A stretch of DNA of 64,000 bases from Sphingopyxis indica. GTDB lineage: Bacteria > Pseudomonadota > Alphaproteobacteria > Sphingomonadales > Sphingomonadaceae. The DNA lies in NCBI RefSeq assembly GCF_900188185.1, contig NZ_FZPA01000001.1:124001-188000 (forward strand), in the 5' to 3' direction. Shown here piece after piece: positions 1 through 64,000 of the stretch (within the stretch, counting starts at the first letter, position 1; the number at the start of each line of letters is the position of its first letter). The notes under the pieces were generated by a model. That model made no database searches. It worked only from the letters and a program-made list of their open reading frames with translations, and was not told the origin of the DNA. The position numbers and the translations under genes are program-made.

Positions 1-88
1 ACAGCCAGATCTTGGCATTTCGCCGCGCCGCTTTCGCCAACGGGATACGCACGGGCGCGCCGTGGAGCGCCAGGTCGATCTTGGTCAT
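1..88 (-). CDS. Partial unidentified protein, N-terminus only
   Basis: An open frame starts with ATG at 88 and runs leftwards off the window. About 29 residues are visible, beginning MTKIDLALHGAPVRIPLAK and followed by a basic stretch. An AGGAG ribosome-binding site lies about 11 bases upstream of the start. A near-perfect 19-base palindrome sits 30 bases upstream. Too little is present to assign a family, and no signal peptide is evident. The ribosome-binding site and the clean open frame are the only support. Confidence 0.5.
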   Translation of the reverse strand, partial: MTKIDLALHGAPVRIPLAKAARRNAKIWL

Positions 89-118
89 CGGGCACAACAC
101 TCCTTGAGATCACGCGAT

Positions 119-137
119 CATGTTGCAATGCAGCATG
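119..137. promoter_or_regulatory. 19-base near-perfect palindrome, putative operator
   Basis: The sequence CATGTTGCAATGCAGCATG has two 9-base arms with a single mismatch around a central A. It lies 30 bases upstream of the leftmost start codon. Its core, TGTTGCA-N-TGC, recurs upstream of the Wza-type gene (7039-7053) and cyoA (48219-48233), and in a weaker form near wecB. TGC-rich dyads of this kind are known targets of PhaR-type regulators in alphaproteobacteria. That link is an inference. Confidence 0.45.
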
Positions 138-272
138 TCCCAGATGACAAGGAATACAAGCGGGCAGCGCGAACCTGTGCCGGATGCAGGACGATCCGTG
201 CGACGAGGTCGCGTGCATGGAGTTCGCCTTGCGCAGTAAGAAGCCTGTGCATGCCGCCTGCCCGGGCTGCAC

Positions 273-1352
273 CTAGCCGATCTTCTTGGCCTCTGCCGAT
301 CGCTTCTGCGCGAGCAGTTTGACGTCCTGAGCGCGTTCGCGCGGCAGGATCAGGATGTCATCACCTTCGACGACGACGACGAGGTCGGAAAGGCCGGAAA
401 TCGACACGCGCTTGCCGTCGGACGTCCGGATATAGTTACGCCTTATGTCGATGCCCACGACGTCGCCGACCAGCACATTGGCATCCTCGTCCTTGTCGCC
501 CAGCTCGTAGAGCGCCGCCCAGCCGCCGACATCGGACCAACCGGGATCGACGGGAACGACGACGACGTTTTCCGCGCCTTCCATGACGGCATAGTCGATC
601 GAATTCGAAGGGCAGGCCACAAACGGCGCCTCTGAGGGATGGACGATCCGATCGCCGGCGTCGGCCTGAGCGATCGCGTCGGCGCAAGCGCTGTGAATCG
701 CGGGTTGTTGACGCGCCAGTTCGGCCAGGTAGCGATCGGCGCGCATCAGAAAAATACCGGCATTCCAATAATGGCCGCCCTTTTCGATCATCGCTTCGGC
801 TGCGGCACGCTCAGGTTTTTCGACGAAGCGATCGACCGCATAGACGGCGCTATGGCCAGCGAGAATACTGCCCGCCGCGATATAGCCGTATCCGGTTTCG
901 GGGTGGGAGGGATCGATCCCGAAGGTTGCCAGCGCGCCATCTAGCACGGCGGGCAAAGCGAGTTCGATGGCAGTCAGGAATGCCGCCACATCGGTCATGA
1001 CGTGATCGGCCGGCATGACTAGCATCAGAGACTGGCTACCACAAAGCTCGGCAGCCAACGCGATCGCCGGCGCCGTGTTGCGAGCAGCCGGCTCGACAAT
1101 GATCCGAGCGTCCGTGATGTTGGCTGCCGTCAGATCTTTCGTCACTTGGTCGACGTGCGACGGGCCGCATATGACGATGGGAGCGGCAAAGCGCTCTCGA
1201 TCCGCAACGCGATCTATCGTCTGCCGGAACATACTCACATCTCCGACAAGTGCCTGAAATTGCTTTGGACTTGTGCCCGACGATGCGGGCCATAGGCGCG
1301 TTCCGGAACCGCCGGACAAGACAATGGGAAAAATCAACTGCTTCTCGATCAT
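273..1352 (-). CDS. manC: Mannose-1-phosphate guanylyltransferase
   Basis: This enzyme makes GDP-mannose from GTP and mannose 1-phosphate in the cytoplasm. The 359-residue protein begins with the nucleotidyltransferase signature LSGGSGTRLWPAS, with PKQF shortly after, and has the FVEKP sugar-phosphate motif in mid-chain. It lacks a C-terminal phosphomannose isomerase domain. This matches the separate isomerase gene just upstream. An in-frame ATG at 1406 also exists, but the start at 1352 places the motif at the usual distance and lies 4 bases after the manA stop. It is the last gene of the leftward run wecB-wecC-manA-manC. GDP-mannose made here feeds gmd/fcl and probably a mannosyltransferase. 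Confidence 0.95.
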   Translation of the reverse strand: MIEKQLIFPIVLSGGSGTRLWPASSGTSPKQFQALVGDVSMFRQTIDRVADRERFAAPIVICGPSHVDQVTKDLTAANITDARIIVEPAARNTAPAIALAAELCGSQSLMLVMPADHVMTDVAAFLTAIELALPAVLDGALATFGIDPSHPETGYGYIAAGSILAGHSAVYAVDRFVEKPERAAAEAMIEKGGHYWNAGIFLMRADRYLAELARQQPAIHSACADAIAQADAGDRIVHPSEAPFVACPSNSIDYAVMEGAENVVVVPVDPGWSDVGGWAALYELGDKDEDANVLVGDVVGIDIRRNYIRTSDGKRVSISGLSDLVVVVEGDDILILPRERAQDVKLLAQKRSAEAKKIG

Positions 1353-1356
1353 CGGT

Positions 1357-2175
1357 TCAGTGCCCGCTTCCTTCGGTCCAGCAGAGCAAGCCATGCGTCT
1401 CTTCATCTAGCGAAAGCATATCGGCACGGTCTATCAGCACGCATTCGCCGAGCTTCACCTCTTCTTGCGCAACCGTGCAACCAGACGACAGGGGGATGAA
1501 GGTGTAACGGCCGACCCCATCGGGCAGCAGCGCGCGTGCATTCTTGCCGGCAAGATGCCGCAAGTGAAAATGCGGACCTTCGACCAAGATGCGACTGTCT
1601 GTGTCGGCGACATGAGTGTCGCGCGCATCATAGTGGGGTGCCGCCTTCGCTACGGCAAGCCCCGCATCCAGATGCAATTCCCTATCGCGCCCATAGTCAT
1701 AGAGGCGATAGGTCAGATCGACATTCTGCTGGACTTCGACGACGATCAGGCCCGGCCCGATCGCATGGATCGTGCCGGCGGGGTTGTAGATGAAATCGCC
1801 AGCACGCGGCTTTCGCCAGTGGAGTATGCTCTCGATCGAGCCGTTCAGGGCGGCATCGCGCAGTGCGTCGACGTCGCTGATGCTGGTGAGGCCTACGCCC
1901 AGCTCTGCATCTTTCGCAGCATCTAACACCAACCAGCACTCTTCTTTTCCGCGGCGGTAACCTGCCGCTTGCGCGGCCAAATCGTCGGGATGAACCTGTA
2001 TGGACAGCCGTTCCGACGTGAATAGGAATTTGACCATCAGCGGGGCGGCGTCGCCTTCGGGGTCCTCAAACCAGATTTCGCCCACCCGGCGGCCGCCGAA
2101 GTCGCCAAAAGACGCAGGAATGTCGGTGCGCCCCCAGGGCTTTTCGACAACGCGGGTCTGGAGCCGGATCATCAT
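1357..2175 (-). CDS. manA: Mannose-6-phosphate isomerase, class I
   Basis: It interconverts fructose 6-phosphate and mannose 6-phosphate, the entry point to GDP-mannose. The protein is a compact class I enzyme of about 272 residues. The zinc-site motifs QVHPDD and GKEECW are visible, followed by the HAIGPGLIVVEVQQ segment and an RLYDYGR stretch. An earlier TTG at 2202 is possible. The ATG pair at 2175/2172, preceded by AGGA at about 8 bases, is the better start. It is followed directly by manC. No phosphomannomutase is present in the window, so mannose 1-phosphate must come from a gene elsewhere. Confidence 0.9.
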   Translation of the reverse strand: MMIRLQTRVVEKPWGRTDIPASFGDFGGRRVGEIWFEDPEGDAAPLMVKFLFTSERLSIQVHPDDLAAQAAGYRRGKEECWLVLDAAKDAELGVGLTSISDVDALRDAALNGSIESILHWRKPRAGDFIYNPAGTIHAIGPGLIVVEVQQNVDLTYRLYDYGRDRELHLDAGLAVAKAAPHYDARDTHVADTDSRILVEGPHFHLRHLAGKNARALLPDGVGRYTFIPLSSGCTVAQEEVKLGECVLIDRADMLSLDEETHGLLCWTEGSGH

Positions 2176-2250
2176 GGCGCCGGTCCTGGGGAGTTTTCCC
2201 AATCAAGTCAACATGACCCCGCGCGATGCCGGCGATGCCCGCGCGGATGC

Positions 2251-3535
2251 TCAGGCGACGAGTCTCGCGCCCCGCGTAGCATGAAGCTGCAACTGGTCGG
2301 GCCAGAGGCCGCGCGTATCATAGACGATCATGTCGCGACGTTCCTCGAGCGGGATGGATTTGAAAAGCTCGTGATCGACGAGCACGATCAAAAGGTCGCA
2401 CGATGCCAGCGCGCTGTCGAGATCGATCAGCGCGGCGCCGGTGCCATCGAATTCGCGCGGCAGTTCGCGGGCAAAGGGCTCGACGATGCGGATCCGCGTG
2501 CCGAAGCGGCGGGCGAGCGCGGCGGCCACCTCGACTGCGGGGCTTTCGCGGAAATCGTCGATATTGGGTTTGAAGGCCAGGCCGAGGCATGCGACGCGTG
2601 CGTTCGGATACTGCGACACAAGCATTTCGGCGGCGCCGATGACATGCGCGGTCTTGGCGAGGTTGACTTCGCGCGCGGTGCGGATCAGCCGGCTCTGCTC
2701 GGGCGCGCCGTGAACGAGAAACCAGGGGTCGACCGCGATGCAATGACCGCCGACCCCGGGACCGGGCTGGAGAATATTCACGCGCGGGTGACGGTTGGCG
2801 AGGCGGATCACCTCCCAGACATCGACTCCCATTTCCTCGGCCATCATCGAAAGCTCGTTGGCGAAGGCAATGTTGACGTCACGATAGCTGTTCTCGACGA
2901 GTTTCACCATCTCGGCGGCGCGGGCAGAGGTGGTGACACATGCGCCGCGCACGAACTGGCGATAAAAGGTCATCGCCCGGCGCGCGCAGCGCGGGGTGAT
3001 GCCGCCAATGCAGCGATCATTGTCGACGAGTTCGACGAGGATGCGCCCCGGCAGCACCCGTTCGGGGCAATAGGCGATGAAGATGTCCGCAGCGCCCTCG
3101 CACGCGCCGGGAACCTTTAGGTCGGGACGATGGCCGGCGATCAGCCGCGCGACCTTTTCGGTCGTGCCGACCGGCGAGGTGGACTCGAGGATGATCAGAT
3201 TGCCCGGTTCCAGCCTGGGAGCGATCGCGCGTGCCGCCGAAAGGACATGGCTGATATCCGGGCGATGTTCTTCGTCGTGCGGCGTGGGCACCGCTATGAC
3301 GAAGATGTCGGCGGGAGGAACGTCGGTCGATGCGGTGAGCGCCCCGCGCGCGACGACGCCCTGGACGAGTCCGTCGAGATCGACCTCTTCGATGTGAACC
3401 CGGCCGCCGTTGACCGTTTCGACGACCTTCGGGCTCACGTCGACGCCGGTAACCTGACAGCCCGAGCGCGCGATCAGCGCCGCGGTCGGCAAGCCGATAT
3501 AGCCCAGGCCGAGGACGGCGACCTTTTGTCCGGCA

Positions 3536-3546
<11 letters not shown>
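2251..3546 (-). CDS. wecC: UDP-N-acetyl-D-mannosamine dehydrogenase
   Basis: It oxidises UDP-ManNAc to UDP-ManNAcA with NAD. The 431-residue chain starts with a Rossmann motif, GLGYIGLPTAA. It contains ESTSPVGTTEK, YCPERVLPG, the long block RLANRHPRVNILQPGPGVGG with the catalytic Cys in GGHCIAVDPWF, and GLAFKPNIDDFRESPA near the end. These features match E. coli WecC closely rather than UDP-glucose dehydrogenase. An upstream in-frame start at 3708 would add a non-homologous tail inside wecB. The ATG at 3546 overlaps the wecB stop by 11 bases and suits coupled translation. Its product implies that the polymer contains N-acetylmannosaminuronic acid. Confidence 0.95.
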
Positions 3547-4651
<1,105 letters not shown>

Positions 4652-4912
4652 CGGGTGCGTCTCCGGCGAGGATGTTGCAGGGCGGATTGCGGCGTCCCGG
4701 TGGCGGGCAACTGGGGTTGGAGATGGAACATTCGCGCCTCTTACGCGACGCCCGTTCATTTGAGGTAAAAATGTCGTTTGCTACAGTGCGCTGCAACATT
4801 GGCGCCATTCGGGCGTATTGCCACCGTTAAAATGGGTGGCTAGGGGAGGGCTGGGTTGTGCTCCTCGGCCGTTGGTGCCGGAAAAACAGGCGACCAAGTG
4901 ACAAAGAGGCAG
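4652..4912. promoter_or_regulatory. Divergent promoter region, wecB and phosphatase
   Basis: These 261 bases separate two divergent genes and must hold both promoters. TGTTGCA cores occur at 4673 on the plus strand and, on the minus strand, within 4781-4800 (AATGTTGCAGCGCAC). They resemble the dyads upstream of the export operon. No convincing terminator or small gene was found. Promoter hexamers could not be called with confidence. Confidence 0.4.
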
Positions 4913-5713
4913 ATGATTCCCCTCTCCAAATTCTGGAAACGCAAGGAGAAGCCGGCGTCGCCGGTGCCGCTGCATTTCTCCGTTCCCGCGGGGCGGAGGG
5001 TGTATGCGATCGGCGATATCCACGGCCGCGACGACTTGTTCGCGCAAATGATTGATCATATTCGCGCCGACCACGCCGCCCGCGGACCTGCACATCTGAC
5101 GCTAATCCTGTTGGGCGATCTCGTTGATCGCGGCGCCCAATCGGCGGCGGTGGTCGAGCGCGCGATGAATCTGCGGCACGAATTTGCCGACACGCGCCTG
5201 CTGATCGGCAATCACGAGGAATGTTTTCTGGCGGCGCTGACAGGCGACGTTCGGCGGGTGCGTTACTTCATGCGGATCGGGGGCGACGCCACGGTGCGCA
5301 GCTATTGGCAGGACGACGCGAGCTTGGCCACGGCGACGTTCGAAGAGGTGGCCGAACGGCTGCCGAAACTCGTTCCCTCAGAGCACGTCAATTTTCTCAG
5401 CATGGGCGAGGATGTCGTCGAAATTGGCGATTATGTCTTCGTCCATGCGGGAATCCGCCCCGGCGTTCCGCTCGAGAAGCAGGCGTTGTCGGACCTGCGC
5501 TGGATTCGTGAGGAATTTCTCGACGATCCGGGCGACCACGGCAAAATGGTCGTGCATGGCCATAGCATCACGTCCGAGCCCGACCAACGGTCCAATCGCA
5601 TCGGAATCGACGTCGGCGCCTTTCGCAGCGGCACGCTTGCGGCACTCGGCCTGGAAGGCAATCGGCGCTGGTTCCTGTTCGCCAGCGATCGGGCGGTTGA
5701 GAATGCCGCCTGA
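4913..5713 (+). CDS. PPP-family serine/threonine phosphatase-like metallophosphoesterase
   Basis: A calcineurin-like phosphoesterase of about 266 residues. The metal-site motifs appear in the canonical order: GDIHGRDDL, GDLVDRG, GNHEE and, late in the chain, VHAG and VHGHS. This is the arrangement of bacterial PrpA/ApaH-like phosphatases. The substrate may be phosphoprotein or a dinucleotide and cannot be decided from sequence. Possible starts are TTG 4856, GTG 4898 (AGG 7 bases upstream) and ATG 4913. The ATG gives the usual short basic leader MIPLSKFWKRKEK. It opens the rightward run toward the epimerase and export genes, so a role in regulating polysaccharide synthesis is possible but unproven. 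Confidence 0.85.
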   Translation: MIPLSKFWKRKEKPASPVPLHFSVPAGRRVYAIGDIHGRDDLFAQMIDHIRADHAARGPAHLTLILLGDLVDRGAQSAAVVERAMNLRHEFADTRLLIGNHEECFLAALTGDVRRVRYFMRIGGDATVRSYWQDDASLATATFEEVAERLPKLVPSEHVNFLSMGEDVVEIGDYVFVHAGIRPGVPLEKQALSDLRWIREEFLDDPGDHGKMVVHGHSITSEPDQRSNRIGIDVGAFRSGTLAALGLEGNRRWFLFASDRAVENAA

Positions 5714-5803
5714 TCCGGGGCGGCCCGCTCCGGTGCGTTAACGCGATCGCAGCCGAGCGTCGCTAACGCCCATTTCCAATGCATGATCGATGGAGCGGAA
5801 TGT

Positions 5804-6820
5804 TTGACCCAAAGAGTCTTTATCACGGGGACCGCGGGGTTCGTCGGCTATCACCTGGCGCAGTTGCTGCTCAACGAAGGGTTCGATGTCGTCGGCTATG
5901 ACGGCATGACCGATTATTACGATCCGCAGCTCAAGCGTCGCCGGCACCAGAATCTGCTTCAGAATGCCCGCTTTCGCGCCGTCGAGGCGATGCTTGAGGA
6001 TCGTCAGGCTTTCGATGCCGCGGTCGATGCTTTTGCGCCCGAGACGATCATTCATCTCGCCGGTCAGGCGGGGGTACGCTACTCGCTCGAGGCGCCCGAA
6101 TCCTATGTCCAAAGCAACATTATCGGTTCCTTTCACGTCCTCGAGGCGGCGAAGCGCCATGCGGTGCGGCATCTGCTTGTCGCATCGACCTCTTCGATCT
6201 ACGGCGCGAACGAAGCGATGCCTTTCCGCGAAACCGACAAGGCCGATCTTCAGGTCTCCTTCTACGCTGCCACCAAAAAGGCCATAGAGGCCATGGCGCA
6301 CAGCTATGCGCATCTTTGGAATGTCCCGACCACGATGTTCCGCTTCTTCACCGTATACGGCCCTTGGGGGCGCCCCGATATGGCGTTGTTCAAATTCGTC
6401 GACTCTATCCTCGCGGGTCAACCGATTGACCTTTACAACGAAGGCAGGCTCTCACGCGACTTCACATACGTTGAAGATCTTGTATGGGCGATTCGTTTGC
6501 TGATCGACGTTGCGCCAGAAAGGGCGAGCTCAGTTGCCGATATGGATGAGGGCGATAGCCTGTCTCCGGTTGCACCATATCGCATCGTAAATATCGGCGG
6601 CGGAAAGCCGGTCGCCCTGCTGGATTTCGTCGCAGCCGTCGAGCGTGCGGTTGGCGTTGGCGCGGATCGCAACCTGCTGCCGATGCAGGCAGGTGATGTA
6701 TTCGATACTTGGGCTGACGGGAGCTTGCTGCATCGGTTGACGGGATACTCGCCGCAGACGGAACTCGATAAAGGCATAGCGTCGTTTGTCGCTTGGTATC
6801 GGGACTATTATCGACGCTAA
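5804..6820 (+). CDS. NAD-dependent epimerase, UDP-glucuronate 4-epimerase type
   Basis: An extended short-chain dehydrogenase/reductase of about 338 residues. It has the NAD motif GTAGFVGYH, DYYDPQLK (typical of the UDP-glucuronate 4-epimerase/CapI group), LAGQAGVRYS, the catalytic Ser-Ser in STSSIYG and YAATKKA (Tyr-x3-Lys), then FFTVYGPWGRPDMA. It probably makes UDP-galacturonate from UDP-glucuronate supplied by ugd. The frame begins at ATG 5783 without a ribosome-binding site. A TTG at 5804 has GGAG 8 bases upstream and starts right at the homologous region, so it is preferred. UDP-glucose 4-epimerase activity cannot be excluded. Confidence 0.87.
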   Translation: MTQRVFITGTAGFVGYHLAQLLLNEGFDVVGYDGMTDYYDPQLKRRRHQNLLQNARFRAVEAMLEDRQAFDAAVDAFAPETIIHLAGQAGVRYSLEAPESYVQSNIIGSFHVLEAAKRHAVRHLLVASTSSIYGANEAMPFRETDKADLQVSFYAATKKAIEAMAHSYAHLWNVPTTMFRFFTVYGPWGRPDMALFKFVDSILAGQPIDLYNEGRLSRDFTYVEDLVWAIRLLIDVAPERASSVADMDEGDSLSPVAPYRIVNIGGGKPVALLDFVAAVERAVGVGADRNLLPMQAGDVFDTWADGSLLHRLTGYSPQTELDKGIASFVAWYRDYYRR

Positions 6821-7101
6821 CGCTGATCGGGGAAGAGAATTGCGTTCCCTTGGTCGTGGCGCAGTCTCGAACTGCCTCAAAATGCGCCCGCCGCTGCCGT
6901 CTATGCACCAGAGGAGCGCGGCTCGACACTCGCGGCCGTTGCAGCATATTGTTGCATCCACCTCGCCGAATGATTGAACGCGAACCCCAAAAAAAGCGGG
7001 GTGAAAGACCATTCCGATCCTGCGGGCAGCGGTCGATCGCATTGTTGCAATGCCCTTGCCGGATGTTAAGAGCAGTCGCCTGTCCAGTGGAGAATCAAGT
7101 T
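6821..7101. promoter_or_regulatory. Export-operon leader with TGTTGCA dyads
   Basis: A 281-base non-coding stretch lies before the Wza-type gene. It contains the imperfect dyad TGCAGCATATTGTTGCA at 6940-6956 and the perfect inverted repeat GCATTGTTGCAATGC at 7039-7053 (6-base arms, TTG centre). The second lies about 50 bases upstream of the probable start codon. Open frames passing through have no homology-like content. It probably holds the promoter and operators of the wza-wzc-wzx operon. Confidence 0.5.
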
Positions 7102-7791
7102 TTGTTTAGGGAAATAGCCGTTGTAGCGATGTGTGTCGCTCTGGCCGGGTGCGCCTCGACCGGTCTTCCGGTGGGACAGGAAGCCTATGACATCGTTCCT
7201 GCTCCTTCCGAGAAGACTGCACCGGCCGAATATCGGATCGGTCCGCTCGACGTTTTGAAAATTACCGTCTTTCAAGAGCCAGACCTTTCGCTCGAAGAAG
7301 TTCCGGTCGACGCAAGTGGCAATATTCTTTTTCCGCTGATCGGACAGGTCGCGGTCGCGGGCAAAACGAGCACCGAACTATCGAGTTCGATCGCGGAACG
7401 GCTCGGTGAACGTTATCTCGTCGACCCGCAGGTGTCGACGATCGTGTCCACTTCGGCATCGCAGAACGTCACGGTCGAAGGCGCAGTCCAAAAGCCTGGC
7501 GTGTTCCCGCTTCAGGGCCCCACGACTCTATTGCAAGCCATGGCGATGGCGGAAGGGCCCACGCAGACTGCAAAACTGGGCGAAATCATCGTGTTTCGCC
7601 GTAAGGAAGACGGGGTTTACGCAGCGCAGTTCAACCTCGATGACATTCGCAAGGGGCGTGCAGCCAATCCTGAAATCTTGGGTAGCGACATCGTTGTTGT
7701 CGGCAACAGCTTTGCCAAACAGCTATTTCGTGACTTCGTCGCACTCTCCCCGGTTCTCGCGACAGTTTTTGTCCGGCTCGACGGCAACTAA
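7102..7791 (+). CDS. Polysaccharide export outer-membrane lipoprotein (Wza-like)
   Basis: A periplasmic/outer-membrane protein of about 229 residues for polymer export. The TTG start at 7102 has GGAG 9 bases upstream and gives a compact signal peptide ending in the lipobox LAGC, with the acylated Cys at residue 17. An alternative GTG lies at 7087. The Poly_export domain follows (YRIGPLDVLKITVFQEPDLS), then a SLBB-type segment around VTVEGAVQKPGVFPL. It is shorter than E. coli Wza (about 380 residues), as is common in alphaproteobacteria, and lacks the C-terminal transmembrane helix. It is the first gene of the export operon and directly precedes the tyrosine autokinase. Confidence 0.92.
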   Translation: MFREIAVVAMCVALAGCASTGLPVGQEAYDIVPAPSEKTAPAEYRIGPLDVLKITVFQEPDLSLEEVPVDASGNILFPLIGQVAVAGKTSTELSSSIAERLGERYLVDPQVSTIVSTSASQNVTVEGAVQKPGVFPLQGPTTLLQAMAMAEGPTQTAKLGEIIVFRRKEDGVYAAQFNLDDIRKGRAANPEILGSDIVVVGNSFAKQLFRDFVALSPVLATVFVRLDGN

Positions 7792-7826
7792 TCAAACTTT
7801 AAGTTCTAAAAAAGGTTTAGGCAGGC

Positions 7827-10043
7827 ATGGCCAAAATTCGCCCCGTGAGCGGTCCGATCGACGGTCTATCGGCTGTTGTTCCAGCATCGGTCGGCCACCC
7901 GCACGAATCCGACGCCGCTTACGTCGACGAGTCCGCGTTTAGCCTCGACTTCGCGGCAATTTGGGCGGCGGCTTATCGGTCGCGCTACTGGATTATCGGT
8001 ATATTCTTCGCCTGCCTGCTGGCCGGAGTTATGATTACGATTTTGTCCACACCGGTTTATCGCGCCGAATCGACAGTTCAGATCGATCAGGAAGCGGCCA
8101 AAATTTTGGGAACCGAGGACGCTGATTCTTCAGCCGCAATCCAGGATTCGGACCGCTTTCTAAAGACCCAGCTCGACGTTATTCGCAGCCGGTCTCTTGC
8201 GCAGACCGTTGCCGAAGATCTCCAGCTTTTCAATAACTCCCAATTTCTCGAAAAAATGGGGGTCGATCCCGATGCCGCGGCGTCGGATGTGCGGTCGGCA
8301 GCTGACGCGCAGCGAGAATTGGTCCTTTCGACACTGGACGACAATGTTGGGGTTTCGTTGCCAATCGATTCACGCATCGCGACGATAGCCTTTGATAGTC
8401 CGGATCCCGCATTGGCAGCCCGTGTGGCAAACAGCTTTGCGCAGAATTATATTCGCAACAACCTGCAGCGTAAGTTTGACACGTCCTCCTATGCCCGCGA
8501 ATTTCTAAAGCAGCAACTCGATGAGGCGGCAATCCAGCTCGCGGAATCTGAGCGTCAGGCGCTTGAATATGCGCGGCGCACGCGGATCATCGATGCCAGC
8601 AACGCCGCAAGCGAAAATGCGAGTGGCGGGGGTCCGAAATCGCTTGTCGCCGCGACGCTGGTTAATCTCAATCAGGATTATGCCGATGCGCTTGCCCGCC
8701 GAATTGACGCTCAGAAAAAGTGGGAAGTCGCCAAAAGTCAAAATGTCATGACCTTACCCGAGGTCCTCAATAATCTAGCAATTCAGAATCTTCTGCAGCA
8801 AAAGGCAACTGTAAAGGCCGCCTATGAGCAAGAACTGCAGCGGCGCAAGGAAGACTTTCCGACCGTTCGCCAAGCGAAAGCGCAACTGGACGAACTCAAC
8901 GACCAGATTGAAGTGATCGCCGCGGGAATCCGCCAGACGATTCGCGGTCAGTATGAGACGGCGCTGAGCCAGGAAAATGCCATCCAGGCTCAGATGTCCG
9001 AACTGAAAAATGACACGCTGAATGAACAGAGCGAAGCTGTGCAGCTCGGAATTCTGCAGCGTAAAACAAGCAATGATCGACAGCTCTACGACCTTCTTTT
9101 GCGCCGCTACAACGAACTGAATGCCGAAGCCGGCGTGCAGGCGAACAATGTTTCGATCGTTGATCGGGCAATGACGCCATCCAATCCTATCAAGCCTAGT
9201 ATCCCATTGAACATAGCGCTGTCCGTGCTTGCCGGGATAATTCTTGCCGGCCTTTTTGTGTTCGGGCGCGAACAATTGTTCAACATCATTCGGACTCCGG
9301 ACGATGTGACGCGCAAGCTTGGCCTTCCTTCCCTTGGCGCGATCCCAAAGATGCAGGACGAGAGTCAGATCGAAGTCGAAATTCTCGATCCGAAAACGCA
9401 GGTTTCAGAGACCTTCTCGAGCCTGCGCTCGTCGCTCATGCTCGTCTCTTCCCATGGTCTCCCGCGCAGCTTGATGTTTACCAGTTCGCGGCAGGGGGAA
9501 GGCAAGTCCTCTTGTTGTTTCGCGACAGCCATTGCGCTCAGCCGCATTGGTAAGCGTGTCCTCGTTGTCGATCTCGACTTGCGCCGCCCGGTTCAGCATC
9601 GGCTATTCGGCGTCAAAAATGGCGTCGGCATGACCGATCTGTTGACGCACAACAAGTCGCTCGAAGAAGTGGTTCAGCCGACAAGCCACGAGCGTGTCTC
9701 GTTCATTCCGAGTGGCGGAATTCCGCCTAACCCCGCGGAATTGCTGGCAAGTCCCGACTCTCCCGCCGTTATCGACCAATTGACGTCAGCGTATGACGTA
9801 GTCTTGATCGACAGCCCACCGACTCTGGGGCTTGCGGACGCGATTGAAATCTCGAACCTCGCAGAGGGCTGCGTATTTGTGGTCGAGGCCGGAAAGAATC
9901 AAAGCAGCAACACGCGCGCCTCAATTCACCGCTTGCTGTCTGGCGGAGCCAATGTTGTCGGCGTGCTGTTGAGTAAGTTCGACCTCAAGGATGCCGGCTA
10001 TAATTATGAATACGCATATCAATACACTTATAAATATGAATGA
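7827..10043 (+). CDS. Polysaccharide co-polymerase/tyrosine autokinase (Wzc-like)
   Basis: An inner-membrane chain-length regulator fused to a bacterial tyrosine kinase (738 residues). The first membrane helix is near residues 50-72 (YWIIGIFFACLLAGVMITIL). A long coiled periplasmic Wzz region follows, then a second helix near 465-485 (IALSVLAGIILAGLFVFG). The cytoplasmic kinase has Walker A SRQGEGKSS with Lys560, Walker A' VVDLDLRRP (Asp582/Asp584) and Walker B VVLIDSPPT. The C-terminus is a tyrosine cluster with seven Tyr in the last 15 residues, the usual autophosphorylation tail. It lies 35 bases after the export lipoprotein. No low-molecular-weight tyrosine phosphatase, its usual partner, is present in the window. 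Confidence 0.95.
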   Translation: MAKIRPVSGPIDGLSAVVPASVGHPHESDAAYVDESAFSLDFAAIWAAAYRSRYWIIGIFFACLLAGVMITILSTPVYRAESTVQIDQEAAKILGTEDADSSAAIQDSDRFLKTQLDVIRSRSLAQTVAEDLQLFNNSQFLEKMGVDPDAAASDVRSAADAQRELVLSTLDDNVGVSLPIDSRIATIAFDSPDPALAARVANSFAQNYIRNNLQRKFDTSSYAREFLKQQLDEAAIQLAESERQALEYARRTRIIDASNAASENASGGGPKSLVAATLVNLNQDYADALARRIDAQKKWEVAKSQNVMTLPEVLNNLAIQNLLQQKATVKAAYEQELQRRKEDFPTVRQAKAQLDELNDQIEVIAAGIRQTIRGQYETALSQENAIQAQMSELKNDTLNEQSEAVQLGILQRKTSNDRQLYDLLLRRYNELNAEAGVQANNVSIVDRAMTPSNPIKPSIPLNIALSVLAGIILAGLFVFGREQLFNIIRTPDDVTRKLGLPSLGAIPKMQDESQIEVEILDPKTQVSETFSSLRSSLMLVSSHGLPRSLMFTSSRQGEGKSSCCFATAIALSRIGKRVLVVDLDLRRPVQHRLFGVKNGVGMTDLLTHNKSLEEVVQPTSHERVSFIPSGGIPPNPAELLASPDSPAVIDQLTSAYDVVLIDSPPTLGLADAIEISNLAEGCVFVVEAGKNQSSNTRASIHRLLSGGANVVGVLLSKFDLKDAGYNYEYAYQYTYKYE

Positions 10044-10170
10044 TGGTATTTCCGGCTGGCTTGGAAGAAAACGGGCGATTTGAACGGACTAAACGGCTGC
10101 CTGGGCGCGAGGGGCGATCGGATTTTGTCCACGCCGCATTGCGGCACGAGCGGGCAGTCGCGAGGAGGCT

Positions 10171-11493
10171 ATGAGACGGCTACGGCGCATCTTTCTGGCC
10201 TATGCCACCTCGGGCGTGTCCAAACTCGCCACTGCAGGAGTTCAGCTCCTTGCTCTGCCGATTGTACTGGCGGCGGCAGGCAGCGAAAAATTCGGGGCAA
10301 TGATGACGGTCGCCGCGATGGGCTCGCTACTGCAGTTTCCTGCACTCGGTTTTAGTTCGTCGGTCGGCTATTTGATGTCGTCGTCGATAGGGCACGGCGA
10401 CGAGACAGAAGCCGCGAAATGGCTGCGCAGCGCCTTGATCGTCGTGGCAGGCATCGCTGCGCTGCTGCTCACGGCGGGACTGATTCTGATCGGCTTTCTG
10501 CCCGTTCACGCATTTTTGGGCGAGGGGGTTAAGGCCTTCCCGGCCGAGGCGCGAGCGATGCTGCTGGCGGCGCTGGTCCACACAATCGGCGTCTATCTCT
10601 TCAACATGGTCGAGGGCGTTCGCGCGTCTTTCCATGAGAACTTTATCACGAATCTCTATTCTTCGGCAGGATCGGGACTTTCCTTTGTGGCCGTTCTGCT
10701 CGTCGCTCGAGTGGCGCCGAGCTTGCCGCATTTTTACCTGGCATTGTTTGCTCTGCCGGTATTCGTCCAGGGTCTGAATTTGACAATGTTCGCGCTTGGC
10801 CGCTCAAAGGCGTTTCGCGGCAATCTCGCACGAGGCGCGATCGACCCGATGCCGGTCATCGCAAAGGCTGTCTCATATGCGAAGGCGCAAGCTGGGATCG
10901 TCCTCCATCTACATGGCTTCACTTATCTTGTCAGTCATATGATCGGCCTAACGGCTGGCGGTGCGATTGGCGCGGCGATACGCGCTCTCGTACTGCTGGC
11001 AAGCTTTGCGCAATCGCTCCTCAATCCTGTCTTTCCCGTCATTTCGCAAGCATTGGTCAGGCTCGATGCGACCGGGTTCAAACGCTATTATCTTGCGGCG
11101 GTCGCCTTCTCGGCTTCCTATGCGCTGGCGGTGGGAGCGACTTTCGCCGTCGCTGGCAACCATATACTCGAATTGTGGCTTTCGATCAGCATTCCGGGCG
11201 GCGAGCCAGTTCTCTTGGGAATGGGATTGCTGGCGGCGGGTTATCTGGGCGGGCATTTGCTCTTCAACATCCTGGTATATGTCGACCAGTCGAAATATTT
11301 TGGCTATTCGGTCGGGTTGTCCGGAATCGCCGGCTTTGCGATAAGTTATTTTCTGCTAGGCCGGGCCGGCATGAGCAGCGCGTTGATTGCAAACGCGTCG
11401 ATTCTCTTTGTCACGGCCTATTGTCTGCAGCTCATCTGGTTGTTTCGGTTCTACCGAAGCGCTTTTCCTGCCCTGCCGTTAGCTACGAAGTGA
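10171..11493 (+). CDS. Polysaccharide flippase, Wzx/MATE-like
   Basis: A 440-residue, strongly hydrophobic protein with about 12 predicted membrane helices, matching the oligosaccharide flippase (MOP) superfamily. It would move the undecaprenyl-linked repeat unit across the inner membrane. The start is ATG 10171, preceded by GAGGAGG. The N-terminus, MRRLRRIFLAYATSGVSKLA, is a typical first helix for the family. It follows the autokinase after 127 non-coding bases and is followed 6 bases later by the methyltransferase-like gene. Specific substrate residues cannot be named. Confidence 0.85.
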   Translation: MRRLRRIFLAYATSGVSKLATAGVQLLALPIVLAAAGSEKFGAMMTVAAMGSLLQFPALGFSSSVGYLMSSSIGHGDETEAAKWLRSALIVVAGIAALLLTAGLILIGFLPVHAFLGEGVKAFPAEARAMLLAALVHTIGVYLFNMVEGVRASFHENFITNLYSSAGSGLSFVAVLLVARVAPSLPHFYLALFALPVFVQGLNLTMFALGRSKAFRGNLARGAIDPMPVIAKAVSYAKAQAGIVLHLHGFTYLVSHMIGLTAGGAIGAAIRALVLLASFAQSLLNPVFPVISQALVRLDATGFKRYYLAAVAFSASYALAVGATFAVAGNHILELWLSISIPGGEPVLLGMGLLAAGYLGGHLLFNILVYVDQSKYFGYSVGLSGIAGFAISYFLLGRAGMSSALIANASILFVTAYCLQLIWLFRFYRSAFPALPLATK

Positions 11494-11499
11494 GAAATC

Positions 11500-12168
11500 A
11501 TGTCCATTGCACAACGACTAAAGAAGCTCCGTTGGGCTTCATTTGTTGAAAAAGTTACTGGCGAGCGAACGGCCAAGGAACTGCTATACGCGCATATGCT
11601 GGCAGAAGCTCTACGCACCGCAAATATTCCCTGCCAGCCCTTCTATCCCATCGGCGGCGCAGCGAATTATTCTCTTTTATATTTGATCTATCGAATCCAG
11701 ACCGAGTTTGCGCCGACGGCCACGCTTGAACTTGGCATTGGCCAGTCGACGCTTTTGCTCGACGCGCTGGGCGCGGGCGGCGTATCGATCGAGCACGATG
11801 AAGATTGGGCCGCCATCATGCGAACGAAGGTCGAGCGGGAAATTCTTGCTCTTCCGCTTGAGCCACGCTCCTACCGCGGGGTCGAAGCGAACAGCTACGT
11901 TTTTGATGGCAGCAAGGCATTTGATTTCGCAATTGTAGACGGACCGCAAGGGTCTGCTCGCAATAGCCGCTGGGGAGCGCTTGAAATCCTCGAGCGCAGC
12001 CTGGCGGACGAGTTTATCGTCATTTTCGATGATGCCGAACGGCGGGGCGAGCAGGACACCGCCATGGAGTTTCAGCGGATGCGTGGGGGGAATGTGCATA
12101 TTGTTCGCGCAGCATCCTCCCAGTGTCTTATTTTTACGGACCGATTCCGCGCAGCCGGTTGGTTTTAG
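11500..12168 (+). CDS. SAM-dependent methyltransferase-like protein of unknown substrate
   Basis: The 222-residue protein has a Rossmann-like core. TLELGIGQSTLLLDALG resembles methyltransferase motif I, SIEHDEDWA has an acidic residue at the end of strand 2, and FDFAIVDGPQGSAR plus FIVIFDDAERRG follow where motif II and later strands would lie. No signal peptide or membrane segment is visible. It is the last gene of the rightward export operon and ends 30 bases before the convergent beta-helix gene. The Gly-rich loop is abbreviated compared with classical enzymes, so a non-catalytic or differently acting fold is possible. Methylation of a sugar residue is only a guess. Confidence 0.6.
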   Translation: MSIAQRLKKLRWASFVEKVTGERTAKELLYAHMLAEALRTANIPCQPFYPIGGAANYSLLYLIYRIQTEFAPTATLELGIGQSTLLLDALGAGGVSIEHDEDWAAIMRTKVEREILALPLEPRSYRGVEANSYVFDGSKAFDFAIVDGPQGSARNSRWGALEILERSLADEFIVIFDDAERRGEQDTAMEFQRMRGGNVHIVRAASSQCLIFTDRFRAAGWF

Positions 12169-12198
12169 CGTCGGTTTTTCCGCGCGGAGGACGCTTTC

Positions 12199-14430
12199 TT
12201 ATTCGGTCATCACCCATATCCTGACGGAAACAGTCCCCGACACCCCGCGCTGATTGCTGTCGTACGATATGTGAAGCGCTTCGCCTGCCGTGCGATCGAT
12301 GAGCCGGCCGGCTGTGCCATCACCGGAGACCACGCCTCTCGGTGCCGTGTCACTAAGGAGTATTCCACCGTTTCTTGCCACAAGCGACGTCAGCATGCGG
12401 CCAAGCTCCCTACCTTTTGCTCGGCGCGGATAGACCGCAATCTCTCCGCCTTCGCGAGGATTATCCCAGCGCGCTTCAGCAGATAAAAAAATTGCCGAGC
12501 CCAACGGCTCGTCAAGTGGAACGATTGTGTTCTTCTGCGCGGCACGCGGCTGAAATCGAATGTCGACTGGCCGGACTGCCCGAGGTATGAACGACCGGTC
12601 GTTGCCGTGGTTTGTGTCGGGGTGGGTGAGCGTGAGGCGATTGCCGACGTAGAGGTCGCGCGAGCTAAAATCCTGAGCAGCAAATCGTATCTGTCGTTCG
12701 CTTACTTCGATTGCATTGCCACGTACCGTTTTGAATTGGCCAGCATGAAACCACTCCGCGCCGATCGCACTGGTAAAAGGGTTTCGCTGAATAAAGACGA
12801 TCGCGAAGCCGGTAATGGTTGAATCGACGATTGAGAAAGTTGCACCACCCGTGGCAGCGCAGAAGGTCATTGATGGCCCCTTAGAAAGGCTTTCGAAGCG
12901 TGAGTTATCAGAAATTTTGAGATTCGCGAAACTTTCGACCAGAATAAGCGGCAGCGAAGAAGGCACGCGCGCCTGCACATAGTGATGGTCGCGCACGACG
13001 AGATCGGACGAATAGATGGAAATTGTTCGGTCTTGCGGCGCCTTGATTGCTACCGGCCGGGTCGCATCCACATTATCGGCGAGCAGGCATCCGTTAGAGC
13101 CTTCGGAAACCGCCCAGCGAATGTCGACGGGTTGGGTTTCCGAGCGAATTACTGTGCCTTCACAGCGGCAACGATAAACGCTTCGCATTTCGACGCCCAT
13201 GATTGCCGGGTAAGTGCCTGCCCAGAGGATGGTGCCACCGATCAGGGCGATATCGTTTACGGGCTGATCAACCAGCTCGATGACGGGGCGGCCATCGATA
13301 TACGGCGTGCCGCGGCCAAAGGGCTGCGCTTGATTGACGTTCCCCGGGCCGTTGTAATCATTGGTGACACGATCCCACGCCACCCCGTCGTCATGCAAAA
13401 GGTCCGCGCCGCGACACGTCCCGGTGGTGCGCGCGCGAAAAACGCCCCCGATATTAGGGTCGCCTCCCAACTTACCCGGCGCCAGATGGGGATGATAACG
13501 ACATTCGCCTGCCGCGATACGTTCACCGGCGCGCCAGTCGGCCGGGTCATAAAAGGGCCCACCGGGCTCGAAACCCCAGGCTTTAATGGGCGCGTCGATT
13601 GCAGTTTCCAGCTCGATCTGGCCCGAGACGGTATCGCGGCGCACAACTCTGTTTAGTCGGTCGTAACGATAGAGCGGATCGTCTGCATCATAGGGGTCGT
13701 AACCGAACGATACGCGGACGATGCTTCCAGGAGCAAAGGCTTCGGCATCGGAAGGCGACACTGTTCGAACCAGCTTTGTCCCGGCCGCCCCGTCTCGCAA
13801 TGCTGCGCGAGGAAAAACCGGCGGGTGCCCCAATCGCGTCGTCCGGTGCTCGCGTCCGCCATAACTGCGCATAGCAATTAGTCGCCGCCCCTTGGTTAGC
13901 CCTCTACCTGCGAAGCGCAGAATCGTTTCCTCATGGAGGCGCCAGGTGGCGGTCATCAGCAGGTCGGCGAGAAGGTTATATGTTCCAGGCGAAAATGAAA
14001 CGCTCAGGCCAAGGGTTCGCGCCATCCGATCTGCTGCAGTGATGGCTCGATGATTGTCGGCGATCTCGGCCGATGCTCCAAACCACTGCGGGCGGAGATC
14101 ACCATCTACGCGCCGCACCCAGGCGCCGTGCCTGCCGTCAGGCTTGTCGACCGGAGGAACATGGAGCCCCTGCTCGGGATCGGCGGCGACGCGCGCCGAC
14201 AAATCCTCGTCGACCCAGTCAAATACCCCGTCTCGACCCCGCTCGACTAAGTGCACCGGCGATGCTTTCGGCGCCCGGGTCGCCAACTCGGAGCGATCAG
14301 CTGCGGGGCGTCCGCGCGGCTCGCGGGAAAATGTCGAACCGGCTGCCACCGGGCCGAACAAGGGAGCAGAAACAACTGCGGCCGCACCCAAAAGTGACTG
14401 TCGTCTCGAGAACAACGGCCGATCTGTCAT
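12199..14430 (-). CDS. Tat-exported beta-helix protein, possible polysaccharide lyase/hydrolase
   Basis: A 743-residue protein. It starts with a twin-arginine signal (SRRQSLLGAAAVVSAPLFGP) ending near residue 30, so it is probably periplasmic. Residues of about 130-165 (NHRAITAADRMARTLG then SFSPGTYNL) resemble the N-terminal cap of pectate-lyase-fold proteins. The rest is rich in short beta strands with V/I-x-N/D patterns. No catalytic signature of a named lyase family was recognised. Its start overlaps the preceding glycosyltransferase stop by 4 bases, and it is the terminal gene of the leftward glycosyltransferase operon. This suggests a role in trimming, editing or degrading the polymer. 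It could also be an epimerase or structural protein. Confidence 0.65.
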   Translation of the reverse strand: MTDRPLFSRRQSLLGAAAVVSAPLFGPVAAGSTFSREPRGRPAADRSELATRAPKASPVHLVERGRDGVFDWVDEDLSARVAADPEQGLHVPPVDKPDGRHGAWVRRVDGDLRPQWFGASAEIADNHRAITAADRMARTLGLSVSFSPGTYNLLADLLMTATWRLHEETILRFAGRGLTKGRRLIAMRSYGGREHRTTRLGHPPVFPRAALRDGAAGTKLVRTVSPSDAEAFAPGSIVRVSFGYDPYDADDPLYRYDRLNRVVRRDTVSGQIELETAIDAPIKAWGFEPGGPFYDPADWRAGERIAAGECRYHPHLAPGKLGGDPNIGGVFRARTTGTCRGADLLHDDGVAWDRVTNDYNGPGNVNQAQPFGRGTPYIDGRPVIELVDQPVNDIALIGGTILWAGTYPAIMGVEMRSVYRCRCEGTVIRSETQPVDIRWAVSEGSNGCLLADNVDATRPVAIKAPQDRTISIYSSDLVVRDHHYVQARVPSSLPLILVESFANLKISDNSRFESLSKGPSMTFCAATGGATFSIVDSTITGFAIVFIQRNPFTSAIGAEWFHAGQFKTVRGNAIEVSERQIRFAAQDFSSRDLYVGNRLTLTHPDTNHGNDRSFIPRAVRPVDIRFQPRAAQKNTIVPLDEPLGSAIFLSAEARWDNPREGGEIAVYPRRAKGRELGRMLTSLVARNGGILLSDTAPRGVVSGDGTAGRLIDRTAGEALHISYDSNQRGVSGTVSVRIWVMTE

Positions 14431-15662
14431 CCTGCAGCTTTCTGAATGGAGTCCAGCGCGATTTCGCGCTCAAACCGCTCGATTATGGCGGCTTTGCTCC
14501 AGCGCTCTTCGGCCCGCTGCCGGGCACACTTGCCTAATCGCCGGCGTTCTTCGGGGTGATCGAGAAGAAATTCGATTGCTTCGCTCATCGCCGCTGCATT
14601 CTCAGGTGCAACATTTATGCCTACCCCTTCGACTTCGCGCGCCAGTCCTGTACCCGCGTGCGCTCCCGCCACCACGGGCCTTCCCGACGCCAGCATGTTG
14701 CAGAGCTTTGACGGTAGAACGAGATCGGCGGCCTCCGCTTTCTGGGGCAACAAATGAACTGTCGCGAGCGCAAGCAGGTCGCCGAGGCGTTCGGCAGGCT
14801 GGAGGTCGCGGAAGAGAATATTCGGGATATTTCGGGCTGCCTCTTCCAAATGGGAGCGATCGGGTCCGTTTCCGCAGATGATCAGTGTGGTGTCGCCGCG
14901 ACTTTCAAGGTGGCGCGCAACGTCGAATAGCAGATCAATGCCCTGCTTCTTGGCAATGCTACCCGAATAGAGAGCGACATGCGGCGTGTGGATGCCCCAT
15001 TCGTTTCGGTAGGAAGATGCCTCCTGCGGCACGATGCGGTCGACATTGGCCCAGTTGCGCAGCTCGTAAACCGCATGTTCGCTAAAACCCTTTTGAATCA
15101 GCTTTTTGCACATCTCTGGCGAGATGCTACTCGCCCGCATGAAGCCTGCGAACATGAGTTGCTCGAAGCGGCCTGCCAGCCGCCCCAAAAGACTCGACTT
15201 GTTCATTTGTCCGGTTGCGAAGCCGGCCTCGACTTCGAAATCCTGCACGTGAATCCAAGTCGGAATACCGCGAAGTCGCGCCAGGGGAGCGGCAAAGACA
15301 GCAGGCATCAAGGTAGGTGCGATCAAGAACATCCGGTCCGGTGGCTTCCGCATGATGCGGCCAACCAATGGGAGCAGCATTGTGAGGCTGAAGCTGGCAT
15401 AGTGCGCCAGACGGGTAGCCCCGTTTACTTTCGACGGAATCCAACACATGCAACGGTGGACGGTGACGCCGTTCAGCAGCTCGCTGCGCCATCCGATATT
15501 CCGATATCCCGGCGCAAGCTTCCATTCGGGATAATAGGGGTTCGCGCAGATAACATGTACATCGTGACCCATTGCGGCAAGCGCTTCGCACAGCTCGCCG
15601 GTATACATCCCCGTGGCCGTCGGTTCCGGGGCGTAGTTCAGACTGATAAAAAGAAGGCGCAT
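14427..15662 (-). CDS. Glycosyltransferase family 4, WcaI-like
   Basis: A 411-residue GT-B enzyme. The opening MRLLFISLNYAPEPTATG plus CANPYYPEWK and HRCMCWIPSKVNG match the WcaI group, known as a fucosyltransferase in colanic acid synthesis. The nucleotide-sugar site region has LYSGSIAKKQGIDLL and LPSKLCNMLASGRPVVAG. It is cytoplasmic or membrane-peripheral. It lies 1 base after fcl and overlaps the beta-helix gene, so it is within the same operon as the GDP-fucose genes. Use of GDP-fucose as donor is plausible from this context but not proven. Confidence 0.88.
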   Translation of the reverse strand: MRLLFISLNYAPEPTATGMYTGELCEALAAMGHDVHVICANPYYPEWKLAPGYRNIGWRSELLNGVTVHRCMCWIPSKVNGATRLAHYASFSLTMLLPLVGRIMRKPPDRMFLIAPTLMPAVFAAPLARLRGIPTWIHVQDFEVEAGFATGQMNKSSLLGRLAGRFEQLMFAGFMRASSISPEMCKKLIQKGFSEHAVYELRNWANVDRIVPQEASSYRNEWGIHTPHVALYSGSIAKKQGIDLLFDVARHLESRGDTTLIICGNGPDRSHLEEAARNIPNILFRDLQPAERLGDLLALATVHLLPQKAEAADLVLPSKLCNMLASGRPVVAGAHAGTGLAREVEGVGINVAPENAAAMSEAIEFLLDHPEERRRLGKCARQRAEERWSKAAIIERFEREIALDSIQKAAG

Positions 15663-15663
15663 G

Positions 15664-16596
15664 TCAGTTGAGCGTGTCGAGATAGGCCCGATAGGTGCGC
15701 TCGATCCCGTCGCGTAGCTTTATTGAAGGCTGCCAGCCCATTGCCGCAAGCTTTTCGATCGACATCAACTTGCGCGGTGTGCCGTCAGGCTTGCTGGTAT
15801 CGCAAACGATTCGGCCTTCAAATCCAACTGTCTGCGCAACCATTTCCGCCAGCTCGCGGATGCTCAGGTCGTCGCCGCATCCAACATTCACGTGCTCGTA
15901 TCCCGAATAGTTCTTCAGCAGGAAGACAAGCGCGTCGGCGCAGTCGTCGGCATGAAGAAACTCGCGCCGCGGTGTGCCGCTACCCCATATTGTCAGCACG
16001 TCGTCGCCATTCCGCTTTGCTTCGTGAGCTTTGCGGATCAGGGCAGGCAATACGTGGCTGGTCTCAAGGTCGAAATTATCGCCGGGCCCATAGAGATTCG
16101 TAGGCATCGCCGAAATAAAGTCGCGACCATGCTGCTTGCGATAAGCCTGGCACAACTTGATCCCCGCTATTTTTGCAATGGCGTACCATTCGTTTGTCGC
16201 TTCAAGGGGCCCGGTCAGCAGTGCGTCTTCGGTAAGCGGCTGCGCTGCGAGCTTAGGATAGATGCACGACGACCCGAGGAAGAGCAGCTTTTCAACGCCG
16301 ATCTCGTGTGCCGCATGGATCAGATTAGCCTCGATCATCAGATTGTCGTACAGAAAATCGGCGGGGTAGCTGTCGTTCGCCAGAATGCCGCCGACCTTGG
16401 CCGCCGCAACCACCACGATATCAGGGGCATGCGACGCCATCCATGCGCGAACCGCGGCAGGATCAGTTAGATCGAGCCTGTCGCGCGGCGCTGTCAGGAT
16501 TTCGCAGGATTCACTAGTCAACCGCCGCACCACCGCGCTGCCGACCATTCCTCGGTGTCCGGCAACAAAAACCTTCTTTCCCTGCAAGAGCTTCAT
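15664..16596 (-). CDS. fcl: GDP-L-fucose synthase
   Basis: It converts GDP-4-keto-6-deoxymannose to GDP-L-fucose (epimerisation and reduction with NADPH). The 310-residue protein has [14 protein letters not shown] for the cofactor, [15 protein letters not shown] with the catalytic Ser, YAIAKIAG (Tyr-x3-Lys) and [11 protein letters not shown]. These are all diagnostic of WcaG/Fcl. Its substrate is made by gmd at the head of the same operon. The spacing is 15 bases after the Wzy-like gene. Confidence 0.96.
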
Positions 16597-16611
16597 ACTG
16601 ATCCTTGGTTT

Positions 16612-18111
16612 CTAGCGGCGACCAACCGCAATCGGCCGGGACGACCTACCGGGCTGTCTACGTTGATTTCTTGAGCGCCGGCGCCCGCGACTGCTGAGAA
16701 ACAGGGCGAGATACGTCAAGCCCAATATCAAGGCGATCGGTGCCAGCGCCGCCATCAGCGAGCCGCGCAGAACGATTGTTTCAAAGCCTATGATCAGCCC
16801 GAGAAAGAGCGTTAGCATCACGTCGTCGCTGCGTTGATATATTCGCGCGGCCATGTCCACTCGAAGCAAGGCAAAGCCAATTAGAAATCCGAGGATCACG
16901 GCCCCGGGATACCAGAAGTCTATGTAGATCTCACTGGGCAACGGAGCCGAAATATTGAGAAAGTGATATCCAATATTTTGTGCCGCGAGGCTTCCGGTGG
17001 GCTGAGGCTTGTCTGGCCAGATTGATCGCGGGATGAATGTAAACGCCGTGCCGGCCAATTGCCCGCCCTTCCGCGTCCCCTGCTGATCTACATAATGCAC
17101 GACATTCAAGGTCGATTGCATGCCGTCAAAATCACCGCTGGTCCGATAGTAATCAACAGGGTCAAAGTATTCGAGATGGTTGATATCGCCACGGGAGATC
17201 ATGTTAGCGAGAGGGAATAATATTACCATCGACATGGACATTACCATGAACAGAGAAAATTTTCTCAATGGCCTGCTCATATCTACAGAAACATAAATTA
17301 TAACTAGTATATATCCAAAGAGATAGAAGCGCGGGATGGACTGAGGTGCGTTGAAGAAGACGGCAATGAATGTCATTGCTATTGCAAGAACCGTAAACGG
17401 CACTGTCTTTTCCTTGCGCGCCATCAGCCACATTGACATGCACGAAACGAATGACGCAAAGCGCGCCATGTTGATCACGATCTGATTTTCGACCAGCGCG
17501 CGATCGAGTATGGATGAGTTCTCGCCGCCACGACGAGCCAGAAAAAAGTCCCAGCCCACATATCGTCCCGCCATGCCGGCCAGCACCATCAGGCCGATAC
17601 TTACAAGAAGCAGGATGCGAAGGTTCGAATATCGCTCCGAGCCTCCCGCCCTTTGGTCGGGACTTGCGACCTTTACGCGTCGCGCGCACAGCATCGCGCC
17701 GCTGTAAACAGCAGCGGTGAATACCAGTATCAAAACCGATGCGGAACGGACTTCCTCAATCGGATAGGATAGGCCGTAAAAAGGGAATCGGTTCTCGGAA
17801 ATATGCACAATACCGGGAACGATATAAAAGAATATATGATAGAAACAAAAGCACATGGTCAATATGGAAAATCTCTGCGAGAAAATTCCAAAGAACGCGA
17901 GGTCGAAAAGCAAGGCTAGAGACGTTGTAAGTAAGATTGCAGAAAGAAGGTCGGGAAATCCCGCGACTACCACTAGGATTATGCTTAGGGAAATTCCTGT
18001 AACAGTTCCAGCAATTCTTAGCGCCTTTCCAGAATAACTGTGACTGCACCTATTTTTCGTCACGCGTTTAGTGTTCAGCGGCCGTTTTGGGTTCTTTGTC
18101 GCTTGTTTCAT
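16612..18111 (-). CDS. O-antigen/oligosaccharide repeat-unit polymerase (Wzy-like)
   Basis: A 499-residue polytopic membrane protein with roughly 11-12 helices. The C-terminal segment FTFIPRSIWPDKPQPTG followed by PSEIYIDFWYPGAV is typical of the oligosaccharide repeat-unit polymerase family. It would link flipped repeat units in the periplasm. The frame extends to 18201, but the ATG at 18111, one base after the stop of the upstream gene, gives the normal short cytoplasmic tail. The DNA here is markedly AT-richer than its neighbours, for example around 17200-17340 and 17810-18060. That is usual for wzy genes and suggests acquisition by transfer. Confidence 0.85.
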   Translation of the reverse strand: MKQATKNPKRPLNTKRVTKNRCSHSYSGKALRIAGTVTGISLSIILVVVAGFPDLLSAILLTTSLALLFDLAFFGIFSQRFSILTMCFCFYHIFFYIVPGIVHISENRFPFYGLSYPIEEVRSASVLILVFTAAVYSGAMLCARRVKVASPDQRAGGSERYSNLRILLLVSIGLMVLAGMAGRYVGWDFFLARRGGENSSILDRALVENQIVINMARFASFVSCMSMWLMARKEKTVPFTVLAIAMTFIAVFFNAPQSIPRFYLFGYILVIIYVSVDMSRPLRKFSLFMVMSMSMVILFPLANMISRGDINHLEYFDPVDYYRTSGDFDGMQSTLNVVHYVDQQGTRKGGQLAGTAFTFIPRSIWPDKPQPTGSLAAQNIGYHFLNISAPLPSEIYIDFWYPGAVILGFLIGFALLRVDMAARIYQRSDDVMLTLFLGLIIGFETIVLRGSLMAALAPIALILGLTYLALFLSSRGRRRSRNQRRQPGRSSRPIAVGRR

Positions 18112-18112
18112 G

Positions 18113-19240
18113 TCAATGGCTCGCCGATCTAAGCAAAACGTGCAAGCGGTCGGCATAGGCCTGTAGCGCGATGGCGTTCTGCTTGGCCGCCGCATCGGCA
18201 TTTCGAACCGGGGGATTGCGCGCTGCGCCAGCTAATTTGGCGGCGCAGTCTTTGGCGTCTGCGCGGCCAAAATAGTGTGCATTGTCACCGGCTTGCTCGA
18301 AATGCACGCCGAGATCCGAAAGCAGTAGCGGCGTTCCCAAAGCCTTTGATTCCTCGACAGTCGTGCTCCAGCCTTCGAACATTGAGGGATTTATCAGCGC
18401 CGTTGCTCCGCGGTTGAGCGCGAGTATTTCAGCATAGGGTACATTCCCGAGAAATTGAAAGTTCGCTTCCAGCCCCCGGTCTCGAACCATCGTTTGGAGC
18501 TCTTCGACACGGCGCGTGTTCTCGGGGGCTCCCGAGCTTCCGGTGGATACGACCTTCACCTCCTTCTGGACCATGCTGTCTAGGGCCTCGATCACCAGCC
18601 GATGGTTCTTGTGAGCCCAAAATTGATTGGGCAGGAAGACATAATCGTCCGTCAACCCCCACTGCGCGCGGACACGTGACACGTCCTCTTCGGTCGGACG
18701 CATCTCCAGATCAATTGCGAACGGGATGACATGCAAAGATCCTCGAAACGGCGGATAGAATTTTTCCATATCCTTGCGGGCATCGTCGCTGGACAGGATG
18801 AGAAAACGGCGGCCAGCGATCACTTTCCTGAAACGCATCTCGCGTGCAAGCCAAGCCGTTCGGCTGAAGAGTTGGGGAAGATGCCGATGTTGAAAATCGG
18901 GCAGCCAACTGACGACCGGCTGTTCGATATTGCCAACATAACCCGACGCTTCAAACACAACATCGATGGAATGCGCCCGAAGAGCGGTGGTCAGCGCGGG
19001 GGAAGGGCGACCGGCAAGTCTTATCATGTCTGTGACTGCTGAGCGGGCGGGGAGTTCCACCGGTTCATGGCCGGTGCTCATCCGGATGCGCTTCGCCACT
19101 GTCGGAGGGATGTCTCCCAGTACGAAAATTTGAACTGAAAGGTCCGGATGAAATCGGCGGAGTACGCGGCTCATGTTCAGGACATAGTTGAGCCCACCCG
19201 CCCACTGCCGCGGATCCCCGGTGACAATCGCCAGCTTCAT
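18113..19240 (-). CDS. Glycosyltransferase family 4
   Basis: A 375-residue GT-B glycosyltransferase. The N-terminal domain begins [20 protein letters not shown]. The C-terminal domain carries VFLPNQFWAHKNHRLVIEAL and the acidic donor-site motif PSMFEGWSTTVEESKALG, where the first Glu sits in the family EX7E pattern. The acceptor and donor sugars cannot be told from sequence. Its start overlaps the upstream epimerase by 4 bases and its stop lies 1 base before the polymerase start, so translation is probably coupled. Confidence 0.88.
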   Translation of the reverse strand: MKLAIVTGDPRQWAGGLNYVLNMSRVLRRFHPDLSVQIFVLGDIPPTVAKRIRMSTGHEPVELPARSAVTDMIRLAGRPSPALTTALRAHSIDVVFEASGYVGNIEQPVVSWLPDFQHRHLPQLFSRTAWLAREMRFRKVIAGRRFLILSSDDARKDMEKFYPPFRGSLHVIPFAIDLEMRPTEEDVSRVRAQWGLTDDYVFLPNQFWAHKNHRLVIEALDSMVQKEVKVVSTGSSGAPENTRRVEELQTMVRDRGLEANFQFLGNVPYAEILALNRGATALINPSMFEGWSTTVEESKALGTPLLLSDLGVHFEQAGDNAHYFGRADAKDCAAKLAGAARNPPVRNADAAAKQNAIALQAYADRLHVLLRSASH

Positions 19241-20169
19241 TGGCGTGGACCCTCGCCCGCCAGGCTCTCATATGTATGTTTGAGCCCTTCTTCGAGGCGC
19301 ATGATGGGCTTGAAGCCGAGTTCGCCGAGAAGGGCGGAAGATCCGACCAGGTTGTCGGGGTCCCCGCTGCGTTCCTTTTGCAGGAACTCGAAGGAGCAAT
19401 CGCTACCCGCCAAGGCGCACAATAGCTGCGAAATCGTCGCGACCGATGTTCCGTGTCCGGTGCAACCGTTGACTGCCATTCCTCCGACCCGCGCCCAATC
19501 GGGCGCCATCGCGAGCAGCCGGGCAGCGTCACCGATCCACAACCAATCGCGCAATTCCTCTCCGGTGCCGAACATTTCGACCCTGTCCGCTCCATCGAGC
19601 AATTTCCGGCTCAGTTCGTAAACGAGCTGCTTCTGCAAACCCTCGCCGTAGACCGAGAACAGGCGGACGGTGGCGCTTGGAAAATCATATTGCGCCGACC
19701 AATAAGCTACGATCTTTTCAGCGAGATCCTTGTGAAAACCATAAGGCGATTTGGGCTGGATAGGAGCCGATTCAACTATGTGGCTCGACGAGTTGTCACC
19801 ATATACAGCCGCACTCGAGGCGTAAATCAGCGCGGGACGATGCGTCCGCATCCCAGGCCACTGCGCGATCTCCATCGTGCTTTCGACCGTGCGGCGAAAA
19901 TCCAGCGCCGGATTCTCGATCGACGCATGCACCGACGATCCACCAGCAAGGTGCATGACCAGGGCAGGCGGGCCAAGTCGTTCCACGAGCCGGTCAAGAT
20001 TCCTTGCCGTGACTGGAGCTGCAACCCATTGGTCGATGCTTTCCGGGTGCGCCCAATGAGACGGGCCGTTGCCGATGCCCGAGACCTTCATATTCTTCTC
20101 ACGCAGCGCCGCGACGACTTTGCGTCCGATCGCCCCATGCGCACCGGTAACGATCGCGTGACTGGTCAT
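19237..20169 (-). CDS. NAD-dependent epimerase/dehydratase, sugar-nucleotide type
   Basis: An extended short-chain dehydrogenase/reductase of 310 residues. It has the cofactor motif [14 protein letters not shown], a LAGGSS segment, YASSAAVYG with the catalytic Ser, YGFHKDLAE (Tyr-x3-Lys) and [11 protein letters not shown]. The exact reaction is not evident; C4 epimerisation, dehydration or reduction of a nucleotide sugar are all possible. It shares 4-base overlaps with both the acetyltransferase upstream and the glycosyltransferase downstream. This places it firmly in the gmd operon, and it may make a rare sugar for this polymer. Confidence 0.85.
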
Positions 20170-20735
20170 GCGTCGCCCTCACGAAAGGGCGTCAATGCGC
20201 GAATAACTTTGGCCGGATTTCCCGCAACCACCGACCAGGCGGGAACGTCTTTTGTTACCACGGCTCCAGCAGCAACCACCGCGCCCTCGCCGACAGTGAC
20301 CCCCTTCAATATGCTGGCGCCGAAGCCGATCCACACCTTGTGCCCGATCCGCACCGGCGCGACTGTGACTTGATCCCAGAGTTTCACGCCCTTGCCCCAG
20401 TTCACGACGTCGTGCTGCCGATCACTCCATTCGAGACTGTGGCTGTTGTGATCCACGATCGTCACGCCCCAGGACATCAGGACGTCGTCGCCGATCTCGA
20501 TCCGCTGTGCTGCTACGAGCAGGCTGTTCCCGAGCGATGTCCGATTGCCCACAATAAACTCTGCGCCCGGACGGTCCGCAATGATGCGCGCATCGACAAT
20601 GGACTGTCGGCCCACCACCAGCCTGCACCCTGGATCGAGCGAGACGCGTCGGCGCTTCACGCGGCTGCCTTTGCCGATTGCGATATTCGCCGTAGGCATC
20701 AGGCTTCTACAAAGCTGGACCAATCGTCTGAGCAT
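20166..20735 (-). CDS. Left-handed beta-helix (hexapeptide) acetyltransferase
   Basis: A 189-residue acyl-CoA-dependent O- or N-acetyltransferase. Hexapeptide repeats run from about residue 35 to 175 (for example [40 protein letters not shown]). The catalytic-type His lies in DHNSH. The end, [12 protein letters not shown], is the standard family terminus. It probably acetylates a sugar of the repeat unit or its nucleotide precursor. It starts 9 bases after the upstream GT2 gene and overlaps the epimerase by 4 bases. Confidence 0.9.
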
Positions 20736-20744
20736 AAGCCTCGA

Positions 20745-21692
20745 CTATTTCGTCAACCAGTGTAGCGGTGACAGTTTGGAACTTTGCCAAAAAATACTGC
20801 GCTTTAGCCGACGAAATTTCCCTTCATCGACGCTTACCTGTTCCGGCAGCGTAGGCACGCGTGCGTCCGGGGCGGGCGAACGCCGGATCGCCAGCGCGTT
20901 ACGAATTCGGCCGGCGATGCCGCGATGAGTGGCTGCACCGTCGCTCCCGATGTTCTGGACGAGAGTGCGCGGCGGGAAGAGCGCCAACCCTCTTTGGCGG
21001 TATACCGACAGATACCAGCGGATGGCCCAACTGTCGATTTTTCCGGCCAACTGCATCTCCATCATGCGCGCATAGGGATAGTTTCCCCCCAAGTCAAAAT
21101 CCCTGCGAGCGCTGCGTTTTGCGCGTATTTCATCCCAGCCTGTAGCGTCTGGCTGATAGTGTTTCCAGGCTCGCGCCCACGTCGCCCAGCCCCATGATGT
21201 GATCATCGGAACAAAGAAGCCGCAATCTTCGCTGCGCATCGACGGAACATCGAAATTGTGACCGCTGATCTGGAAAACCCGGTCATCGCTTTCATACTTA
21301 TCGAGCGCTGCGTTGAACCAGGCGAGCAGGGAAGGGGATACGAGCAGGTCGTCCTCGAGGACGATCGCCCGACCGTATTGGTCACACAGCCTGCCCACAC
21401 CCGCTTCAATCGATCGCGCCAGGCCTCGGTTCTCGTCCGAAGCAATGAGCTGCACATTCTTCATTCCGCAGTCGCGCACGATCGCCCGAACCCGTTCGAC
21501 ATCGCCGACGGCCTCCTGGTTCTTGGGGCCATCCGAAAAGACGAAGCAGTCGGTTGCCGCGAATTCGGGACAGTTTCGAAGAGACGCCAGCACACTGGGC
21601 AATATGTTTGCCCGCCGATAGACAAAGAGGCCGATCGGGGCCAGGCGACGGGGCTTCGGGCTTTGCATCAAGTCATCCATAGCACCAGGCAT
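20745..21692 (-). CDS. Glycosyltransferase family 2-like sugar transferase
   Basis: A 315-residue GT-A enzyme. After a short leader it has PIGLFVYRRANILPSVLASL and a DENRGLARSIEAGV segment. The metal/nucleotide motif AIVLEDDLLVSP (a DxD-like EDD) is followed by SWGWATWARAWKHY. This resembles sugar transferases related to GNT-I. Starts at 21692, 21680 and 21668 are all in frame and none has a strong ribosome-binding site, so the N-terminus is uncertain. It lies between gmd and the acetyltransferase in the same operon. Confidence 0.85.
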   Translation of the reverse strand: MPGAMDDLMQSPKPRRLAPIGLFVYRRANILPSVLASLRNCPEFAATDCFVFSDGPKNQEAVGDVERVRAIVRDCGMKNVQLIASDENRGLARSIEAGVGRLCDQYGRAIVLEDDLLVSPSLLAWFNAALDKYESDDRVFQISGHNFDVPSMRSEDCGFFVPMITSWGWATWARAWKHYQPDATGWDEIRAKRSARRDFDLGGNYPYARMMEMQLAGKIDSWAIRWYLSVYRQRGLALFPPRTLVQNIGSDGAATHRGIAGRIRNALAIRRSPAPDARVPTLPEQVSVDEGKFRRLKRSIFWQSSKLSPLHWLTK

Positions 21693-21737
21693 GCGGTCAG
21701 CGCCCCGAGCAGATCGCAGCGCTGACCCTCAAAATGC

Positions 21738-22808
21738 TCACCCTTTGCCCAGAAGAGCATCCTTCATCAGGATAAGGTCTGCCTGCACCATCTCGCGCGC
21801 GAGTTCCCGCACAGTGGTTTCGTGCCGCCAGCCAAGTTTCTCTTGGGCCTTTGTGGGATCCCCGATCAGCAACTCGACTTCGGTAGGGCGGAAATAGCGT
21901 GGATCGACTTCCACCAGGCACCGGCCGGTTTCGGCGCAGTAGCCCTTTTCATCGACCCCCGCACCCTTCCATTGCAGTTGGATGCCAACATCCTCGAACG
22001 CCCATTCGACGAAGGTGCGCACCGGTGTTGTTTCACCAGTCGCCAGCACATAATCGTTAGGCGTGTCCTGCTGCAGCATCAGCCACATTCCGCGAACATA
22101 TTCGCGCGCGTGTCCCCAATCTCGCTTGGCGTCGAGGTTCCCGAGCCAAAGCTTGTCTTGCCGTTCAAGTTTGATCGCCGCAGCCGCCCGCGTGATCTTG
22201 CGCGTAACAAAAGTCTCGCCGCGCAATGGGCTTTCGTGATTGAAAAGAATGCCGTTGGAGGCGTGAATGCCATAAGCCTCGCGGTAGTTCACAACGATCC
22301 AATAGGCATAGAGCTTCGCTGCAGCATATGGCGACCGCGGATAAAAGGGCGTGGTTTCTCGCTGCGGTACTTCCTGAACAAGACCGTACAGCTCTGACGT
22401 CGAAGCCTGATAGAAGCGTACCTTTTCTTCCATTTTCAGGATGCGGATGGCTTCAAGCAGGCGAAGCGTGCCAATGGCATCGCTGTTCGCGGTATATTCG
22501 GGGGTTTCGAAACTGACTTGAACGTGGCTCTGCGCGCCGAGATTGTAGATCTCGTCGGGTTGAACGTCCTGCACAATACGGATCAGATTCGTCGAATCCG
22601 TAAGATCTCCGTAATGAAGCACGAAATTGCGATCCGAAACGTGCGGATCTTCATAAAGATGCTCGATGCGTCCAGTATTGAAGGATGATGAACGGCGCTT
22701 GATGCCGTGAACCTCATAGCCCTTTTCTAGCAAAAATTGTGCGAGATAAGCCCCGTCCTGGCCGGTAACTCCTGTGATCAGGGCGGTTTTTCCTAAATGC
22801 TCAGTCAT
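21738..22808 (-). CDS. gmd: GDP-mannose 4,6-dehydratase
   Basis: It converts GDP-mannose to GDP-4-keto-6-deoxymannose, the first step to GDP-fucose or related 6-deoxy sugars. The 356-residue protein has [44 protein letters not shown] and [12 protein letters not shown] with Tyr-x3-Lys, then [15 protein letters not shown]. All are classical. The frame is open to 22931. The ATG at 22808 is preceded by AAGGA at 6 bases and matches the family start. It heads the nine-gene leftward operon that ends with the beta-helix gene. Confidence 0.96.
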
Positions 22809-23128
22809 ACTGGTCCTTATAATTCGACCCAATGGCCGTACGTCTCGAAAAGAAATTCGCGATGCCGTCGAACAGCATCCCGAAGAATGCCGGGCGAAAG
22901 GCCTGGATGGTATAGAGCATCCGCGGACCATGCAGGCCTAGATGCCCCCTGAGCAGGTTGTGAGTCTGCCCGGATCGAGATTTTCCTTTGGCGCCAGAGT
23001 CGAGGCAAGGCAAGGCTGGTTGTCCCGCGCACGATCTGCGGCGGATATGCCACATTTGGGCCCGCAATTTGAATGGGGGCTTGGCCGGAAAGGTCTCTCA
23101 TGGGGGCGGCAAAAATGATGTCTGACAA
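22809..23128. other. 320-base gap with possible gene remnant
   Basis: This stretch between the acyltransferase stop and gmd start has no gene I can support. Two overlapping short minus-strand frames of about 88 and 103 codons cross it. The shorter ends overlapping the gmd start and contains a hydrophobic segment, [20 protein letters not shown]. It lacks a ribosome-binding site and a recognisable family. It may be a decayed gene end plus the gmd promoter. Confidence 0.3.
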
Positions 23129-25078
23129 TCAAGTGCCCCCGTGCCCATCGGGAGGAGGTGCCGGGGCCGCGACCTCATGGTCCAAAATCCCCTCGAACGC
23201 CGGGGCGAAAAATTTCAGTGCAGGCTGAGCGAGATGATTGCTGTCAGAGAAGAGGCCAACGCCGTCCTTGACGAAATAGCATCGTGTCCGCGTGCATTGA
23301 TAGAGGTCGGGTCGAACCAATCTGATGCCGTCGCGGTTCCCGATCCGTTCAAAGACTGTGGCGAACTTCGCCCGGAACGGCTCGGCGGCTACGCTCGTCG
23401 CGGCGCGAGGCTCGACGCCAAATGCGATCTGACGGCTCAGGACGGACGCGATGTCGAGGTCGGGCTCGGCGATTGGCCCAACCACGATCACGCGGCGATG
23501 ACCGAGCTGTGACGCGAGATCATGCACTGCGTCGGTCAGGGCTTCGACCCGAGAGGTGTCGACAGGCCGGCCGTTGCTCCCAACCAATCCTTCGAGAGGC
23601 CAATTCAGCGCGACGATCACTGTCCGCAATTCTGGCAGTTGGTTTACAGCGTCGAGATTCGCTCGCGCTGCATCAATGCATTCGGTCGATATGTTGATCG
23701 AAACCGTCGGGAGGCAGCCATTTATCGGTACAAGCGCGCCAGCAACCTTATGCTTGCGAAGCAATTTCTCGATGATCGGCGCATACATCTGGGCGTGCGA
23801 ATTGCCCAGCAACACGACTTCGGCAGCGTTGATGTCCTGCCCGTCCAGCGTCAGATCACATGCCCTTGAGGCGCCAAAGCGGAATAATTGGCTGACAGGA
23901 CACCGGTAATGCGTGTCTACAGATCGATTGATCGATGCCGCTTCGGCGCTAAGCCGCGAGGGCAACCCATTAGTAATCAGGACTACAAATGCTGCGACGA
24001 GAGCGATGGCCGCGCCGCTAGCAGAAAATTTGGCGACTTTGCGGAATGATAGGGCTCTCGTTCGGAACGGCTGCTCTACATATTTCCAGCTGAAGAACGC
24101 CGCCGCGACGGCGGCCAGACCCACCAGCGCGGCCTCGGAAAAGGTCAGGTCGCGAACCAGATAATATTTTGCGAGCACGATCAGCGGCCAGTGCCAAAGG
24201 TAGAGCGAATAAGAAATCTGGCCGACGAGATTGATCGGTCGCAAGGCGAGCAATTGTCCGGTCGCAGTGGCTATCGGCGCGCTCGCCCAGATCAGAACCG
24301 CTGTGCCGGCGACTACGGGCAATGCGACAGGCAGCCACCATGGCCACGGCCCATGATAGAATAGTCCCCCCACAAGCAACAAGAGCGCGCCCCCCCGTGC
24401 GAGCATGCCCGCCCGGGGGGAGAGGGTTGCCTGGCCGTGAAGCGTTATCAGCACACCTGCGCCCAACTCCCAGGCTCTGGTCGGAAGCAGGTAGAATGCG
24501 GGTGCCGCACCTCCTATCGTCAGCAGCCAGATGTTCGCGCTGAGCGAGCCGATGGTGAGAAACCATATCGTCGGGACGAGAACAGTCCGGCGACGATAAA
24601 GGAGAACTAAAATGATAGGGAAGAATATATAGAATTGTTCTTCAACACCTAGCGACCAAAGGTGCAGAAGTGGCTTAAACTCTGCCGCCCTCGAAAAATA
24701 GTCCGTATCGCGCCAAAAATATATATTTGCCACAAAAAATATCGAAGCGATTATGCTTTTTCCAAAGCCCTCAAGGTCGGCAGGAAGGAGGATGAATCCT
24801 GACGCAATAATTGTGAATGCCAGGACGAAGAGCAGCGCTGGCATGAGGCGTCTGATACGCCGTTCGTAAAAATTGAGAAGTGTGAACCTTCCCTTCTGAA
24901 TATCCTTCAAAATTATTCCGGAAATAAGAAATCCTGATATAACAAAGAATATGTCTACGCCAAGAAATCCCCTAGAAAGGGCGTTGTGGAACAAATGGAA
25001 TATAACTACGCTGGTAACAGCAATGGCGCGCAGTCCGTCGATATCGTAGCGATATTCTGACGAATTATTTCGGTTCAT
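23129..25078 (-). CDS. OafA/YrhL-type acyltransferase with C-terminal SGNH domain
   Basis: An inner-membrane protein of about 649 residues that transfers acetyl or another acyl group to polysaccharide. Residues of about 10-345 form the acyltransferase-3 domain, with YRYDIDGLRAIAV, GVDIFFVISGFLISGII, the RR pair in YERRIRRLMPAL and 10 or so helices. The C-terminal periplasmic part is an SGNH hydrolase-like domain: GNSHAQMY is block I and DSNHLAQPA carries the Asp-x2-His pair. ATG 25078 has GGAAGA 5 bases upstream and is preferred over ATG 25090. Its first third is AT-rich. It stands alone between the initiating transferase and gmd. Confidence 0.93.
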   Translation of the reverse strand: MNRNNSSEYRYDIDGLRAIAVTSVVIFHLFHNALSRGFLGVDIFFVISGFLISGIILKDIQKGRFTLLNFYERRIRRLMPALLFVLAFTIIASGFILLPADLEGFGKSIIASIFFVANIYFWRDTDYFSRAAEFKPLLHLWSLGVEEQFYIFFPIILVLLYRRRTVLVPTIWFLTIGSLSANIWLLTIGGAAPAFYLLPTRAWELGAGVLITLHGQATLSPRAGMLARGGALLLLVGGLFYHGPWPWWLPVALPVVAGTAVLIWASAPIATATGQLLALRPINLVGQISYSLYLWHWPLIVLAKYYLVRDLTFSEAALVGLAAVAAAFFSWKYVEQPFRTRALSFRKVAKFSASGAAIALVAAFVVLITNGLPSRLSAEAASINRSVDTHYRCPVSQLFRFGASRACDLTLDGQDINAAEVVLLGNSHAQMYAPIIEKLLRKHKVAGALVPINGCLPTVSINISTECIDAARANLDAVNQLPELRTVIVALNWPLEGLVGSNGRPVDTSRVEALTDAVHDLASQLGHRRVIVVGPIAEPDLDIASVLSRQIAFGVEPRAATSVAAEPFRAKFATVFERIGNRDGIRLVRPDLYQCTRTRCYFVKDGVGLFSDSNHLAQPALKFFAPAFEGILDHEVAAPAPPPDGHGGT

Positions 25079-25090
25079 TAATTCTTCCAT

Positions 25091-25356
25091 GTCCGGATGT
25101 CTGATGGCGGCAAGGCGTCCAACGCGGCACTAAGAATGCCCCAACAGCGCTTGGTCTAGACGGAAGTCGCCATTTCTTGTCAAGCGAGAGGGCGGTGCTC
25201 GCCTGGCGTTTCCCTATCAGGTCCCGAGGCCCGCCGCATGGTCGTCTGAATGTGTACTCCGGCATTCATGCTGGCATTTCGCTGCGCGCCGACGCACAGG
25301 TACGGCACTGGCGCGTTCACAGGTGCAGGCAAACACCTTGGCAGCGGAAGCGACAT
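25091..25356. other. Non-coding gap before the acyltransferase gene
   Basis: These 266 bases between the stop of the initiating transferase gene and the acyltransferase start hold no credible gene. I saw no clear terminator, dyad or repeat. It presumably contains the promoter of the acyltransferase gene. Confidence 0.35.
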
Positions 25357-26808
25357 CTAAAACGCGTTCTTGTGGAAAACGACGCTGATAGTTCGGAGCA
25401 AGATCTTCATATCGGAGATCAGCGACCATTCGGACACATACTCCAGATCAGCATTGAGACGATCGCGCAATTGCTGCTCATCAAACGTATTCCCGCGGTG
25501 TCCTCGAATCTGGGCGAGACCGGTGATGCCGGGCTTGACGACATGGCGGTGCCAATACGCATTATCGACCTCCCAGTACAAACGTTCACCCGCAAGGGCG
25601 AGTTCGGCGTGGGGCCTTGGCCCCACAAGGCTCATGTCGCCTCGAAGGACGTTGATGAATTGCGGCAGTTCATCGATACTCGTGCTGCGGATGAATTTTC
25701 CGAATTTGGTCACGCGAGGATCGTCCCGCTGCGTCAGTTTTCGAGCCCGGTCGTCTTGCATGTCCGTCCGCATCGAGCGAAACTTAATTATGCTGAACTT
25801 TCGGTTTCCAAGGCCGATGCGGTCCTGTTTGAAGAAAACCGGCCCCGGGCTGTCGATCTTGATGAGGAGTGCGACCACTGCAATGAAAGGGACCAAAATC
25901 GGCATCAGCAGCAATGTGATGAGCAGGTCGAACGATCGCTTCAGTAAGCGCTGATTCCAGGGCATTGGTCCGCTGGTCAGAACCAGGCTCGTCTGCCCCG
26001 AACGCTGGCCGATGGCGAGGGGGTGTAACGCATTAAGCTCGGGCGTGACGATTTCGCTCGGAACGTCCAGTGATTTCAGCACGAAGGCCCATTGAGCGCG
26101 CTTCTCCGGCGGACAATGCACGACGACGCTGTCCATGCCCATAACGACCCGGCCCAAATGGTCGATAGCCGCAGGGTCCGCAGGGTCCGGCGAAAGTCCA
26201 TGGGCGCTGGCATCGAGGGCTCCTTCACCCGCGAATTCGCTCCGCGGCCAGTCGTCGTAGATGCATAGCGTCGCGAAGGGGGAGGGCCCAAGATAGCGAT
26301 TAGCAATCCTCGCCAGGACACTGCGCCAGCTGACCACCAGGACGATGCCGAGAACTGTGCCGAAGCCGAACACGAGGCGAGAAAATTCGGCGCCGATCTT
26401 CATGAAGAATGCTACGAGCAGCAACGTGGCAGCTGCCCAAGCCAACGCCGTTCCAGCCCGCCAGCCACTACGAAATGCGTCAATTAGCAATTCGGTCTGA
26501 TGACCGCGGTTATTGAACGAAATTCCCAGATAGATTGGCAAGACGCTGACCAAAATCCGGGACACCTGCTCGACGTGATGCGCGTCGAGCCACGCGTAAC
26601 TGGTGACCGAATAGGCGACCGCAATGCAAAGCAGATCAACAGCAAACGCCCAAATCGTTAGCTTTCTGCGCCTAAGCCTCTTGCCGGCGAGCCGGTCCAA
26701 CTGGGGGGCTGCACGACGCAACTTGGAGAAAGTTCCTGGTCGAGACGTTTCGCTTTCTGCGTTCATTGCAGAACCGGACAGGTTGGTGATGGATGACTCG
26801 ATATCCAT
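25357..26808 (-). CDS. Polyprenyl glycosylphosphotransferase initiating repeat-unit synthesis (WcaJ/GumD-like)
   Basis: It transfers a sugar 1-phosphate to undecaprenyl phosphate. The 483-residue protein has four N-terminal helices (about 50-170) and a CoA-binding-like middle domain. A membrane-associated catalytic domain begins at about 285: KRSFDLLITLLLMPILVPF, SPGPVFFKQDRIG, FKSMR-type IIKFRSMRTD, TSIDELPQFINVLRGDMSLV, GPRPH and KPGITGLAQIRGHRG. The last blocks are the bacterial sugar transferase signature. Donor specificity (Glc, Gal or other) is not evident. The start ATG 26808 has GTGAGG upstream; ATG 26766 is an alternative. It diverges from the O-antigen ligase-like gene. Confidence 0.94.
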   Translation of the reverse strand: MDIESSITNLSGSAMNAESETSRPGTFSKLRRAAPQLDRLAGKRLRRRKLTIWAFAVDLLCIAVAYSVTSYAWLDAHHVEQVSRILVSVLPIYLGISFNNRGHQTELLIDAFRSGWRAGTALAWAAATLLLVAFFMKIGAEFSRLVFGFGTVLGIVLVVSWRSVLARIANRYLGPSPFATLCIYDDWPRSEFAGEGALDASAHGLSPDPADPAAIDHLGRVVMGMDSVVVHCPPEKRAQWAFVLKSLDVPSEIVTPELNALHPLAIGQRSGQTSLVLTSGPMPWNQRLLKRSFDLLITLLLMPILVPFIAVVALLIKIDSPGPVFFKQDRIGLGNRKFSIIKFRSMRTDMQDDRARKLTQRDDPRVTKFGKFIRSTSIDELPQFINVLRGDMSLVGPRPHAELALAGERLYWEVDNAYWHRHVVKPGITGLAQIRGHRGNTFDEQQLRDRLNADLEYVSEWSLISDMKILLRTISVVFHKNAF

Positions 26809-27158
26809 GATGCCTCACATGACAAATTCTGTCCGGATCGATCAGGTGAATGCCGGAGCTTGAATTCTCTTTGATCTTCGACCCCTGATTTTCGCTTCGC
26901 ACAATGGTCCGGCCAAGGCAAGGCAGCGCGGCAGGGCAAGTTCCTTGCCTGAAATGGCTCGGTAACTGGCGGTCGATGCAACGGCTCATACCAGATTTCG
27001 TTCCCCTTCACCGCTTGCCACAGGGGCATCTTACGGGTGCCAGCTGGGCGGCAGCTGGTCTCAACGAGCTGCGCGGGGGCTTGACTTTGCTGACAATGAT
27101 CCGCCATTCGGGCAGCCGTTCCAGCCAATATCATCAAGATTTCCGGGGTTCCGAACTG
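26809..27158. promoter_or_regulatory. Divergent promoter region, 350 bases
   Basis: It separates the initiating sugar transferase (leftward) from the O-antigen ligase-like gene (rightward). No protein-like content was seen, although the rightward frame stays open across part of it. No strong dyad or terminator stands out. Both promoters should lie here, but I cannot assign hexamers. Confidence 0.4.
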
Positions 27159-28586
27159 ATGAATGCTCGCGTGCGCCGACGTAAGCTTGCGCCTTCGCAA
27201 GGTCCCCTGCCGACGAGGCCGGATGCGCCATCGAAGTTTGCGGGTCCCGCTGTTTGGACCGAAATACTACTGTACGCACTGATTGTATTCGCACTCGTTT
27301 TTGGCGGCGGCGCGATATCCGCGAATCCGCGAATCCTGCTGATCTGCGTAACCGCTGCCGCCTTGCTGCCGCTGGCGCTCTGGGCCGGAGCCGGCCGCGC
27401 GTTTCGTCGCCTTCCGCTCCTGGCGCAGGTCGCTGTGGTTCTGGTTCCTCTATTGCCGCTCTTGCAGCTCGTCCCTTTGCCGCCTTCGATATGGGGGGGC
27501 TTTCCAGGCCGCGAGTTGCCGACGACGATATTCGACCTCGTCGGATCGGGGAGCGAGTGGCATCCGCTCAGCCTGACCCCTCGCGACACCGCGTTGGCGG
27601 CGTTGTGCCTGCTTGCGCCCATCGCTGCCTTTTTTGCTGCGTTGACCCTTGATGAGCATGCGCGCGAAAGGTGCGTGATGCTTGTCCTTGGGGTGGCTGC
27701 GGTATCGATATTCGTAGGCCTTATCCAATTGGGAAGTCGCGGCGCGACGCTTGATTTCTATGGCAGCACGCACCGGGGATTCCTGTTGGGTTTCTTCGCC
27801 AATCGCAACCACGAGGGAGATTTCATCGCCCTTGCTGCGGTATTCGCCATAGCCTTTGCGCATCGAAAACTAAGGTATCGGCAGGGACTTCTGGCGTGGT
27901 CCGTCATATTGTCGCTGACCTTTCTGGTTGCGGCTGTCGGGACCATTTCGCGCGCCGGCCTGGGCTTGACGGTACTCGGCATTGCCATGATGCAATTTGC
28001 GCATTTCGGCCAGGCGCTCAATCGTCGTCGATTGATTTTAATCGCGGCCGCGATCGCGATCGCGGCGCTCGCAATTTATCTGCTTAGCTTCACGAGTGTT
28101 GTCGAGCGGTCCCTTTCCCGATTCAATGGGGTTAGCGACGATGATCGATTGCGCCTCTGGCAGCTGTCGGCTCCACTGGTAACTCAATATTTTCCTTGGG
28201 GGAGCGGCCTGGGTAGCTTCGTTCCGGCTTATGCAGCGATCGAACCGCTGGACAGTGTCAGTCGCGTTTATCTCAACCACGCTCACAATGAGTATCTGGA
28301 GTTGCTGATCGAAGGTGGCCTTCCTGCCATGGCCGTGCTTGGCGTTGCCGTCGTGGCTCTCCTGACGCGCGGGCTGCGGGTTCTGTTCGGCAAGGGACGC
28401 CTCGCGGCGTTCGGTTTGCCTTCGGCCATCGGTCTGCTGCTCGTTGCCTTGCATTCCATCGTTGACTATCCGCTTCGTACCCAATCGATTGCCGTGCTGT
28501 TCGGCGTCATGGCAGCGTTTTTCTTTGCGGAATCGCCCACCAGGATGCGCGTGCGCGTTGATTCCGCTCGACCGGCAGAAGAGTAA
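27159..28586 (+). CDS. O-antigen ligase/polymerase family membrane protein (Wzy_C)
   Basis: A 475-residue polytopic protein with about 10-12 helices. The Wzy_C region carries FFANRNHEGDF and, in the large periplasmic loop, LNHAHNEYLELLIEGGLPA, the hallmark of this superfamily (the His-rich HAHNEYLE motif). It could be a second polymerase or a ligase that attaches the chain to a carrier. The frame is open from 26904, but membrane homology begins after ATG 27159, which is the sensible start. It is followed 9 bases later by an uncharacterised membrane-anchored protein, probably co-transcribed. Confidence 0.85.
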   Translation: MNARVRRRKLAPSQGPLPTRPDAPSKFAGPAVWTEILLYALIVFALVFGGGAISANPRILLICVTAAALLPLALWAGAGRAFRRLPLLAQVAVVLVPLLPLLQLVPLPPSIWGGFPGRELPTTIFDLVGSGSEWHPLSLTPRDTALAALCLLAPIAAFFAALTLDEHARERCVMLVLGVAAVSIFVGLIQLGSRGATLDFYGSTHRGFLLGFFANRNHEGDFIALAAVFAIAFAHRKLRYRQGLLAWSVILSLTFLVAAVGTISRAGLGLTVLGIAMMQFAHFGQALNRRRLILIAAAIAIAALAIYLLSFTSVVERSLSRFNGVSDDDRLRLWQLSAPLVTQYFPWGSGLGSFVPAYAAIEPLDSVSRVYLNHAHNEYLELLIEGGLPAMAVLGVAVVALLTRGLRVLFGKGRLAAFGLPSAIGLLLVALHSIVDYPLRTQSIAVLFGVMAAFFFAESPTRMRVRVDSARPAEE

Positions 28587-28595
28587 GGCAGACCG

Positions 28596-29780
28596 ATGGC
28601 CCGGATACTTTCCTCGATGGGATTGTTCGTCGTGTTGCTCGCGGGCATCCTGTTCGTATTCTGGCAACAGGCTTCCGTCAAGATTGCCGGCGATCCGCAA
28701 TGGATGCTGCTCGCCGTTCCAGACGAAAAGGTGCCGCCCGAAGTCGCAGTCAAGGCCCGCGAATTGCTGGCCGAGCAGCCTCTCGACCAGCCCGTGCTCA
28801 ATCTCTTGTTCGCCATCGAAGCGCGCGGAGACCTCACTGATGCGCGGCGGAAGGCGTTTGCCGGTGCGCTGGTCGGGCTCGGATGGCGCGACACGCCCAG
28901 CCAGCAAAACCTTATCTACGAGGCGGTTGCGAATCAGAAGCCGGAAGACGCTGTACTGCGGATCGATGGCCTGCTGCGACGCGGCAAGATGATCGACGCA
29001 ATTCTTCCGATCATGATCCGGCTCGAAAGCTTTCCTCCGGCAGCAGAATTGCTGATTGAACGGCTCGAGCTTCAGCCCGAATGGCGGACGACCTACTTCA
29101 AGCTGGGATCGCTGTTGCGAGATCCGGCGACGCTCGATGCCCGTGTCCGATTGCTCGATCGCATGCTCGAGGAAGGCAAGGCGCTTCGGCATAGCGAACT
29201 CAAACCCTCGCTCGACGCGATGATGCGGGAAGGGCGGCGCGGCGATGCGGCGCGCATAGCCTTGAGCGCGAACCGAACCGCAGCATCCGCCGCCCCGATT
29301 TACGACCCCGACTTCTCGAAATTCATCGCCCTGGCCCCAGAAGATCGGATGAGTCCCTTGCCCTTTGAGTGGGAGACGTTCAGCCGGCCGGGGGTGTCTG
29401 CCCAGATTTTGCCGGAAGGGAAGGACGGCGAATTGCAGCTGAACTGGGGAGGCAGCGGTGCGCCGATATTCGTGCGTACGATGGTGCTACTCGCCGACGT
29501 GGGTCAGCCTCGCTTGGACGTGGACGTTTCGACGCAGGACGACCTTAAGGAACTCAAGATGTTCGAATTCCGGCTCGCATGTCCCGGTGAAGAAGGGGTT
29601 GCTTTCCGCCCCGTAGACAACGAGGCACGTTCGACAAGCGTCCGCTTCCGGCTCGACGGCTCAGTGTCATGCGAATATCCTGATCTGGTGATCGCAGGGC
29701 GTCCGCAGGATCGTGACGCCTTTGCTGCGGTGACAATCGATGCGATACGGCTCGTAACCGAGAACGGCCAAGGGTTGTAA
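28596..29780 (+). CDS. Uncharacterised membrane-anchored protein next to O-antigen ligase
   Basis: I do not recognise this 394-residue protein. It has one N-terminal helix (residues of about 5-24, ILSSMGLFVVLLAGILFVFW). A helical, repeat-like middle follows (about 50-235), rich in Leu/Ala/Arg with pairs such as ARELLAEQPLDQPVLNLLFA, suggestive of TPR-like packing. The C-terminal part (about 250-390) appears beta-rich, with two Cys in RLACPGEEG and SVSCEYP. The domain after the helix is probably periplasmic. The tight 9-base spacing after the ligase-like gene suggests a partner in polymer assembly or length control. That function is an inference only. Confidence 0.7.
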   Translation: MARILSSMGLFVVLLAGILFVFWQQASVKIAGDPQWMLLAVPDEKVPPEVAVKARELLAEQPLDQPVLNLLFAIEARGDLTDARRKAFAGALVGLGWRDTPSQQNLIYEAVANQKPEDAVLRIDGLLRRGKMIDAILPIMIRLESFPPAAELLIERLELQPEWRTTYFKLGSLLRDPATLDARVRLLDRMLEEGKALRHSELKPSLDAMMREGRRGDAARIALSANRTAASAAPIYDPDFSKFIALAPEDRMSPLPFEWETFSRPGVSAQILPEGKDGELQLNWGGSGAPIFVRTMVLLADVGQPRLDVDVSTQDDLKELKMFEFRLACPGEEGVAFRPVDNEARSTSVRFRLDGSVSCEYPDLVIAGRPQDRDAFAAVTIDAIRLVTENGQGL

Positions 29781-29813
29781 TCTCGAGACATCGGCTCGAA
29801 TGAAGGCAGCACG

Positions 29814-31280
29814 ATGCCGATGACCTTCGCCTTCGACAACAGCTTCCACCGCACGATGGAGGGCTTCTACGCCCCTGCCGAAGCGGCGCCGCCGCCTGCG
29901 CCCGAACTGCTCGCCTTCAACCGTCCCCTCGCCGAAAAGCTGGGCCTGACCCTCGACGCAAGCGACGAGGACCTCGCCCGCCTCTTTTCGGGCGGCGAGC
30001 TTCCCGAAGGCGCCAACCCGCTCGCGCAGGCCTACGCCGGGCACCAGTTCGGGCATTTCTCGCCGCAGCTCGGCGACGGCCGCGCGCTGCTGCTCGGCGA
30101 AGTCGTCGCGCCGGACGGCGCGCGCTTCGACATCCAGCTCAAAGGGTCCGGCCCCACGCCTTTCTCGCGCAACGGCGACGGCAAGGCGGCGGTCGGCCCG
30201 GTCTTGCGCGAATATCTCGTCTCCGAGGCGATGGCGGCGATGGACGTGCCGACGACGCGCTCGCTCGCCGCGGTCGCGACCGGCGAGCGCGTGCAGCGCG
30301 AGCGCGCGCACCCCGGCGCGGTGCTCACGCGCATCGCCGCGAGCCACATCCGCGTCGGCACCTTCCAGTTCTTCGCCGCGCATTTCGGGGCCGAGCATCT
30401 GAAGCAGCTCGCCGATTATTCGATCGAGCGTCATTTCCCGGACCTCGCCGATGCACCCAATCCGCCGCTCGCGCTGCTCGAAAGGGTCGTCGCGCTCCAG
30501 TGCGACCTCGTCGCGCGCTGGCTCGGCATCGGCTTCATCCACGGCGTGATGAACACCGACAATGTCGCCATCAGCGGCGAGACGATCGATTATGGCCCCT
30601 GCGCCTTCATGGACCGCTTCGCTGCCGAAACCGTGTTCAGCTCGATCGACGCGAACGGCCGCTACAGCTACGCGCGCCAGCCGCAGATAATGCACTGGAA
30701 CATGGCGCGCTTCGCCGAAGCCTTGCTCCCCGCGATCCACGCCGCCGACGAAGGCGGGGTCGAGGAGGCCAAGGCGGTCGTCGCGCGGATTCCCGACCTT
30801 TTTCGTACCGCGTGGCTGGCGCGGATGCGCGCGAAGCTGGGGCTCGAGGAGGCTTTCGAAGGCGAGGGCGCGCTCGTCGATGCGCTGTTCGCCGAACTCG
30901 AGCGCCACGCGGTCGATTTCACCGGCTTCTTCCGCGCGCTCGCGTCCCTGCTGCGCGGCGACGGCGGCCCGCTCGCCGCGCTGCTGCCCGAACCCGACGC
31001 GATGGCGCCGTGGATCGCCGACTGGTGGGCGGCGATCGAGCGCGAGGGCGCCGACCCGGTCGCGCGCGCCGGTGCGATGGATGCGATCAATCCGCTCTAC
31101 ATTCCGCGCAACCATCTGGTCGAGGCGGCGCTCGAAGCGGCCGAGGGCGGCGACATGGCGCCCTGGTTCGCGCTGCTCGAAGTCGTCCAGAGTCCCTTCG
31201 TCGAACGCGAGGCGTGGGGCGACTATGCAAAGCCGGCGCCGGCCGATTCTGGTCCCTATATAACCTATTGCGGTACCTGA
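29814..31280 (+). CDS. selO: Protein adenylyltransferase SelO (YdiU)
   Basis: A pseudokinase-fold enzyme that transfers AMP to Ser/Thr/Tyr of proteins, linked to redox stress in E. coli. The 488-residue length is normal. Visible motifs are AGHQFGHFSPQLGDGRALLLGE, FDIQLKGSGPTPFSR with the nucleotide-binding Lys, GDGKAAVGPVLREYLVSEAM, HGVMNTDNVAI and DYGPCAFMD with the metal-binding Asp. The chain ends in YCGT. That Cys and the one in DYGPC are plausible equivalents of the regulatory disulfide pair. Base composition becomes strongly GC-rich from here on, unlike the polysaccharide genes to the left. Confidence 0.94.
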   Translation: MPMTFAFDNSFHRTMEGFYAPAEAAPPPAPELLAFNRPLAEKLGLTLDASDEDLARLFSGGELPEGANPLAQAYAGHQFGHFSPQLGDGRALLLGEVVAPDGARFDIQLKGSGPTPFSRNGDGKAAVGPVLREYLVSEAMAAMDVPTTRSLAAVATGERVQRERAHPGAVLTRIAASHIRVGTFQFFAAHFGAEHLKQLADYSIERHFPDLADAPNPPLALLERVVALQCDLVARWLGIGFIHGVMNTDNVAISGETIDYGPCAFMDRFAAETVFSSIDANGRYSYARQPQIMHWNMARFAEALLPAIHAADEGGVEEAKAVVARIPDLFRTAWLARMRAKLGLEEAFEGEGALVDALFAELERHAVDFTGFFRALASLLRGDGGPLAALLPEPDAMAPWIADWWAAIEREGADPVARAGAMDAINPLYIPRNHLVEAALEAAEGGDMAPWFALLEVVQSPFVEREAWGDYAKPAPADSGPYITYCGT

Positions 31281-31364
31281 AAGGCGTAGCCGCCGACCCC
31301 TTTGCCGAGTTGAGCGGGACCTTGCGGCTTGCTAGGGCGCTGCGGCTCAACCGAAAGCAGGAGC

Positions 31365-32576
31365 ATGATAGTGTCCGACTCCCCTTCGCCTTCCGCATCG
31401 AGCGGCCGCAAGATCGCCGTCGTCGGGACCGGCTATGTCGGCATTTCCAACGCGGTCCTGCTCGCGCAGCGGAACCGGGTGGTGGCGCTCGATATTGATG
31501 CGAACAAGGTCGACTTGCTCAACGCGAGGCGATCGCCGATTTCGGATGCCGAGATCGAGGACTATCTTGCGAACCGGCCGCTCGACCTCGTCGCGACGAC
31601 CGATAAGCGCGTGGCCTATGACGGGGCGGAGTTCGTGATCGTCGCGACGCCGACCAACTATGATCCCGACACCAATTATTTCGATACCGGATCGGTCGAG
31701 GCGGTGATCGCCGATGCGCTCGAACGAGCGCCGGGCGCGTTGATCGTCGTCAAATCGACCGTGCCCGTGGGCTTCACCGAGCGGATGCGCGCCGAAACCG
31801 GCAGCAATGACATCATCTTTTCGCCCGAGTTCCTGCGCGAAGGAAAGGCGCTCTACGACAATCTGCATCCGTCGCGGATCGTCGTCGGCGACACGCATCC
31901 GCGCGCCGGCGAATTCGCCCAGCTGCTGGTCGCCGCCTCGCTCGACCCCGACACGCAGGTGCTCCAGACGGGCAATACCGAGGCCGAGGCGATCAAGCTG
32001 TTTGCCAACACCTATCTCGCGATGCGCGTCGCCTATTTCAACGAGCTCGACACCTACGCCGCACTGCACGGCATCGACCCGCGCCAGGTGATCGAGGGCG
32101 TGTGCCTCGATCCGCGCATCGGGTCCTTCTACAACAATCCCTCCTTCGGCTACGGCGGCTATTGCCTGCCCAAGGACACCAAGCAGATGCTCGCCAATTA
32201 CAAGGAAGTGCCGCAGAATCTGATCCAGGCGATCGTGTCGTCGAACACGACGCGCAAGGATTTCATCGCGGGCGAAATCATCAAGCGTGCCCCGCGCATC
32301 GTCGGCATCCACCGGCTCGCCATGAAGGCAGGATCGGACAATTTCCGCGCCAGCAGCATCCTCGGCGTGATGAAGCGCATCAAGGCGAAAGGGATCGAGG
32401 TTATCGTTTATGAACCGCTGCTCGAAGAGGAACTTTTCTTCAATTCGCGCGTGATCCGGAACCTGGAGGAATTCAAACGGGGCGCCGATGTCATTATCGC
32501 AAACCGCGTCACCGACGACCTCGCGGACGTCGCGGAAAAGGTCTACAGCCGCGACCTGTTCGGCGCCGACAGCTGA
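31365..32576 (+). CDS. ugd: UDP-glucose 6-dehydrogenase
   Basis: It oxidises UDP-glucose to UDP-glucuronate using two NAD. The chain of about 403 residues is the short E. coli Ugd type. It has [64 protein letters not shown] and the catalytic Cys in [14 protein letters not shown]. The frame is open from 31329. ATG 31365 has AGGAG 5 bases upstream and is preferred. It lies outside the polysaccharide block, but its product is the likely substrate of the epimerase at 5804. Confidence 0.95.
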
Positions 32577-32689
32577 CCCGGCGCCCGGCGATTGCGCAAG
32601 GCTGATTCGCGCGATTGGTCGCAAAGCCCAGAGAATGCGATTGCGCTGCCGATCCGGGCAGGTCACAAGTGCGGATCGGCAGAGACTTG

Positions 32690-35071
32690 ATGCGAAATAT
32701 TGAAAAGCGTCGCATATTTTTCGCGCCCCTGACTTTCGCGCGCACGCTGCGCGTCGTGCCTGCATTGCTGATTCTTTCGGTATCGTGGCTCGCGTGCGGC
32801 CATATCGCTTCGGCGCAGGAGCGGACGGTTTCGCCCCCGCCGACACCCCCGGCCGCCGAAGCGCAGGACGCCGCCGGTGCAGCCGAGCCCGACGCGATCG
32901 CGGCGCCGACCCCGCCGCCGCCCGAGGTCCAGCTGCCCGAGGTCGCGCCGATCATCGACGAGGATGAGTTCGAGGACGCGATTCCGCCGATCGGCGCCGA
33001 GGACGATCCCGAACTCGACCGGCCCCTCGAATCGATCGCCGAGTTCGAGCGCCAGCAGGCCGAAAAGGCCAGGCAGGATAGGGCGAGACAGGACGCCGAC
33101 AGCGAAGGCGCGCCGCCGCCGGCGGTGGACGGCACGCCGGTTCCGGCGCTCGCCGACGGCGATACCGCCGAGCCGATCGGCGATGCGCCGATCAGCGACG
33201 GCGAACTCGCGGCGCCGCTGCCCGCGCTTGAGGATTTCAACGTCGAACCCGTCGAGTTCGCCGAGCCCGAGGAAGAGGGGCGTGATCGCAGCGTCGAATA
33301 TAGCGTCCAGATCACCGGGCTCGACGGTCCCGACGTCCGCTCCGACATCGACCTCGGCGATCTGTTCCACGATCTGTCGGCGCTCGAGGACGGCGACGGC
33401 AAGGCCGACAATGTCGCGATGCTGCGCGCGCGGCTCGGCGCCGATGCCGAGTTGATGCAGCGCATCCTGTCGTCCGAAGGCTATTATGATGCGCAGATCG
33501 AAACGCGCATCGACCGGGCGCCGGTTGCCGAAGGCAATGGCAATGGCCAAGGGCAGGGACGCCGCCGCGGGCCGCTGACCGCGGTGATCGCGGTGACGCC
33601 CGGCGAGCGCTACACATTTTCCGGCATCACGATCAAAGCCGAACCGACGGTGCCGCCGCGGCTGATCGAGGACAATTTCGCGCTGAAGGCCGGCGAGCCG
33701 ATCATCGCCGAGCGCGTGCAGGGTGCCGAGGCCGCGATCGCGCTCAAGCTGCCCGAGGAGGGCTATCCCTTTGCGAAGGTCGGACAGCGCGACATATTGC
33801 TCGACGGCGCGACCGCCGAGGGTGCCTACACGCTGCCCGTGACGATCGGCCCGCGCAGCCGCTTCGGCGGGATCGAGACCAAGGGCGATCTCGCCTTCGA
33901 TGCCGAGCATGTCGAGGTGCTGTCGCGTTTCGAGCGCGGCGACCTTTACGACAGCCGCAAGGTCGACGATCTGCGGCAGGCGCTCGTCGCGACGGGGCTG
34001 TTTTCGAACGTCGCGGTCGAACCGAAGCAGACCGGCCAAAGTGCCGGCGACGGCACCGAATATGTGACGGTCGACGTCACCCAGGACGCCGGGCCACCGC
34101 GCACGATCGCGGGAACCGCGGGCTATGGGACCGGCGAAGGGATTCGCCTCGTCGCCAGCTGGACGCACCGCAATCTCTTTCCGCCCGAAGGCGCGCTGAT
34201 CGTCCGTGGCGTCGCGGGCACGCAGGAGCAGAGCCTCGGCGTGACGATGCGCCGCTCCAATGCCGGGCGCCGCGACAAGAGCTTCGAGCTGGTCGCCGAG
34301 GCGACGCGCAGCCGCTACGATGCCTATAATGCTTTGACCGGCCGCGTCGGGGTGCGCTGGGCCTATGAATCGACGCCGCTGTGGCAGAAGAAGTTCACCT
34401 ATGCCTATGGCGCCGACCTGATCGCGACGCGCGAGGACGATTATGACTTCGCGCTCGGCGAGCGGACGAACGACTTCTACACGATCCTCGGCCTGACCGG
34501 ACAGGTGGGGATGGATCGCACCGACAGCCTGCTCGATCCGACGAAGGGGTTCCGGCTGACCAGCCTGATCCAGCCCGAAGGGTCGATGCGCGGCGATTTC
34601 TCGCCCTATGTGCGCACCCAGATCGACGCGAGCGGCTATTATCCGGTGACGGACAGCATCGTGCTGGCCGGCCGGTTGCGCATCGGCTCGATCCTCGGCG
34701 CCGCGCGCGAGAAGCTCGCGCCGTCGCGGCGCTTCTATGCCGGCGGCGGCGGTTCGGTGCGCGGCTTCGGCTATCAGGAACTGGGACCGAAGGACCCGAA
34801 CAACGATCCGATCGGCGGGCGCAGCCTCAACGAAGCCGCGGTCGAGGCGCGCTATCGCTTCGGCAATTTCGGCATCGTCGGTTTCGTCGACGCGGGGCAG
34901 GTCTATACGAGCTCGCGGCCTGATTTTTCCGATTTGCGCTACGGCGTCGGGGTCGGCGCGCGCTACTACACCAATTTCGGGCCGATGCGCTTCGACATCG
35001 CGACGCCGATCGACCGCCAGCCGGGCGAATCGAAGATCGCCGTCTATATCTCGATCGGACAGGCCTTCTGA
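32690..35071 (+). CDS. tamA: TamA-like Omp85 outer-membrane assembly protein
   Basis: The outer-membrane half of the TamAB complex, which helps move lipids or proteins to the outer membrane. It is about 793 residues with a signal peptide ending near ASAQE. An unusual Pro/Ala/Glu/Asp-rich low-complexity stretch follows, from about 45 to 205. POTRA domains come next (for example YTFSGITIKAEPTVPPRLIE, then RFGGIETKGDLAFDAEHVEV). The C-terminal 16-strand barrel contains the Omp85 motif region AGGGGSVRGFGYQELGPKD and ends in IGQAF. The ATG at 32690 gives the signal peptide. It overlaps tamB by 1 base (TGATG). Confidence 0.92.
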   Translation: MRNIEKRRIFFAPLTFARTLRVVPALLILSVSWLACGHIASAQERTVSPPPTPPAAEAQDAAGAAEPDAIAAPTPPPPEVQLPEVAPIIDEDEFEDAIPPIGAEDDPELDRPLESIAEFERQQAEKARQDRARQDADSEGAPPPAVDGTPVPALADGDTAEPIGDAPISDGELAAPLPALEDFNVEPVEFAEPEEEGRDRSVEYSVQITGLDGPDVRSDIDLGDLFHDLSALEDGDGKADNVAMLRARLGADAELMQRILSSEGYYDAQIETRIDRAPVAEGNGNGQGQGRRRGPLTAVIAVTPGERYTFSGITIKAEPTVPPRLIEDNFALKAGEPIIAERVQGAEAAIALKLPEEGYPFAKVGQRDILLDGATAEGAYTLPVTIGPRSRFGGIETKGDLAFDAEHVEVLSRFERGDLYDSRKVDDLRQALVATGLFSNVAVEPKQTGQSAGDGTEYVTVDVTQDAGPPRTIAGTAGYGTGEGIRLVASWTHRNLFPPEGALIVRGVAGTQEQSLGVTMRRSNAGRRDKSFELVAEATRSRYDAYNALTGRVGVRWAYESTPLWQKKFTYAYGADLIATREDDYDFALGERTNDFYTILGLTGQVGMDRTDSLLDPTKGFRLTSLIQPEGSMRGDFSPYVRTQIDASGYYPVTDSIVLAGRLRIGSILGAAREKLAPSRRFYAGGGGSVRGFGYQELGPKDPNNDPIGGRSLNEAAVEARYRFGNFGIVGFVDAGQVYTSSRPDFSDLRYGVGVGARYYTNFGPMRFDIATPIDRQPGESKIAVYISIGQAF

Positions 35072-38000
35072 TGGCCGATGACGCCCGCCTCGACGCCGAG
35101 GGCGCAGCCGCGGCGCCGGCGGCGAAGGGCTGGTCGCGCCGCATCGCGCGCGGCGTGGGAATTGCCCTGCTCGGCCTGATCGCACTCGTCGCGCTGTTCC
35201 TGATCGGGCTCAACAGCGATGCCGGACGGCGCTTCGTCGTCACCCAGATCGAAAAATATGAGTTCGAGAACGGGATGAAGATCGGCATCGGCCGCCTCGA
35301 CGGCTCGCTCTATGGCGAGATGATCGTGCGCGACTTTTCGCTGTCCGATCCGCAGGGGCGCTTCCTGACCTCGCCCGAAATCCGGATCGACTGGCGGCCC
35401 TTTGCTTATCTCGCGAACCATATCGACATCCGCTCGGCGACGGCGAAGCGGATCACGCTCGAGCGGCTTCCCGAATTCAAGCCGGTGCCCGATACGGGCG
35501 AGCCCTTGCTGCCCGACCTCGACATCGACGTCGGCAGGCTTGCGGTCGATCGCCTCGTCTTCGAACCCGCGGTCGCCGGCGAGCGGCAGGAGGCGCGGCT
35601 TTCGGGCAAGGTCGCGATCGCCGACCGCCGCGCGCAGCTGCGCGCCGAGGCCGAAACGATCGGATCGGGCGCCAGGGGCGATGCGGTGAAGCTGCTGCTC
35701 GACGCGGTGCCGGAGAAGAACCGGCTCGCGATGACGCTCGATCTGCGTGCGCCGCAGGGCGGGGTGCTCGCGGCGATGGGCGGCTTCACCGAGCCGGTGA
35801 CCGCGAAGCTCGACGGGCGCGGCGACTGGACGAAATGGGACGGCACGCTCGTCGCCGATCTCGGCGCCAATCCGCTGGCGCGGATCGGGCTGGCGGCGCG
35901 CGACGGCACCTTTGCGGTCAAGGGCAGGGCGCAGCCCTCGCGCCTGCTCGAAGGCACGGCGGCCGCGCTGCTCGGCCCCGAGACCGAAATCGCGCTCACC
36001 GCGGCGCTCGACGAACGCAAGGCGGCGCTCGACGGGCGCGTCGGCTCGGATGCCATCCGGCTCGGGATCAGCGGCGGTGTCGATCTCGGCAAGAATCGTT
36101 ACGACGCGTTGCAGCTTGCCTTCGTGCTGCTGCGTCCAAGCGCGGTCGCGCCCGGGGTGCGCGGCGACGGGGTTCGCGCGAGCGCGCGCTTCGACGGCGC
36201 CTTCGCGACGCCGACGGTCGAATATCAGGCCCAGGCGAACGCGCTCGGCGTCAACGACATCATCGTCGAGGCGCTGAGCCTCGGCGGCAAGGCGCGCGTC
36301 GACGCCGACCAGATATTGATCCCGGTCGCGGGGCGCGCCGCGCGCATCCGCGGGCTCGATAGCGTCGCGGGCGGCCAGCTCACGCAGGTTCGGCTCGACG
36401 GCGACCTCGCCTGGTCGGACGGCCGCCTGCTCAGCGACAATCTGCGGCTGCGTTCGCCGCGCATCGACGCGAAGGCGATCATTGTCGCCGACACGAACAA
36501 GGGTTTCTATACCGGGGCGATCGACGGGCGCGTCAACAATTACCGGATCGAAAGCGTCGGCATCTTCAACATCGACACCAACATGGACCTGAAGACCGCG
36601 CCGCGCGGCGGGTTCGAGATTGCGGGCAATGTCCGGGCGCGTTCGACCAAGCTCTTCAACGACGGGGTGCGCGACCTGCTCGGCGGCAATGCGGTGACGA
36701 CCGCCAATGTCCGCTATGGCACCGACGGGATCGTCCGTTTCAGCAACCTGCGCCTGACCGCGCCGTTGCTGCGCGTGACGGGCGGGCAGGGGAGCTATTC
36801 GCCCGATGGTCGCATCCAGCTCAGTGCGCGCGCGAATTCGACGCAATATGGCCCGCTCGGGGTCGAGGTCGCGGGGACGATCAGCGACCCGCGCGCGGTG
36901 CTGCGTGCAGAGCGGCCCGGGCTCGGGATCGGCCTCGCCAATCTCGAGGCGCGGCTCACCGGCGCGCCCAAGGGCTATCGCCTCGCCGCGACGGGCGACA
37001 CCGATTATGGCCCGCTCGCGGCCGACGTCGTGCTGCTCACCGCAGCGGGGCCGCTGACGATCGACGTGGAGCGCGCCGACCTGTCGGGAATCGAGATGAA
37101 GGGACGCATCGTGCAGAGCGAGGCCGGCCCCTTCACGGGGCGGCTCGATGCGTCGGGGCAGGGACTCGGCGGCCTGGTCCGCCTCGGCGCCGACGGCCGG
37201 TATCAGACGGCGGCGATCAATGTGCGCGCCAACAATATGACGCTGCCCGGACCCGCAGGGCTCGTCGTCGGCTCGGCGGTCGTCGATGCCGATGTGACGC
37301 TATACGAGCAGCCGCGGATCGTCGCCGACATCCAGCTCGCCGATACGCAGCTGCGCGAGGTCGACATCGCGGTCGGCCGGGTCAAGATCGACTATGCCGG
37401 CGGCCGCGGCCGCGCGCAGGCGCTTGTCGAAGGGGTGAGCGGCGTGCCGTTCCGCGTCGCGGTCAACGCCGATCTGCAGCCCGAGCTGTGGCGCGCGTCG
37501 GTGAAGGGCCGCGCGACCGGCATCGCGTTCGAGACCGTTTCGCCGGCGCGGATCGTCCCCGGCGACGACGGCTATGAATTGCTGCCGACGACGCTCGACC
37601 TCGGGCGCCGGAGCAGCGCGCGGATCGCGGGCAAATATGGCGACGGCATCCTGCTGCAAAGCCGGCTCGACCGGGTCAATATGGCGCTGCTCAACGCGGT
37701 CTATCCCGACCTTGGCCTCGGCGGGCGCGCGAGCGGCAGCCTCGATTTCGCGCAGGCGAGCGCCGACGCTTTTCCCCGCGCCGACGCGCGGCTGACGATC
37801 GACAATTTCACCCGGACTACCGCGGCGCAGGTCAGCGAGCCGGTCGACGTCAATTTCGCGGGCAAGCTGCTCGCCGATGGCGGCGAGGCGCGCGCTGTGA
37901 TACGCAAGCGCGGCAGCGTAATTGGGCGGATGCAGGCGTCGCTCCGCCCGCTCGGCTCCGGCGCCGGCCCGTGGATCGAGCGGCTGCGCGCCGCGCCGCT

Positions 38001-39303
38001 CGGCGGCGGCATCCGCTACAACGGGCCCGCCGAAACGCTGTCCTCCTTTGCCGGCATGCCCGACCAGCGGATCGCCGGGCCGGTCGCGGTCGCCGCCGAT
38101 TTCAGCTGCACCCTCGCGGCGCCGTGCCTGAACGGCGTCGTCCGCGGCAATGGCATGACCTATGAAAATGTGACCTATGGCACGCGCTTCACCGATATGG
38201 CCGTCGATGGCCGCTTCAGCGGCAACCGGCTCGAGATCCGGAATCTGACCGCGACCGCCGGCGACGGCGCCGTCACCGCGAGCGGCTTCATCAGCCTGGC
38301 CCAGGCCGAGGGCTATCCGATGAACCTCACCGCGACGCTCGACAATGCGCGACTTGCGCGCAGCGACAATATCGCTGCGCGCGCGACGGGAACGCTCAAG
38401 CTCACCAAGTCGAAGGGCGAGACGGCGCTGCTGTCGGGCGAACTGCGGCTCCCCGAAACGCGCTATCGCTATGTGCGCGAGGGTGCGGCGCAGGTGCCGA
38501 CGCTGAGCGGGGTGCGCCGCAAGGCGCCGGCCGGGCGGCGCCGGATCACCGGCGAGGGGATGGCGGCGGCGAGCGGCAGCCTGTTCGACGCGCTGCGCCT
38601 CGACGTCCACCTGCGCGCGCCCGACGAACTCTATGTCAGCGGCATGGGGCTCGAATCCGAATGGGAAGCCGACGTGACGTTGGCGGGCACGACGGAGGCG
38701 CCGCGCGTGACCGGCGAAATCGAGCTCGTGCGCGGCACGCTGGTCTTTGCGAGCCGGTCGTTCGAGCTTGAGGAAGGACGGGTGACCTTCCCGACGGGCG
38801 ATCCCTATGACCCGTCGATCCAACTCGTCGCGACTGAAGCGATCGAGGATGTCGAGGTTTCGATCAACGTGTCCGGGCGCGCGTTGGCTCCCCAGATCAC
38901 CTTCTCGAGCGTGCCGGGATTGCCACAGGACGAAATCGTGTCGCGCATCCTGTTCGGCGACTCGATCACCTCGCTGTCGCCGTTGCAGGCGGTGCAACTC
39001 GCAGCGTCGCTCAATCGGCTGAACAGCAGCGGCAGCGGCCTCAGCCCTCTGGGCTCGCTACAGTCGGCCACCGGCATCGACCGCCTGCGCGTCCTCGGGG
39101 CCGACGAAGCCGAAGGCCGCGGCACCGCGCTCGCCGCAGGGCAGCATATTTCGAACGACATCTATGTCGAGATTATCACCGACGGGCGCGGCTATACCGC
39201 GACCCAGCTCGAGATCAGCCTGTCGCGCGCGCTGTCGATTCTCAGCACCGCGGGCGGATCGGGCGAGACGTCGCTGTCGATCCGCTATCGCAAGAATTAC
39301 TGA
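35071..39303 (+). CDS. tamB: TamB-like translocation and assembly module protein
   Basis: An inner-membrane anchored periplasm-spanning beta-taco protein of 1410 residues, partner of TamA. One N-terminal helix is visible (about 30-50, GIALLGLIALVALFLIGLNS), followed by VVTQIEKYEFENGMKIGIGR. Very long beta-rich repeats follow, and the C-terminal DUF490/TamB domain runs from about 1180 to the end, with GEIELVRGTLVFASRSFELE and EIVSRILFGDSITSLSPLQA. It starts within the tamA stop and ends overlapping the next small lipoprotein gene. It probably moves phospholipid between membranes, as inferred for AsmA-like proteins. Confidence 0.93.
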   Translation: MADDARLDAEGAAAAPAAKGWSRRIARGVGIALLGLIALVALFLIGLNSDAGRRFVVTQIEKYEFENGMKIGIGRLDGSLYGEMIVRDFSLSDPQGRFLTSPEIRIDWRPFAYLANHIDIRSATAKRITLERLPEFKPVPDTGEPLLPDLDIDVGRLAVDRLVFEPAVAGERQEARLSGKVAIADRRAQLRAEAETIGSGARGDAVKLLLDAVPEKNRLAMTLDLRAPQGGVLAAMGGFTEPVTAKLDGRGDWTKWDGTLVADLGANPLARIGLAARDGTFAVKGRAQPSRLLEGTAAALLGPETEIALTAALDERKAALDGRVGSDAIRLGISGGVDLGKNRYDALQLAFVLLRPSAVAPGVRGDGVRASARFDGAFATPTVEYQAQANALGVNDIIVEALSLGGKARVDADQILIPVAGRAARIRGLDSVAGGQLTQVRLDGDLAWSDGRLLSDNLRLRSPRIDAKAIIVADTNKGFYTGAIDGRVNNYRIESVGIFNIDTNMDLKTAPRGGFEIAGNVRARSTKLFNDGVRDLLGGNAVTTANVRYGTDGIVRFSNLRLTAPLLRVTGGQGSYSPDGRIQLSARANSTQYGPLGVEVAGTISDPRAVLRAERPGLGIGLANLEARLTGAPKGYRLAATGDTDYGPLAADVVLLTAAGPLTIDVERADLSGIEMKGRIVQSEAGPFTGRLDASGQGLGGLVRLGADGRYQTAAINVRANNMTLPGPAGLVVGSAVVDADVTLYEQPRIVADIQLADTQLREVDIAVGRVKIDYAGGRGRAQALVEGVSGVPFRVAVNADLQPELWRASVKGRATGIAFETVSPARIVPGDDGYELLPTTLDLGRRSSARIAGKYGDGILLQSRLDRVNMALLNAVYPDLGLGGRASGSLDFAQASADAFPRADARLTIDNFTRTTAAQVSEPVDVNFAGKLLADGGEARAVIRKRGSVIGRMQASLRPLGSGAGPWIERLRAAPLGGGIRYNGPAETLSSFAGMPDQRIAGPVAVAADFSCTLAAPCLNGVVRGNGMTYENVTYGTRFTDMAVDGRFSGNRLEIRNLTATAGDGAVTASGFISLAQAEGYPMNLTATLDNARLARSDNIAARATGTLKLTKSKGETALLSGELRLPETRYRYVREGAAQVPTLSGVRRKAPAGRRRITGEGMAAASGSLFDALRLDVHLRAPDELYVSGMGLESEWEADVTLAGTTEAPRVTGEIELVRGTLVFASRSFELEEGRVTFPTGDPYDPSIQLVATEAIEDVEVSINVSGRALAPQITFSSVPGLPQDEIVSRILFGDSITSLSPLQAVQLAASLNRLNSSGSGLSPLGSLQSATGIDRLRVLGADEAEGRGTALAAGQHISNDIYVEIITDGRGYTATQLEISLSRALSILSTAGGSGETSLSIRYRKNY

Positions 39304-39497
39304 TGCGCCGCGCCGCGATAATGCTGCCGCTGCTTCTGCTCGGCGCCTGCAAGGACGAGCCCGATTTCGACACGCGCTACGACAAGGCGGCAGCGGAGAT
39401 CGAGGCGCGGGCAAAGGCGATGGACGCCGATGTCGCCGAAGCCGACAAGGCGGCCAAGGACGATGACGGGACCGGCGCCGCGCCGCAGACCCGTTAG
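39303..39497 (+). CDS. Very small lipoprotein coupled to tamB
   Basis: A 64-residue protein starting inside the tamB stop codon (TGATG). It has a short lipoprotein signal, MRRAAIMLPLLLLGAC, with the lipobox Cys at residue 16. A charged, Ala/Lys/Asp-rich, probably helical segment follows (KAAAEIEARAKAMDADVAEA). The overlap and the clean lipobox make it a credible gene. It has no recognisable family. Co-translation suggests an accessory role for TamAB or simply envelope maintenance. Confidence 0.7.
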   Translation: MRRAAIMLPLLLLGACKDEPDFDTRYDKAAAEIEARAKAMDADVAEADKAAKDDDGTGAAPQTR

Positions 39498-39535
39498 CGA
39501 TTCAAGCTTGTCAGCGCGCCGAAGCGCCGCTAATC

Positions 39536-39647
39536 CGCCCGCGTCATCTGGGGAGTAGCCAGCCGTCGCCCCTTGCGATGGGCCGCCGCGTCAACATACT
39601 CGGTCGAGAGGCCGTGGTGCGGTGGGAGCGGGATCACCGTTCGGGCG
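39536..39647 (+). promoter_or_regulatory. yybP-ykoY (manganese) riboswitch aptamer
   Basis: Both conserved internal loops of this aptamer are present: GGGGAGTAG at 39550-39558 and AACATACTCGG at 39593-39603. A closing stem CGCCCG (39536-39541) pairs perfectly with CGGGCG (39642-39647). It lies 88 bases upstream of a GDT1-family transporter, the usual partner. A strong hairpin follows the aptamer (39672-39726). Its 3' arm reaches the GGAG ribosome-binding site at 39725-39728, so translation is probably controlled. Family knowledge says Mn2+ binding switches expression on. Confidence 0.88.
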
Positions 39648-39671
39648 AGACCAATGGCATCGCGCCTCCGT

Positions 39672-39726
39672 CCGGGCCGGGCGGCGGGCGGGATGTCCGT
39701 TGGAATCGCAAGCCGCCCGGCCCCGG
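39672..39726 (+). promoter_or_regulatory. Hairpin reaching the ribosome-binding site (expression platform)
   Basis: CCGGGCCGGGCGGC at 39672-39685 pairs with GCCGCCCGGCCCCGG at 39712-39726, giving about 14 base pairs with one bulge and a 26-base loop. The 3' arm covers the first two bases of the GGAG ribosome-binding site before the ATG at 39736. It is not followed by a U-run, which argues for translational rather than terminator control. Confidence 0.6.
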
Positions 39727-39735
39727 AGTTCGTTC

Positions 39736-40308
39736 ATGGAAGCCCTGGTCACCTCGACCGCCATCGTGGCGCTTGCCGAGATCGGCGACAAGACCCAGCT
39801 GCTCGCGATGCTGCTCGCGACGCGCTTCAGAAAACCGGTGCCGATCATCTTCGGCATTCTCGCGGCGACGCTCGCCAATCATGCGCTCGCGGCCCTGCTC
39901 GGCGCGCAGGCGGCGGCTTTCCTCGACAGCCCGATCTTCCGCTATGCGATCGGCGCCTCCTTCGTCGCGATGGCCGCATGGACGCTGATTCCGGACAAGC
40001 TCGACGACGAGGATGCTCCAGCGCCCCGGTTCGGCGCCTTTCTGACCACGCTCATCGCCTTTTTTCTCGTCGAAATGGGCGACAAGACGCAGGTTGCGAC
40101 GATCGCGCTCGGCGCGCGTTTCCATGATGTCGCCGCGGTAACCGCGGGGACGACGCTCGGCATGATGATCGCCAATGTGCCCGCCATCTTCCTCGGCCAC
40201 GAACTGTTGAAGCGGGTCGACCTCGCCAAGGTCCGCGTCGTTGCCGCGGCGTTGTTCCTGGCGATCGGGCTCTGGGTGCTGGCGCAGACCGCGGGATGGA
40301 TCGGCTGA
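39736..40308 (+). CDS. TMEM165/GDT1 family cation (manganese) transporter
   Basis: An inner-membrane protein of 190 residues made of two homologous halves of three helices. Each half carries the family motif: AEIGDKTQLLAMLLATRF and VEMGDKTQVATIALGARF, with the E-x-GDKT metal-site residues. Related proteins export Mn2+ or exchange Ca2+/Mn2+ for H+. The frame is open from 39622, but ATG 39736 with GGAG 7 bases upstream and immediately before the first helix is the start. It sits behind the manganese riboswitch, which supports manganese export. It is convergent with galE, with a single base between stops. Confidence 0.93.
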   Translation: MEALVTSTAIVALAEIGDKTQLLAMLLATRFRKPVPIIFGILAATLANHALAALLGAQAAAFLDSPIFRYAIGASFVAMAAWTLIPDKLDDEDAPAPRFGAFLTTLIAFFLVEMGDKTQVATIALGARFHDVAAVTAGTTLGMMIANVPAIFLGHELLKRVDLAKVRVVAAALFLAIGLWVLAQTAGWIG

Positions 40309-40309
40309 G

Positions 40310-41341
40310 CTATTCGCCCGCCTTGCCCTTCGCGTTGCGCATCGCGAGCGTGCGCTCGAAGGTCCAGCTCGATCCGCACATCGCGTCGAGACCGCGCTGC
40401 GCCGTCCAGCCGAGCTCGTCGCGCGCGCGGTCGGGGCTCGCGTAGCAGCTCGCGACGTCGCCGGCGCGGCGCGGCGCGATGCGATAGGGGATTTTGACGC
40501 CGTTGACCCGCTCGAAGCTCGCGATCATGTCGAGCACCGAATAGCCTTCGCCGGTGCCGAGATTCCAGATGCCGAGCGGCGCGTCGCCCGCGGCGATCGC
40601 GCCCAGCGCCGCGACATGCCCTTCGGCGAGGTCGACGACATGGACATAGTCGCGCACCCCGGTGCCGTCGGGGGTGTCGTAGTCGTTGCCGAACACCGAC
40701 AGTTCGGGAAGCCGGCCCGCCGCAACGCGGCTGATGAAGGGCATCAAATTGTTCGGAATGCCGCTCGGGTCCTCGCCGATCAGCCCGCTGTCGTGCGCGC
40801 CGACCGGGTTGAAATAGCGCAGCACCGCGATCCGCCAGCCGGGATCCGCGCCCGCGATGTCGGCCAGCATCTCCTCGATCATCAGCTTGGTGCGGCCATA
40901 GGGGTTGGTCGCCGATGTCGGATGCGCCTCGTCGAGCGGCAGATATTTGGGCTGGCCATAGACGGTCGCGCTCGACGAAAAGACCAGCGTCTTCACGCCG
41001 CTCTCGATCATCGCCTCGACCATCGACAGCGTTCCGCGGACATTATTGTCATAATATCTGATCGGCTCGGCGACCGATTCGCCGACCGCCTTCAGCCCCG
41101 CAAAATGCACCACCGCCTCGGCGCCATGCTTACCGATCGCACCGCGCACCGCAGCACGGTCGCGAATGTCGCCGACGACGAGCGGGATCGGCTTGCCGGT
41201 GATCGTTTCTAGCCGGTCGATCACGTCGGCCCGGCTGTTCGACAGATTGTCGAAGCAGATAATATCGTGTCCGGCGGCGGCGAGCGCCACCGCGACATGG
41301 CTGCCGATATAGCCGGCACCGCCGGTCAGGAGAACCTTCAA
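40310..41341 (-). CDS. galE: UDP-glucose 4-epimerase
   Basis: It interconverts UDP-glucose and UDP-galactose with bound NAD. The 343-residue protein begins MKVLLTGGAGYIGSHVAVAL and has HFAGLKAVGES, SSSATVYGQP with the catalytic Ser, NPYGRTKLMIEEML (Tyr-x3-Lys), RYFNPVGAH and NNLMPFISRVA. All are standard GalE motifs. It is a single leftward gene between the GDT1 gene and regA, separated from regA by 110 non-coding bases. UDP-galactose may serve the polysaccharide locus. Confidence 0.96.
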   Translation of the reverse strand: MKVLLTGGAGYIGSHVAVALAAAGHDIICFDNLSNSRADVIDRLETITGKPIPLVVGDIRDRAAVRGAIGKHGAEAVVHFAGLKAVGESVAEPIRYYDNNVRGTLSMVEAMIESGVKTLVFSSSATVYGQPKYLPLDEAHPTSATNPYGRTKLMIEEMLADIAGADPGWRIAVLRYFNPVGAHDSGLIGEDPSGIPNNLMPFISRVAAGRLPELSVFGNDYDTPDGTGVRDYVHVVDLAEGHVAALGAIAAGDAPLGIWNLGTGEGYSVLDMIASFERVNGVKIPYRIAPRRAGDVASCYASPDRARDELGWTAQRGLDAMCGSSWTFERTLAMRNAKGKAGE

Positions 41342-41451
41342 CTCAGCACCTCATTCTCGTTTGGGTCGGCGCGAGCTAGCGCGTTTGCGGGGGCGCTGCC
41401 AAGCCCTGCGGGGTGCGATGGCCGATTTGGGCGATGGCCACCCGGCGGGGC

Positions 41452-41985
41452 TCAGCGAATCTGCCTTTTCTCGAGCTTTCGCGCGAGCGTGCGGCGGTGC
41501 ATCCCGAGCCGGCGTGCCGTCTCCGATATGTTGAATCCGGTCTCGACGAGCGTCTGGTGGATATGCTCCCATTCGACGGTCTTGATCGAGGTCGTCCGCG
41601 CGTCGAGCGAGGCGTCGACATTGCCTTCGGTGCGCTCGAACGCCGCCTCGATATCGTCGGTGTTCGACGGCTTGGCGAGATAATAGGAAGCGCCCAGCTT
41701 GATCGCCTCGACCGCGGTGGCGATGCTCGCGAAACCGGTCAGCACGACGATCCGCATCGCGGCGTCGGCGGCGCGCAGCGTCTGGACGCAGGCAAGGCCC
41801 GAGGCATTGCCGAGCTTGAGGTCGACCACCGCATAGCCCGGCCGATAGCCGGCGAGCAGCGCGTGGAGCTCGTCGGGACCGTGGGCGACGCGCACTTCAT
41901 AATCGCGCCGCTCGAACGACCGCTTGAGCGTGCGTGCGAAACTCTCGTCGTCCTCGACGATCAGCAGCTTCCGCGCTTCGCTCAT
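41452..41985 (-). CDS. regA: RegA/ActR-type redox response regulator
   Basis: A 177-residue response regulator with receiver and Fis-type DNA-binding domains. Receiver residues visible are EDDES near 11-15, phospho-acceptor Asp55 in VVDLKLGN and Lys105 in YLAKPSN. The C-terminus (about 135-177), FNISETARRLGMHRRTLARK, is the highly conserved RegA/PrrA/ActR helix-turn-helix. Its start overlaps regB by 4 bases and has GGAAGGAGA upstream, so the longer open frame to 43002 is not used. It is the last gene of the cyo operon and probably controls respiratory genes according to quinone redox state. Confidence 0.93.
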   Translation of the reverse strand: MSEARKLLIVEDDESFARTLKRSFERRDYEVRVAHGPDELHALLAGYRPGYAVVDLKLGNASGLACVQTLRAADAAMRIVVLTGFASIATAVEAIKLGASYYLAKPSNTDDIEAAFERTEGNVDASLDARTTSIKTVEWEHIHQTLVETGFNISETARRLGMHRRTLARKLEKRQIR

Positions 41986-43286
41986 GACGCATCTCCTTCC
42001 TCGCGCGCGATCGCCGAAATCGGCAGCACGATGCGCACGAGCGCGCCGCCGGCATCGCGGTTGGCGACGCTCGCATTGCCGCCGAGCTTGCGCACGACAT
42101 TGACGAGCAGGAACAGCCCGAGCCCGCCGCCTGGCCGGCCCTTGCTCGAACGATAGGGCTGGCCGAAATGTTCCAGCATCTCTTCGCTGAAACCGGGTCC
42201 GCGGTCGGCGATCTCGATCACCGCCATATCGCCGTCGCGCGAGGCGGTGACACCGATCCAGTCGGGGGAGACTTCGGCGGCATTGTCCATGACATTGCCG
42301 ATCACCTGGCGCAGCGCCGGGTCCGAAACGATCGCGACGTCGGGACCGAACAGGTCGTTGAACTCGACCGTCCCCGGCATCCGCCCGGCGCGCGACGCTT
42401 CGACGATCGCGGTCAGGAAGGCGCGCATCGTCGTGAGCTGCGGGGCCTCGCCGCGCGCTTCGCCCGCCGACATCAATATGCCGCCGACGATCGCCTTGCA
42501 GCGCTGCACCGCGCCATCCATGTCGGCAAGATCCTCCTGAAGCTCGGCGTTGCGCGCGACCGCGGGGGCGTTTTTCCAGTCGCCGATCAGCACCGACAGC
42601 GTCGACAGCGGCGTGCCGAGTTCGTGCGCCGCGCCCGAGGCGAGCAGGCCCATGCGCACGATATGGTCCTCTTCGGCCGCGCGCTGGCGAGCGGCGGCCA
42701 GCGCGCCGTCGCGCTCGCGCAGATTGCGGCTGATACGGGTGACGAAGGCGACGAGCAGCACCGCGATCAACACGAAGCAGACGAGGCTGCCTTTCAGATA
42801 GAGGCCGAGCGGATCGACGGCATAGCGTTCGGGGAGCAACAGCGGCGTCGGGTTCAGGCGGAGCGCGGCAAGGGCCGCGAGCGTCGCGGCGACGATCGCC
42901 CACGACGAGCGGGGGGTGAGCAGGATCGCGCCGATCACCACCTGGAGCAGAAAGAGCGACGCGAAAGGATTGGCGAGGCCGCCGCTGTGATGAAGCTGCC
43001 ACGCGAGCGCCGCGACGTCGAAGAGCAGCGCGGCGGTCAGCTCGATATTGGTCACCGCGCGCCCGCGCCCGAGCAGCGCGAGGCTGACGAGGTTGATGAG
43101 GACGAGAACGACGAGCGCGGCGAGCAGCGGCGGCAGCGGCAGCACGATGTCCATCAGCCCGCTGACCACCGCGATCGTCGCGAGCTGGCCGCCCACGGCA
43201 AGCCAGCGCAGCTGGATCAGCAGCGCCATGTTGCGGCGCCCGGCATCGGCTTCGGGCGGCGCGAGGGTCAGCGATGCATCGGTCAT
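41982..43286 (-). CDS. regB: RegB/PrrB-type redox sensor histidine kinase
   Basis: A membrane histidine kinase of 434 residues with six N-terminal helices. The quinone-site motif GGLANPF (GGxxNPF) lies at residues 102-108. The H box is GLLASGAAHELGTPLSTL with His221. Cys263 is 42 residues later, about where RegB has its redox-active cysteine. ATP-binding boxes follow: NVMDNAAE, DRGPGFSE and GGGLGLFLLVNVV. The start at 43286 overlaps the surf1 stop by 1 base. It passes phosphate to RegA next door. Family knowledge says oxidised quinone inhibits the kinase. Confidence 0.93.
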   Translation of the reverse strand: MTDASLTLAPPEADAGRRNMALLIQLRWLAVGGQLATIAVVSGLMDIVLPLPPLLAALVVLVLINLVSLALLGRGRAVTNIELTAALLFDVAALAWQLHHSGGLANPFASLFLLQVVIGAILLTPRSSWAIVAATLAALAALRLNPTPLLLPERYAVDPLGLYLKGSLVCFVLIAVLLVAFVTRISRNLRERDGALAAARQRAAEEDHIVRMGLLASGAAHELGTPLSTLSVLIGDWKNAPAVARNAELQEDLADMDGAVQRCKAIVGGILMSAGEARGEAPQLTTMRAFLTAIVEASRAGRMPGTVEFNDLFGPDVAIVSDPALRQVIGNVMDNAAEVSPDWIGVTASRDGDMAVIEIADRGPGFSEEMLEHFGQPYRSSKGRPGGGLGLFLLVNVVRKLGGNASVANRDAGGALVRIVLPISAIAREEGDAS

Positions 43287-43987
43287 CACCCGCCCATATT
43301 GGACCGAAGCGGGGCTTGACGCCACAGGCGCCAGGCGAAAAACAGGCAGAGGAGGGCGAGCGCGAACCAGGTCAGCGCATAGACGAGGTGATTGTCGGGA
43401 AAATGCACGACGGTCAGGCCACCGACCGGATAACCCTTCGCCTGCGGGGCGGCGTCGGAGTCGATGAAATAGGGCGCGACGCGGCCCAGCCCCTCGGCCT
43501 CTGCGATCGCCGCGACGTCGCGCGAATACCAGCGCCCCGCGCCGGGATCGTTCGCGCGCAGGAAGGCACCGCCGGGCTCGCTGATCCGGAGCAGGCCGGT
43601 GACGGTCACGCTGCCCTCAGGCCGGGACACGGCATTGCGCTTGTCCTGCGGCACGAAGCCCCGATTGACGAACAGGGTGAAGGCGGGGGTTTCGAGCGGG
43701 GTGAGCAGCCAATAGCCGCCGCCGAGATCGGTGACCGCCTTCACCAGCACGCTCTTGTCGTGGCGGAACCGTCCGGTTGCGCGGATGCGGCGATAGGCAT
43801 CCTTTTCGGCCGAAATCTTGGGCCATGCGGCCGGGCCGGGCGCCGCGACCGGCGCCGCGTGAATGCGCGCATCGACCGCGGCGATCAGATCATGCTTCCA
43901 CGCCCGCCGCTCGACCTGCCACACCCCGAGCGCGACGAACCCCGCCGCGAACAGCAGCGCGAGCGTCGTCAGCAGCGCGCGTTTCAC
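43286..43987 (-). CDS. SURF1-family oxidase assembly protein
   Basis: An inner-membrane assembly factor of 233 residues. It has an N-terminal helix (LLTTLALLFAAGFVALGVWQ) with the family WQVERRAWK, a periplasmic domain containing NRGFVPQDKR, and a C-terminal helix (YALTWFALALLCLFFAWRLW) preceded by HLVY. The GTG start at 43987 overlaps the cyoD stop by 4 bases. Alphaproteobacteria often carry a dedicated SURF1 in the quinol-oxidase operon, where it aids haem insertion into subunit I. This copy fits that role. Confidence 0.92.
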   Translation of the reverse strand: MKRALLTTLALLFAAGFVALGVWQVERRAWKHDLIAAVDARIHAAPVAAPGPAAWPKISAEKDAYRRIRATGRFRHDKSVLVKAVTDLGGGYWLLTPLETPAFTLFVNRGFVPQDKRNAVSRPEGSVTVTGLLRISEPGGAFLRANDPGAGRWYSRDVAAIAEAEGLGRVAPYFIDSDAAPQAKGYPVGGLTVVHFPDNHLVYALTWFALALLCLFFAWRLWRQAPLRSNMGG

Positions 43988-44358
43988 GGCAGCTGGTTCA
44001 TGTCGTGCGGCATCGGCATCATGTTGGTGTTGAGATGGTGCATCACCCACAAAGAGCCCGCGAGCATGATCCCCACGACGATGATGGTGAAGACGAGCGA
44101 GGTCAGCGACCAGCCGCCCTCGGCCTTCGGGGTCATGTGGAGGAAGAAGACCATATGGACGACGATCTGCACCACCGCAAAGCCCATGATGATCGCGGCG
44201 GTCACGGGCGCCGACAAGGGCATCGTCATGACCATCCAGAAGGGGATGGCGGTCAGGATCACCGACAGGATGAAACCGATCATATAGTCGCGCAGCGACG
44301 CGTGCGGCATCTCGATCTCGTGATGGCCGCCGGCGGCGGGGTCGTGGTTCGCGCTCAT
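43984..44358 (-). CDS. cyoD: Cytochrome bo3 quinol oxidase subunit IV
   Basis: A 124-residue membrane protein with three helices: [36 protein letters not shown] and [26 protein letters not shown] is typical of CyoD. It supports assembly of the CuB site in subunit I. It overlaps the cyoC stop by 4 bases and the SURF1 start by 4 bases. The longer open frame upstream is antisense-like noise within cyoC. Confidence 0.93.
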
Positions 44359-44990
44359 CGCAGCATTCCCATCAGATAGACGATCGTGAAGACGCCGATC
44401 CACACGACGTCGAGGAAGTGCCAGAACATCGACAGGCACATGATGCGGCGCTTGTTCGCGGCGATCAGCCCGTGCCGGCCGAGCTGGACCATCAGCGTGA
44501 CGAGCCACACCGTCCCGAAAGTGACGTGCAGCCCGTGCGTTCCGACGAGGGTGAAGAAGGCAGAGAGGAAGGCGCTGCGCTGCGGTGTCGCGCCGATCTC
44601 GATCAGGTGGTGGAACTCCGACAGCTCGATGCCGAGGAAGGCGAGGCCGAACAGGCCGGTAATTGCGAGCCACAGCTGGGTTCCGCGCACCTTGCCCTGC
44701 TGCATCTGGAGCACGGCAAAGCCATAGGTGATCGACGAAAAGAGCAGCATCGCGGTGTTGAGCGCGACAAGCGGCAGCTCGAACAAATCCTTGGGCGCAG
44801 GGCCCGCGGCATAATTGCCGCCGAGCACCGCATAGCAGGCAAAGAGGATCGCGAAGATGAGGCAGTCGCTCATCAGATAGATCCAGAAGCCCAGCATCGT
44901 GCTGTGCCCCTCCGGGTGCGGATGCTCGTCGAGATCGTAGAAGCGCAGCTCTTCGGGTGCGGCGGCGGGGGCGAGAGTGGTCGTGCTCAT
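44355..44990 (-). CDS. cyoC: Cytochrome bo3 quinol oxidase subunit III
   Basis: A 211-residue membrane protein with five helices, part of the ubiquinol oxidase core. Motifs seen are [40 protein letters not shown], the conserved lipid-site Glu in that block and [17 protein letters not shown] 44990 is 1 base after the cyoB stop and matches the family start (MSTTTLAPA then [12 protein letters not shown]). The upstream in-frame extension lies inside cyoB and is not used. Confidence 0.95.
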
Positions 44991-44991
44991 G

Positions 44992-47001
44992 TCAGGCTCC
45001 GGCCGCCGCGAGCTGGCGAGTGCGCGCATCCTCGACTTCGGCAATGGCGGCCGCCGGAATGTCGTAGTCGCGCTTGTAGTTGAACGTATGGCCGATCGCG
45101 GTCGCGACGAGCGCCACGAAGCTGAGCCCCGCAAGCCACCAGATATGCCAGACGAGCGCAAAGCCCATCACCAGGCTGATGCCCGCGAGGATCACTCCCG
45201 CGCCGGTGTTCGCCGGCATGTGGATGTCGCGAAAGCCGCTCGTCGGCCGCGCGGCGCCGCGCGCCTTCATGTCGTGCCACGCATCGAGATCGTGGATTAC
45301 GGGGGTGAAGGCGAAATTATAGACGGGCGGCGGCGAGCTGGTCGCCCATTCGAGCGTGCGTCCGCCCCACGGATCGCCGCTTTCGTCGCGCAGCTGGTCG
45401 CGCTTCCAGATGCTGACCGCGAACTGGACGAGCATCGCGGCGATGCCCACCGCGATCACCGCGGCGCCGATGCCGGCGATGACGAACCAGATTTGCAGGC
45501 CCGGATCGTCGAACACGCGCATCCGGCGGGTGACGCCCATCAGTCCGAGGATATAGAGCGGCATGAAGGCAAGCCAGAAGCCGACGACCCAGCACCAGAA
45601 GCTGACCTTGCCCCAAAAGACGTCGAGCTTGAAGCCGAACGCCTTGGGCCACCAGTAATTGATCGCCGCGAACAGGCCGAAGAGCACGCCGCCGATGATC
45701 ACATTGTGGAAATGCGCGATCAAGAACAGCGAATTGTGCAGCACGAAGTCGGCGGGCGGGACGGCGAGCAGCACGCCGGTCATGCCGCCGACAACGAAGG
45801 TCAACATGAAGGCGACCGTCCACATCATCGGCAGCTCGAAACGGATGCGCCCGCGATACATGGTGAACAGCCAGTTGAAGAGCTTCGCCCCCGTCGGGAT
45901 CGAGATCACCATCGTCGTGATGCCGAAGAAGCTGTTGACGCTCGCGCCCGACCCCATGGTGAAGAAATGATGCAGCCAGACGATATAGCTCAATATGGTT
46001 ATGCACACCGTCGCATAAACCATTGAGGTATAGCCAAAGAGCTTCTTGCCCGAGAAGGTCGAGGTGACTTCGGAAAAGACGCCGAACAGCGGCAGGATCA
46101 GGATGTAAACCTCGGGGTGGCCCCAGATCCAGATCAGGTTGACATACATCATCGCCGACCCGCCGAAATCATTGGTGAAGAAATTTGTCCCGACATAACG
46201 ATCGAGGCTGAGCAGCGCGAGGCAGGCGGTGAGCACCGGGAAGCTCGCGACGATCAATATGTTGGCGCACAGGCTCGTCCAGGTGAAGACGGGCATCTTC
46301 ATCAGCCCCATGCCCGGCGCGCGCAGCTTCAGGATCGTGACGATCAGGTTGATCCCCGACAGCGTCGTCCCGACGCCGGCGATCTGGAGCGACCAGATAT
46401 AATAATCGACCCCGACATTGGGGCTGTAGGCGATCCCCGACAGCGGCGGATAGGCGAGCCAGCCGGTTTGCGCGAATTCGCCGACGAACAGCGAGATCAT
46501 GCACAGCACGGCGCCCGCGGTCGTCATCCAGAAGCTGAAATTGTTGAGGAAGGGAAAGCTGACATCGCGCGCGCCGATCTGTAACGGCACGACATAGTTC
46601 ATCAGCCCGGTGATGAACGGCATCGCGACGAAGAAGATCATGATTACGCCGTGCGCGGTGAACACCTGGTCATAATGATGCGCGGGCAGATAGCCTTCGG
46701 ACCCGCCGAAGGCCATCGCCTGCTGGAGCCGCATCATGATCGCGTCCGAAAAGCCGCGCAGGAACATGACGAGCCCCAGGATCATGTACATGATCCCGAT
46801 TCTCTTGTGGTCGATGGTGGTGAACCATTCCTTCCAGAGATAGCCCCACAGGCGATATCTGGTGATCGCGGCGATGATGGCGAGGCCGCCGATCGCGACC
46901 GCGATGAAGGTGACGACGAGGATCGGCTCGTGCAGCGGCAGCGCATCGAGCGACAGGCGGCCGAGGAAGGGGCCGGTTTCGGGAGCGGGGTGGGGCGTCA
47001 T
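44992..47001 (-). CDS. cyoB: Cytochrome bo3 quinol oxidase subunit I
   Basis: The catalytic haem-copper subunit (669 residues, about 15 helices). It reduces O2 and pumps protons. Visible features include [20 protein letters not shown], the haem-ligand region [29 protein letters not shown] (the His-Tyr crosslink site) and WLHHFFTMG with CuB ligands. [16 protein letters not shown] carries the haem ligands of helix X. It starts 18 bases after cyoA and ends 1 base before cyoC. Confidence 0.97.
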
Positions 47002-47019
47002 GTCGATTGTCTCGGTCGA

Positions 47020-48198
47020 TCAGGATCGGGGCGCAGGGCGGCTGGCGAGGGCGACGGCGGCGCTATCGGGTTCGCCGGGGCTGGGCAGGCCGGCGCCGGT
47101 CAGCGGCGCGAGGTCGACCGGGGTCGCGTCGGGGCGGTCGTCCTGCGCGAGCAGCGGCGAGCTGCACAGCGCGCCGACATAGCGCTTGCCCCAATAGCCG
47201 GGCTCGGTGCCGCGCGCGGCGAATTTGTCATAGGTCAGGCTGCGCACATTGCGGATACCCGCAATTCCCGCACCGCCGGCGGCGTCGATCGACATCATAT
47301 CGTGCATACACATCTTGCCCGGTTCGACGCAGAGGTTGACCACCGCGTCGAACAGCTGCGGCTCGACCGAGGCGAAGCGCTGCACGGGCACCTTCTCGCT
47401 CGGCTTTTCGAGCTTGAGGTATGCGGCGCGGTCGAGCGTTCCGCCGCCCGCTTTCGTTTCGGCGACCCATTGGGCGAAGCCGGCATCGGACAGGCTCTTC
47501 ACCGCAAAGCGCATGTCCGAAAAGCCTGCGCCAGAATAATTGGCCGAGAAACCCGTATATTGGCCGGTTTCGTTGAAGACGCCGTGAAGTTTGGTCTCCA
47601 TCCCCGGCATCGCGTAGATCTGCCCGGCGAGCGCGGGAATGTAGAAGCTGTTCATCACCGACGAGGCCGAGATGCGGAAGCGCACCGGATGATTCACCGG
47701 CAGCGCGAGTTCGTTCACCGTCGCAATGCCCTGTTCGGGGTAGATGAACAGCCATTTCCAGTCGAGCGCTACGACCTGGACGTCGATCGGCTGTGTTTCG
47801 GCCGCAATCGCCTGTCCGGGCGCGGTGCGCGCGAGCGGGCGATAGGGGTCGAGCAGGTGCGTCGCAACCCAGGTCACCGCGCCGAGGCAGATGATGATCA
47901 GCAGCGGCGCCGCCCAGATCACCAGTTCGAGCTGGGTCGAATGATCCCAGTCGGGCCGATAGGTCGCTTGCCTGTTCGCGGCGCGATACCGCCACGCGAA
48001 CAATATCGTCAGCGCCATGACGGGGACGATGATCAACAGCATCAGGCCGGTCGACACGAGGATCAGATTGCCCTGCTGGCGCGCGACGTCGCCCGCGGGA
48101 TCGAGCACGACCATATTGCAACCGGCAAGGAAGGGAATCGCGGCCGCGGCCAGAATCAGCCGGAACCGGCGCGCAAGGCGGGGGGCAATGCTAGGCAT
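47020..48198 (-). CDS. cyoA: Cytochrome bo3 quinol oxidase subunit II
   Basis: A 392-residue lipoprotein subunit. The signal ends in the lipobox LAGC (Cys near residue 27). Two helices follow, then a periplasmic cupredoxin domain with VQVVALDWKWLFIYPEQGIA and SFYIPALAGQIYAMPGM. The CuA ligand motif of cytochrome c oxidases is absent: where CxExC would be, the chain reads ANYSGAGF. This marks a quinol oxidase. The tail is longer than in E. coli CyoA. It heads the seven-gene operon cyoABCD-surf1-regBA. Confidence 0.95.
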   Translation of the reverse strand: MPSIAPRLARRFRLILAAAAIPFLAGCNMVVLDPAGDVARQQGNLILVSTGLMLLIIVPVMALTILFAWRYRAANRQATYRPDWDHSTQLELVIWAAPLLIIICLGAVTWVATHLLDPYRPLARTAPGQAIAAETQPIDVQVVALDWKWLFIYPEQGIATVNELALPVNHPVRFRISASSVMNSFYIPALAGQIYAMPGMETKLHGVFNETGQYTGFSANYSGAGFSDMRFAVKSLSDAGFAQWVAETKAGGGTLDRAAYLKLEKPSEKVPVQRFASVEPQLFDAVVNLCVEPGKMCMHDMMSIDAAGGAGIAGIRNVRSLTYDKFAARGTEPGYWGKRYVGALCSSPLLAQDDRPDATPVDLAPLTGAGLPSPGEPDSAAVALASRPAPRS

Positions 48199-48218
48199 GC
48201 GGCGCCACTAGGCCGACT

Positions 48219-48233
48219 TTGTTGCACTGCACA
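48219..48233. promoter_or_regulatory. TGTTGCA-type dyad upstream of cyoA
   Basis: TTGTTGCACTGCACA lies 21 bases upstream of the cyoA start and shares the TGTTGCA-N-TGC core found upstream of the export operon and the leftmost gene. It may be an operator. The evidence is motif recurrence only. Confidence 0.35.
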
Positions 48234-48235
48234 TA

Positions 48236-48248
48236 GGACATTTTGTCC
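48236..48248. promoter_or_regulatory. Perfect 13-base inverted repeat
   Basis: GGACATTTTGTCC has 5-base arms around TTT and lies between the TGTTGCA dyad and the FNR-type box in the cyoA/MFS divergent promoter. The cognate regulator is unknown. Confidence 0.45.
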
Positions 48249-48254
48249 AATCCC

Positions 48255-48268
48255 TTGATCGCGATCAA
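48255..48268. promoter_or_regulatory. Perfect FNR/FixK-type box
   Basis: TTGATCGCGATCAA matches the FNR/FixK consensus TTGAT-N4-ATCAA exactly. It is centred about 63 bases upstream of the cyoA start codon and about 110 bases upstream of the MFS start. Oxygen-responsive CRP/FNR regulators use this site in alphaproteobacteria. It fits control of an aerobic oxidase operon. Confidence 0.75.
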
Positions 48269-48370
48269 TGACGCAGAGGGCGTTTCATGCACGGGGCCAA
48301 TGCCCTAATATACCGACTCGCGCGGCGGCAAGCCCGGCTGGCGCCGCGTCAGAAGCAGGAACAGGCTTTC

Positions 48371-49696
48371 ATGGTTGCCGATACCGCGCCCACCGAGCAG
48401 GCCGAACGCGACGCGCGCGCGCTTCACGACGATGGTCACCCGATTTCGCCCGCCGAGATCGCGATCGGGGTGATCATCGGGCGAACGTCCGAATTTTTCG
48501 ACTTCTTCGTCTATGCGATCGCCTCGGTGCTGGTGTTTCCGAAGCATGTCTTTCCGCAGTTCGACCCGCTGACCGGCACGCTCTGGTCGTTCGCGATCTT
48601 CGCGCTCGCCTTTTTCGCGCGTCCTGTCGGGACGGTGATCTTCACCGCGATCGACCGCGCCTATGGCCGTGGCGCCAAGCTGACGATCGCGCTGTTCCTG
48701 CTCGGCGGTTCGACCGCGGCGATCGCCTTCCTTCCCGGCTATGACTCGATCGGGCTCGGCGCCGCGGCGCTGCTCGCGCTGTTCCGCATGGGACAGGGGG
48801 TGGCGCTCGGCGGTTCGTGGGACGGGCTCGCCTCGCTGCTCGCGATCAATGCGCCAGAGGGCAGGCGCGGCTGGTATGCGATGATACCGCAGCTCGGCGC
48901 CCCGCTCGGCCTGATCGTCGCGAGCCTGCTCTTCATGTTCCTGATTTCGGCGCTGCCCGTGCAGGATTTCCTCGACTGGGGCTGGCGTTATCCCTTCTTC
49001 GTCGCGTTCGCGATCAACGTCGTCGCGCTGTTCGCGCGGCTGCGCATCGTCGTCACCCCCGAATATGAACGCTCGTTCCAGCACCGCGACCTCGAGCCCG
49101 CCCCGATGCTCGAGACGCTGCGCTCGAACTGGAAGGTGATCGCCGCGGGCGCCTTTGCGCCGCTCGCGAGCTTCGCGATGTTCCATATGGTGACGGTATT
49201 CCCGCTGTCGTGGGTGTTCCTGTTCACCGACGAGACGCCCGCGCGTTTCCTGCTGATCGAGGCGGTCGCCGCCTTCGTCGGCGTGCTCGCGATCATCGTC
49301 TCGGGCCTGCTCGCCGACCGCGTCGGACGCCGCACGATGCTGGGCGTCACCGCGGCGGCGATCGCGGCGTTCAGCGGCTTCGCGCCGCAGCTGCTGGGCG
49401 CCGGCGAGGCGGGCGAGGCGGCGTTCATGCTGCTCGGCTTTGCGCTGCTCGGCCTGTCCTTCGGCCAGTCGTCGGGGGCGCTGTCGTCGGAATTCCAGCC
49501 GCGCCACCGCTACACGGGGTCGGCCTTCACCTCGGACCTCGCCTGGCTGTTCGGCGCGGGCTTCGCGCCGCTGGTCGCGCTGTGGCTGTCGAGCGAATTC
49601 GGCCTGCTCGCCGCGGGCGCCTATCTGCTCTCGGGTGCGATCGGCACGCTGGTCGCGCTGTGGCTCAACCGCGAGCTTGCCCGCAACATCGGCTAG
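48371..49696 (+). CDS. MFS transporter, metabolite:H+ symporter-like
   Basis: A 12-helix major facilitator of about 441 residues. Motifs are IGRTSEFFDFFVYAIASVLV (typical of the MHS/ProP-like group), FARPVGTVIFTAIDRAYGR, RMGQGVALGGSWDGLASLLA and LLADRVGRRTMLG. The substrate is unknown; this group takes up organic acids or osmolytes. The frame is open from 48287. ATG 48371 is closer to the first helix and more typical. It is divergent from cyoA across the FNR-type box. Its stop codon TAG is the first triplet of a 162-bp repeat. Confidence 0.88.
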   Translation: MVADTAPTEQAERDARALHDDGHPISPAEIAIGVIIGRTSEFFDFFVYAIASVLVFPKHVFPQFDPLTGTLWSFAIFALAFFARPVGTVIFTAIDRAYGRGAKLTIALFLLGGSTAAIAFLPGYDSIGLGAAALLALFRMGQGVALGGSWDGLASLLAINAPEGRRGWYAMIPQLGAPLGLIVASLLFMFLISALPVQDFLDWGWRYPFFVAFAINVVALFARLRIVVTPEYERSFQHRDLEPAPMLETLRSNWKVIAAGAFAPLASFAMFHMVTVFPLSWVFLFTDETPARFLLIEAVAAFVGVLAIIVSGLLADRVGRRTMLGVTAAAIAAFSGFAPQLLGAGEAGEAAFMLLGFALLGLSFGQSSGALSSEFQPRHRYTGSAFTSDLAWLFGAGFAPLVALWLSSEFGLLAAGAYLLSGAIGTLVALWLNRELARNIG

Positions 49697-49855
49697 AGCA
49701 TCGTGCCGGAAATCTGCACCGTTTCCCCGAGCGAAGACGAGGGGCTCTGCCGAGCGAAGTCGAGGCGGCGACGCTGCGGTTCTCGCTCCGCTCGAACGAG
49801 CCCCTCGTCTTCGCTCGGGGATGCGGATGATTCAGATTTCGCGCAATTTGCTCTA
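49694..49855. mobile_element. 162-bp palindromic MITE-like element, copy 1
   Basis: Identical over all 162 bases to 54378-54539. It begins TAGAGCATCGTGCC and ends GCGCAATTTGCTCTA. The ends are imperfect inverted repeats (about 19 of 27 match). Inner arms CCCCGAGCGAAGACGAGG at 49725 and their complement ending at 49820 form a perfect 23-base stem (49725-49747 with 49798-49820). TA at both ends suggests TA target duplication. Removing the element with one TA restores a TAA stop for the MFS gene. It has no transposase and would need one supplied elsewhere. Confidence 0.8.
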
Positions 49856-49880
49856 AAATTTCGTGAATTGAGAAACTGCA

Positions 49881-49974
49881 TGCGCCCGCGAAGGCGGGTC
49901 CCCATCATCCGGCGGCGCTATTTCGAACCGGCAGGAGATGGGTCCCCGCCTCCGCGGGGACACACTTGATTTGC
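49881..49974. repeat. Palindromic repeat B, copy 1
   Basis: A GC-rich double-hairpin repeat. GCCCGCGAAGGCGGGTCCCC on the left and GGTCCCCGCCTCCGCGGGGA on the right are each self-complementary. CCGGCAGGAGATGGG lies in between. A related copy lies at 54588-54675. It sits between the convergent MFS and TonB receptor genes, so it may act as a bidirectional terminator. Confidence 0.65.
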
Positions 49975-49998
49975 CTGGCGCAGTTCACCTGCCACCGG

Positions 49999-52011
49999 TC
50001 ACTTCCCGAATGTCACCCCGATCCACAACGTTCGCGGGGTGCCGAGGTCGATCGAGCCGCCCTGGTTGCGCGTCATCACCCGCGTATCGGTGACATTTTC
50101 GGCGCGCAGGACGAGCCGGGCGCGCTGCGCGAGCGGGACTTCGGCATAGAGGTCGAGCGTCGTCGCGGCGTCGAGGATGTCGCTTTCGAGATCATCCTCA
50201 TATTGCGCACCGACATAGCGCAGCGTCCCCGCCAGGCTCCAGCCGGGCGCGGGCGCCAGGCTCAGCGTCGCGCTCGCGGCCCAGCGCGGCGTCTGCGCGG
50301 GCCGGTTGCCGTCGAGCGCGGCGGCGGGGCCGCTGCCTTGCGCCTCGGCATCGGTGTAGGCCGCCGATCCGCGAAAGCCGACGATCCCGCGCGCGATCCC
50401 CGCCGACAGCTCGACCCCGCGCGCATGGATCGCGTCGATATTGCGCCGCTGGCGCAGGTCGGGGCCGATGGTGACATTGGCGACGGCGTGCTTGACCTTG
50501 TTGTCGAACAAGGTCGCCGACAGGTCGATGCCCTTTGCGGGCGTAAGGTCGAGCCCGGCTTCATAGCCGACCAGCCGCTCGTTGCGCAGTTCGGCGTTGG
50601 CGAGGGTGGTGACGGGAAAGACGACGAAGGGGCGATAAAGCTCGTTGAGTGTCGGCAGCCGCAGCCCGCTATAGGCCGCGGCGCGCAGCCGCAGCGCGTC
50701 GCTCGCCTGCCACATCGCGCCGCCGCGGACCGAGCCTTGCCAGCCCGAGCGGCCGGCGAAGCGGTCGTCGGCGACGACCACGCCCGCGCCATCGCGCTCG
50801 ATAAAGAAGCCATCGGCGATGACATAGCGGTCGGCGCGCGCGCCCGCGGTCAGCGTCAGCGCGCCGAGGCTCCAGTCGTCCTCGACGAAGAGGCCGAGAT
50901 CGCTGTTGGTGCCCCCGGCGTTGCGGCGCGCGGTGACCTGGCCGGTCATCGCGCTCAGCGCATCTTCAAATAGTTCGCCATCAGAGCGGCGATAGTCGAG
51001 GCCGAGACGCAGCACATGATTGCCGCCGACCGGCGGGCGCAGTTCGAGCTTGCCACCGAGGCCGGTCGAGGGCGTATTGCGCTGGTCGAGCACCGGCGTG
51101 AAGCGGCTCGACGAGATGACGATATTCGTAAAATTGCGCGCCTGAACATAGGCGAGCGCGTCGAACTGCCAAGCGCCGCGCCCGACGAGGCGCAGGCTCG
51201 CTTCCTGTCCCTCGCTCGACGAATCGGCGCCCTCGAAGCGCAGGGTGCGGCGATCGTCGAACGCCATCGCGCGCGCCTGCAATTCGACCGTATCGGTGAG
51301 CGGGGCGACGAGGCGGATCTGCGCCGACCAGCTGTCATAGGCGGCGCGCGCGGTCGCGGGGACGCGCTGGTCGGCGGGGGTGGTATAATAGCCCTGTCCG
51401 CGGTCCCAGCGCCCCGAGACGACGGCGAAACCGGCGCCGAGCGGGGCGGCGAGCGTCGCGCTCGCCTCGCTCTCGCCGCGATCGTCGACGAGCAGCGTGC
51501 CGCTCAACGGGCCGAGTGCCTCGGCATTGGTGCTCGCAAGTTCGATCGTCCCGGCAAGCGCGCCGGCGCCGAACGGCCCCGACCCCCCGCCGCGCGTGAC
51601 CCGCACGCTCGCCAGCCGCTCGGGGGCGAGGGCGGAAAAGGGGATATAGCCGAAAAAGGGATCGGCGACCGGCACGCCGTCGAGCAGCATCGCCGCGCGG
51701 CTTGTCGCATTGCCGCCGAGCGCGCGCAAGGTGATGCCTTGCGCCGACGGGTTCGACGCGCGGCTGTCGGAACGGCGGAACTGCTGGAAGCCCGCGACCG
51801 ACGCGAGCGCATCTTCGAGCCGCCCCGAGGCGGTTGCGGTGAGCGCGTCGCGGTCGATGAGGGTGATGTCATAGGCGGGCGTCGCCGGCGTATCGGCGAG
51901 GCCGGTGCCGGTGACGATGATCGGCTGCTCCTGCGCCGGTGCCGACACCGGCAGCAGCATCAATGCGGTCAAGGGGAGGGGGGCGAGGCGGAATGCGGCG
52001 GTCACGGTCAT
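49999..52011 (-). CDS. TonB-dependent outer-membrane receptor
   Basis: A 670-residue receptor with a signal peptide ending near residue 26 (APAQEQ). A TonB-box-like IIVTGTG comes next. The plug domain (about 40-150) has RLEDALASVAGFQQFRRSDS and LRALGGNATSRAAMLLDGVP. A 22-strand barrel follows, with typical segments such as YEAGLDLTPAKGIDLSATLF and a C-terminal strand ending WIGVTFGK. The last residue is Lys rather than the usual Phe. The ligand is unknown. It lies divergent from the YdeP-like gene and convergent with the MFS gene. Confidence 0.92.
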   Translation of the reverse strand: MTVTAAFRLAPLPLTALMLLPVSAPAQEQPIIVTGTGLADTPATPAYDITLIDRDALTATASGRLEDALASVAGFQQFRRSDSRASNPSAQGITLRALGGNATSRAAMLLDGVPVADPFFGYIPFSALAPERLASVRVTRGGGSGPFGAGALAGTIELASTNAEALGPLSGTLLVDDRGESEASATLAAPLGAGFAVVSGRWDRGQGYYTTPADQRVPATARAAYDSWSAQIRLVAPLTDTVELQARAMAFDDRRTLRFEGADSSSEGQEASLRLVGRGAWQFDALAYVQARNFTNIVISSSRFTPVLDQRNTPSTGLGGKLELRPPVGGNHVLRLGLDYRRSDGELFEDALSAMTGQVTARRNAGGTNSDLGLFVEDDWSLGALTLTAGARADRYVIADGFFIERDGAGVVVADDRFAGRSGWQGSVRGGAMWQASDALRLRAAAYSGLRLPTLNELYRPFVVFPVTTLANAELRNERLVGYEAGLDLTPAKGIDLSATLFDNKVKHAVANVTIGPDLRQRRNIDAIHARGVELSAGIARGIVGFRGSAAYTDAEAQGSGPAAALDGNRPAQTPRWAASATLSLAPAPGWSLAGTLRYVGAQYEDDLESDILDAATTLDLYAEVPLAQRARLVLRAENVTDTRVMTRNQGGSIDLGTPRTLWIGVTFGK

Positions 52012-52027
52012 TGTTTCGAAAGAGCCC

Positions 52028-52057
52028 CTCCGCTTTGATGTTTCGCCGACAGCGGAG
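52028..52057. promoter_or_regulatory. 7-base inverted repeat in divergent promoter
   Basis: CTCCGCT (52028-52034) and AGCGGAG (52051-52057) form an inverted repeat in the 104-base gap between the TonB receptor and YdeP-like genes. It could be an operator or part of a leader hairpin. The regulator is unknown. Confidence 0.35.
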
Positions 52058-52115
52058 TGGATATTGCGAGCGCAAAATGCTCTAATGCCACTCCCACAAC
52101 GCCGGGACCGACGCC

Positions 52116-54380
52116 ATGGCCGACCGCAAGCTGCACTACAAGACTTATACCGCGCCTGCCGGCGGATGGGGCGCCGCCGCGGCGACCGCCAAGGTGCTGC
52201 TCGAACAGAGCGTGGTGACCAAGGGGTCGCGCGCGCTGCTCGCGATGAACCAGCCGGGCGGCTTCAAATGTTCAAGCTGCGCCTTTCCCGACGCGAGCTG
52301 CACCAAGACCTTCGAATTTTGCGAAAACGGCGCCAAGGCGCTCGCGCACGAGGCAACCAAATTCCGCGTCACGCGCGACTTCTTTGCCCGGCACAGCGTC
52401 GCCGAGCTGATGGCGCAGTCCGACTATTGGCTCGAAATGCAGGGGCGGCTCACCGAACCGATGCGCTACGACGCCGCGAGCGACCATTATGTGCCGGTGA
52501 GCTGGGACGAGGCGTTCGCGACGATCGGGCGGCATCTGCGCGGACTCGACAGTCCGCACCGTGCCGAATTCTATACCTCGGGCCGCACCCCGAACGAGGC
52601 GGCCTTCCTCTATTCGATCTTCGTCCGCGAATATGGCACCAACAATTTTCCCGATTGTTCGAACATGTGCCACGAGCCGACGAGCCGCGGGCTGCCGCCC
52701 GCGATCGGCGTCGGCAAGGGCACGGTGATCCTCGACGATTTCGACCATGCGCAGGCGATCTTCGTCATCGGCCAGAACCCCGGAACCAATTCGCCGCGGA
52801 TGATGACCTGCCTCGTCGAGGCGCGCAAACGCGGCGTGCCGATCGTCGCGGTCAACCCGATGCCCGAGCGCGCGCTGATCCGCTTCACCGAACCGCAGGA
52901 CATCGCGCAGATGGCGACCTTCGGCTCGACGCCGATCGCGAGCGAGTTCGTGCATGTGAAGATCGGCGGCGACCTCGCGCTGTTGAAGGGCATGATGCGC
53001 GTGCTGTTCGAGCGCGAGGCGGCGGGGGAGGCGGTGCTCGATCATGCCTTCATCGCCGAGCATAGCGAGGGGTTCGAGGCGCTGCGCGACGACGTCATGG
53101 CGCAGGACTGGGACGAAATCGTCGCGGTGTCGGGCATATCGGAGGAACAGATCCGCCGCTGCGCCGAAATCTATATCGCCTCGAACGCGACGATCATCTG
53201 TTACGGCATGGGTCTTACCCAGCACCAGAAGGGGTCGCAGCTGTTGCAGCAGGTCGCGAACCTGCTGCTGCTCAAGGGAAATTACGGCAAGCCCGGCGCC
53301 GGCATCTCGCCGATCCGCGGCCATTCGAACGTCCAGGGCGACCGCACCGTCGGCATCGACGAGCGGCCGAGCGAGGCTTATCTCGACCGCGTCCGCGAGG
53401 TTTTCGGCTTCGATCCGCCGCGCGCGCACGGCCATCATACGGTCGAATCGGTCGAAGCGATGCTGGCGGGCGAGGCGAAGGTCTTCATCGGCCTCGGCGG
53501 CAATTTCGTGCGCGCGGTGCCCGATACCGAGCGCGCCTATGCGGCGATGGCAAAGCTCGACCTGACCGTCGGCATCGCGACCAAGCTCAACCGCGGTCAT
53601 CTCGTTCACGGCAAGGAGGCGCTGATCCTGCCCGTGATCGCGCGATCCGAACGCATCGAGACCGCGGACGGCGAACAATTTGTGACGATCGAGGATTCGA
53701 TGTCGAACGTCACCGCCTCGCGCGGGGTGCTCGACCCGGCGAGCCCGGATCTGCTGCCCGAGGTCGAGATCGTCTGCCGCATGGCGATGGCGACGCTGCC
53801 CGAAAGCCGCGTCGACTGGGTGCGCTATATCGACGATTATGGCGCGATCCGTGACAAGATCGCCGAGGTCTATCCCGCAATCTACGAAGGTTTTTCGGAG
53901 CGGATCAAGGCGCCGCAGGGGTTCCATCTCGACATAGCGCCGCGGCGCCGCGCATGGCTGACCCCGAACGGCAAGGCGAATTTCCTCATCCTGCCCGGCC
54001 TGCACGTCGATGCGCCGGTCGACGAAGCCGATATGCTGCGGCTCGCGACCGTGCGCTCGCACGACCAGTTCAATACGACCATCTACAGCTACAACGACCG
54101 CTATCGCGGCGTCAGGGGCGGCCGGATGGTGCTGTTCGTCAACGCCGAGGACCGCGCGGCGCGCGGACTGGAGGCCGGCGCGACGGTCGCGCTCGAAACG
54201 ATCGCGAGCGACGGCATTGCGCGGCGGGTCGAGGGGTTGACCCTGATCGACTATCCGATGCCGCGCGGCGCGATCGCGGGTTACTATCCCGAACTCAACC
54301 CGCTGCTGCCGCTCGACTATTATGACCGGACGAGCGGCTGTCCGGCGGCGAAGTCGATCCCGGTGCGGATTGCGGTCTAG
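52116..54380 (+). CDS. FdhF/YdeP-family molybdopterin oxidoreductase
   Basis: A 754-residue bis-MGD enzyme-like protein related to formate dehydrogenase alpha subunits and E. coli YdeP. The N-terminal Cys pattern is Cys52, Cys55, Cys62 and Cys69 (KCSSCAFPDASC then FEFCE), not the classical CxxCx3C iron-sulfur motif. Cofactor-binding blocks include NNFPDCSNMCHEPTSRGL, VIGQNPGTNSPRMM, NPMPERALIRF and GGNFVRAVPDTE. A C-terminal MopB-binding domain starts at about 640. No Tat signal is seen, so it is probably cytoplasmic. The convergent fdhD gene, which sulfurates the cofactor of such enzymes, supports the assignment. The substrate is unknown. Confidence 0.9.
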   Translation: MADRKLHYKTYTAPAGGWGAAAATAKVLLEQSVVTKGSRALLAMNQPGGFKCSSCAFPDASCTKTFEFCENGAKALAHEATKFRVTRDFFARHSVAELMAQSDYWLEMQGRLTEPMRYDAASDHYVPVSWDEAFATIGRHLRGLDSPHRAEFYTSGRTPNEAAFLYSIFVREYGTNNFPDCSNMCHEPTSRGLPPAIGVGKGTVILDDFDHAQAIFVIGQNPGTNSPRMMTCLVEARKRGVPIVAVNPMPERALIRFTEPQDIAQMATFGSTPIASEFVHVKIGGDLALLKGMMRVLFEREAAGEAVLDHAFIAEHSEGFEALRDDVMAQDWDEIVAVSGISEEQIRRCAEIYIASNATIICYGMGLTQHQKGSQLLQQVANLLLLKGNYGKPGAGISPIRGHSNVQGDRTVGIDERPSEAYLDRVREVFGFDPPRAHGHHTVESVEAMLAGEAKVFIGLGGNFVRAVPDTERAYAAMAKLDLTVGIATKLNRGHLVHGKEALILPVIARSERIETADGEQFVTIEDSMSNVTASRGVLDPASPDLLPEVEIVCRMAMATLPESRVDWVRYIDDYGAIRDKIAEVYPAIYEGFSERIKAPQGFHLDIAPRRRAWLTPNGKANFLILPGLHVDAPVDEADMLRLATVRSHDQFNTTIYSYNDRYRGVRGGRMVLFVNAEDRAARGLEAGATVALETIASDGIARRVEGLTLIDYPMPRGAIAGYYPELNPLLPLDYYDRTSGCPAAKSIPVRIAV

Positions 54381-54539
54381 AGCATCGTGCCGGAAATCTG
54401 CACCGTTTCCCCGAGCGAAGACGAGGGGCTCTGCCGAGCGAAGTCGAGGCGGCGACGCTGCGGTTCTCGCTCCGCTCGAACGAGCCCCTCGTCTTCGCTC
54501 GGGGATGCGGATGATTCAGATTTCGCGCAATTTGCTCTA
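54378..54539. mobile_element. 162-bp palindromic MITE-like element, copy 2
   Basis: Identical to the element at 49694-49855, with the same TA ends and internal 23-base stem (here 54409-54431 with 54482-54504). Its first triplet TAG is the stop codon of the YdeP-like gene. Excising it with one TA restores a TAG stop followed by AGTTTG. It lies between convergent genes, as copy 1 does. Confidence 0.8.
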
Positions 54540-54587
54540 GAGTTTGTTCCGTTCGATTTCACCTGAAGAGGACGGACTTCAGAGTTG

Positions 54588-54675
54588 GTGTGTCCCCGCG
54601 TAGGCGGGGACCCATCTCCGGCCGGTTCAAGATAGAGCCGGCAGGAGATGGGCTCCCGCCTTCGCGGGAGCACAC
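54588..54675. repeat. Palindromic repeat B, copy 2
   Basis: GTGTGTCCCCGCGTAGGCGG on the left and CTCCCGCCTTCGCGGGAGCA on the right each form a hairpin. The arms CCCATCTCC and GGAGATGGG also pair across the element, with CCGGCAGGAGATGGG shared with copy 1. It lies 48 bases after the 162-bp element, between the YdeP-like and fdhD genes. Confidence 0.7.
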
Positions 54676-54701
54676 GCGCTTCAATGAAATATGATCGGGC
54701 G

Positions 54702-55505
54702 CTAAAGATCCGGCTCGCCGCAGATCAGCAGCGCCGAGTCGGCGCGGGCGAGCGCGAGTAAGGTCAGGCCTGCCGCCGCGGCGCGCTCGGCGGCAAGGCT
54801 GGTCGGCGCCGAAATGGTGACGAGCATTGGACAGCCGGCGCGCACCGTCTTTTCGACGAGTTCGTAGCTGCACCGCGCCGAAAGCAGGATGAAACCGCTC
54901 GCGGCATCGACGCCGCCGCGCGCGAGCGCGCCGAGCAGCTTGTCGAGCGCATTGTGGCGCCCGACATCCTCGCGCACGCAGCGAATGTCGCCCGCGGCCG
55001 AACAGAAGGCGGCGGCGTGTGCCGCGCCGGTCGCGCGCCCGAGCGGCTGATGATCGGCCAGCGCGGCGAGTGCCTTCGCGACCGCGTGGCGGTCGGTTTC
55101 GAGGCGCGCCGTGATGCGCGGCAGCGGGCGCAGCACCTCCTCGATATTTTCGAGACCGCAAAGGCCGCAGCTGCTCTCGCCGACCCGGCGGCGCGCGCGG
55201 TCGAGCGCGCGGCGGCTTTGTTCGGGCGCCAGCCACAGGCGGAGCGCGATCCCGCCTTCGAGCGGCTGAACATCGACGCGTTCGATCTCGGCGGCGCGCT
55301 CGACCAGCCCTTCGGAGAGGGCGAAGCCGACCGCATAATCTTCGAGGTCGGCGGGGGTCGCCATCATCACCGCATAGCCGATACCGCCGACCTCGACCGA
55401 AATCGGCATTTCGACCGGCACCTCGCGGACGAGAACGGCATCCGAGAGGTCGCCGAAGCCGATTTGCCGCACCGGTAGCGGCGCCGAGGCGTGCATATCG
55501 GTCAC
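54702..55505 (-). CDS. fdhD: Formate dehydrogenase accessory sulfurtransferase
   Basis: It transfers sulfur to the Mo-bisMGD cofactor of formate-dehydrogenase-type enzymes. The 267-residue protein has the CxxC pair Cys113/Cys116 in SSCGLCGLENIE, the AAFCSAAGDIRCVREDVGRH block and NALDKLLGAL, then SARCSYELVEKTVRAGCPML. All are conserved in FdhD. The GTG start at 55505 overlaps the upstream MaoC-like stop by 4 bases; ATG 55496 is an alternative. It is convergent with the YdeP-like gene, its likely client. Confidence 0.94.
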   Translation of the reverse strand: MTDMHASAPLPVRQIGFGDLSDAVLVREVPVEMPISVEVGGIGYAVMMATPADLEDYAVGFALSEGLVERAAEIERVDVQPLEGGIALRLWLAPEQSRRALDRARRRVGESSCGLCGLENIEEVLRPLPRITARLETDRHAVAKALAALADHQPLGRATGAAHAAAFCSAAGDIRCVREDVGRHNALDKLLGALARGGVDAASGFILLSARCSYELVEKTVRAGCPMLVTISAPTSLAAERAAAAGLTLLALARADSALLICGEPDL

Positions 55506-56353
55506 AGCGCGGCGGTCGCTTGCATCACCGGCCGCCCGTCGTCCGCAAAGGCGCCGAGCTCGATCGCATCGCCGCCGCCACGCAGCACGAGATGCAGCGG
55601 CTCGCTGGCGATCGCGGGCGAAAGCCCACGAAAGGCGAAGCGGGCGAGCGCATTGTCGCCGAAGCGCCGCTGCGCAAGGTCGAGCAGCAGGGTCGCGGTG
55701 AGCGGTCCGTGGACGACGAGGCCGCGATAGCGCTCTTCGGCGGTCGCATAGGGAAAATCATAATGGATGCGGTGGCTGTTGAAGGTCAGCGCCGAATAGC
55801 GAAAGAGCAGCGCTTCGGAAGGCTCGACCGTGCGGTGCGCGTCCCATTCGCTCGGGTCGAACCGTCCGCCGCCGGCGGGGGGCGGCGACAGCGGCGCGTC
55901 GGGGCCGGCGGCATCGCGAAAGACGATCGACTGGCTTTCGCGCACCGCGAGGCCGCGGTCGCCATGCGTTTCGTGCGCGATCTCGACGAAGACGAGCGCG
56001 CCGCTGCCGCCCTGTTTGGCGGTGATCGCGGCGATGCGCGAGCGGCGCTCGATCGCTTCGCCGGGGTGCAGCGGGTGCAGGAATTCGACCTGGCTCGACG
56101 CCCACATGCGGCGGGGCAGGGGCACAGGGGGCATGAAGCTTTCGGCGCCATCGGTGCGGCGCGGATGGCCGTCGGCGCCAAGCGCGGCGGTCGGCGCGTC
56201 GGGCAGCGCGAGGCACCAGTGGAAGCCTTGCGGCACGGCGCCATCGGTGCCTGCCGCGCGGTCGAGCGTCGCGAGCCAGCGTGTCAATGCGCCCGCCTCG
56301 ACCCGGTCGCTCCGCCGGTCTTCGCGGCCGACCCATTGCTGCCAATCGCTCAT
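55502..56353 (-). CDS. MaoC/FAS1-like dehydratase (mesaconyl-CoA hydratase-like)
   Basis: A 283-residue hot-dog-fold protein. The N-terminal FAS1-like dehydratase segment includes PQGFHWCLALPD and RRMWASSQVEFLHPLHPGEA. The C-terminal half has FRYSALTFNSHRIHYDFPYA with the catalytic-type Asp/His and GLVVHGPLTATLLLDLAQR. This layout matches the mesaconyl-C4-CoA (itaconyl-CoA) hydratase-like family. The start ATG 56353 fits the domain. The longer frame upstream runs antisense-like through the MFS gene and is not coding. It is translationally coupled to fdhD, although a functional link is not obvious. Confidence 0.85.
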   Translation of the reverse strand: MSDWQQWVGREDRRSDRVEAGALTRWLATLDRAAGTDGAVPQGFHWCLALPDAPTAALGADGHPRRTDGAESFMPPVPLPRRMWASSQVEFLHPLHPGEAIERRSRIAAITAKQGGSGALVFVEIAHETHGDRGLAVRESQSIVFRDAAGPDAPLSPPPAGGGRFDPSEWDAHRTVEPSEALLFRYSALTFNSHRIHYDFPYATAEERYRGLVVHGPLTATLLLDLAQRRFGDNALARFAFRGLSPAIASEPLHLVLRGGGDAIELGAFADDGRPVMQATAAL

Positions 56354-56406
56354 GCTCACTCCTTGTCCCCGCTTTTCGGTCCAGACCGGCGGCGATGCAA
56401 GCCGCG

Positions 56407-57651
56407 TCAGGGGACGACGCGCCCCTCGTCGCGGCGCGGCATCGGCGCGACGGCGCGCAGCAGCAGCGCCGACAGCGTCAGCCAGCCCGCCGCTGCGAGG
56501 ATCGCCGCGGGCAGCGTCCAGATGTCGGCGAGCGTGCCGAGCAGCCATGCACCGAGCGCCATGCCGCCGAAGGTCACCGCCTGATAGATCGACAGGCAGC
56601 GGCCGAGGATCGCTTCGGGCGAGCGCAATTGCATCGCGACGTTGAGCGTCGTCATCGTGCAGACCCAGCATATGCCCGCGACGAAGGCGGCCGCGACCAC
56701 CGGCGGCAGGCTGCGCGAAAAGGCGATCGTGACGAGCATCGCGGCGAAAACCAGCGACGAGGCGCCGATCAGCGTGTCGCTGCCCCAGCGGTGGCGCGCC
56801 TTGCCGACCCACAGCGCGGCAAAGATCGACCCGGCGCCGAAGCCGGCGAGCGCCAAGCCGAACGTCAGTTCGGTGCCGTGCAGCCGGTCGCGCACGACCG
56901 ACGGCAGCAGCGCCTGGAATCCGGCCGCGCCGAAACCGAAGGCGAAGCCGCGCACGAGCACGCGGCGCACCGGGTTCGACTGGGCGCAGAAGCGGATGCC
57001 GGTCGCGATCGCCGAGAGGATCGGCGAGCGTTTCGGCGGGTTGACCTCCGGACGCCAGCGCAGCAGCACGACGATCAGCGCGACATAGCTCAGCGCATTG
57101 AGCCCGAAGCCGAATGCCGGCCCCGCAAAGGAAATGAGCAGCCCGCCGAGCGCCGGGCCGACGCTGCGCGCGAGATTGAAGGCGATGGTGTTGAGCGCGA
57201 TCGCCTGCGGCAGATGTTCGTGCCCGACCTGCAACCGCACCGAGGCCTGCCACGCCGGGGCATTGAGCGCGGTGCCGCAGCCGACCGCGAGGGTGAAACA
57301 GAGGAGAAGGAAGGGCGTGATCGCGCCCGACCATGTGATGAGCGTGAGCAATGCCGAGACGATCAGCATTCCCGTCTGCGCCGCGAGCATCACGCGGCGG
57401 CGGTCGAAATTGTCGGCGATCGCGCCCGCGAAGACGCCGATCAGCATGATCGGGATCGTCGCGCTCGCCTGAACGAGCGCGATATAAAGGTGCGAGGGCG
57501 TCAGTTCCGTCATCAACCAGGCAGCCCCGACCGCCTGGATCGTCGATCCCATGTTCGACGCGAGGTTCGCGATCCAGATCGCGCGAAATGCAGGGAAACG
57601 GAACGGAGCGAGCGAGGAAGGAGCGGAGGGCTTGACGGGACTCACAGCCAT
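56407..57651 (-). CDS. MFS exporter, EntS-like
   Basis: A 12-helix transporter of about 414 residues in the MFS_3/enterobactin exporter group. Features are FRFPAFRAIWIANLASNMGS, FAGAIADNFDRRRVMLAAQ (the loop 2-3 motif), NAPAWQASVR and NLARSVGPALGGLLI. It probably exports a small molecule or drug. ATG 57651 is preferred over 57681. It is followed 53 bases later by the MaoC-like gene on the same strand and preceded by the tetR gene 52 bases upstream. Confidence 0.87.
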   Translation of the reverse strand: MAVSPVKPSAPSSLAPFRFPAFRAIWIANLASNMGSTIQAVGAAWLMTELTPSHLYIALVQASATIPIMLIGVFAGAIADNFDRRRVMLAAQTGMLIVSALLTLITWSGAITPFLLLCFTLAVGCGTALNAPAWQASVRLQVGHEHLPQAIALNTIAFNLARSVGPALGGLLISFAGPAFGFGLNALSYVALIVVLLRWRPEVNPPKRSPILSAIATGIRFCAQSNPVRRVLVRGFAFGFGAAGFQALLPSVVRDRLHGTELTFGLALAGFGAGSIFAALWVGKARHRWGSDTLIGASSLVFAAMLVTIAFSRSLPPVVAAAFVAGICWVCTMTTLNVAMQLRSPEAILGRCLSIYQAVTFGGMALGAWLLGTLADIWTLPAAILAAAGWLTLSALLLRAVAPMPRRDEGRVVP

Positions 57652-57703
57652 GCGCCTAAACCGGCAATCCCGGTCGGGCAAGCCTGCGTCCTCGGGCGCT
57701 CTT

Positions 57704-58285
57704 TCAACAGCTCAGCGCTGCTTCGAACAGGCAGCGAAACCGGTCTTCGCATTCGGCGCGCTGATCGGGCGAACCGTCGAGCGCATCGACTCGCATGATC
57801 GTGCGCAGCACCCCGATTCCCATCAGGATCGCGAGCAGCATGTTCGCGCGCAGTTCGGCATGTTCGTCGCCGATAATTTCGGCGAGGGGGCCGAGGACGT
57901 CGAGATGGACGAGATCGCGGATGATCTGCCCCGCCTTGGGCGAGGAGGCCGAGCGCAGCATGATGACGAACATTTCCATGCGATGCTGCCGGTGGTCGTC
58001 GCCATCCTCGACGACGAGCTGGGCGAGATAGGCGGGAAGCTCGGCCGCGGTCAGCGGCTCGCGGATGAGCTTTTCTTCCTTGTCGACCGCCACGACCTCG
58101 CGAAACAGCCCTTCCTTGCCGCCGAAATAGCGGCTGATCAGCGCGACATCGACGCCTGCATCGCCCGCAATTTCGCGCAGGCCGACGCTGTCATAGCTTT
58201 CGCGCAGGAAACGCTCGCGCGCCGCCGCCAATATCGCGGCGCGCGTCGCGGCGGCTTCGCGCTTCCTGACCGTGGTTTTCGTCAT
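57704..58285 (-). CDS. TetR-family transcriptional regulator
   Basis: A 193-residue repressor with an N-terminal helix-turn-helix: ATRAAILAAARERFLRESYD, then VGLREIAGDAGVDVALISRY and FGGKEGLFREVV. The ligand-binding C-terminal domain is not assignable. It is divergent from the RND efflux operon. A 14-base palindrome lies between the two starts, so it most likely represses the pump and itself. Confidence 0.93.
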   Translation of the reverse strand: MTKTTVRKREAAATRAAILAAARERFLRESYDSVGLREIAGDAGVDVALISRYFGGKEGLFREVVAVDKEEKLIREPLTAAELPAYLAQLVVEDGDDHRQHRMEMFVIMLRSASSPKAGQIIRDLVHLDVLGPLAEIIGDEHAELRANMLLAILMGIGVLRTIMRVDALDGSPDQRAECEDRFRCLFEAALSC

Positions 58286-58316
58286 GGTCAGGGTCTATCA
58301 TGGCTGAGAAATAAAT

Positions 58317-58330
58317 CAACAACTGTTGAC
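58317..58330. promoter_or_regulatory. Putative TetR operator palindrome
   Basis: TCAACAACTGTTGA is a perfect inverted repeat with 6-base arms and a 2-base centre. It lies 32 bases upstream of the tetR start, in the 149-base divergent promoter with the RND operon. A rightward TTGACT hexamer overlaps its right arm, so binding would block transcription. Confidence 0.6.
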
Positions 58331-58434
58331 TTGCTCGCCAATGCGGATTAGTCGGCGCAAAGGTATCACGCGGCACCTCCCCCCTCCCTCATGCCGCGCG
58401 ATGCCGAACCGCCCGTAAAGAAAAGAAAAAGCCC

Positions 58435-59619
58435 ATGCCCATGCGCCCTCTCCTCGCGCCTTTGCTCGCCCTTTCGATGCTGCTCGCCGCCTGCTCGGGC
58501 GGCGGCGAGGGGCAGGGCGGCCCGCCGCAATTGCCCGTCACCGTGGCGAATCCGCTCGTCAAGCAGGTCACCGAATGGGACGATTATGTGGGGCGATTCG
58601 AAGCGATCCAGAGCGTCGAGGTGCGCCCGCGCGCGTCGGGCTATCTGACGCGCACCCATTTCACCGACGGCCAATATGTGAAGGCGGGGCAATTGCTGTT
58701 CAGCATCGACGCGCGCCCCGCGCAGGCGGCGCTCGATCAGGCGCGCGCGCAATTGGCGAGCGCGCAGGCGACGCTCGCCAATGCGAAGACCGAACTCGCG
58801 CGCTCGACGACGCTCGCCGCGTCGCAGGCGGCGAGCCAGGAAGAGGTCGAACAGCGCCGCGCCGCGCTGCGCACCGCCGAGGCCAATGTCGCGGCGAGCC
58901 GCGCCGCGGTGCGCGCCGCCGAACTCAACGTCGGCTTCACGCGCGTCACGGCGCCGATTTCGGGCCGCGTCTCGCAGCGGCTCGTCGATCCCGGCAATGC
59001 CGTGACCGCCGATCAGACGGTGCTGACGACGATCGTGTCGACCAACCCGCTGCACTTCAGCTTCCAGGGGTCCGAATCGAACCTGCTTGCCTATGAGAAT
59101 CGCGGCGACAAGCTGCTCGGATCGCCGGTGCGCATCCGCCTGCAGGGCGAGGATGATTATCGCTATCAGGGCCGGATCGACTTTGTCGACAATGCGCTCT
59201 CCACCGGATCGGGAACGATCACGGTGCGGGCGCGCGTTCCCAACAGCGACGGCAAGCTGCGTCCCGGCCTGTTCGGCCAGCTCCAGCTCGCCGCCTCGGC
59301 GCCGCACGATGCGGTGATGGTTCCCGACACCGCGATCGTCACCGACGCCGCGCGCCGGCTCGTCTATGTGATTGGCCCCGAAAGCAAGGTGCAGGCGCGC
59401 CCGGTGACGCTCGGCCCGGTGATCGACGGGCTGCGCGTGATCCGTTCGGGGCTGACCGCGAAGGAGCGTGTCGTCGTCGGCGGCATCCAGCGCGCGATGC
59501 CGGGCCAGCCGGCAAAGACGCAGCCGGGGCGCATCACCGCCAGCGGCAAGGTCGTGACCGAAAAGGGCGCGGCGCCCGCCGCCAAGGGCGCCGCCGCGAA
59601 GAAGGCGAGCGCCCAGTGA
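58435..59619 (+). CDS. RND efflux periplasmic adaptor subunit
   Basis: A membrane-fusion lipoprotein of 394 residues (AcrA/MexE-like). The signal ends in LLAACSG, with the lipobox Cys near residue 21. The chain then has the barrel-sandwich half VEVRPRASGYLTRTHFTDGQ, a long coiled-coil hairpin (about 95-165, Ala/Gln/Arg-rich), GFTRVTAPISGRVSQRLVDP and the C-terminal membrane-proximal domain. A Lys/Ala-rich tail ends the chain. It starts ATG 58435 (ATG 58441 also possible). The permease start overlaps its stop by 4 bases. Confidence 0.94.
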   Translation: MPMRPLLAPLLALSMLLAACSGGGEGQGGPPQLPVTVANPLVKQVTEWDDYVGRFEAIQSVEVRPRASGYLTRTHFTDGQYVKAGQLLFSIDARPAQAALDQARAQLASAQATLANAKTELARSTTLAASQAASQEEVEQRRAALRTAEANVAASRAAVRAAELNVGFTRVTAPISGRVSQRLVDPGNAVTADQTVLTTIVSTNPLHFSFQGSESNLLAYENRGDKLLGSPVRIRLQGEDDYRYQGRIDFVDNALSTGSGTITVRARVPNSDGKLRPGLFGQLQLAASAPHDAVMVPDTAIVTDAARRLVYVIGPESKVQARPVTLGPVIDGLRVIRSGLTAKERVVVGGIQRAMPGQPAKTQPGRITASGKVVTEKGAAPAAKGAAAKKASAQ

Positions 59620-62600
59620 AATTCAGCCGCTTCTTCGTCGACCGCCCGATCTTCGCGGCGGTCATCGCGATCTTCATCACGCTGATCGGGGCCTTCGCCT
59701 ATCCGCAGCTGCCGCTGTCGCAATATCCGGAAATTGCGCCGCCGACGATCAGCATCACCGCCTCCTATCCCGGCGCGTCGCCCGACACGATCGCCGAAAC
59801 GGTCGCCTCGACGCTCGAGCAGGAGATCAACGGCGTCGAGAATATGCTCTATCTGCAATCCTCCTCGACGCAGGGGGTGGCGCAGATCACCGTGACCTTC
59901 GAACCGGGCACCGACCTCGATGCCGCACAGGTGCTGGTGCAGAACCGCGTCGCGCTCGCCGAGCCGCGGCTGCCCGAACAGGTGCGCCAGATCGGCGTGC
60001 AGGTGAACAAGCAGGAATCGGGCTTCCTGATGATCGTCGCGCTGACCTCGACCGATCCCGCGATCGACATCGACTATGTTGGCAATTACGCCAATTCGAC
60101 GCTGCGCGACCGGCTGCTTCGCCTCGACGGCGTCGGCGGGGTGCAGATTTTCGGCGGCGGCTTCTATTCGATGCGCGTGTGGATCGACCCCGACAAGGCG
60201 GCAGCGCGCAATCTGACCGCGGGTGAGATCATCGCCGCGCTCGAAACGCAGAATGTCCAGGTTGCGGGCGGCTCGGTCGGCGCGCCGCCCTATGGCAAGG
60301 GCAACCCCGCCTTCGAGCTGCCGCTCGAAGTGCAGGGGCGCCTCGTCTCGCCCGAGCAATTTTCCAATGTCGTGATCAAGACCGACGTTCAGAATGGCGC
60401 GATCACCCGGCTGAAGGACGTCGCGCGCGTCGAGCTCGGCAGCCAGGACTATAGCGTCCGCGGCGTGTTCGACGGCAAGCCCGGCGTCGGCATGGCGGTG
60501 ATCCAGCAGCCCGGCGCGAATGCGCTCGACGCCTCGAATCTCGTGCTCAAGGAGGTCGAGGCGGCGTCGAAGGATTTCCCGCCGGGGCTCGAATATCAGA
60601 TACCCTATAATCCGACCGAATATGTCGCGGCCTCGGTCGAAGCGGTGCAGCACACGCTCGTCGAGGCGCTCGTGCTCGTCGTCCTCGTCGTGATGGTCTT
60701 CCTCCAGACGTGGCGCGCGGCGATCATCCCGATTATCGCGATCCCCGTGTCGCTCGTCGGCACCTTCGCGGTGCAGCTTGCGCTCGGCTTTTCGATCAAC
60801 TCGCTGTCGCTCTTCGCGCTCGTGCTCGCGGTCGGCATCGTCGTCGACGACGCGATCGTCGTGGTCGAGGCGGTCGAAAAGCATATCCGCGAAGGGCTCA
60901 GCCCGCGCGAGGCGGCACATCGGACGATGGACGAGGTGTCGGGCGCGCTGCTCGCGATCGGCCTCGTGCTGATCGCGGTGTTCGTGCCGACCGCTTTCGT
61001 CCCGGGCATCCCCGGCATCTTCTATCAGCAGTTCGCGGTGACCATCGCCGCGGCGACGGTGTTTTCGACGCTGACCTCGCTGACATTGTCGCCCGCGCTC
61101 GCCGCGCTGCTGTTGAAGCCGCACGAGGAGGGGCATCACGCCGAGCCGAAGAATCCGGTGCTGCGCCTCGGCCGCCGCGCCGCGGACAAGTTCAACCAGG
61201 GGTTCGATAGGCTTTCGGATCGCTATGGGCACACGACGGCGAAGCTGGTTCGCAAGACCGGGTTGATGCTGATCATCTATGCGGTGCTGCTCGCCGCGAC
61301 CGGCTGGCGGCTCACCGCGACGCCGACGGGCTTCATTCCCGAGCAGGATCAGGGTTTCCTGATCGGCGTCGTGCAGCTGCCGCCGGGCGCCTCGCTCGAT
61401 CGCACCAGCGAAGTGCTGGCGCGCACGCAAGAGGTCGTTTCGCAGATGGAGGGCATCGACGGCACCGCGTCCTTCGCGGGCCTCGACGGGTCGAGCTTCT
61501 CGACCGCCTCGAACGCCGGCACGATGTTCATTCGCCTCAAGGATTGGGAAGAGCGCGGCAGCAAGCTCAGCGCCACCGCCCTGTCGCAGAAATTGTCGGG
61601 TGCGCTCGCCATGGCGCTGCCCGAGGCCAATGCCTTCGTCATCGCGCCGCCGGCGGTGCAGGGGCTCGGCAACGGCAACGGCTTTATGATGATGATCGAG
61701 GGGCGCAGCGGGCAAAGCTATCACGACCTTGAAAAGGCAACGCAGGCGATGATGGGCGCCGCGGCGCAGAACGACCAGGTGACGCAGGTCTTTTCGCTGT
61801 TCAACACCGGCAGCCCGCGCATCTTTGCCGACGTCGACCGCGACAAGGCGCTGATTTTGGGTGTCGAGCCCAGCCAGGTCTATGCCGCGCTCGGCACCTA
61901 TCTCGCCTCGACCTATGTCAATGATTTCAACTTCCTCGGCCGCACCTTTCGCGTGACCGCGCAGGCCGAACCGACCGCGCGCAGCCGGCTCGAGGATGTC
62001 GGGCGGCTGCAGGTGCGCTCGTCGACGGGGGAGATGGTGCCGCTGTCGTCGGTCGCGACCTTCCGCAACGACAGCGGCCCGACGCGCGTGGTGCGCTACA
62101 ACCTCTTCCCCGCGGTCGAATTGCAGGGGCAGGCGGCGCCCGGCGTGTCGTCGGGCGACGCGCTCACCGCGATGGAAAATATTGCGGCCAAGACGCTGCC
62201 CGACGGCTTCGCCTATGAATGGACCGCGCTCGCCTATCAGCAGAAGGCGGCGGGGAGCAGCGCGGTGCTGATCTTCCTGCTCGCGGTGGTGTTCGTCTTC
62301 CTCGTGCTCGCGGCGCAATATGAATCGGTGCCGCTCCCGCTTGCGGTGATCCTGATCGTGCCGATGTGCATCCTCGCGGCGATGCTCGGGGTCAATCTGC
62401 GCGGGATGGACAATAATATCCTCACGCAGGTCGGCCTCGTCGTTCTCATCGCGCTCGCGGCGAAGAATGCGATCCTGATCGTCGAATTCGCGAAACAGGG
62501 CGAGGAAGAGGAGAAGATGTCGACCATCGAAGCCGCCGTCCATGCTGCGCGCTCGCGCCTGCGCCCGATCCTGATGACCAGCTTCGCCTTCATCTTCGGC

Positions 62601-62813
62601 GTCATCCCGCTCGCCATCGCAACGGGGCCGGGGCAGGAGATGCGCCGGGCGCTCGGAACCGCGGTGTCCTTCGGGATGCTCGGTGTGACGATTTTCGGGC
62701 TGATCTTCACCCCGGTCTTCTACGTCGTGTGCCGCGGACTCGCCGAGCGGGGGAAGAATTGGGTCAAGGATCGCCGCCGCCGGGCGGGCGACGCGCCGGT
62801 GGAGGCGCAGTGA
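59616..62813 (+). CDS. RND efflux pump permease, HAE1 family (AcrB/MexF-like)
   Basis: A 1065-residue inner-membrane pump with 12 helices and two large periplasmic loops. It starts GTG 59616 with KFSRFFVDRPIFAAVIAIFI. Helix 4 carries the proton-relay Asp pair in GIVVDDAIVVVEAVEKH. The FIPEQDQGFL and GNGNGFMMMIEGR segments and the helix 10 region LVVLIALAAKNAILIVEFAK are typical. It probably exports hydrophobic drugs or solvents with the neighbouring adaptor and outer-membrane factor. Overlaps with both neighbours indicate one operon. Confidence 0.96.
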   Translation: MKFSRFFVDRPIFAAVIAIFITLIGAFAYPQLPLSQYPEIAPPTISITASYPGASPDTIAETVASTLEQEINGVENMLYLQSSSTQGVAQITVTFEPGTDLDAAQVLVQNRVALAEPRLPEQVRQIGVQVNKQESGFLMIVALTSTDPAIDIDYVGNYANSTLRDRLLRLDGVGGVQIFGGGFYSMRVWIDPDKAAARNLTAGEIIAALETQNVQVAGGSVGAPPYGKGNPAFELPLEVQGRLVSPEQFSNVVIKTDVQNGAITRLKDVARVELGSQDYSVRGVFDGKPGVGMAVIQQPGANALDASNLVLKEVEAASKDFPPGLEYQIPYNPTEYVAASVEAVQHTLVEALVLVVLVVMVFLQTWRAAIIPIIAIPVSLVGTFAVQLALGFSINSLSLFALVLAVGIVVDDAIVVVEAVEKHIREGLSPREAAHRTMDEVSGALLAIGLVLIAVFVPTAFVPGIPGIFYQQFAVTIAAATVFSTLTSLTLSPALAALLLKPHEEGHHAEPKNPVLRLGRRAADKFNQGFDRLSDRYGHTTAKLVRKTGLMLIIYAVLLAATGWRLTATPTGFIPEQDQGFLIGVVQLPPGASLDRTSEVLARTQEVVSQMEGIDGTASFAGLDGSSFSTASNAGTMFIRLKDWEERGSKLSATALSQKLSGALAMALPEANAFVIAPPAVQGLGNGNGFMMMIEGRSGQSYHDLEKATQAMMGAAAQNDQVTQVFSLFNTGSPRIFADVDRDKALILGVEPSQVYAALGTYLASTYVNDFNFLGRTFRVTAQAEPTARSRLEDVGRLQVRSSTGEMVPLSSVATFRNDSGPTRVVRYNLFPAVELQGQAAPGVSSGDALTAMENIAAKTLPDGFAYEWTALAYQQKAAGSSAVLIFLLAVVFVFLVLAAQYESVPLPLAVILIVPMCILAAMLGVNLRGMDNNILTQVGLVVLIALAAKNAILIVEFAKQGEEEEKMSTIEAAVHAARSRLRPILMTSFAFIFGVIPLAIATGPGQEMRRALGTAVSFGMLGVTIFGLIFTPVFYVVCRGLAERGKNWVKDRRRRAGDAPVEAQ

Positions 62814-64000
62814 TGACCCGCTCGATCCTTCTTGCCGCCAGCGCGCTCACCCTGTCGGCGTGCGCCGTCGGCCCCGCCTATCATTCGCCCGAACCGGCGG
62901 CGCCGTCGCAGGCGCCCTTCCTCGAAGCGGGCAAGTCGCCCGCCTTCACCGGCGACCAGCCTCCGGGCGAATGGTGGAGCCTGTTCGGCGATCCGACACT
63001 CGATGCGCTGGTTCAGCAGGCGCTTGCGGCCAACACCGACCTGCGCGTCGCCGCCGCCAATCTGGCGCAGGCGCGCGCGGTGCTCAAGGAATCGCAGGCC
63101 GGCCGCCTGCCGACGACGAGCGCCGGCGCGAGCGGCGCCTATGCCCGCCAGTCGGGCGCGACCACCGGTATCGGCCCGGTCGAGGGTGAAAGCTATGATG
63201 TCGGGCTCGACGTCGGCTATCAGGTCGACCTGTTCGGCCGCGTCGAAAGCGCGATCCGCGCGAGCCGCGCCGACGCCGACGCGGTGCAGGCGGCGTTCGA
63301 CCTGACCCGCATCACCGTCGCCGCCGAAACGACGCGCGCCTATGCCGATGTCTGCTCGTACAACCGCCAGCTCGCGGTCGCGCAGGAAACGCTGCGCATT
63401 CAGGAACAGACCTTCGACCTGACGCGCCGCCTGTTCGAGGGCGGCCGCGCGACGCGGCTCGACACGGGGCAGGCGGGGGCGCTGCTCGAACAGACGCGGG
63501 CGACCTTGCCGACGCTGACCGCGCAGCGTTCGGCGGCGCTCTACCGGCTCGCGGTGCTCACCGGCAAGCCGCCCGCCGAGGCGCCCGAAGTCGCGTTGCA
63601 ATGCCAGGCGCCGCCCCAGCTCGACCGGCCGATTCCGGTCGGCGACGGCGCGACCCTGCTCGCACGCCGTCCCGACATCCGCCGCGCCGAACGCGAGCTT
63701 GCGGCGGCAGCAGCGCGGGTCAATGTCGCGACCGCCGACCTTTATCCGAGCATCAGCATCGGCGGTTCGATCGGATCGACAGCGACTTCGCTTTCGGGAA
63801 TCGGCGATTCGGACAATTTCCGTTTCTCGATCGGTCCGCTGATCTCTTGGAGCTTTCCCAATATCGCGGTCGCCCGCGCGCGGCTGCGACAGGCCGAGGC
63901 GGGCGCCGACGCGGCGCTCGCGACGTTCGACGGCACCTGGCTTTCGGCGCTGCAGGAAACCGAAAGCGCGCTCGCCAACTATGCCGGCGAGCTCGACCGG
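62813..64000 (+). CDS. RND outer-membrane factor lipoprotein (OprM/NodT-like), partial
   Basis: The outer-membrane channel of the efflux system, cut by the right edge after 396 codons. It starts ATG 62813 inside the permease stop (TGATG); an in-frame GTG lies just before at 62810. The signal MTRSILLAASALTLSAC ends in a lipobox with Cys17, followed by AVGPAYHSP, typical of NodT-family channels. PPGEWWSLFGDPTLDALVQQ, ADVCSYNRQLAVAQETLRIQ and LLARRPDIRRAERELAAAAA are family blocks of the two helical-hairpin repeats. Confidence 0.94.
   Translation, partial: MTRSILLAASALTLSACAVGPAYHSPEPAAPSQAPFLEAGKSPAFTGDQPPGEWWSLFGDPTLDALVQQALAANTDLRVAAANLAQARAVLKESQAGRLPTTSAGASGAYARQSGATTGIGPVEGESYDVGLDVGYQVDLFGRVESAIRASRADADAVQAAFDLTRITVAAETTRAYADVCSYNRQLAVAQETLRIQEQTFDLTRRLFEGGRATRLDTGQAGALLEQTRATLPTLTAQRSAALYRLAVLTGKPPAEAPEVALQCQAPPQLDRPIPVGDGATLLARRPDIRRAERELAAAAARVNVATADLYPSISIGGSIGSTATSLSGIGDSDNFRFSIGPLISWSFPNIAVARARLRQAEAGADAALATFDGTWLSALQETESALANYAGELDR

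Follow-up and report, generated by a model that had tools for sequence, protein, structure and literature searches.

Identical MITEs in Sphingopyxis indica that supply the stop codons of the preceding genes and share an end pattern with an IS630-family insertion sequence

The window analysed here, a stretch of 64,000 nucleotides of the Sphingopyxis indica genome, carries two copies of a short palindromic element. The features of the two sites are as follows.

48371 to 49696, plus strand: MFS gene (metabolite/H+ symporter-like), for which the element TAG serves as stop
49694 to 49855, plus strand: MITE copy 1, 162 bp from TA to TA, opening with the TAG that ends the MFS gene
49694 to 49716, plus strand: left terminal repeat of copy 1, TAGAGCATCGTGCCGGAAATCTG
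49725 to 49820, plus strand: inner palindromic core of copy 1, with a 23-bp stem (49725-49747 with 49798-49820)
49833 to 49855, minus strand: right terminal repeat of copy 1, TAGAGCAAATTGCGCGAAATCTG (minus strand)
49999 to 52011, minus strand: TonB-dependent receptor, convergent with copy 1
52116 to 54380, plus strand: FdhF/YdeP-family oxidoreductase gene, for which the element TAG serves as stop
54378 to 54539, plus strand: MITE copy 2, same sequence as copy 1, opening with the TAG that ends the YdeP-like gene
54378 to 54400, plus strand: left terminal repeat of copy 2
54517 to 54539, minus strand: right terminal repeat of copy 2
54702 to 55505, minus strand: FdhD, convergent with copy 2

The original prediction, made from these letters alone, described two identical palindromes that begin with TAGAGCA, end with TGCTCTA, provide the TAG of the gene before them on their first three bases and lie between convergent genes. 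All of this was confirmed: the two copies agree at all 162 bp, both have these ends, both preceding genes stop on bases 1-3, and the downstream genes are on the opposite strand. The element is short and non-coding, with 23-bp imperfect terminal inverted repeats; the right repeat of copy 1 agrees with the left one at the outer 7 bases and in an AAATCTG block. In the reading frame continued from the gene upstream, the element holds no stop other than the terminal TAG; without it, translation would traverse the element. An Rfam scan of the window gave no match. Most of the inner core is also present elsewhere in the genome without the outer ends, and size variants of the MITE measure 139, 163, 187, 210 and 272 bp. 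At the second site, the TAG stop of FdhD is itself formed by the end of a neighbouring repeat from another family.

Many dispersed copies with similar ends, as befits a MITE, were found in this genome: 20 paired copies, together with core-only and partial ones. The terminal TAG is a stop codon in 10 of the 20. Eight related genomes yielded 51 further pairs (9 of the 60 loci fetched gave none), of which 10 were set aside for poor ends or odd length; the remaining 41 and our own 20 make 61 MITEs. Genes were called with a simple codon model built for the analysis, with the window as training data. The terminal TAG is the stop codon of a gene in 26 of the 61 MITEs, and four are located in stops common to two genes. 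Thirty element ends coincide with a stop codon (distance 0); any other distance from -150 to +20 is used at most twice. Taken together, the 10 copies at stops and the 30 ends at distance 0 show a coincidence of element and stop beyond chance. Copy C31:330287-330448, which has TG...CA where the others have TA...TA, was left out of every count.

The end pattern TAGAGC-N11-AATCTG has 42 matches in this genome, two of them probably tRNA genes, versus none in a reversed control. Across 84,980 species genomes, in a scan that may have omitted this genome and near ones, the exact element end was found in 63 stretches, about the number expected by chance, scattered over unrelated phyla, so the exact end is not widespread. 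Two near-universal matches to TAGAGC-N11-AATCTG, TAGAGCAYCAGACTACGAATCTG and TAGAGCATCAGATTCCTAATCTG, were dropped as presumed tRNA genes on the basis of their universality and of tRNA sequence. Several lone TTAGAGCA sites were likewise discarded as tRNA genes or unpaired, and so was a 3.8-kb candidate autonomous element (C19:134782-138572) with one end inside a tRNA gene.

The target site was analysed at 51 MITE sites; of the 61, 7 that fell within a called gene once the element was excised and 3 at contig edges were removed. YTAR is present at 49 of the 51 sites, compared with 185 of the 1054 non-coding TAs in 300 kb, and CTAG at 19. The same context surrounds all nine IS630 copies with clear ends, which are flanked YTA...TAR. 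YTAR is scarce within genes here; stops thus make up a big portion of the usable sites. The genes on either side are convergent at 32 of the 51 sites, co-directional at 18 and divergent at one, while 462 background YTARs were distributed as 90 convergent, 227 co-directional and 145 divergent.

An empty site was recovered for a copy other than the window pair, located in stops common to two convergent genes. A single YTAR was found at this junction in 27 of 29 relatives' loci, 21 of which aligned there without gaps, and loci L445 and L453 are identical to the predicted pre-insertion sequence across 21 bases. The proposed comparison with loci lacking the element therefore gave a single TA, at one locus that is not a window copy, as expected for an IS630/Tc1-mariner element that targets TA and duplicates it. 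For the window copies, the proposal that removal of one TA and the element rebuilds the former stops holds as arithmetic: A follows copy 1 and G follows copy 2, giving TAA and TAG, and the expected empty sequences would be GGCTAAAAT and GTCTAGAGT. For copy 2, which borders another repeat on its right, the pre-insertion state is not reconstructible. The further point that a G after TA recreates an amber stop proved correct.

A search for an IS630-type transposase with matching ends, also proposed at the outset, was successful. A 1053-bp insertion sequence (C14:112755-113807), which occurs once in the genome and has two reading frames, contains the only DDE_3 (IS630-type) gene that was detected; this gene scores 144.7 bits against NCBIfam NF033545 transpos_IS630 (cut-off 100). 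The IS ends, TAGAGCGTCGTGCGTTTAATCTG and TAGAGCGTCGCGTTATTAATCTG, have TAGAGC-N11-AATCTG in common with the MITE; against the MITE end, 18 of 23 bases are equal by an eye count. No match was found in this genome to PF13340 (DUF4096), the domain that marks the IS427-type group of the IS5 family, a rival origin with TA-like targets. Together with the single TA at the empty site, these ends support a non-autonomous, TA-duplicating element of IS630/Tc1 type, and the MITE is most likely mobilised by the genome's own putative IS630 transposase. Among genomes rich in the end pattern (7 or more matches), 5 of 7 have a relative of this transposase (E < 1e-50), versus 5 of 73 others. The end-rich genomes G061 and G063 are without a close relative, and the IS copies of G002, G009, G022 and G055 agree with the MITE at the outer TAGAG(C) only, so the partnership is not proven.

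Is there a preference for stops beyond YTAR? The original prediction spoke of a safe-site strategy; the YTAR sites, the convergent bias and the rebuilt stop agree with it, while an aiming at stop codons as such does not follow from our comparisons, whose outcome varies with the background. The transposase, or something that it follows such as convergent transcription, could recognise more than YTAR and truly target stops or gene 3' ends. When all non-coding YTARs served as background, stops were indeed in excess among MITE and IS copies (27/60 versus 68/382, odds ratio 3.8), and remained so after removal of divergent regions (27/59 versus 68/248, p = 0.006). MITE sites in convergent regions showed an excess as well (19/32 versus 23/90, p = 0.0007). 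Shared stops of two genes account for four of the 51 sites against 5 of the 462 background YTARs, and five of the nine autonomous IS630 copies are at stops. Against such targeting, the convergent excess shrank to 19/32 versus 19/42 (p = 0.17) once repeat-bearing regions were taken out of the background. Co-directional regions had no stop excess (3/18 versus 49/206), and the relatives alone gave 12/31 versus 10/35 relative to non-divergent sites (p = 0.27). Within the same region, stop YTARs were not favoured over others (22 observed versus 22.45 expected; 5 versus 5.45 in the 12 regions that are informative). A comparison of the IS630 copies with the L403-L455 loci showed no excess (5/9 versus 40/71, p = 0.66); that background is biased, being mostly one anchored locus, and is not taken as a control. 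The safe-site strategy is thus partly supported, a preference beyond YTAR is not established, and we consider true targeting rather unlikely. The same doubt applies to the broader proposal that stops are the main landing pad of this IS630 lineage and its MITEs, with gene ends or convergent junctions recognised beyond YTAR and the fixed G kept for rebuilding stops.

Copies might instead be retained at gene ends for a function: between convergent genes they could, for example, block transcription from both sides or stabilise RNA. The whole element folds into a strong hairpin (-111 kcal/mol), and the convergent setting of the 32 sites would suit such a role. The suggested use of the stem as a terminator is nonetheless without support: a stem-plus-T-tract scan of 49600-54760, which allowed only short loops, gave 4 hits, none inside either element. 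Selection against other positions accounts for the same distribution, and the copies are species-restricted and shift position among relatives, as mobile elements do; retention for function is accordingly improbable. More improbable still is that the coincidence is an effect of annotation, the insertions having truncated genes and happened to bring an in-frame TAG. It would fit the YdeP proteins, which in 28 of 29 relatives extend 1 to 12 residues past the window protein; judging from this alignment, the insertion of copy 2 may have cost the YdeP-like protein a few residues. The original claim of an unchanged protein stands for the MFS protein, whose orthologues stop at the aligned residue in 29 of 29 relatives. 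A DUF481-like protein at L092 also argues against truncation, as it has a normal outer-membrane C-terminus, and its relatives stop in the same place. Moreover, an in-frame triplet TAR at a YTAR site is a stop beforehand.

Several known systems resemble this family, as far as the available passages describe them. The IS630 of Shigella sonnei and ISY100 have the DDE_3/IS630-type transposase partner, and ISY100 inserts at TA and duplicates it; a title in the references of the ISY100 paper concerns preferential transposition of an IS630-associated transposon to TA in CTAG. The window family differs in its use of YTAR rather than CTAG alone and in its regular entry into stop codons, which are rebuilt. 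RUP, an IS630-Spn1-linked MITE of Streptococcus pneumoniae, is also short and non-coding with IS630-family-like ends and TA in its target, but has its own sequence and host, and stop-codon insertion is unmentioned in those review passages. MITEPsy1 of Pseudomonas syringae, a 100-nt MITE that targets CTAG or YTAA, differs in its four-base duplication and IS5-like origin, and the passages on it mention no stop-codon pattern. The CIR repeats of the alphaproteobacteria Caulobacter and Brucella are intergenic and TA-ended with GANTC sites, but are described as a pair of distinct hairpins that lack terminal inverted repeats. The window element has such repeats, an end-to-end fold and one GANTC site, and a CIR identity was rejected on this structure. 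Our literature search, which covered few subscription papers, found no description of stop codons as a regular IS630 or MITE site.

These data are very probably explained by copies of an IS630/Tc1-type MITE, moved by an IS630 transposase into YTAR, biased by selection and with the stop rebuilt by the G. The transposase, most likely from the C14:112755-113807 IS, would act on the 23-bp ends; the element would enter the TA within YTAR, which would be duplicated. With YTAR rare inside genes, stops of the form Y-TA(A/G) are a large part of the available sites. Since G follows TA at the element start, insertion turns xxY-TAR into xxY-TAG and the stop stays at the same codon. Near-absence between promoters probably results from counter-selection, with copies accumulating between convergent genes; we infer that selection rather than targeting gives this bias, and that stop codons as such are not recognised.

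The family offers a clear case in which, in a GC-rich genome, a four-base target rule and one fixed terminal base leave a transposon with almost no harmful effect. Its commonest tolerated site is the stop codon, and a replacement stop is carried at both element ends, so that an insertion can divide even the stop common to two convergent genes with neither protein changed. It also provides a testable IS-MITE pair, and a warning for annotation, as many TAG stops in such genomes are transposon ends.

The two MITE-like elements of the window were confirmed to be identical over their full 162 bp:

49694-49855, MITE copy 1, 162 bp, identical to copy 2, after the MFS transporter gene
54378-54539, MITE copy 2, 162 bp, identical to copy 1, after the FdhF/YdeP-family oxidoreductase gene

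Both are bounded by imperfect inverted repeats of 23 bp, TAGAGCATCGTGCCGGAAATCTG and TAGAGCAAATTGCGCGAAATCTG, and inside lies a palindromic core that is also found alone at other places in the genome. The element folds end to end and lacks coding capacity of note. As originally noted, it supplies the stop of the preceding gene: the last codon of both upstream genes falls exactly on the terminal TAG, which is the sole stop in the frame entered from upstream. The genes downstream of both copies are convergent. The suggestion that the stem could terminate transcription was not borne out, as a scan of the element for a stem with a T run found none.

BLAST of the element against the window's genome (4.15 Mb, 37 contigs) gave 76 matches on both strands. 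Paired copies were recovered by their end pattern, some being 272-bp elements with perfect repeats. The terminal TAG is the flanking gene's stop codon in 10 of the 20 paired copies analysed, and two copies (L092 and L107) have a stop codon at both ends. TAGAGC-N11-AATCTG matches were present in 79/80 genomes of the genus, against 0 for the reversed control; two of the matches, which recur in nearly all the genomes, probably represent tRNA genes. Sixty regions of relatives, chosen among the matches listed, yielded 51 pairs and, past a quality filter, 41 MITEs (from eight genomes), giving 61 MITEs with the 20 of the window's genome. At least one end is a stop codon in 26 of the 61 (30 such ends in total), and apart from 0 no element-to-stop distance between -150 and +20 occurs more than twice. 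In four copies (L090, L095, L100 and L101) another short repeat (GCCAAAGGCCGAAGTTCATCC...) interrupts the MITE near position 120, resulting in 187 and 210 bp variants. In the 162-bp copy at C31:330287-330448, TG...CA replaces TA...TA, both CTAG-like ends being altered in a mirrored way; mutation pressure specific to CTAG is offered only as conjecture.

Insertion at the TA of xxY-TAR, with TA duplication, produces xxY-TAG at the junction with the element. The G of the rebuilt TAG is the element's own first base, and the same rebuilding occurs at the opposite end for a convergent gene. The predicted re-creation of an amber stop is a consequence of the sequence itself, and it can be observed directly in four MITE copies located in shared stops (L092, L107, L365 and L369) and in one IS copy (L419).

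The excised junction is YTAR in 49/51 intergenic copies (19 CTAG, 19 CTAA/TTAG, 11 TTAA), compared with 185 of the 1054 TAs that are non-coding or belong to stops across 300 kb of the window's genome. YTAR is rare in coding DNA (71 YTAR vs 917 RTAR in called genes). The flanks of L092, joined on a single TA, were compared with 29 relatives' loci (30 fetched minus the window genome's own). The junction was YTAR in 27/29, with gap-free alignment there in 21/29, and two loci (L445 and L453) are identical over 21 bases to the predicted pre-insertion sequence. At this empty site in the relatives, both convergent genes end on the same four bases. The claim that the protein is left unchanged holds for the MFS transporter, whose end residue is the same in 29/29 orthologues, several using TAA. 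It is less certain for the YdeP-like protein, whose orthologue ends vary (equal length in 1/29, 1 to 12 residues longer in 28/29), and the history of window copy 2 is itself less certain because its right flank is another repeat. At L101 (C28:130835), L103 (C31:191555) and window position 54538, elements are stacked end to end with one terminal TA in common, as expected if each insertion remakes YTAR at its ends.

The search for an IS630-type transposase with matching ends identified one. The single DDE_3 gene of the window's genome is carried by an insertion sequence of 1053 bp, whose ends are TAGAGCGTCGTGCGTTTAATCTG and TAGAGCGTCGCGTTATTAATCTG, at locus L271:

L271:1991-2398 and 1414-1944, (-) strand, the two open frames of the IS630 transposase; the first contains an A-rich run close to its end
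L271:214-1223, separate insertion sequence adjoining the IS630 copy; it has inverted ends of 30 bp and carries an integrase-like gene

Both frames match the NCBIfam IS630 transposase model, the second under its cut-off, and the A-rich run resembles that of elements using frameshifting or slippage. A search of 80 genomes for related transposases was followed by inspection of the ends at thirteen loci, nine of which carry full-length elements (1041-1056 bp). All nine sites are YTAR, and five elements have a stop codon at an end, including one with stops at both ends. Only the three copies of genome G066 and the window genome's own have ends that closely resemble those of the MITE; other copies agree only in the outer TAGAG(C). 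A transposase relative (E < 1e-50) occurs in 5/7 end-rich genomes vs 5/73 others, yet two end-rich genomes (G061 and G063) are without one. The 1053-bp IS630 is likely the mover of the MITE.

A second family of repeats, which is bounded by TAGAGCnnGATCnnnTTTnAnTGAA and has at least 41 matches in genome G000, shows stop codons at 12/30 inspected ends (11 flagged, and L205 by eye). It may form a separate IS-MITE pair with two IS630 elements whose ends are close to its own:

54538-54704, second-family repeat directly after MITE copy 2, left boundary inferred; at its far end it forms FdhD's TAG stop
L404 and L419 (both in genome G055), IS630 elements of 1050 bp, each having perfect ends of 25 bp, TAGAGCGTGATCGTCTTAGATTGAA

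The passages of the literature on such elements that were consulted do not describe stop codons as a regular site. The original proposal of a safe-site strategy found partial support. Stops are in excess over all non-coding YTARs: 22/51 MITEs lie at stops, against 73/462 YTARs in 687 kb of unselected stretches (OR 4.0). The excess persisted when divergent regions were left out (22/50 vs 73/317, p = 0.002), and with the nine IS copies added and a stricter background, both with (27/60 vs 68/382, p = 9e-6) and without divergent regions (27/59 vs 68/248, p = 0.006). Between convergent genes, where the copies are concentrated (32/51), the excess depends on the chosen background: 19/32 copies are at stops vs 23/90 (p = 0.0007), or vs 19/42 once repeat-bearing regions are dropped from the background (p = 0.17). 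No preference for stops over other YTARs of the same region was detected (5 observed vs 5.45 expected) in a weak test conditioned on region, with 12 informative regions. In our reading, most of the pattern reflects YTAR targeting together with selection against promoter and gene insertions, and an additional preference for stops is possible.
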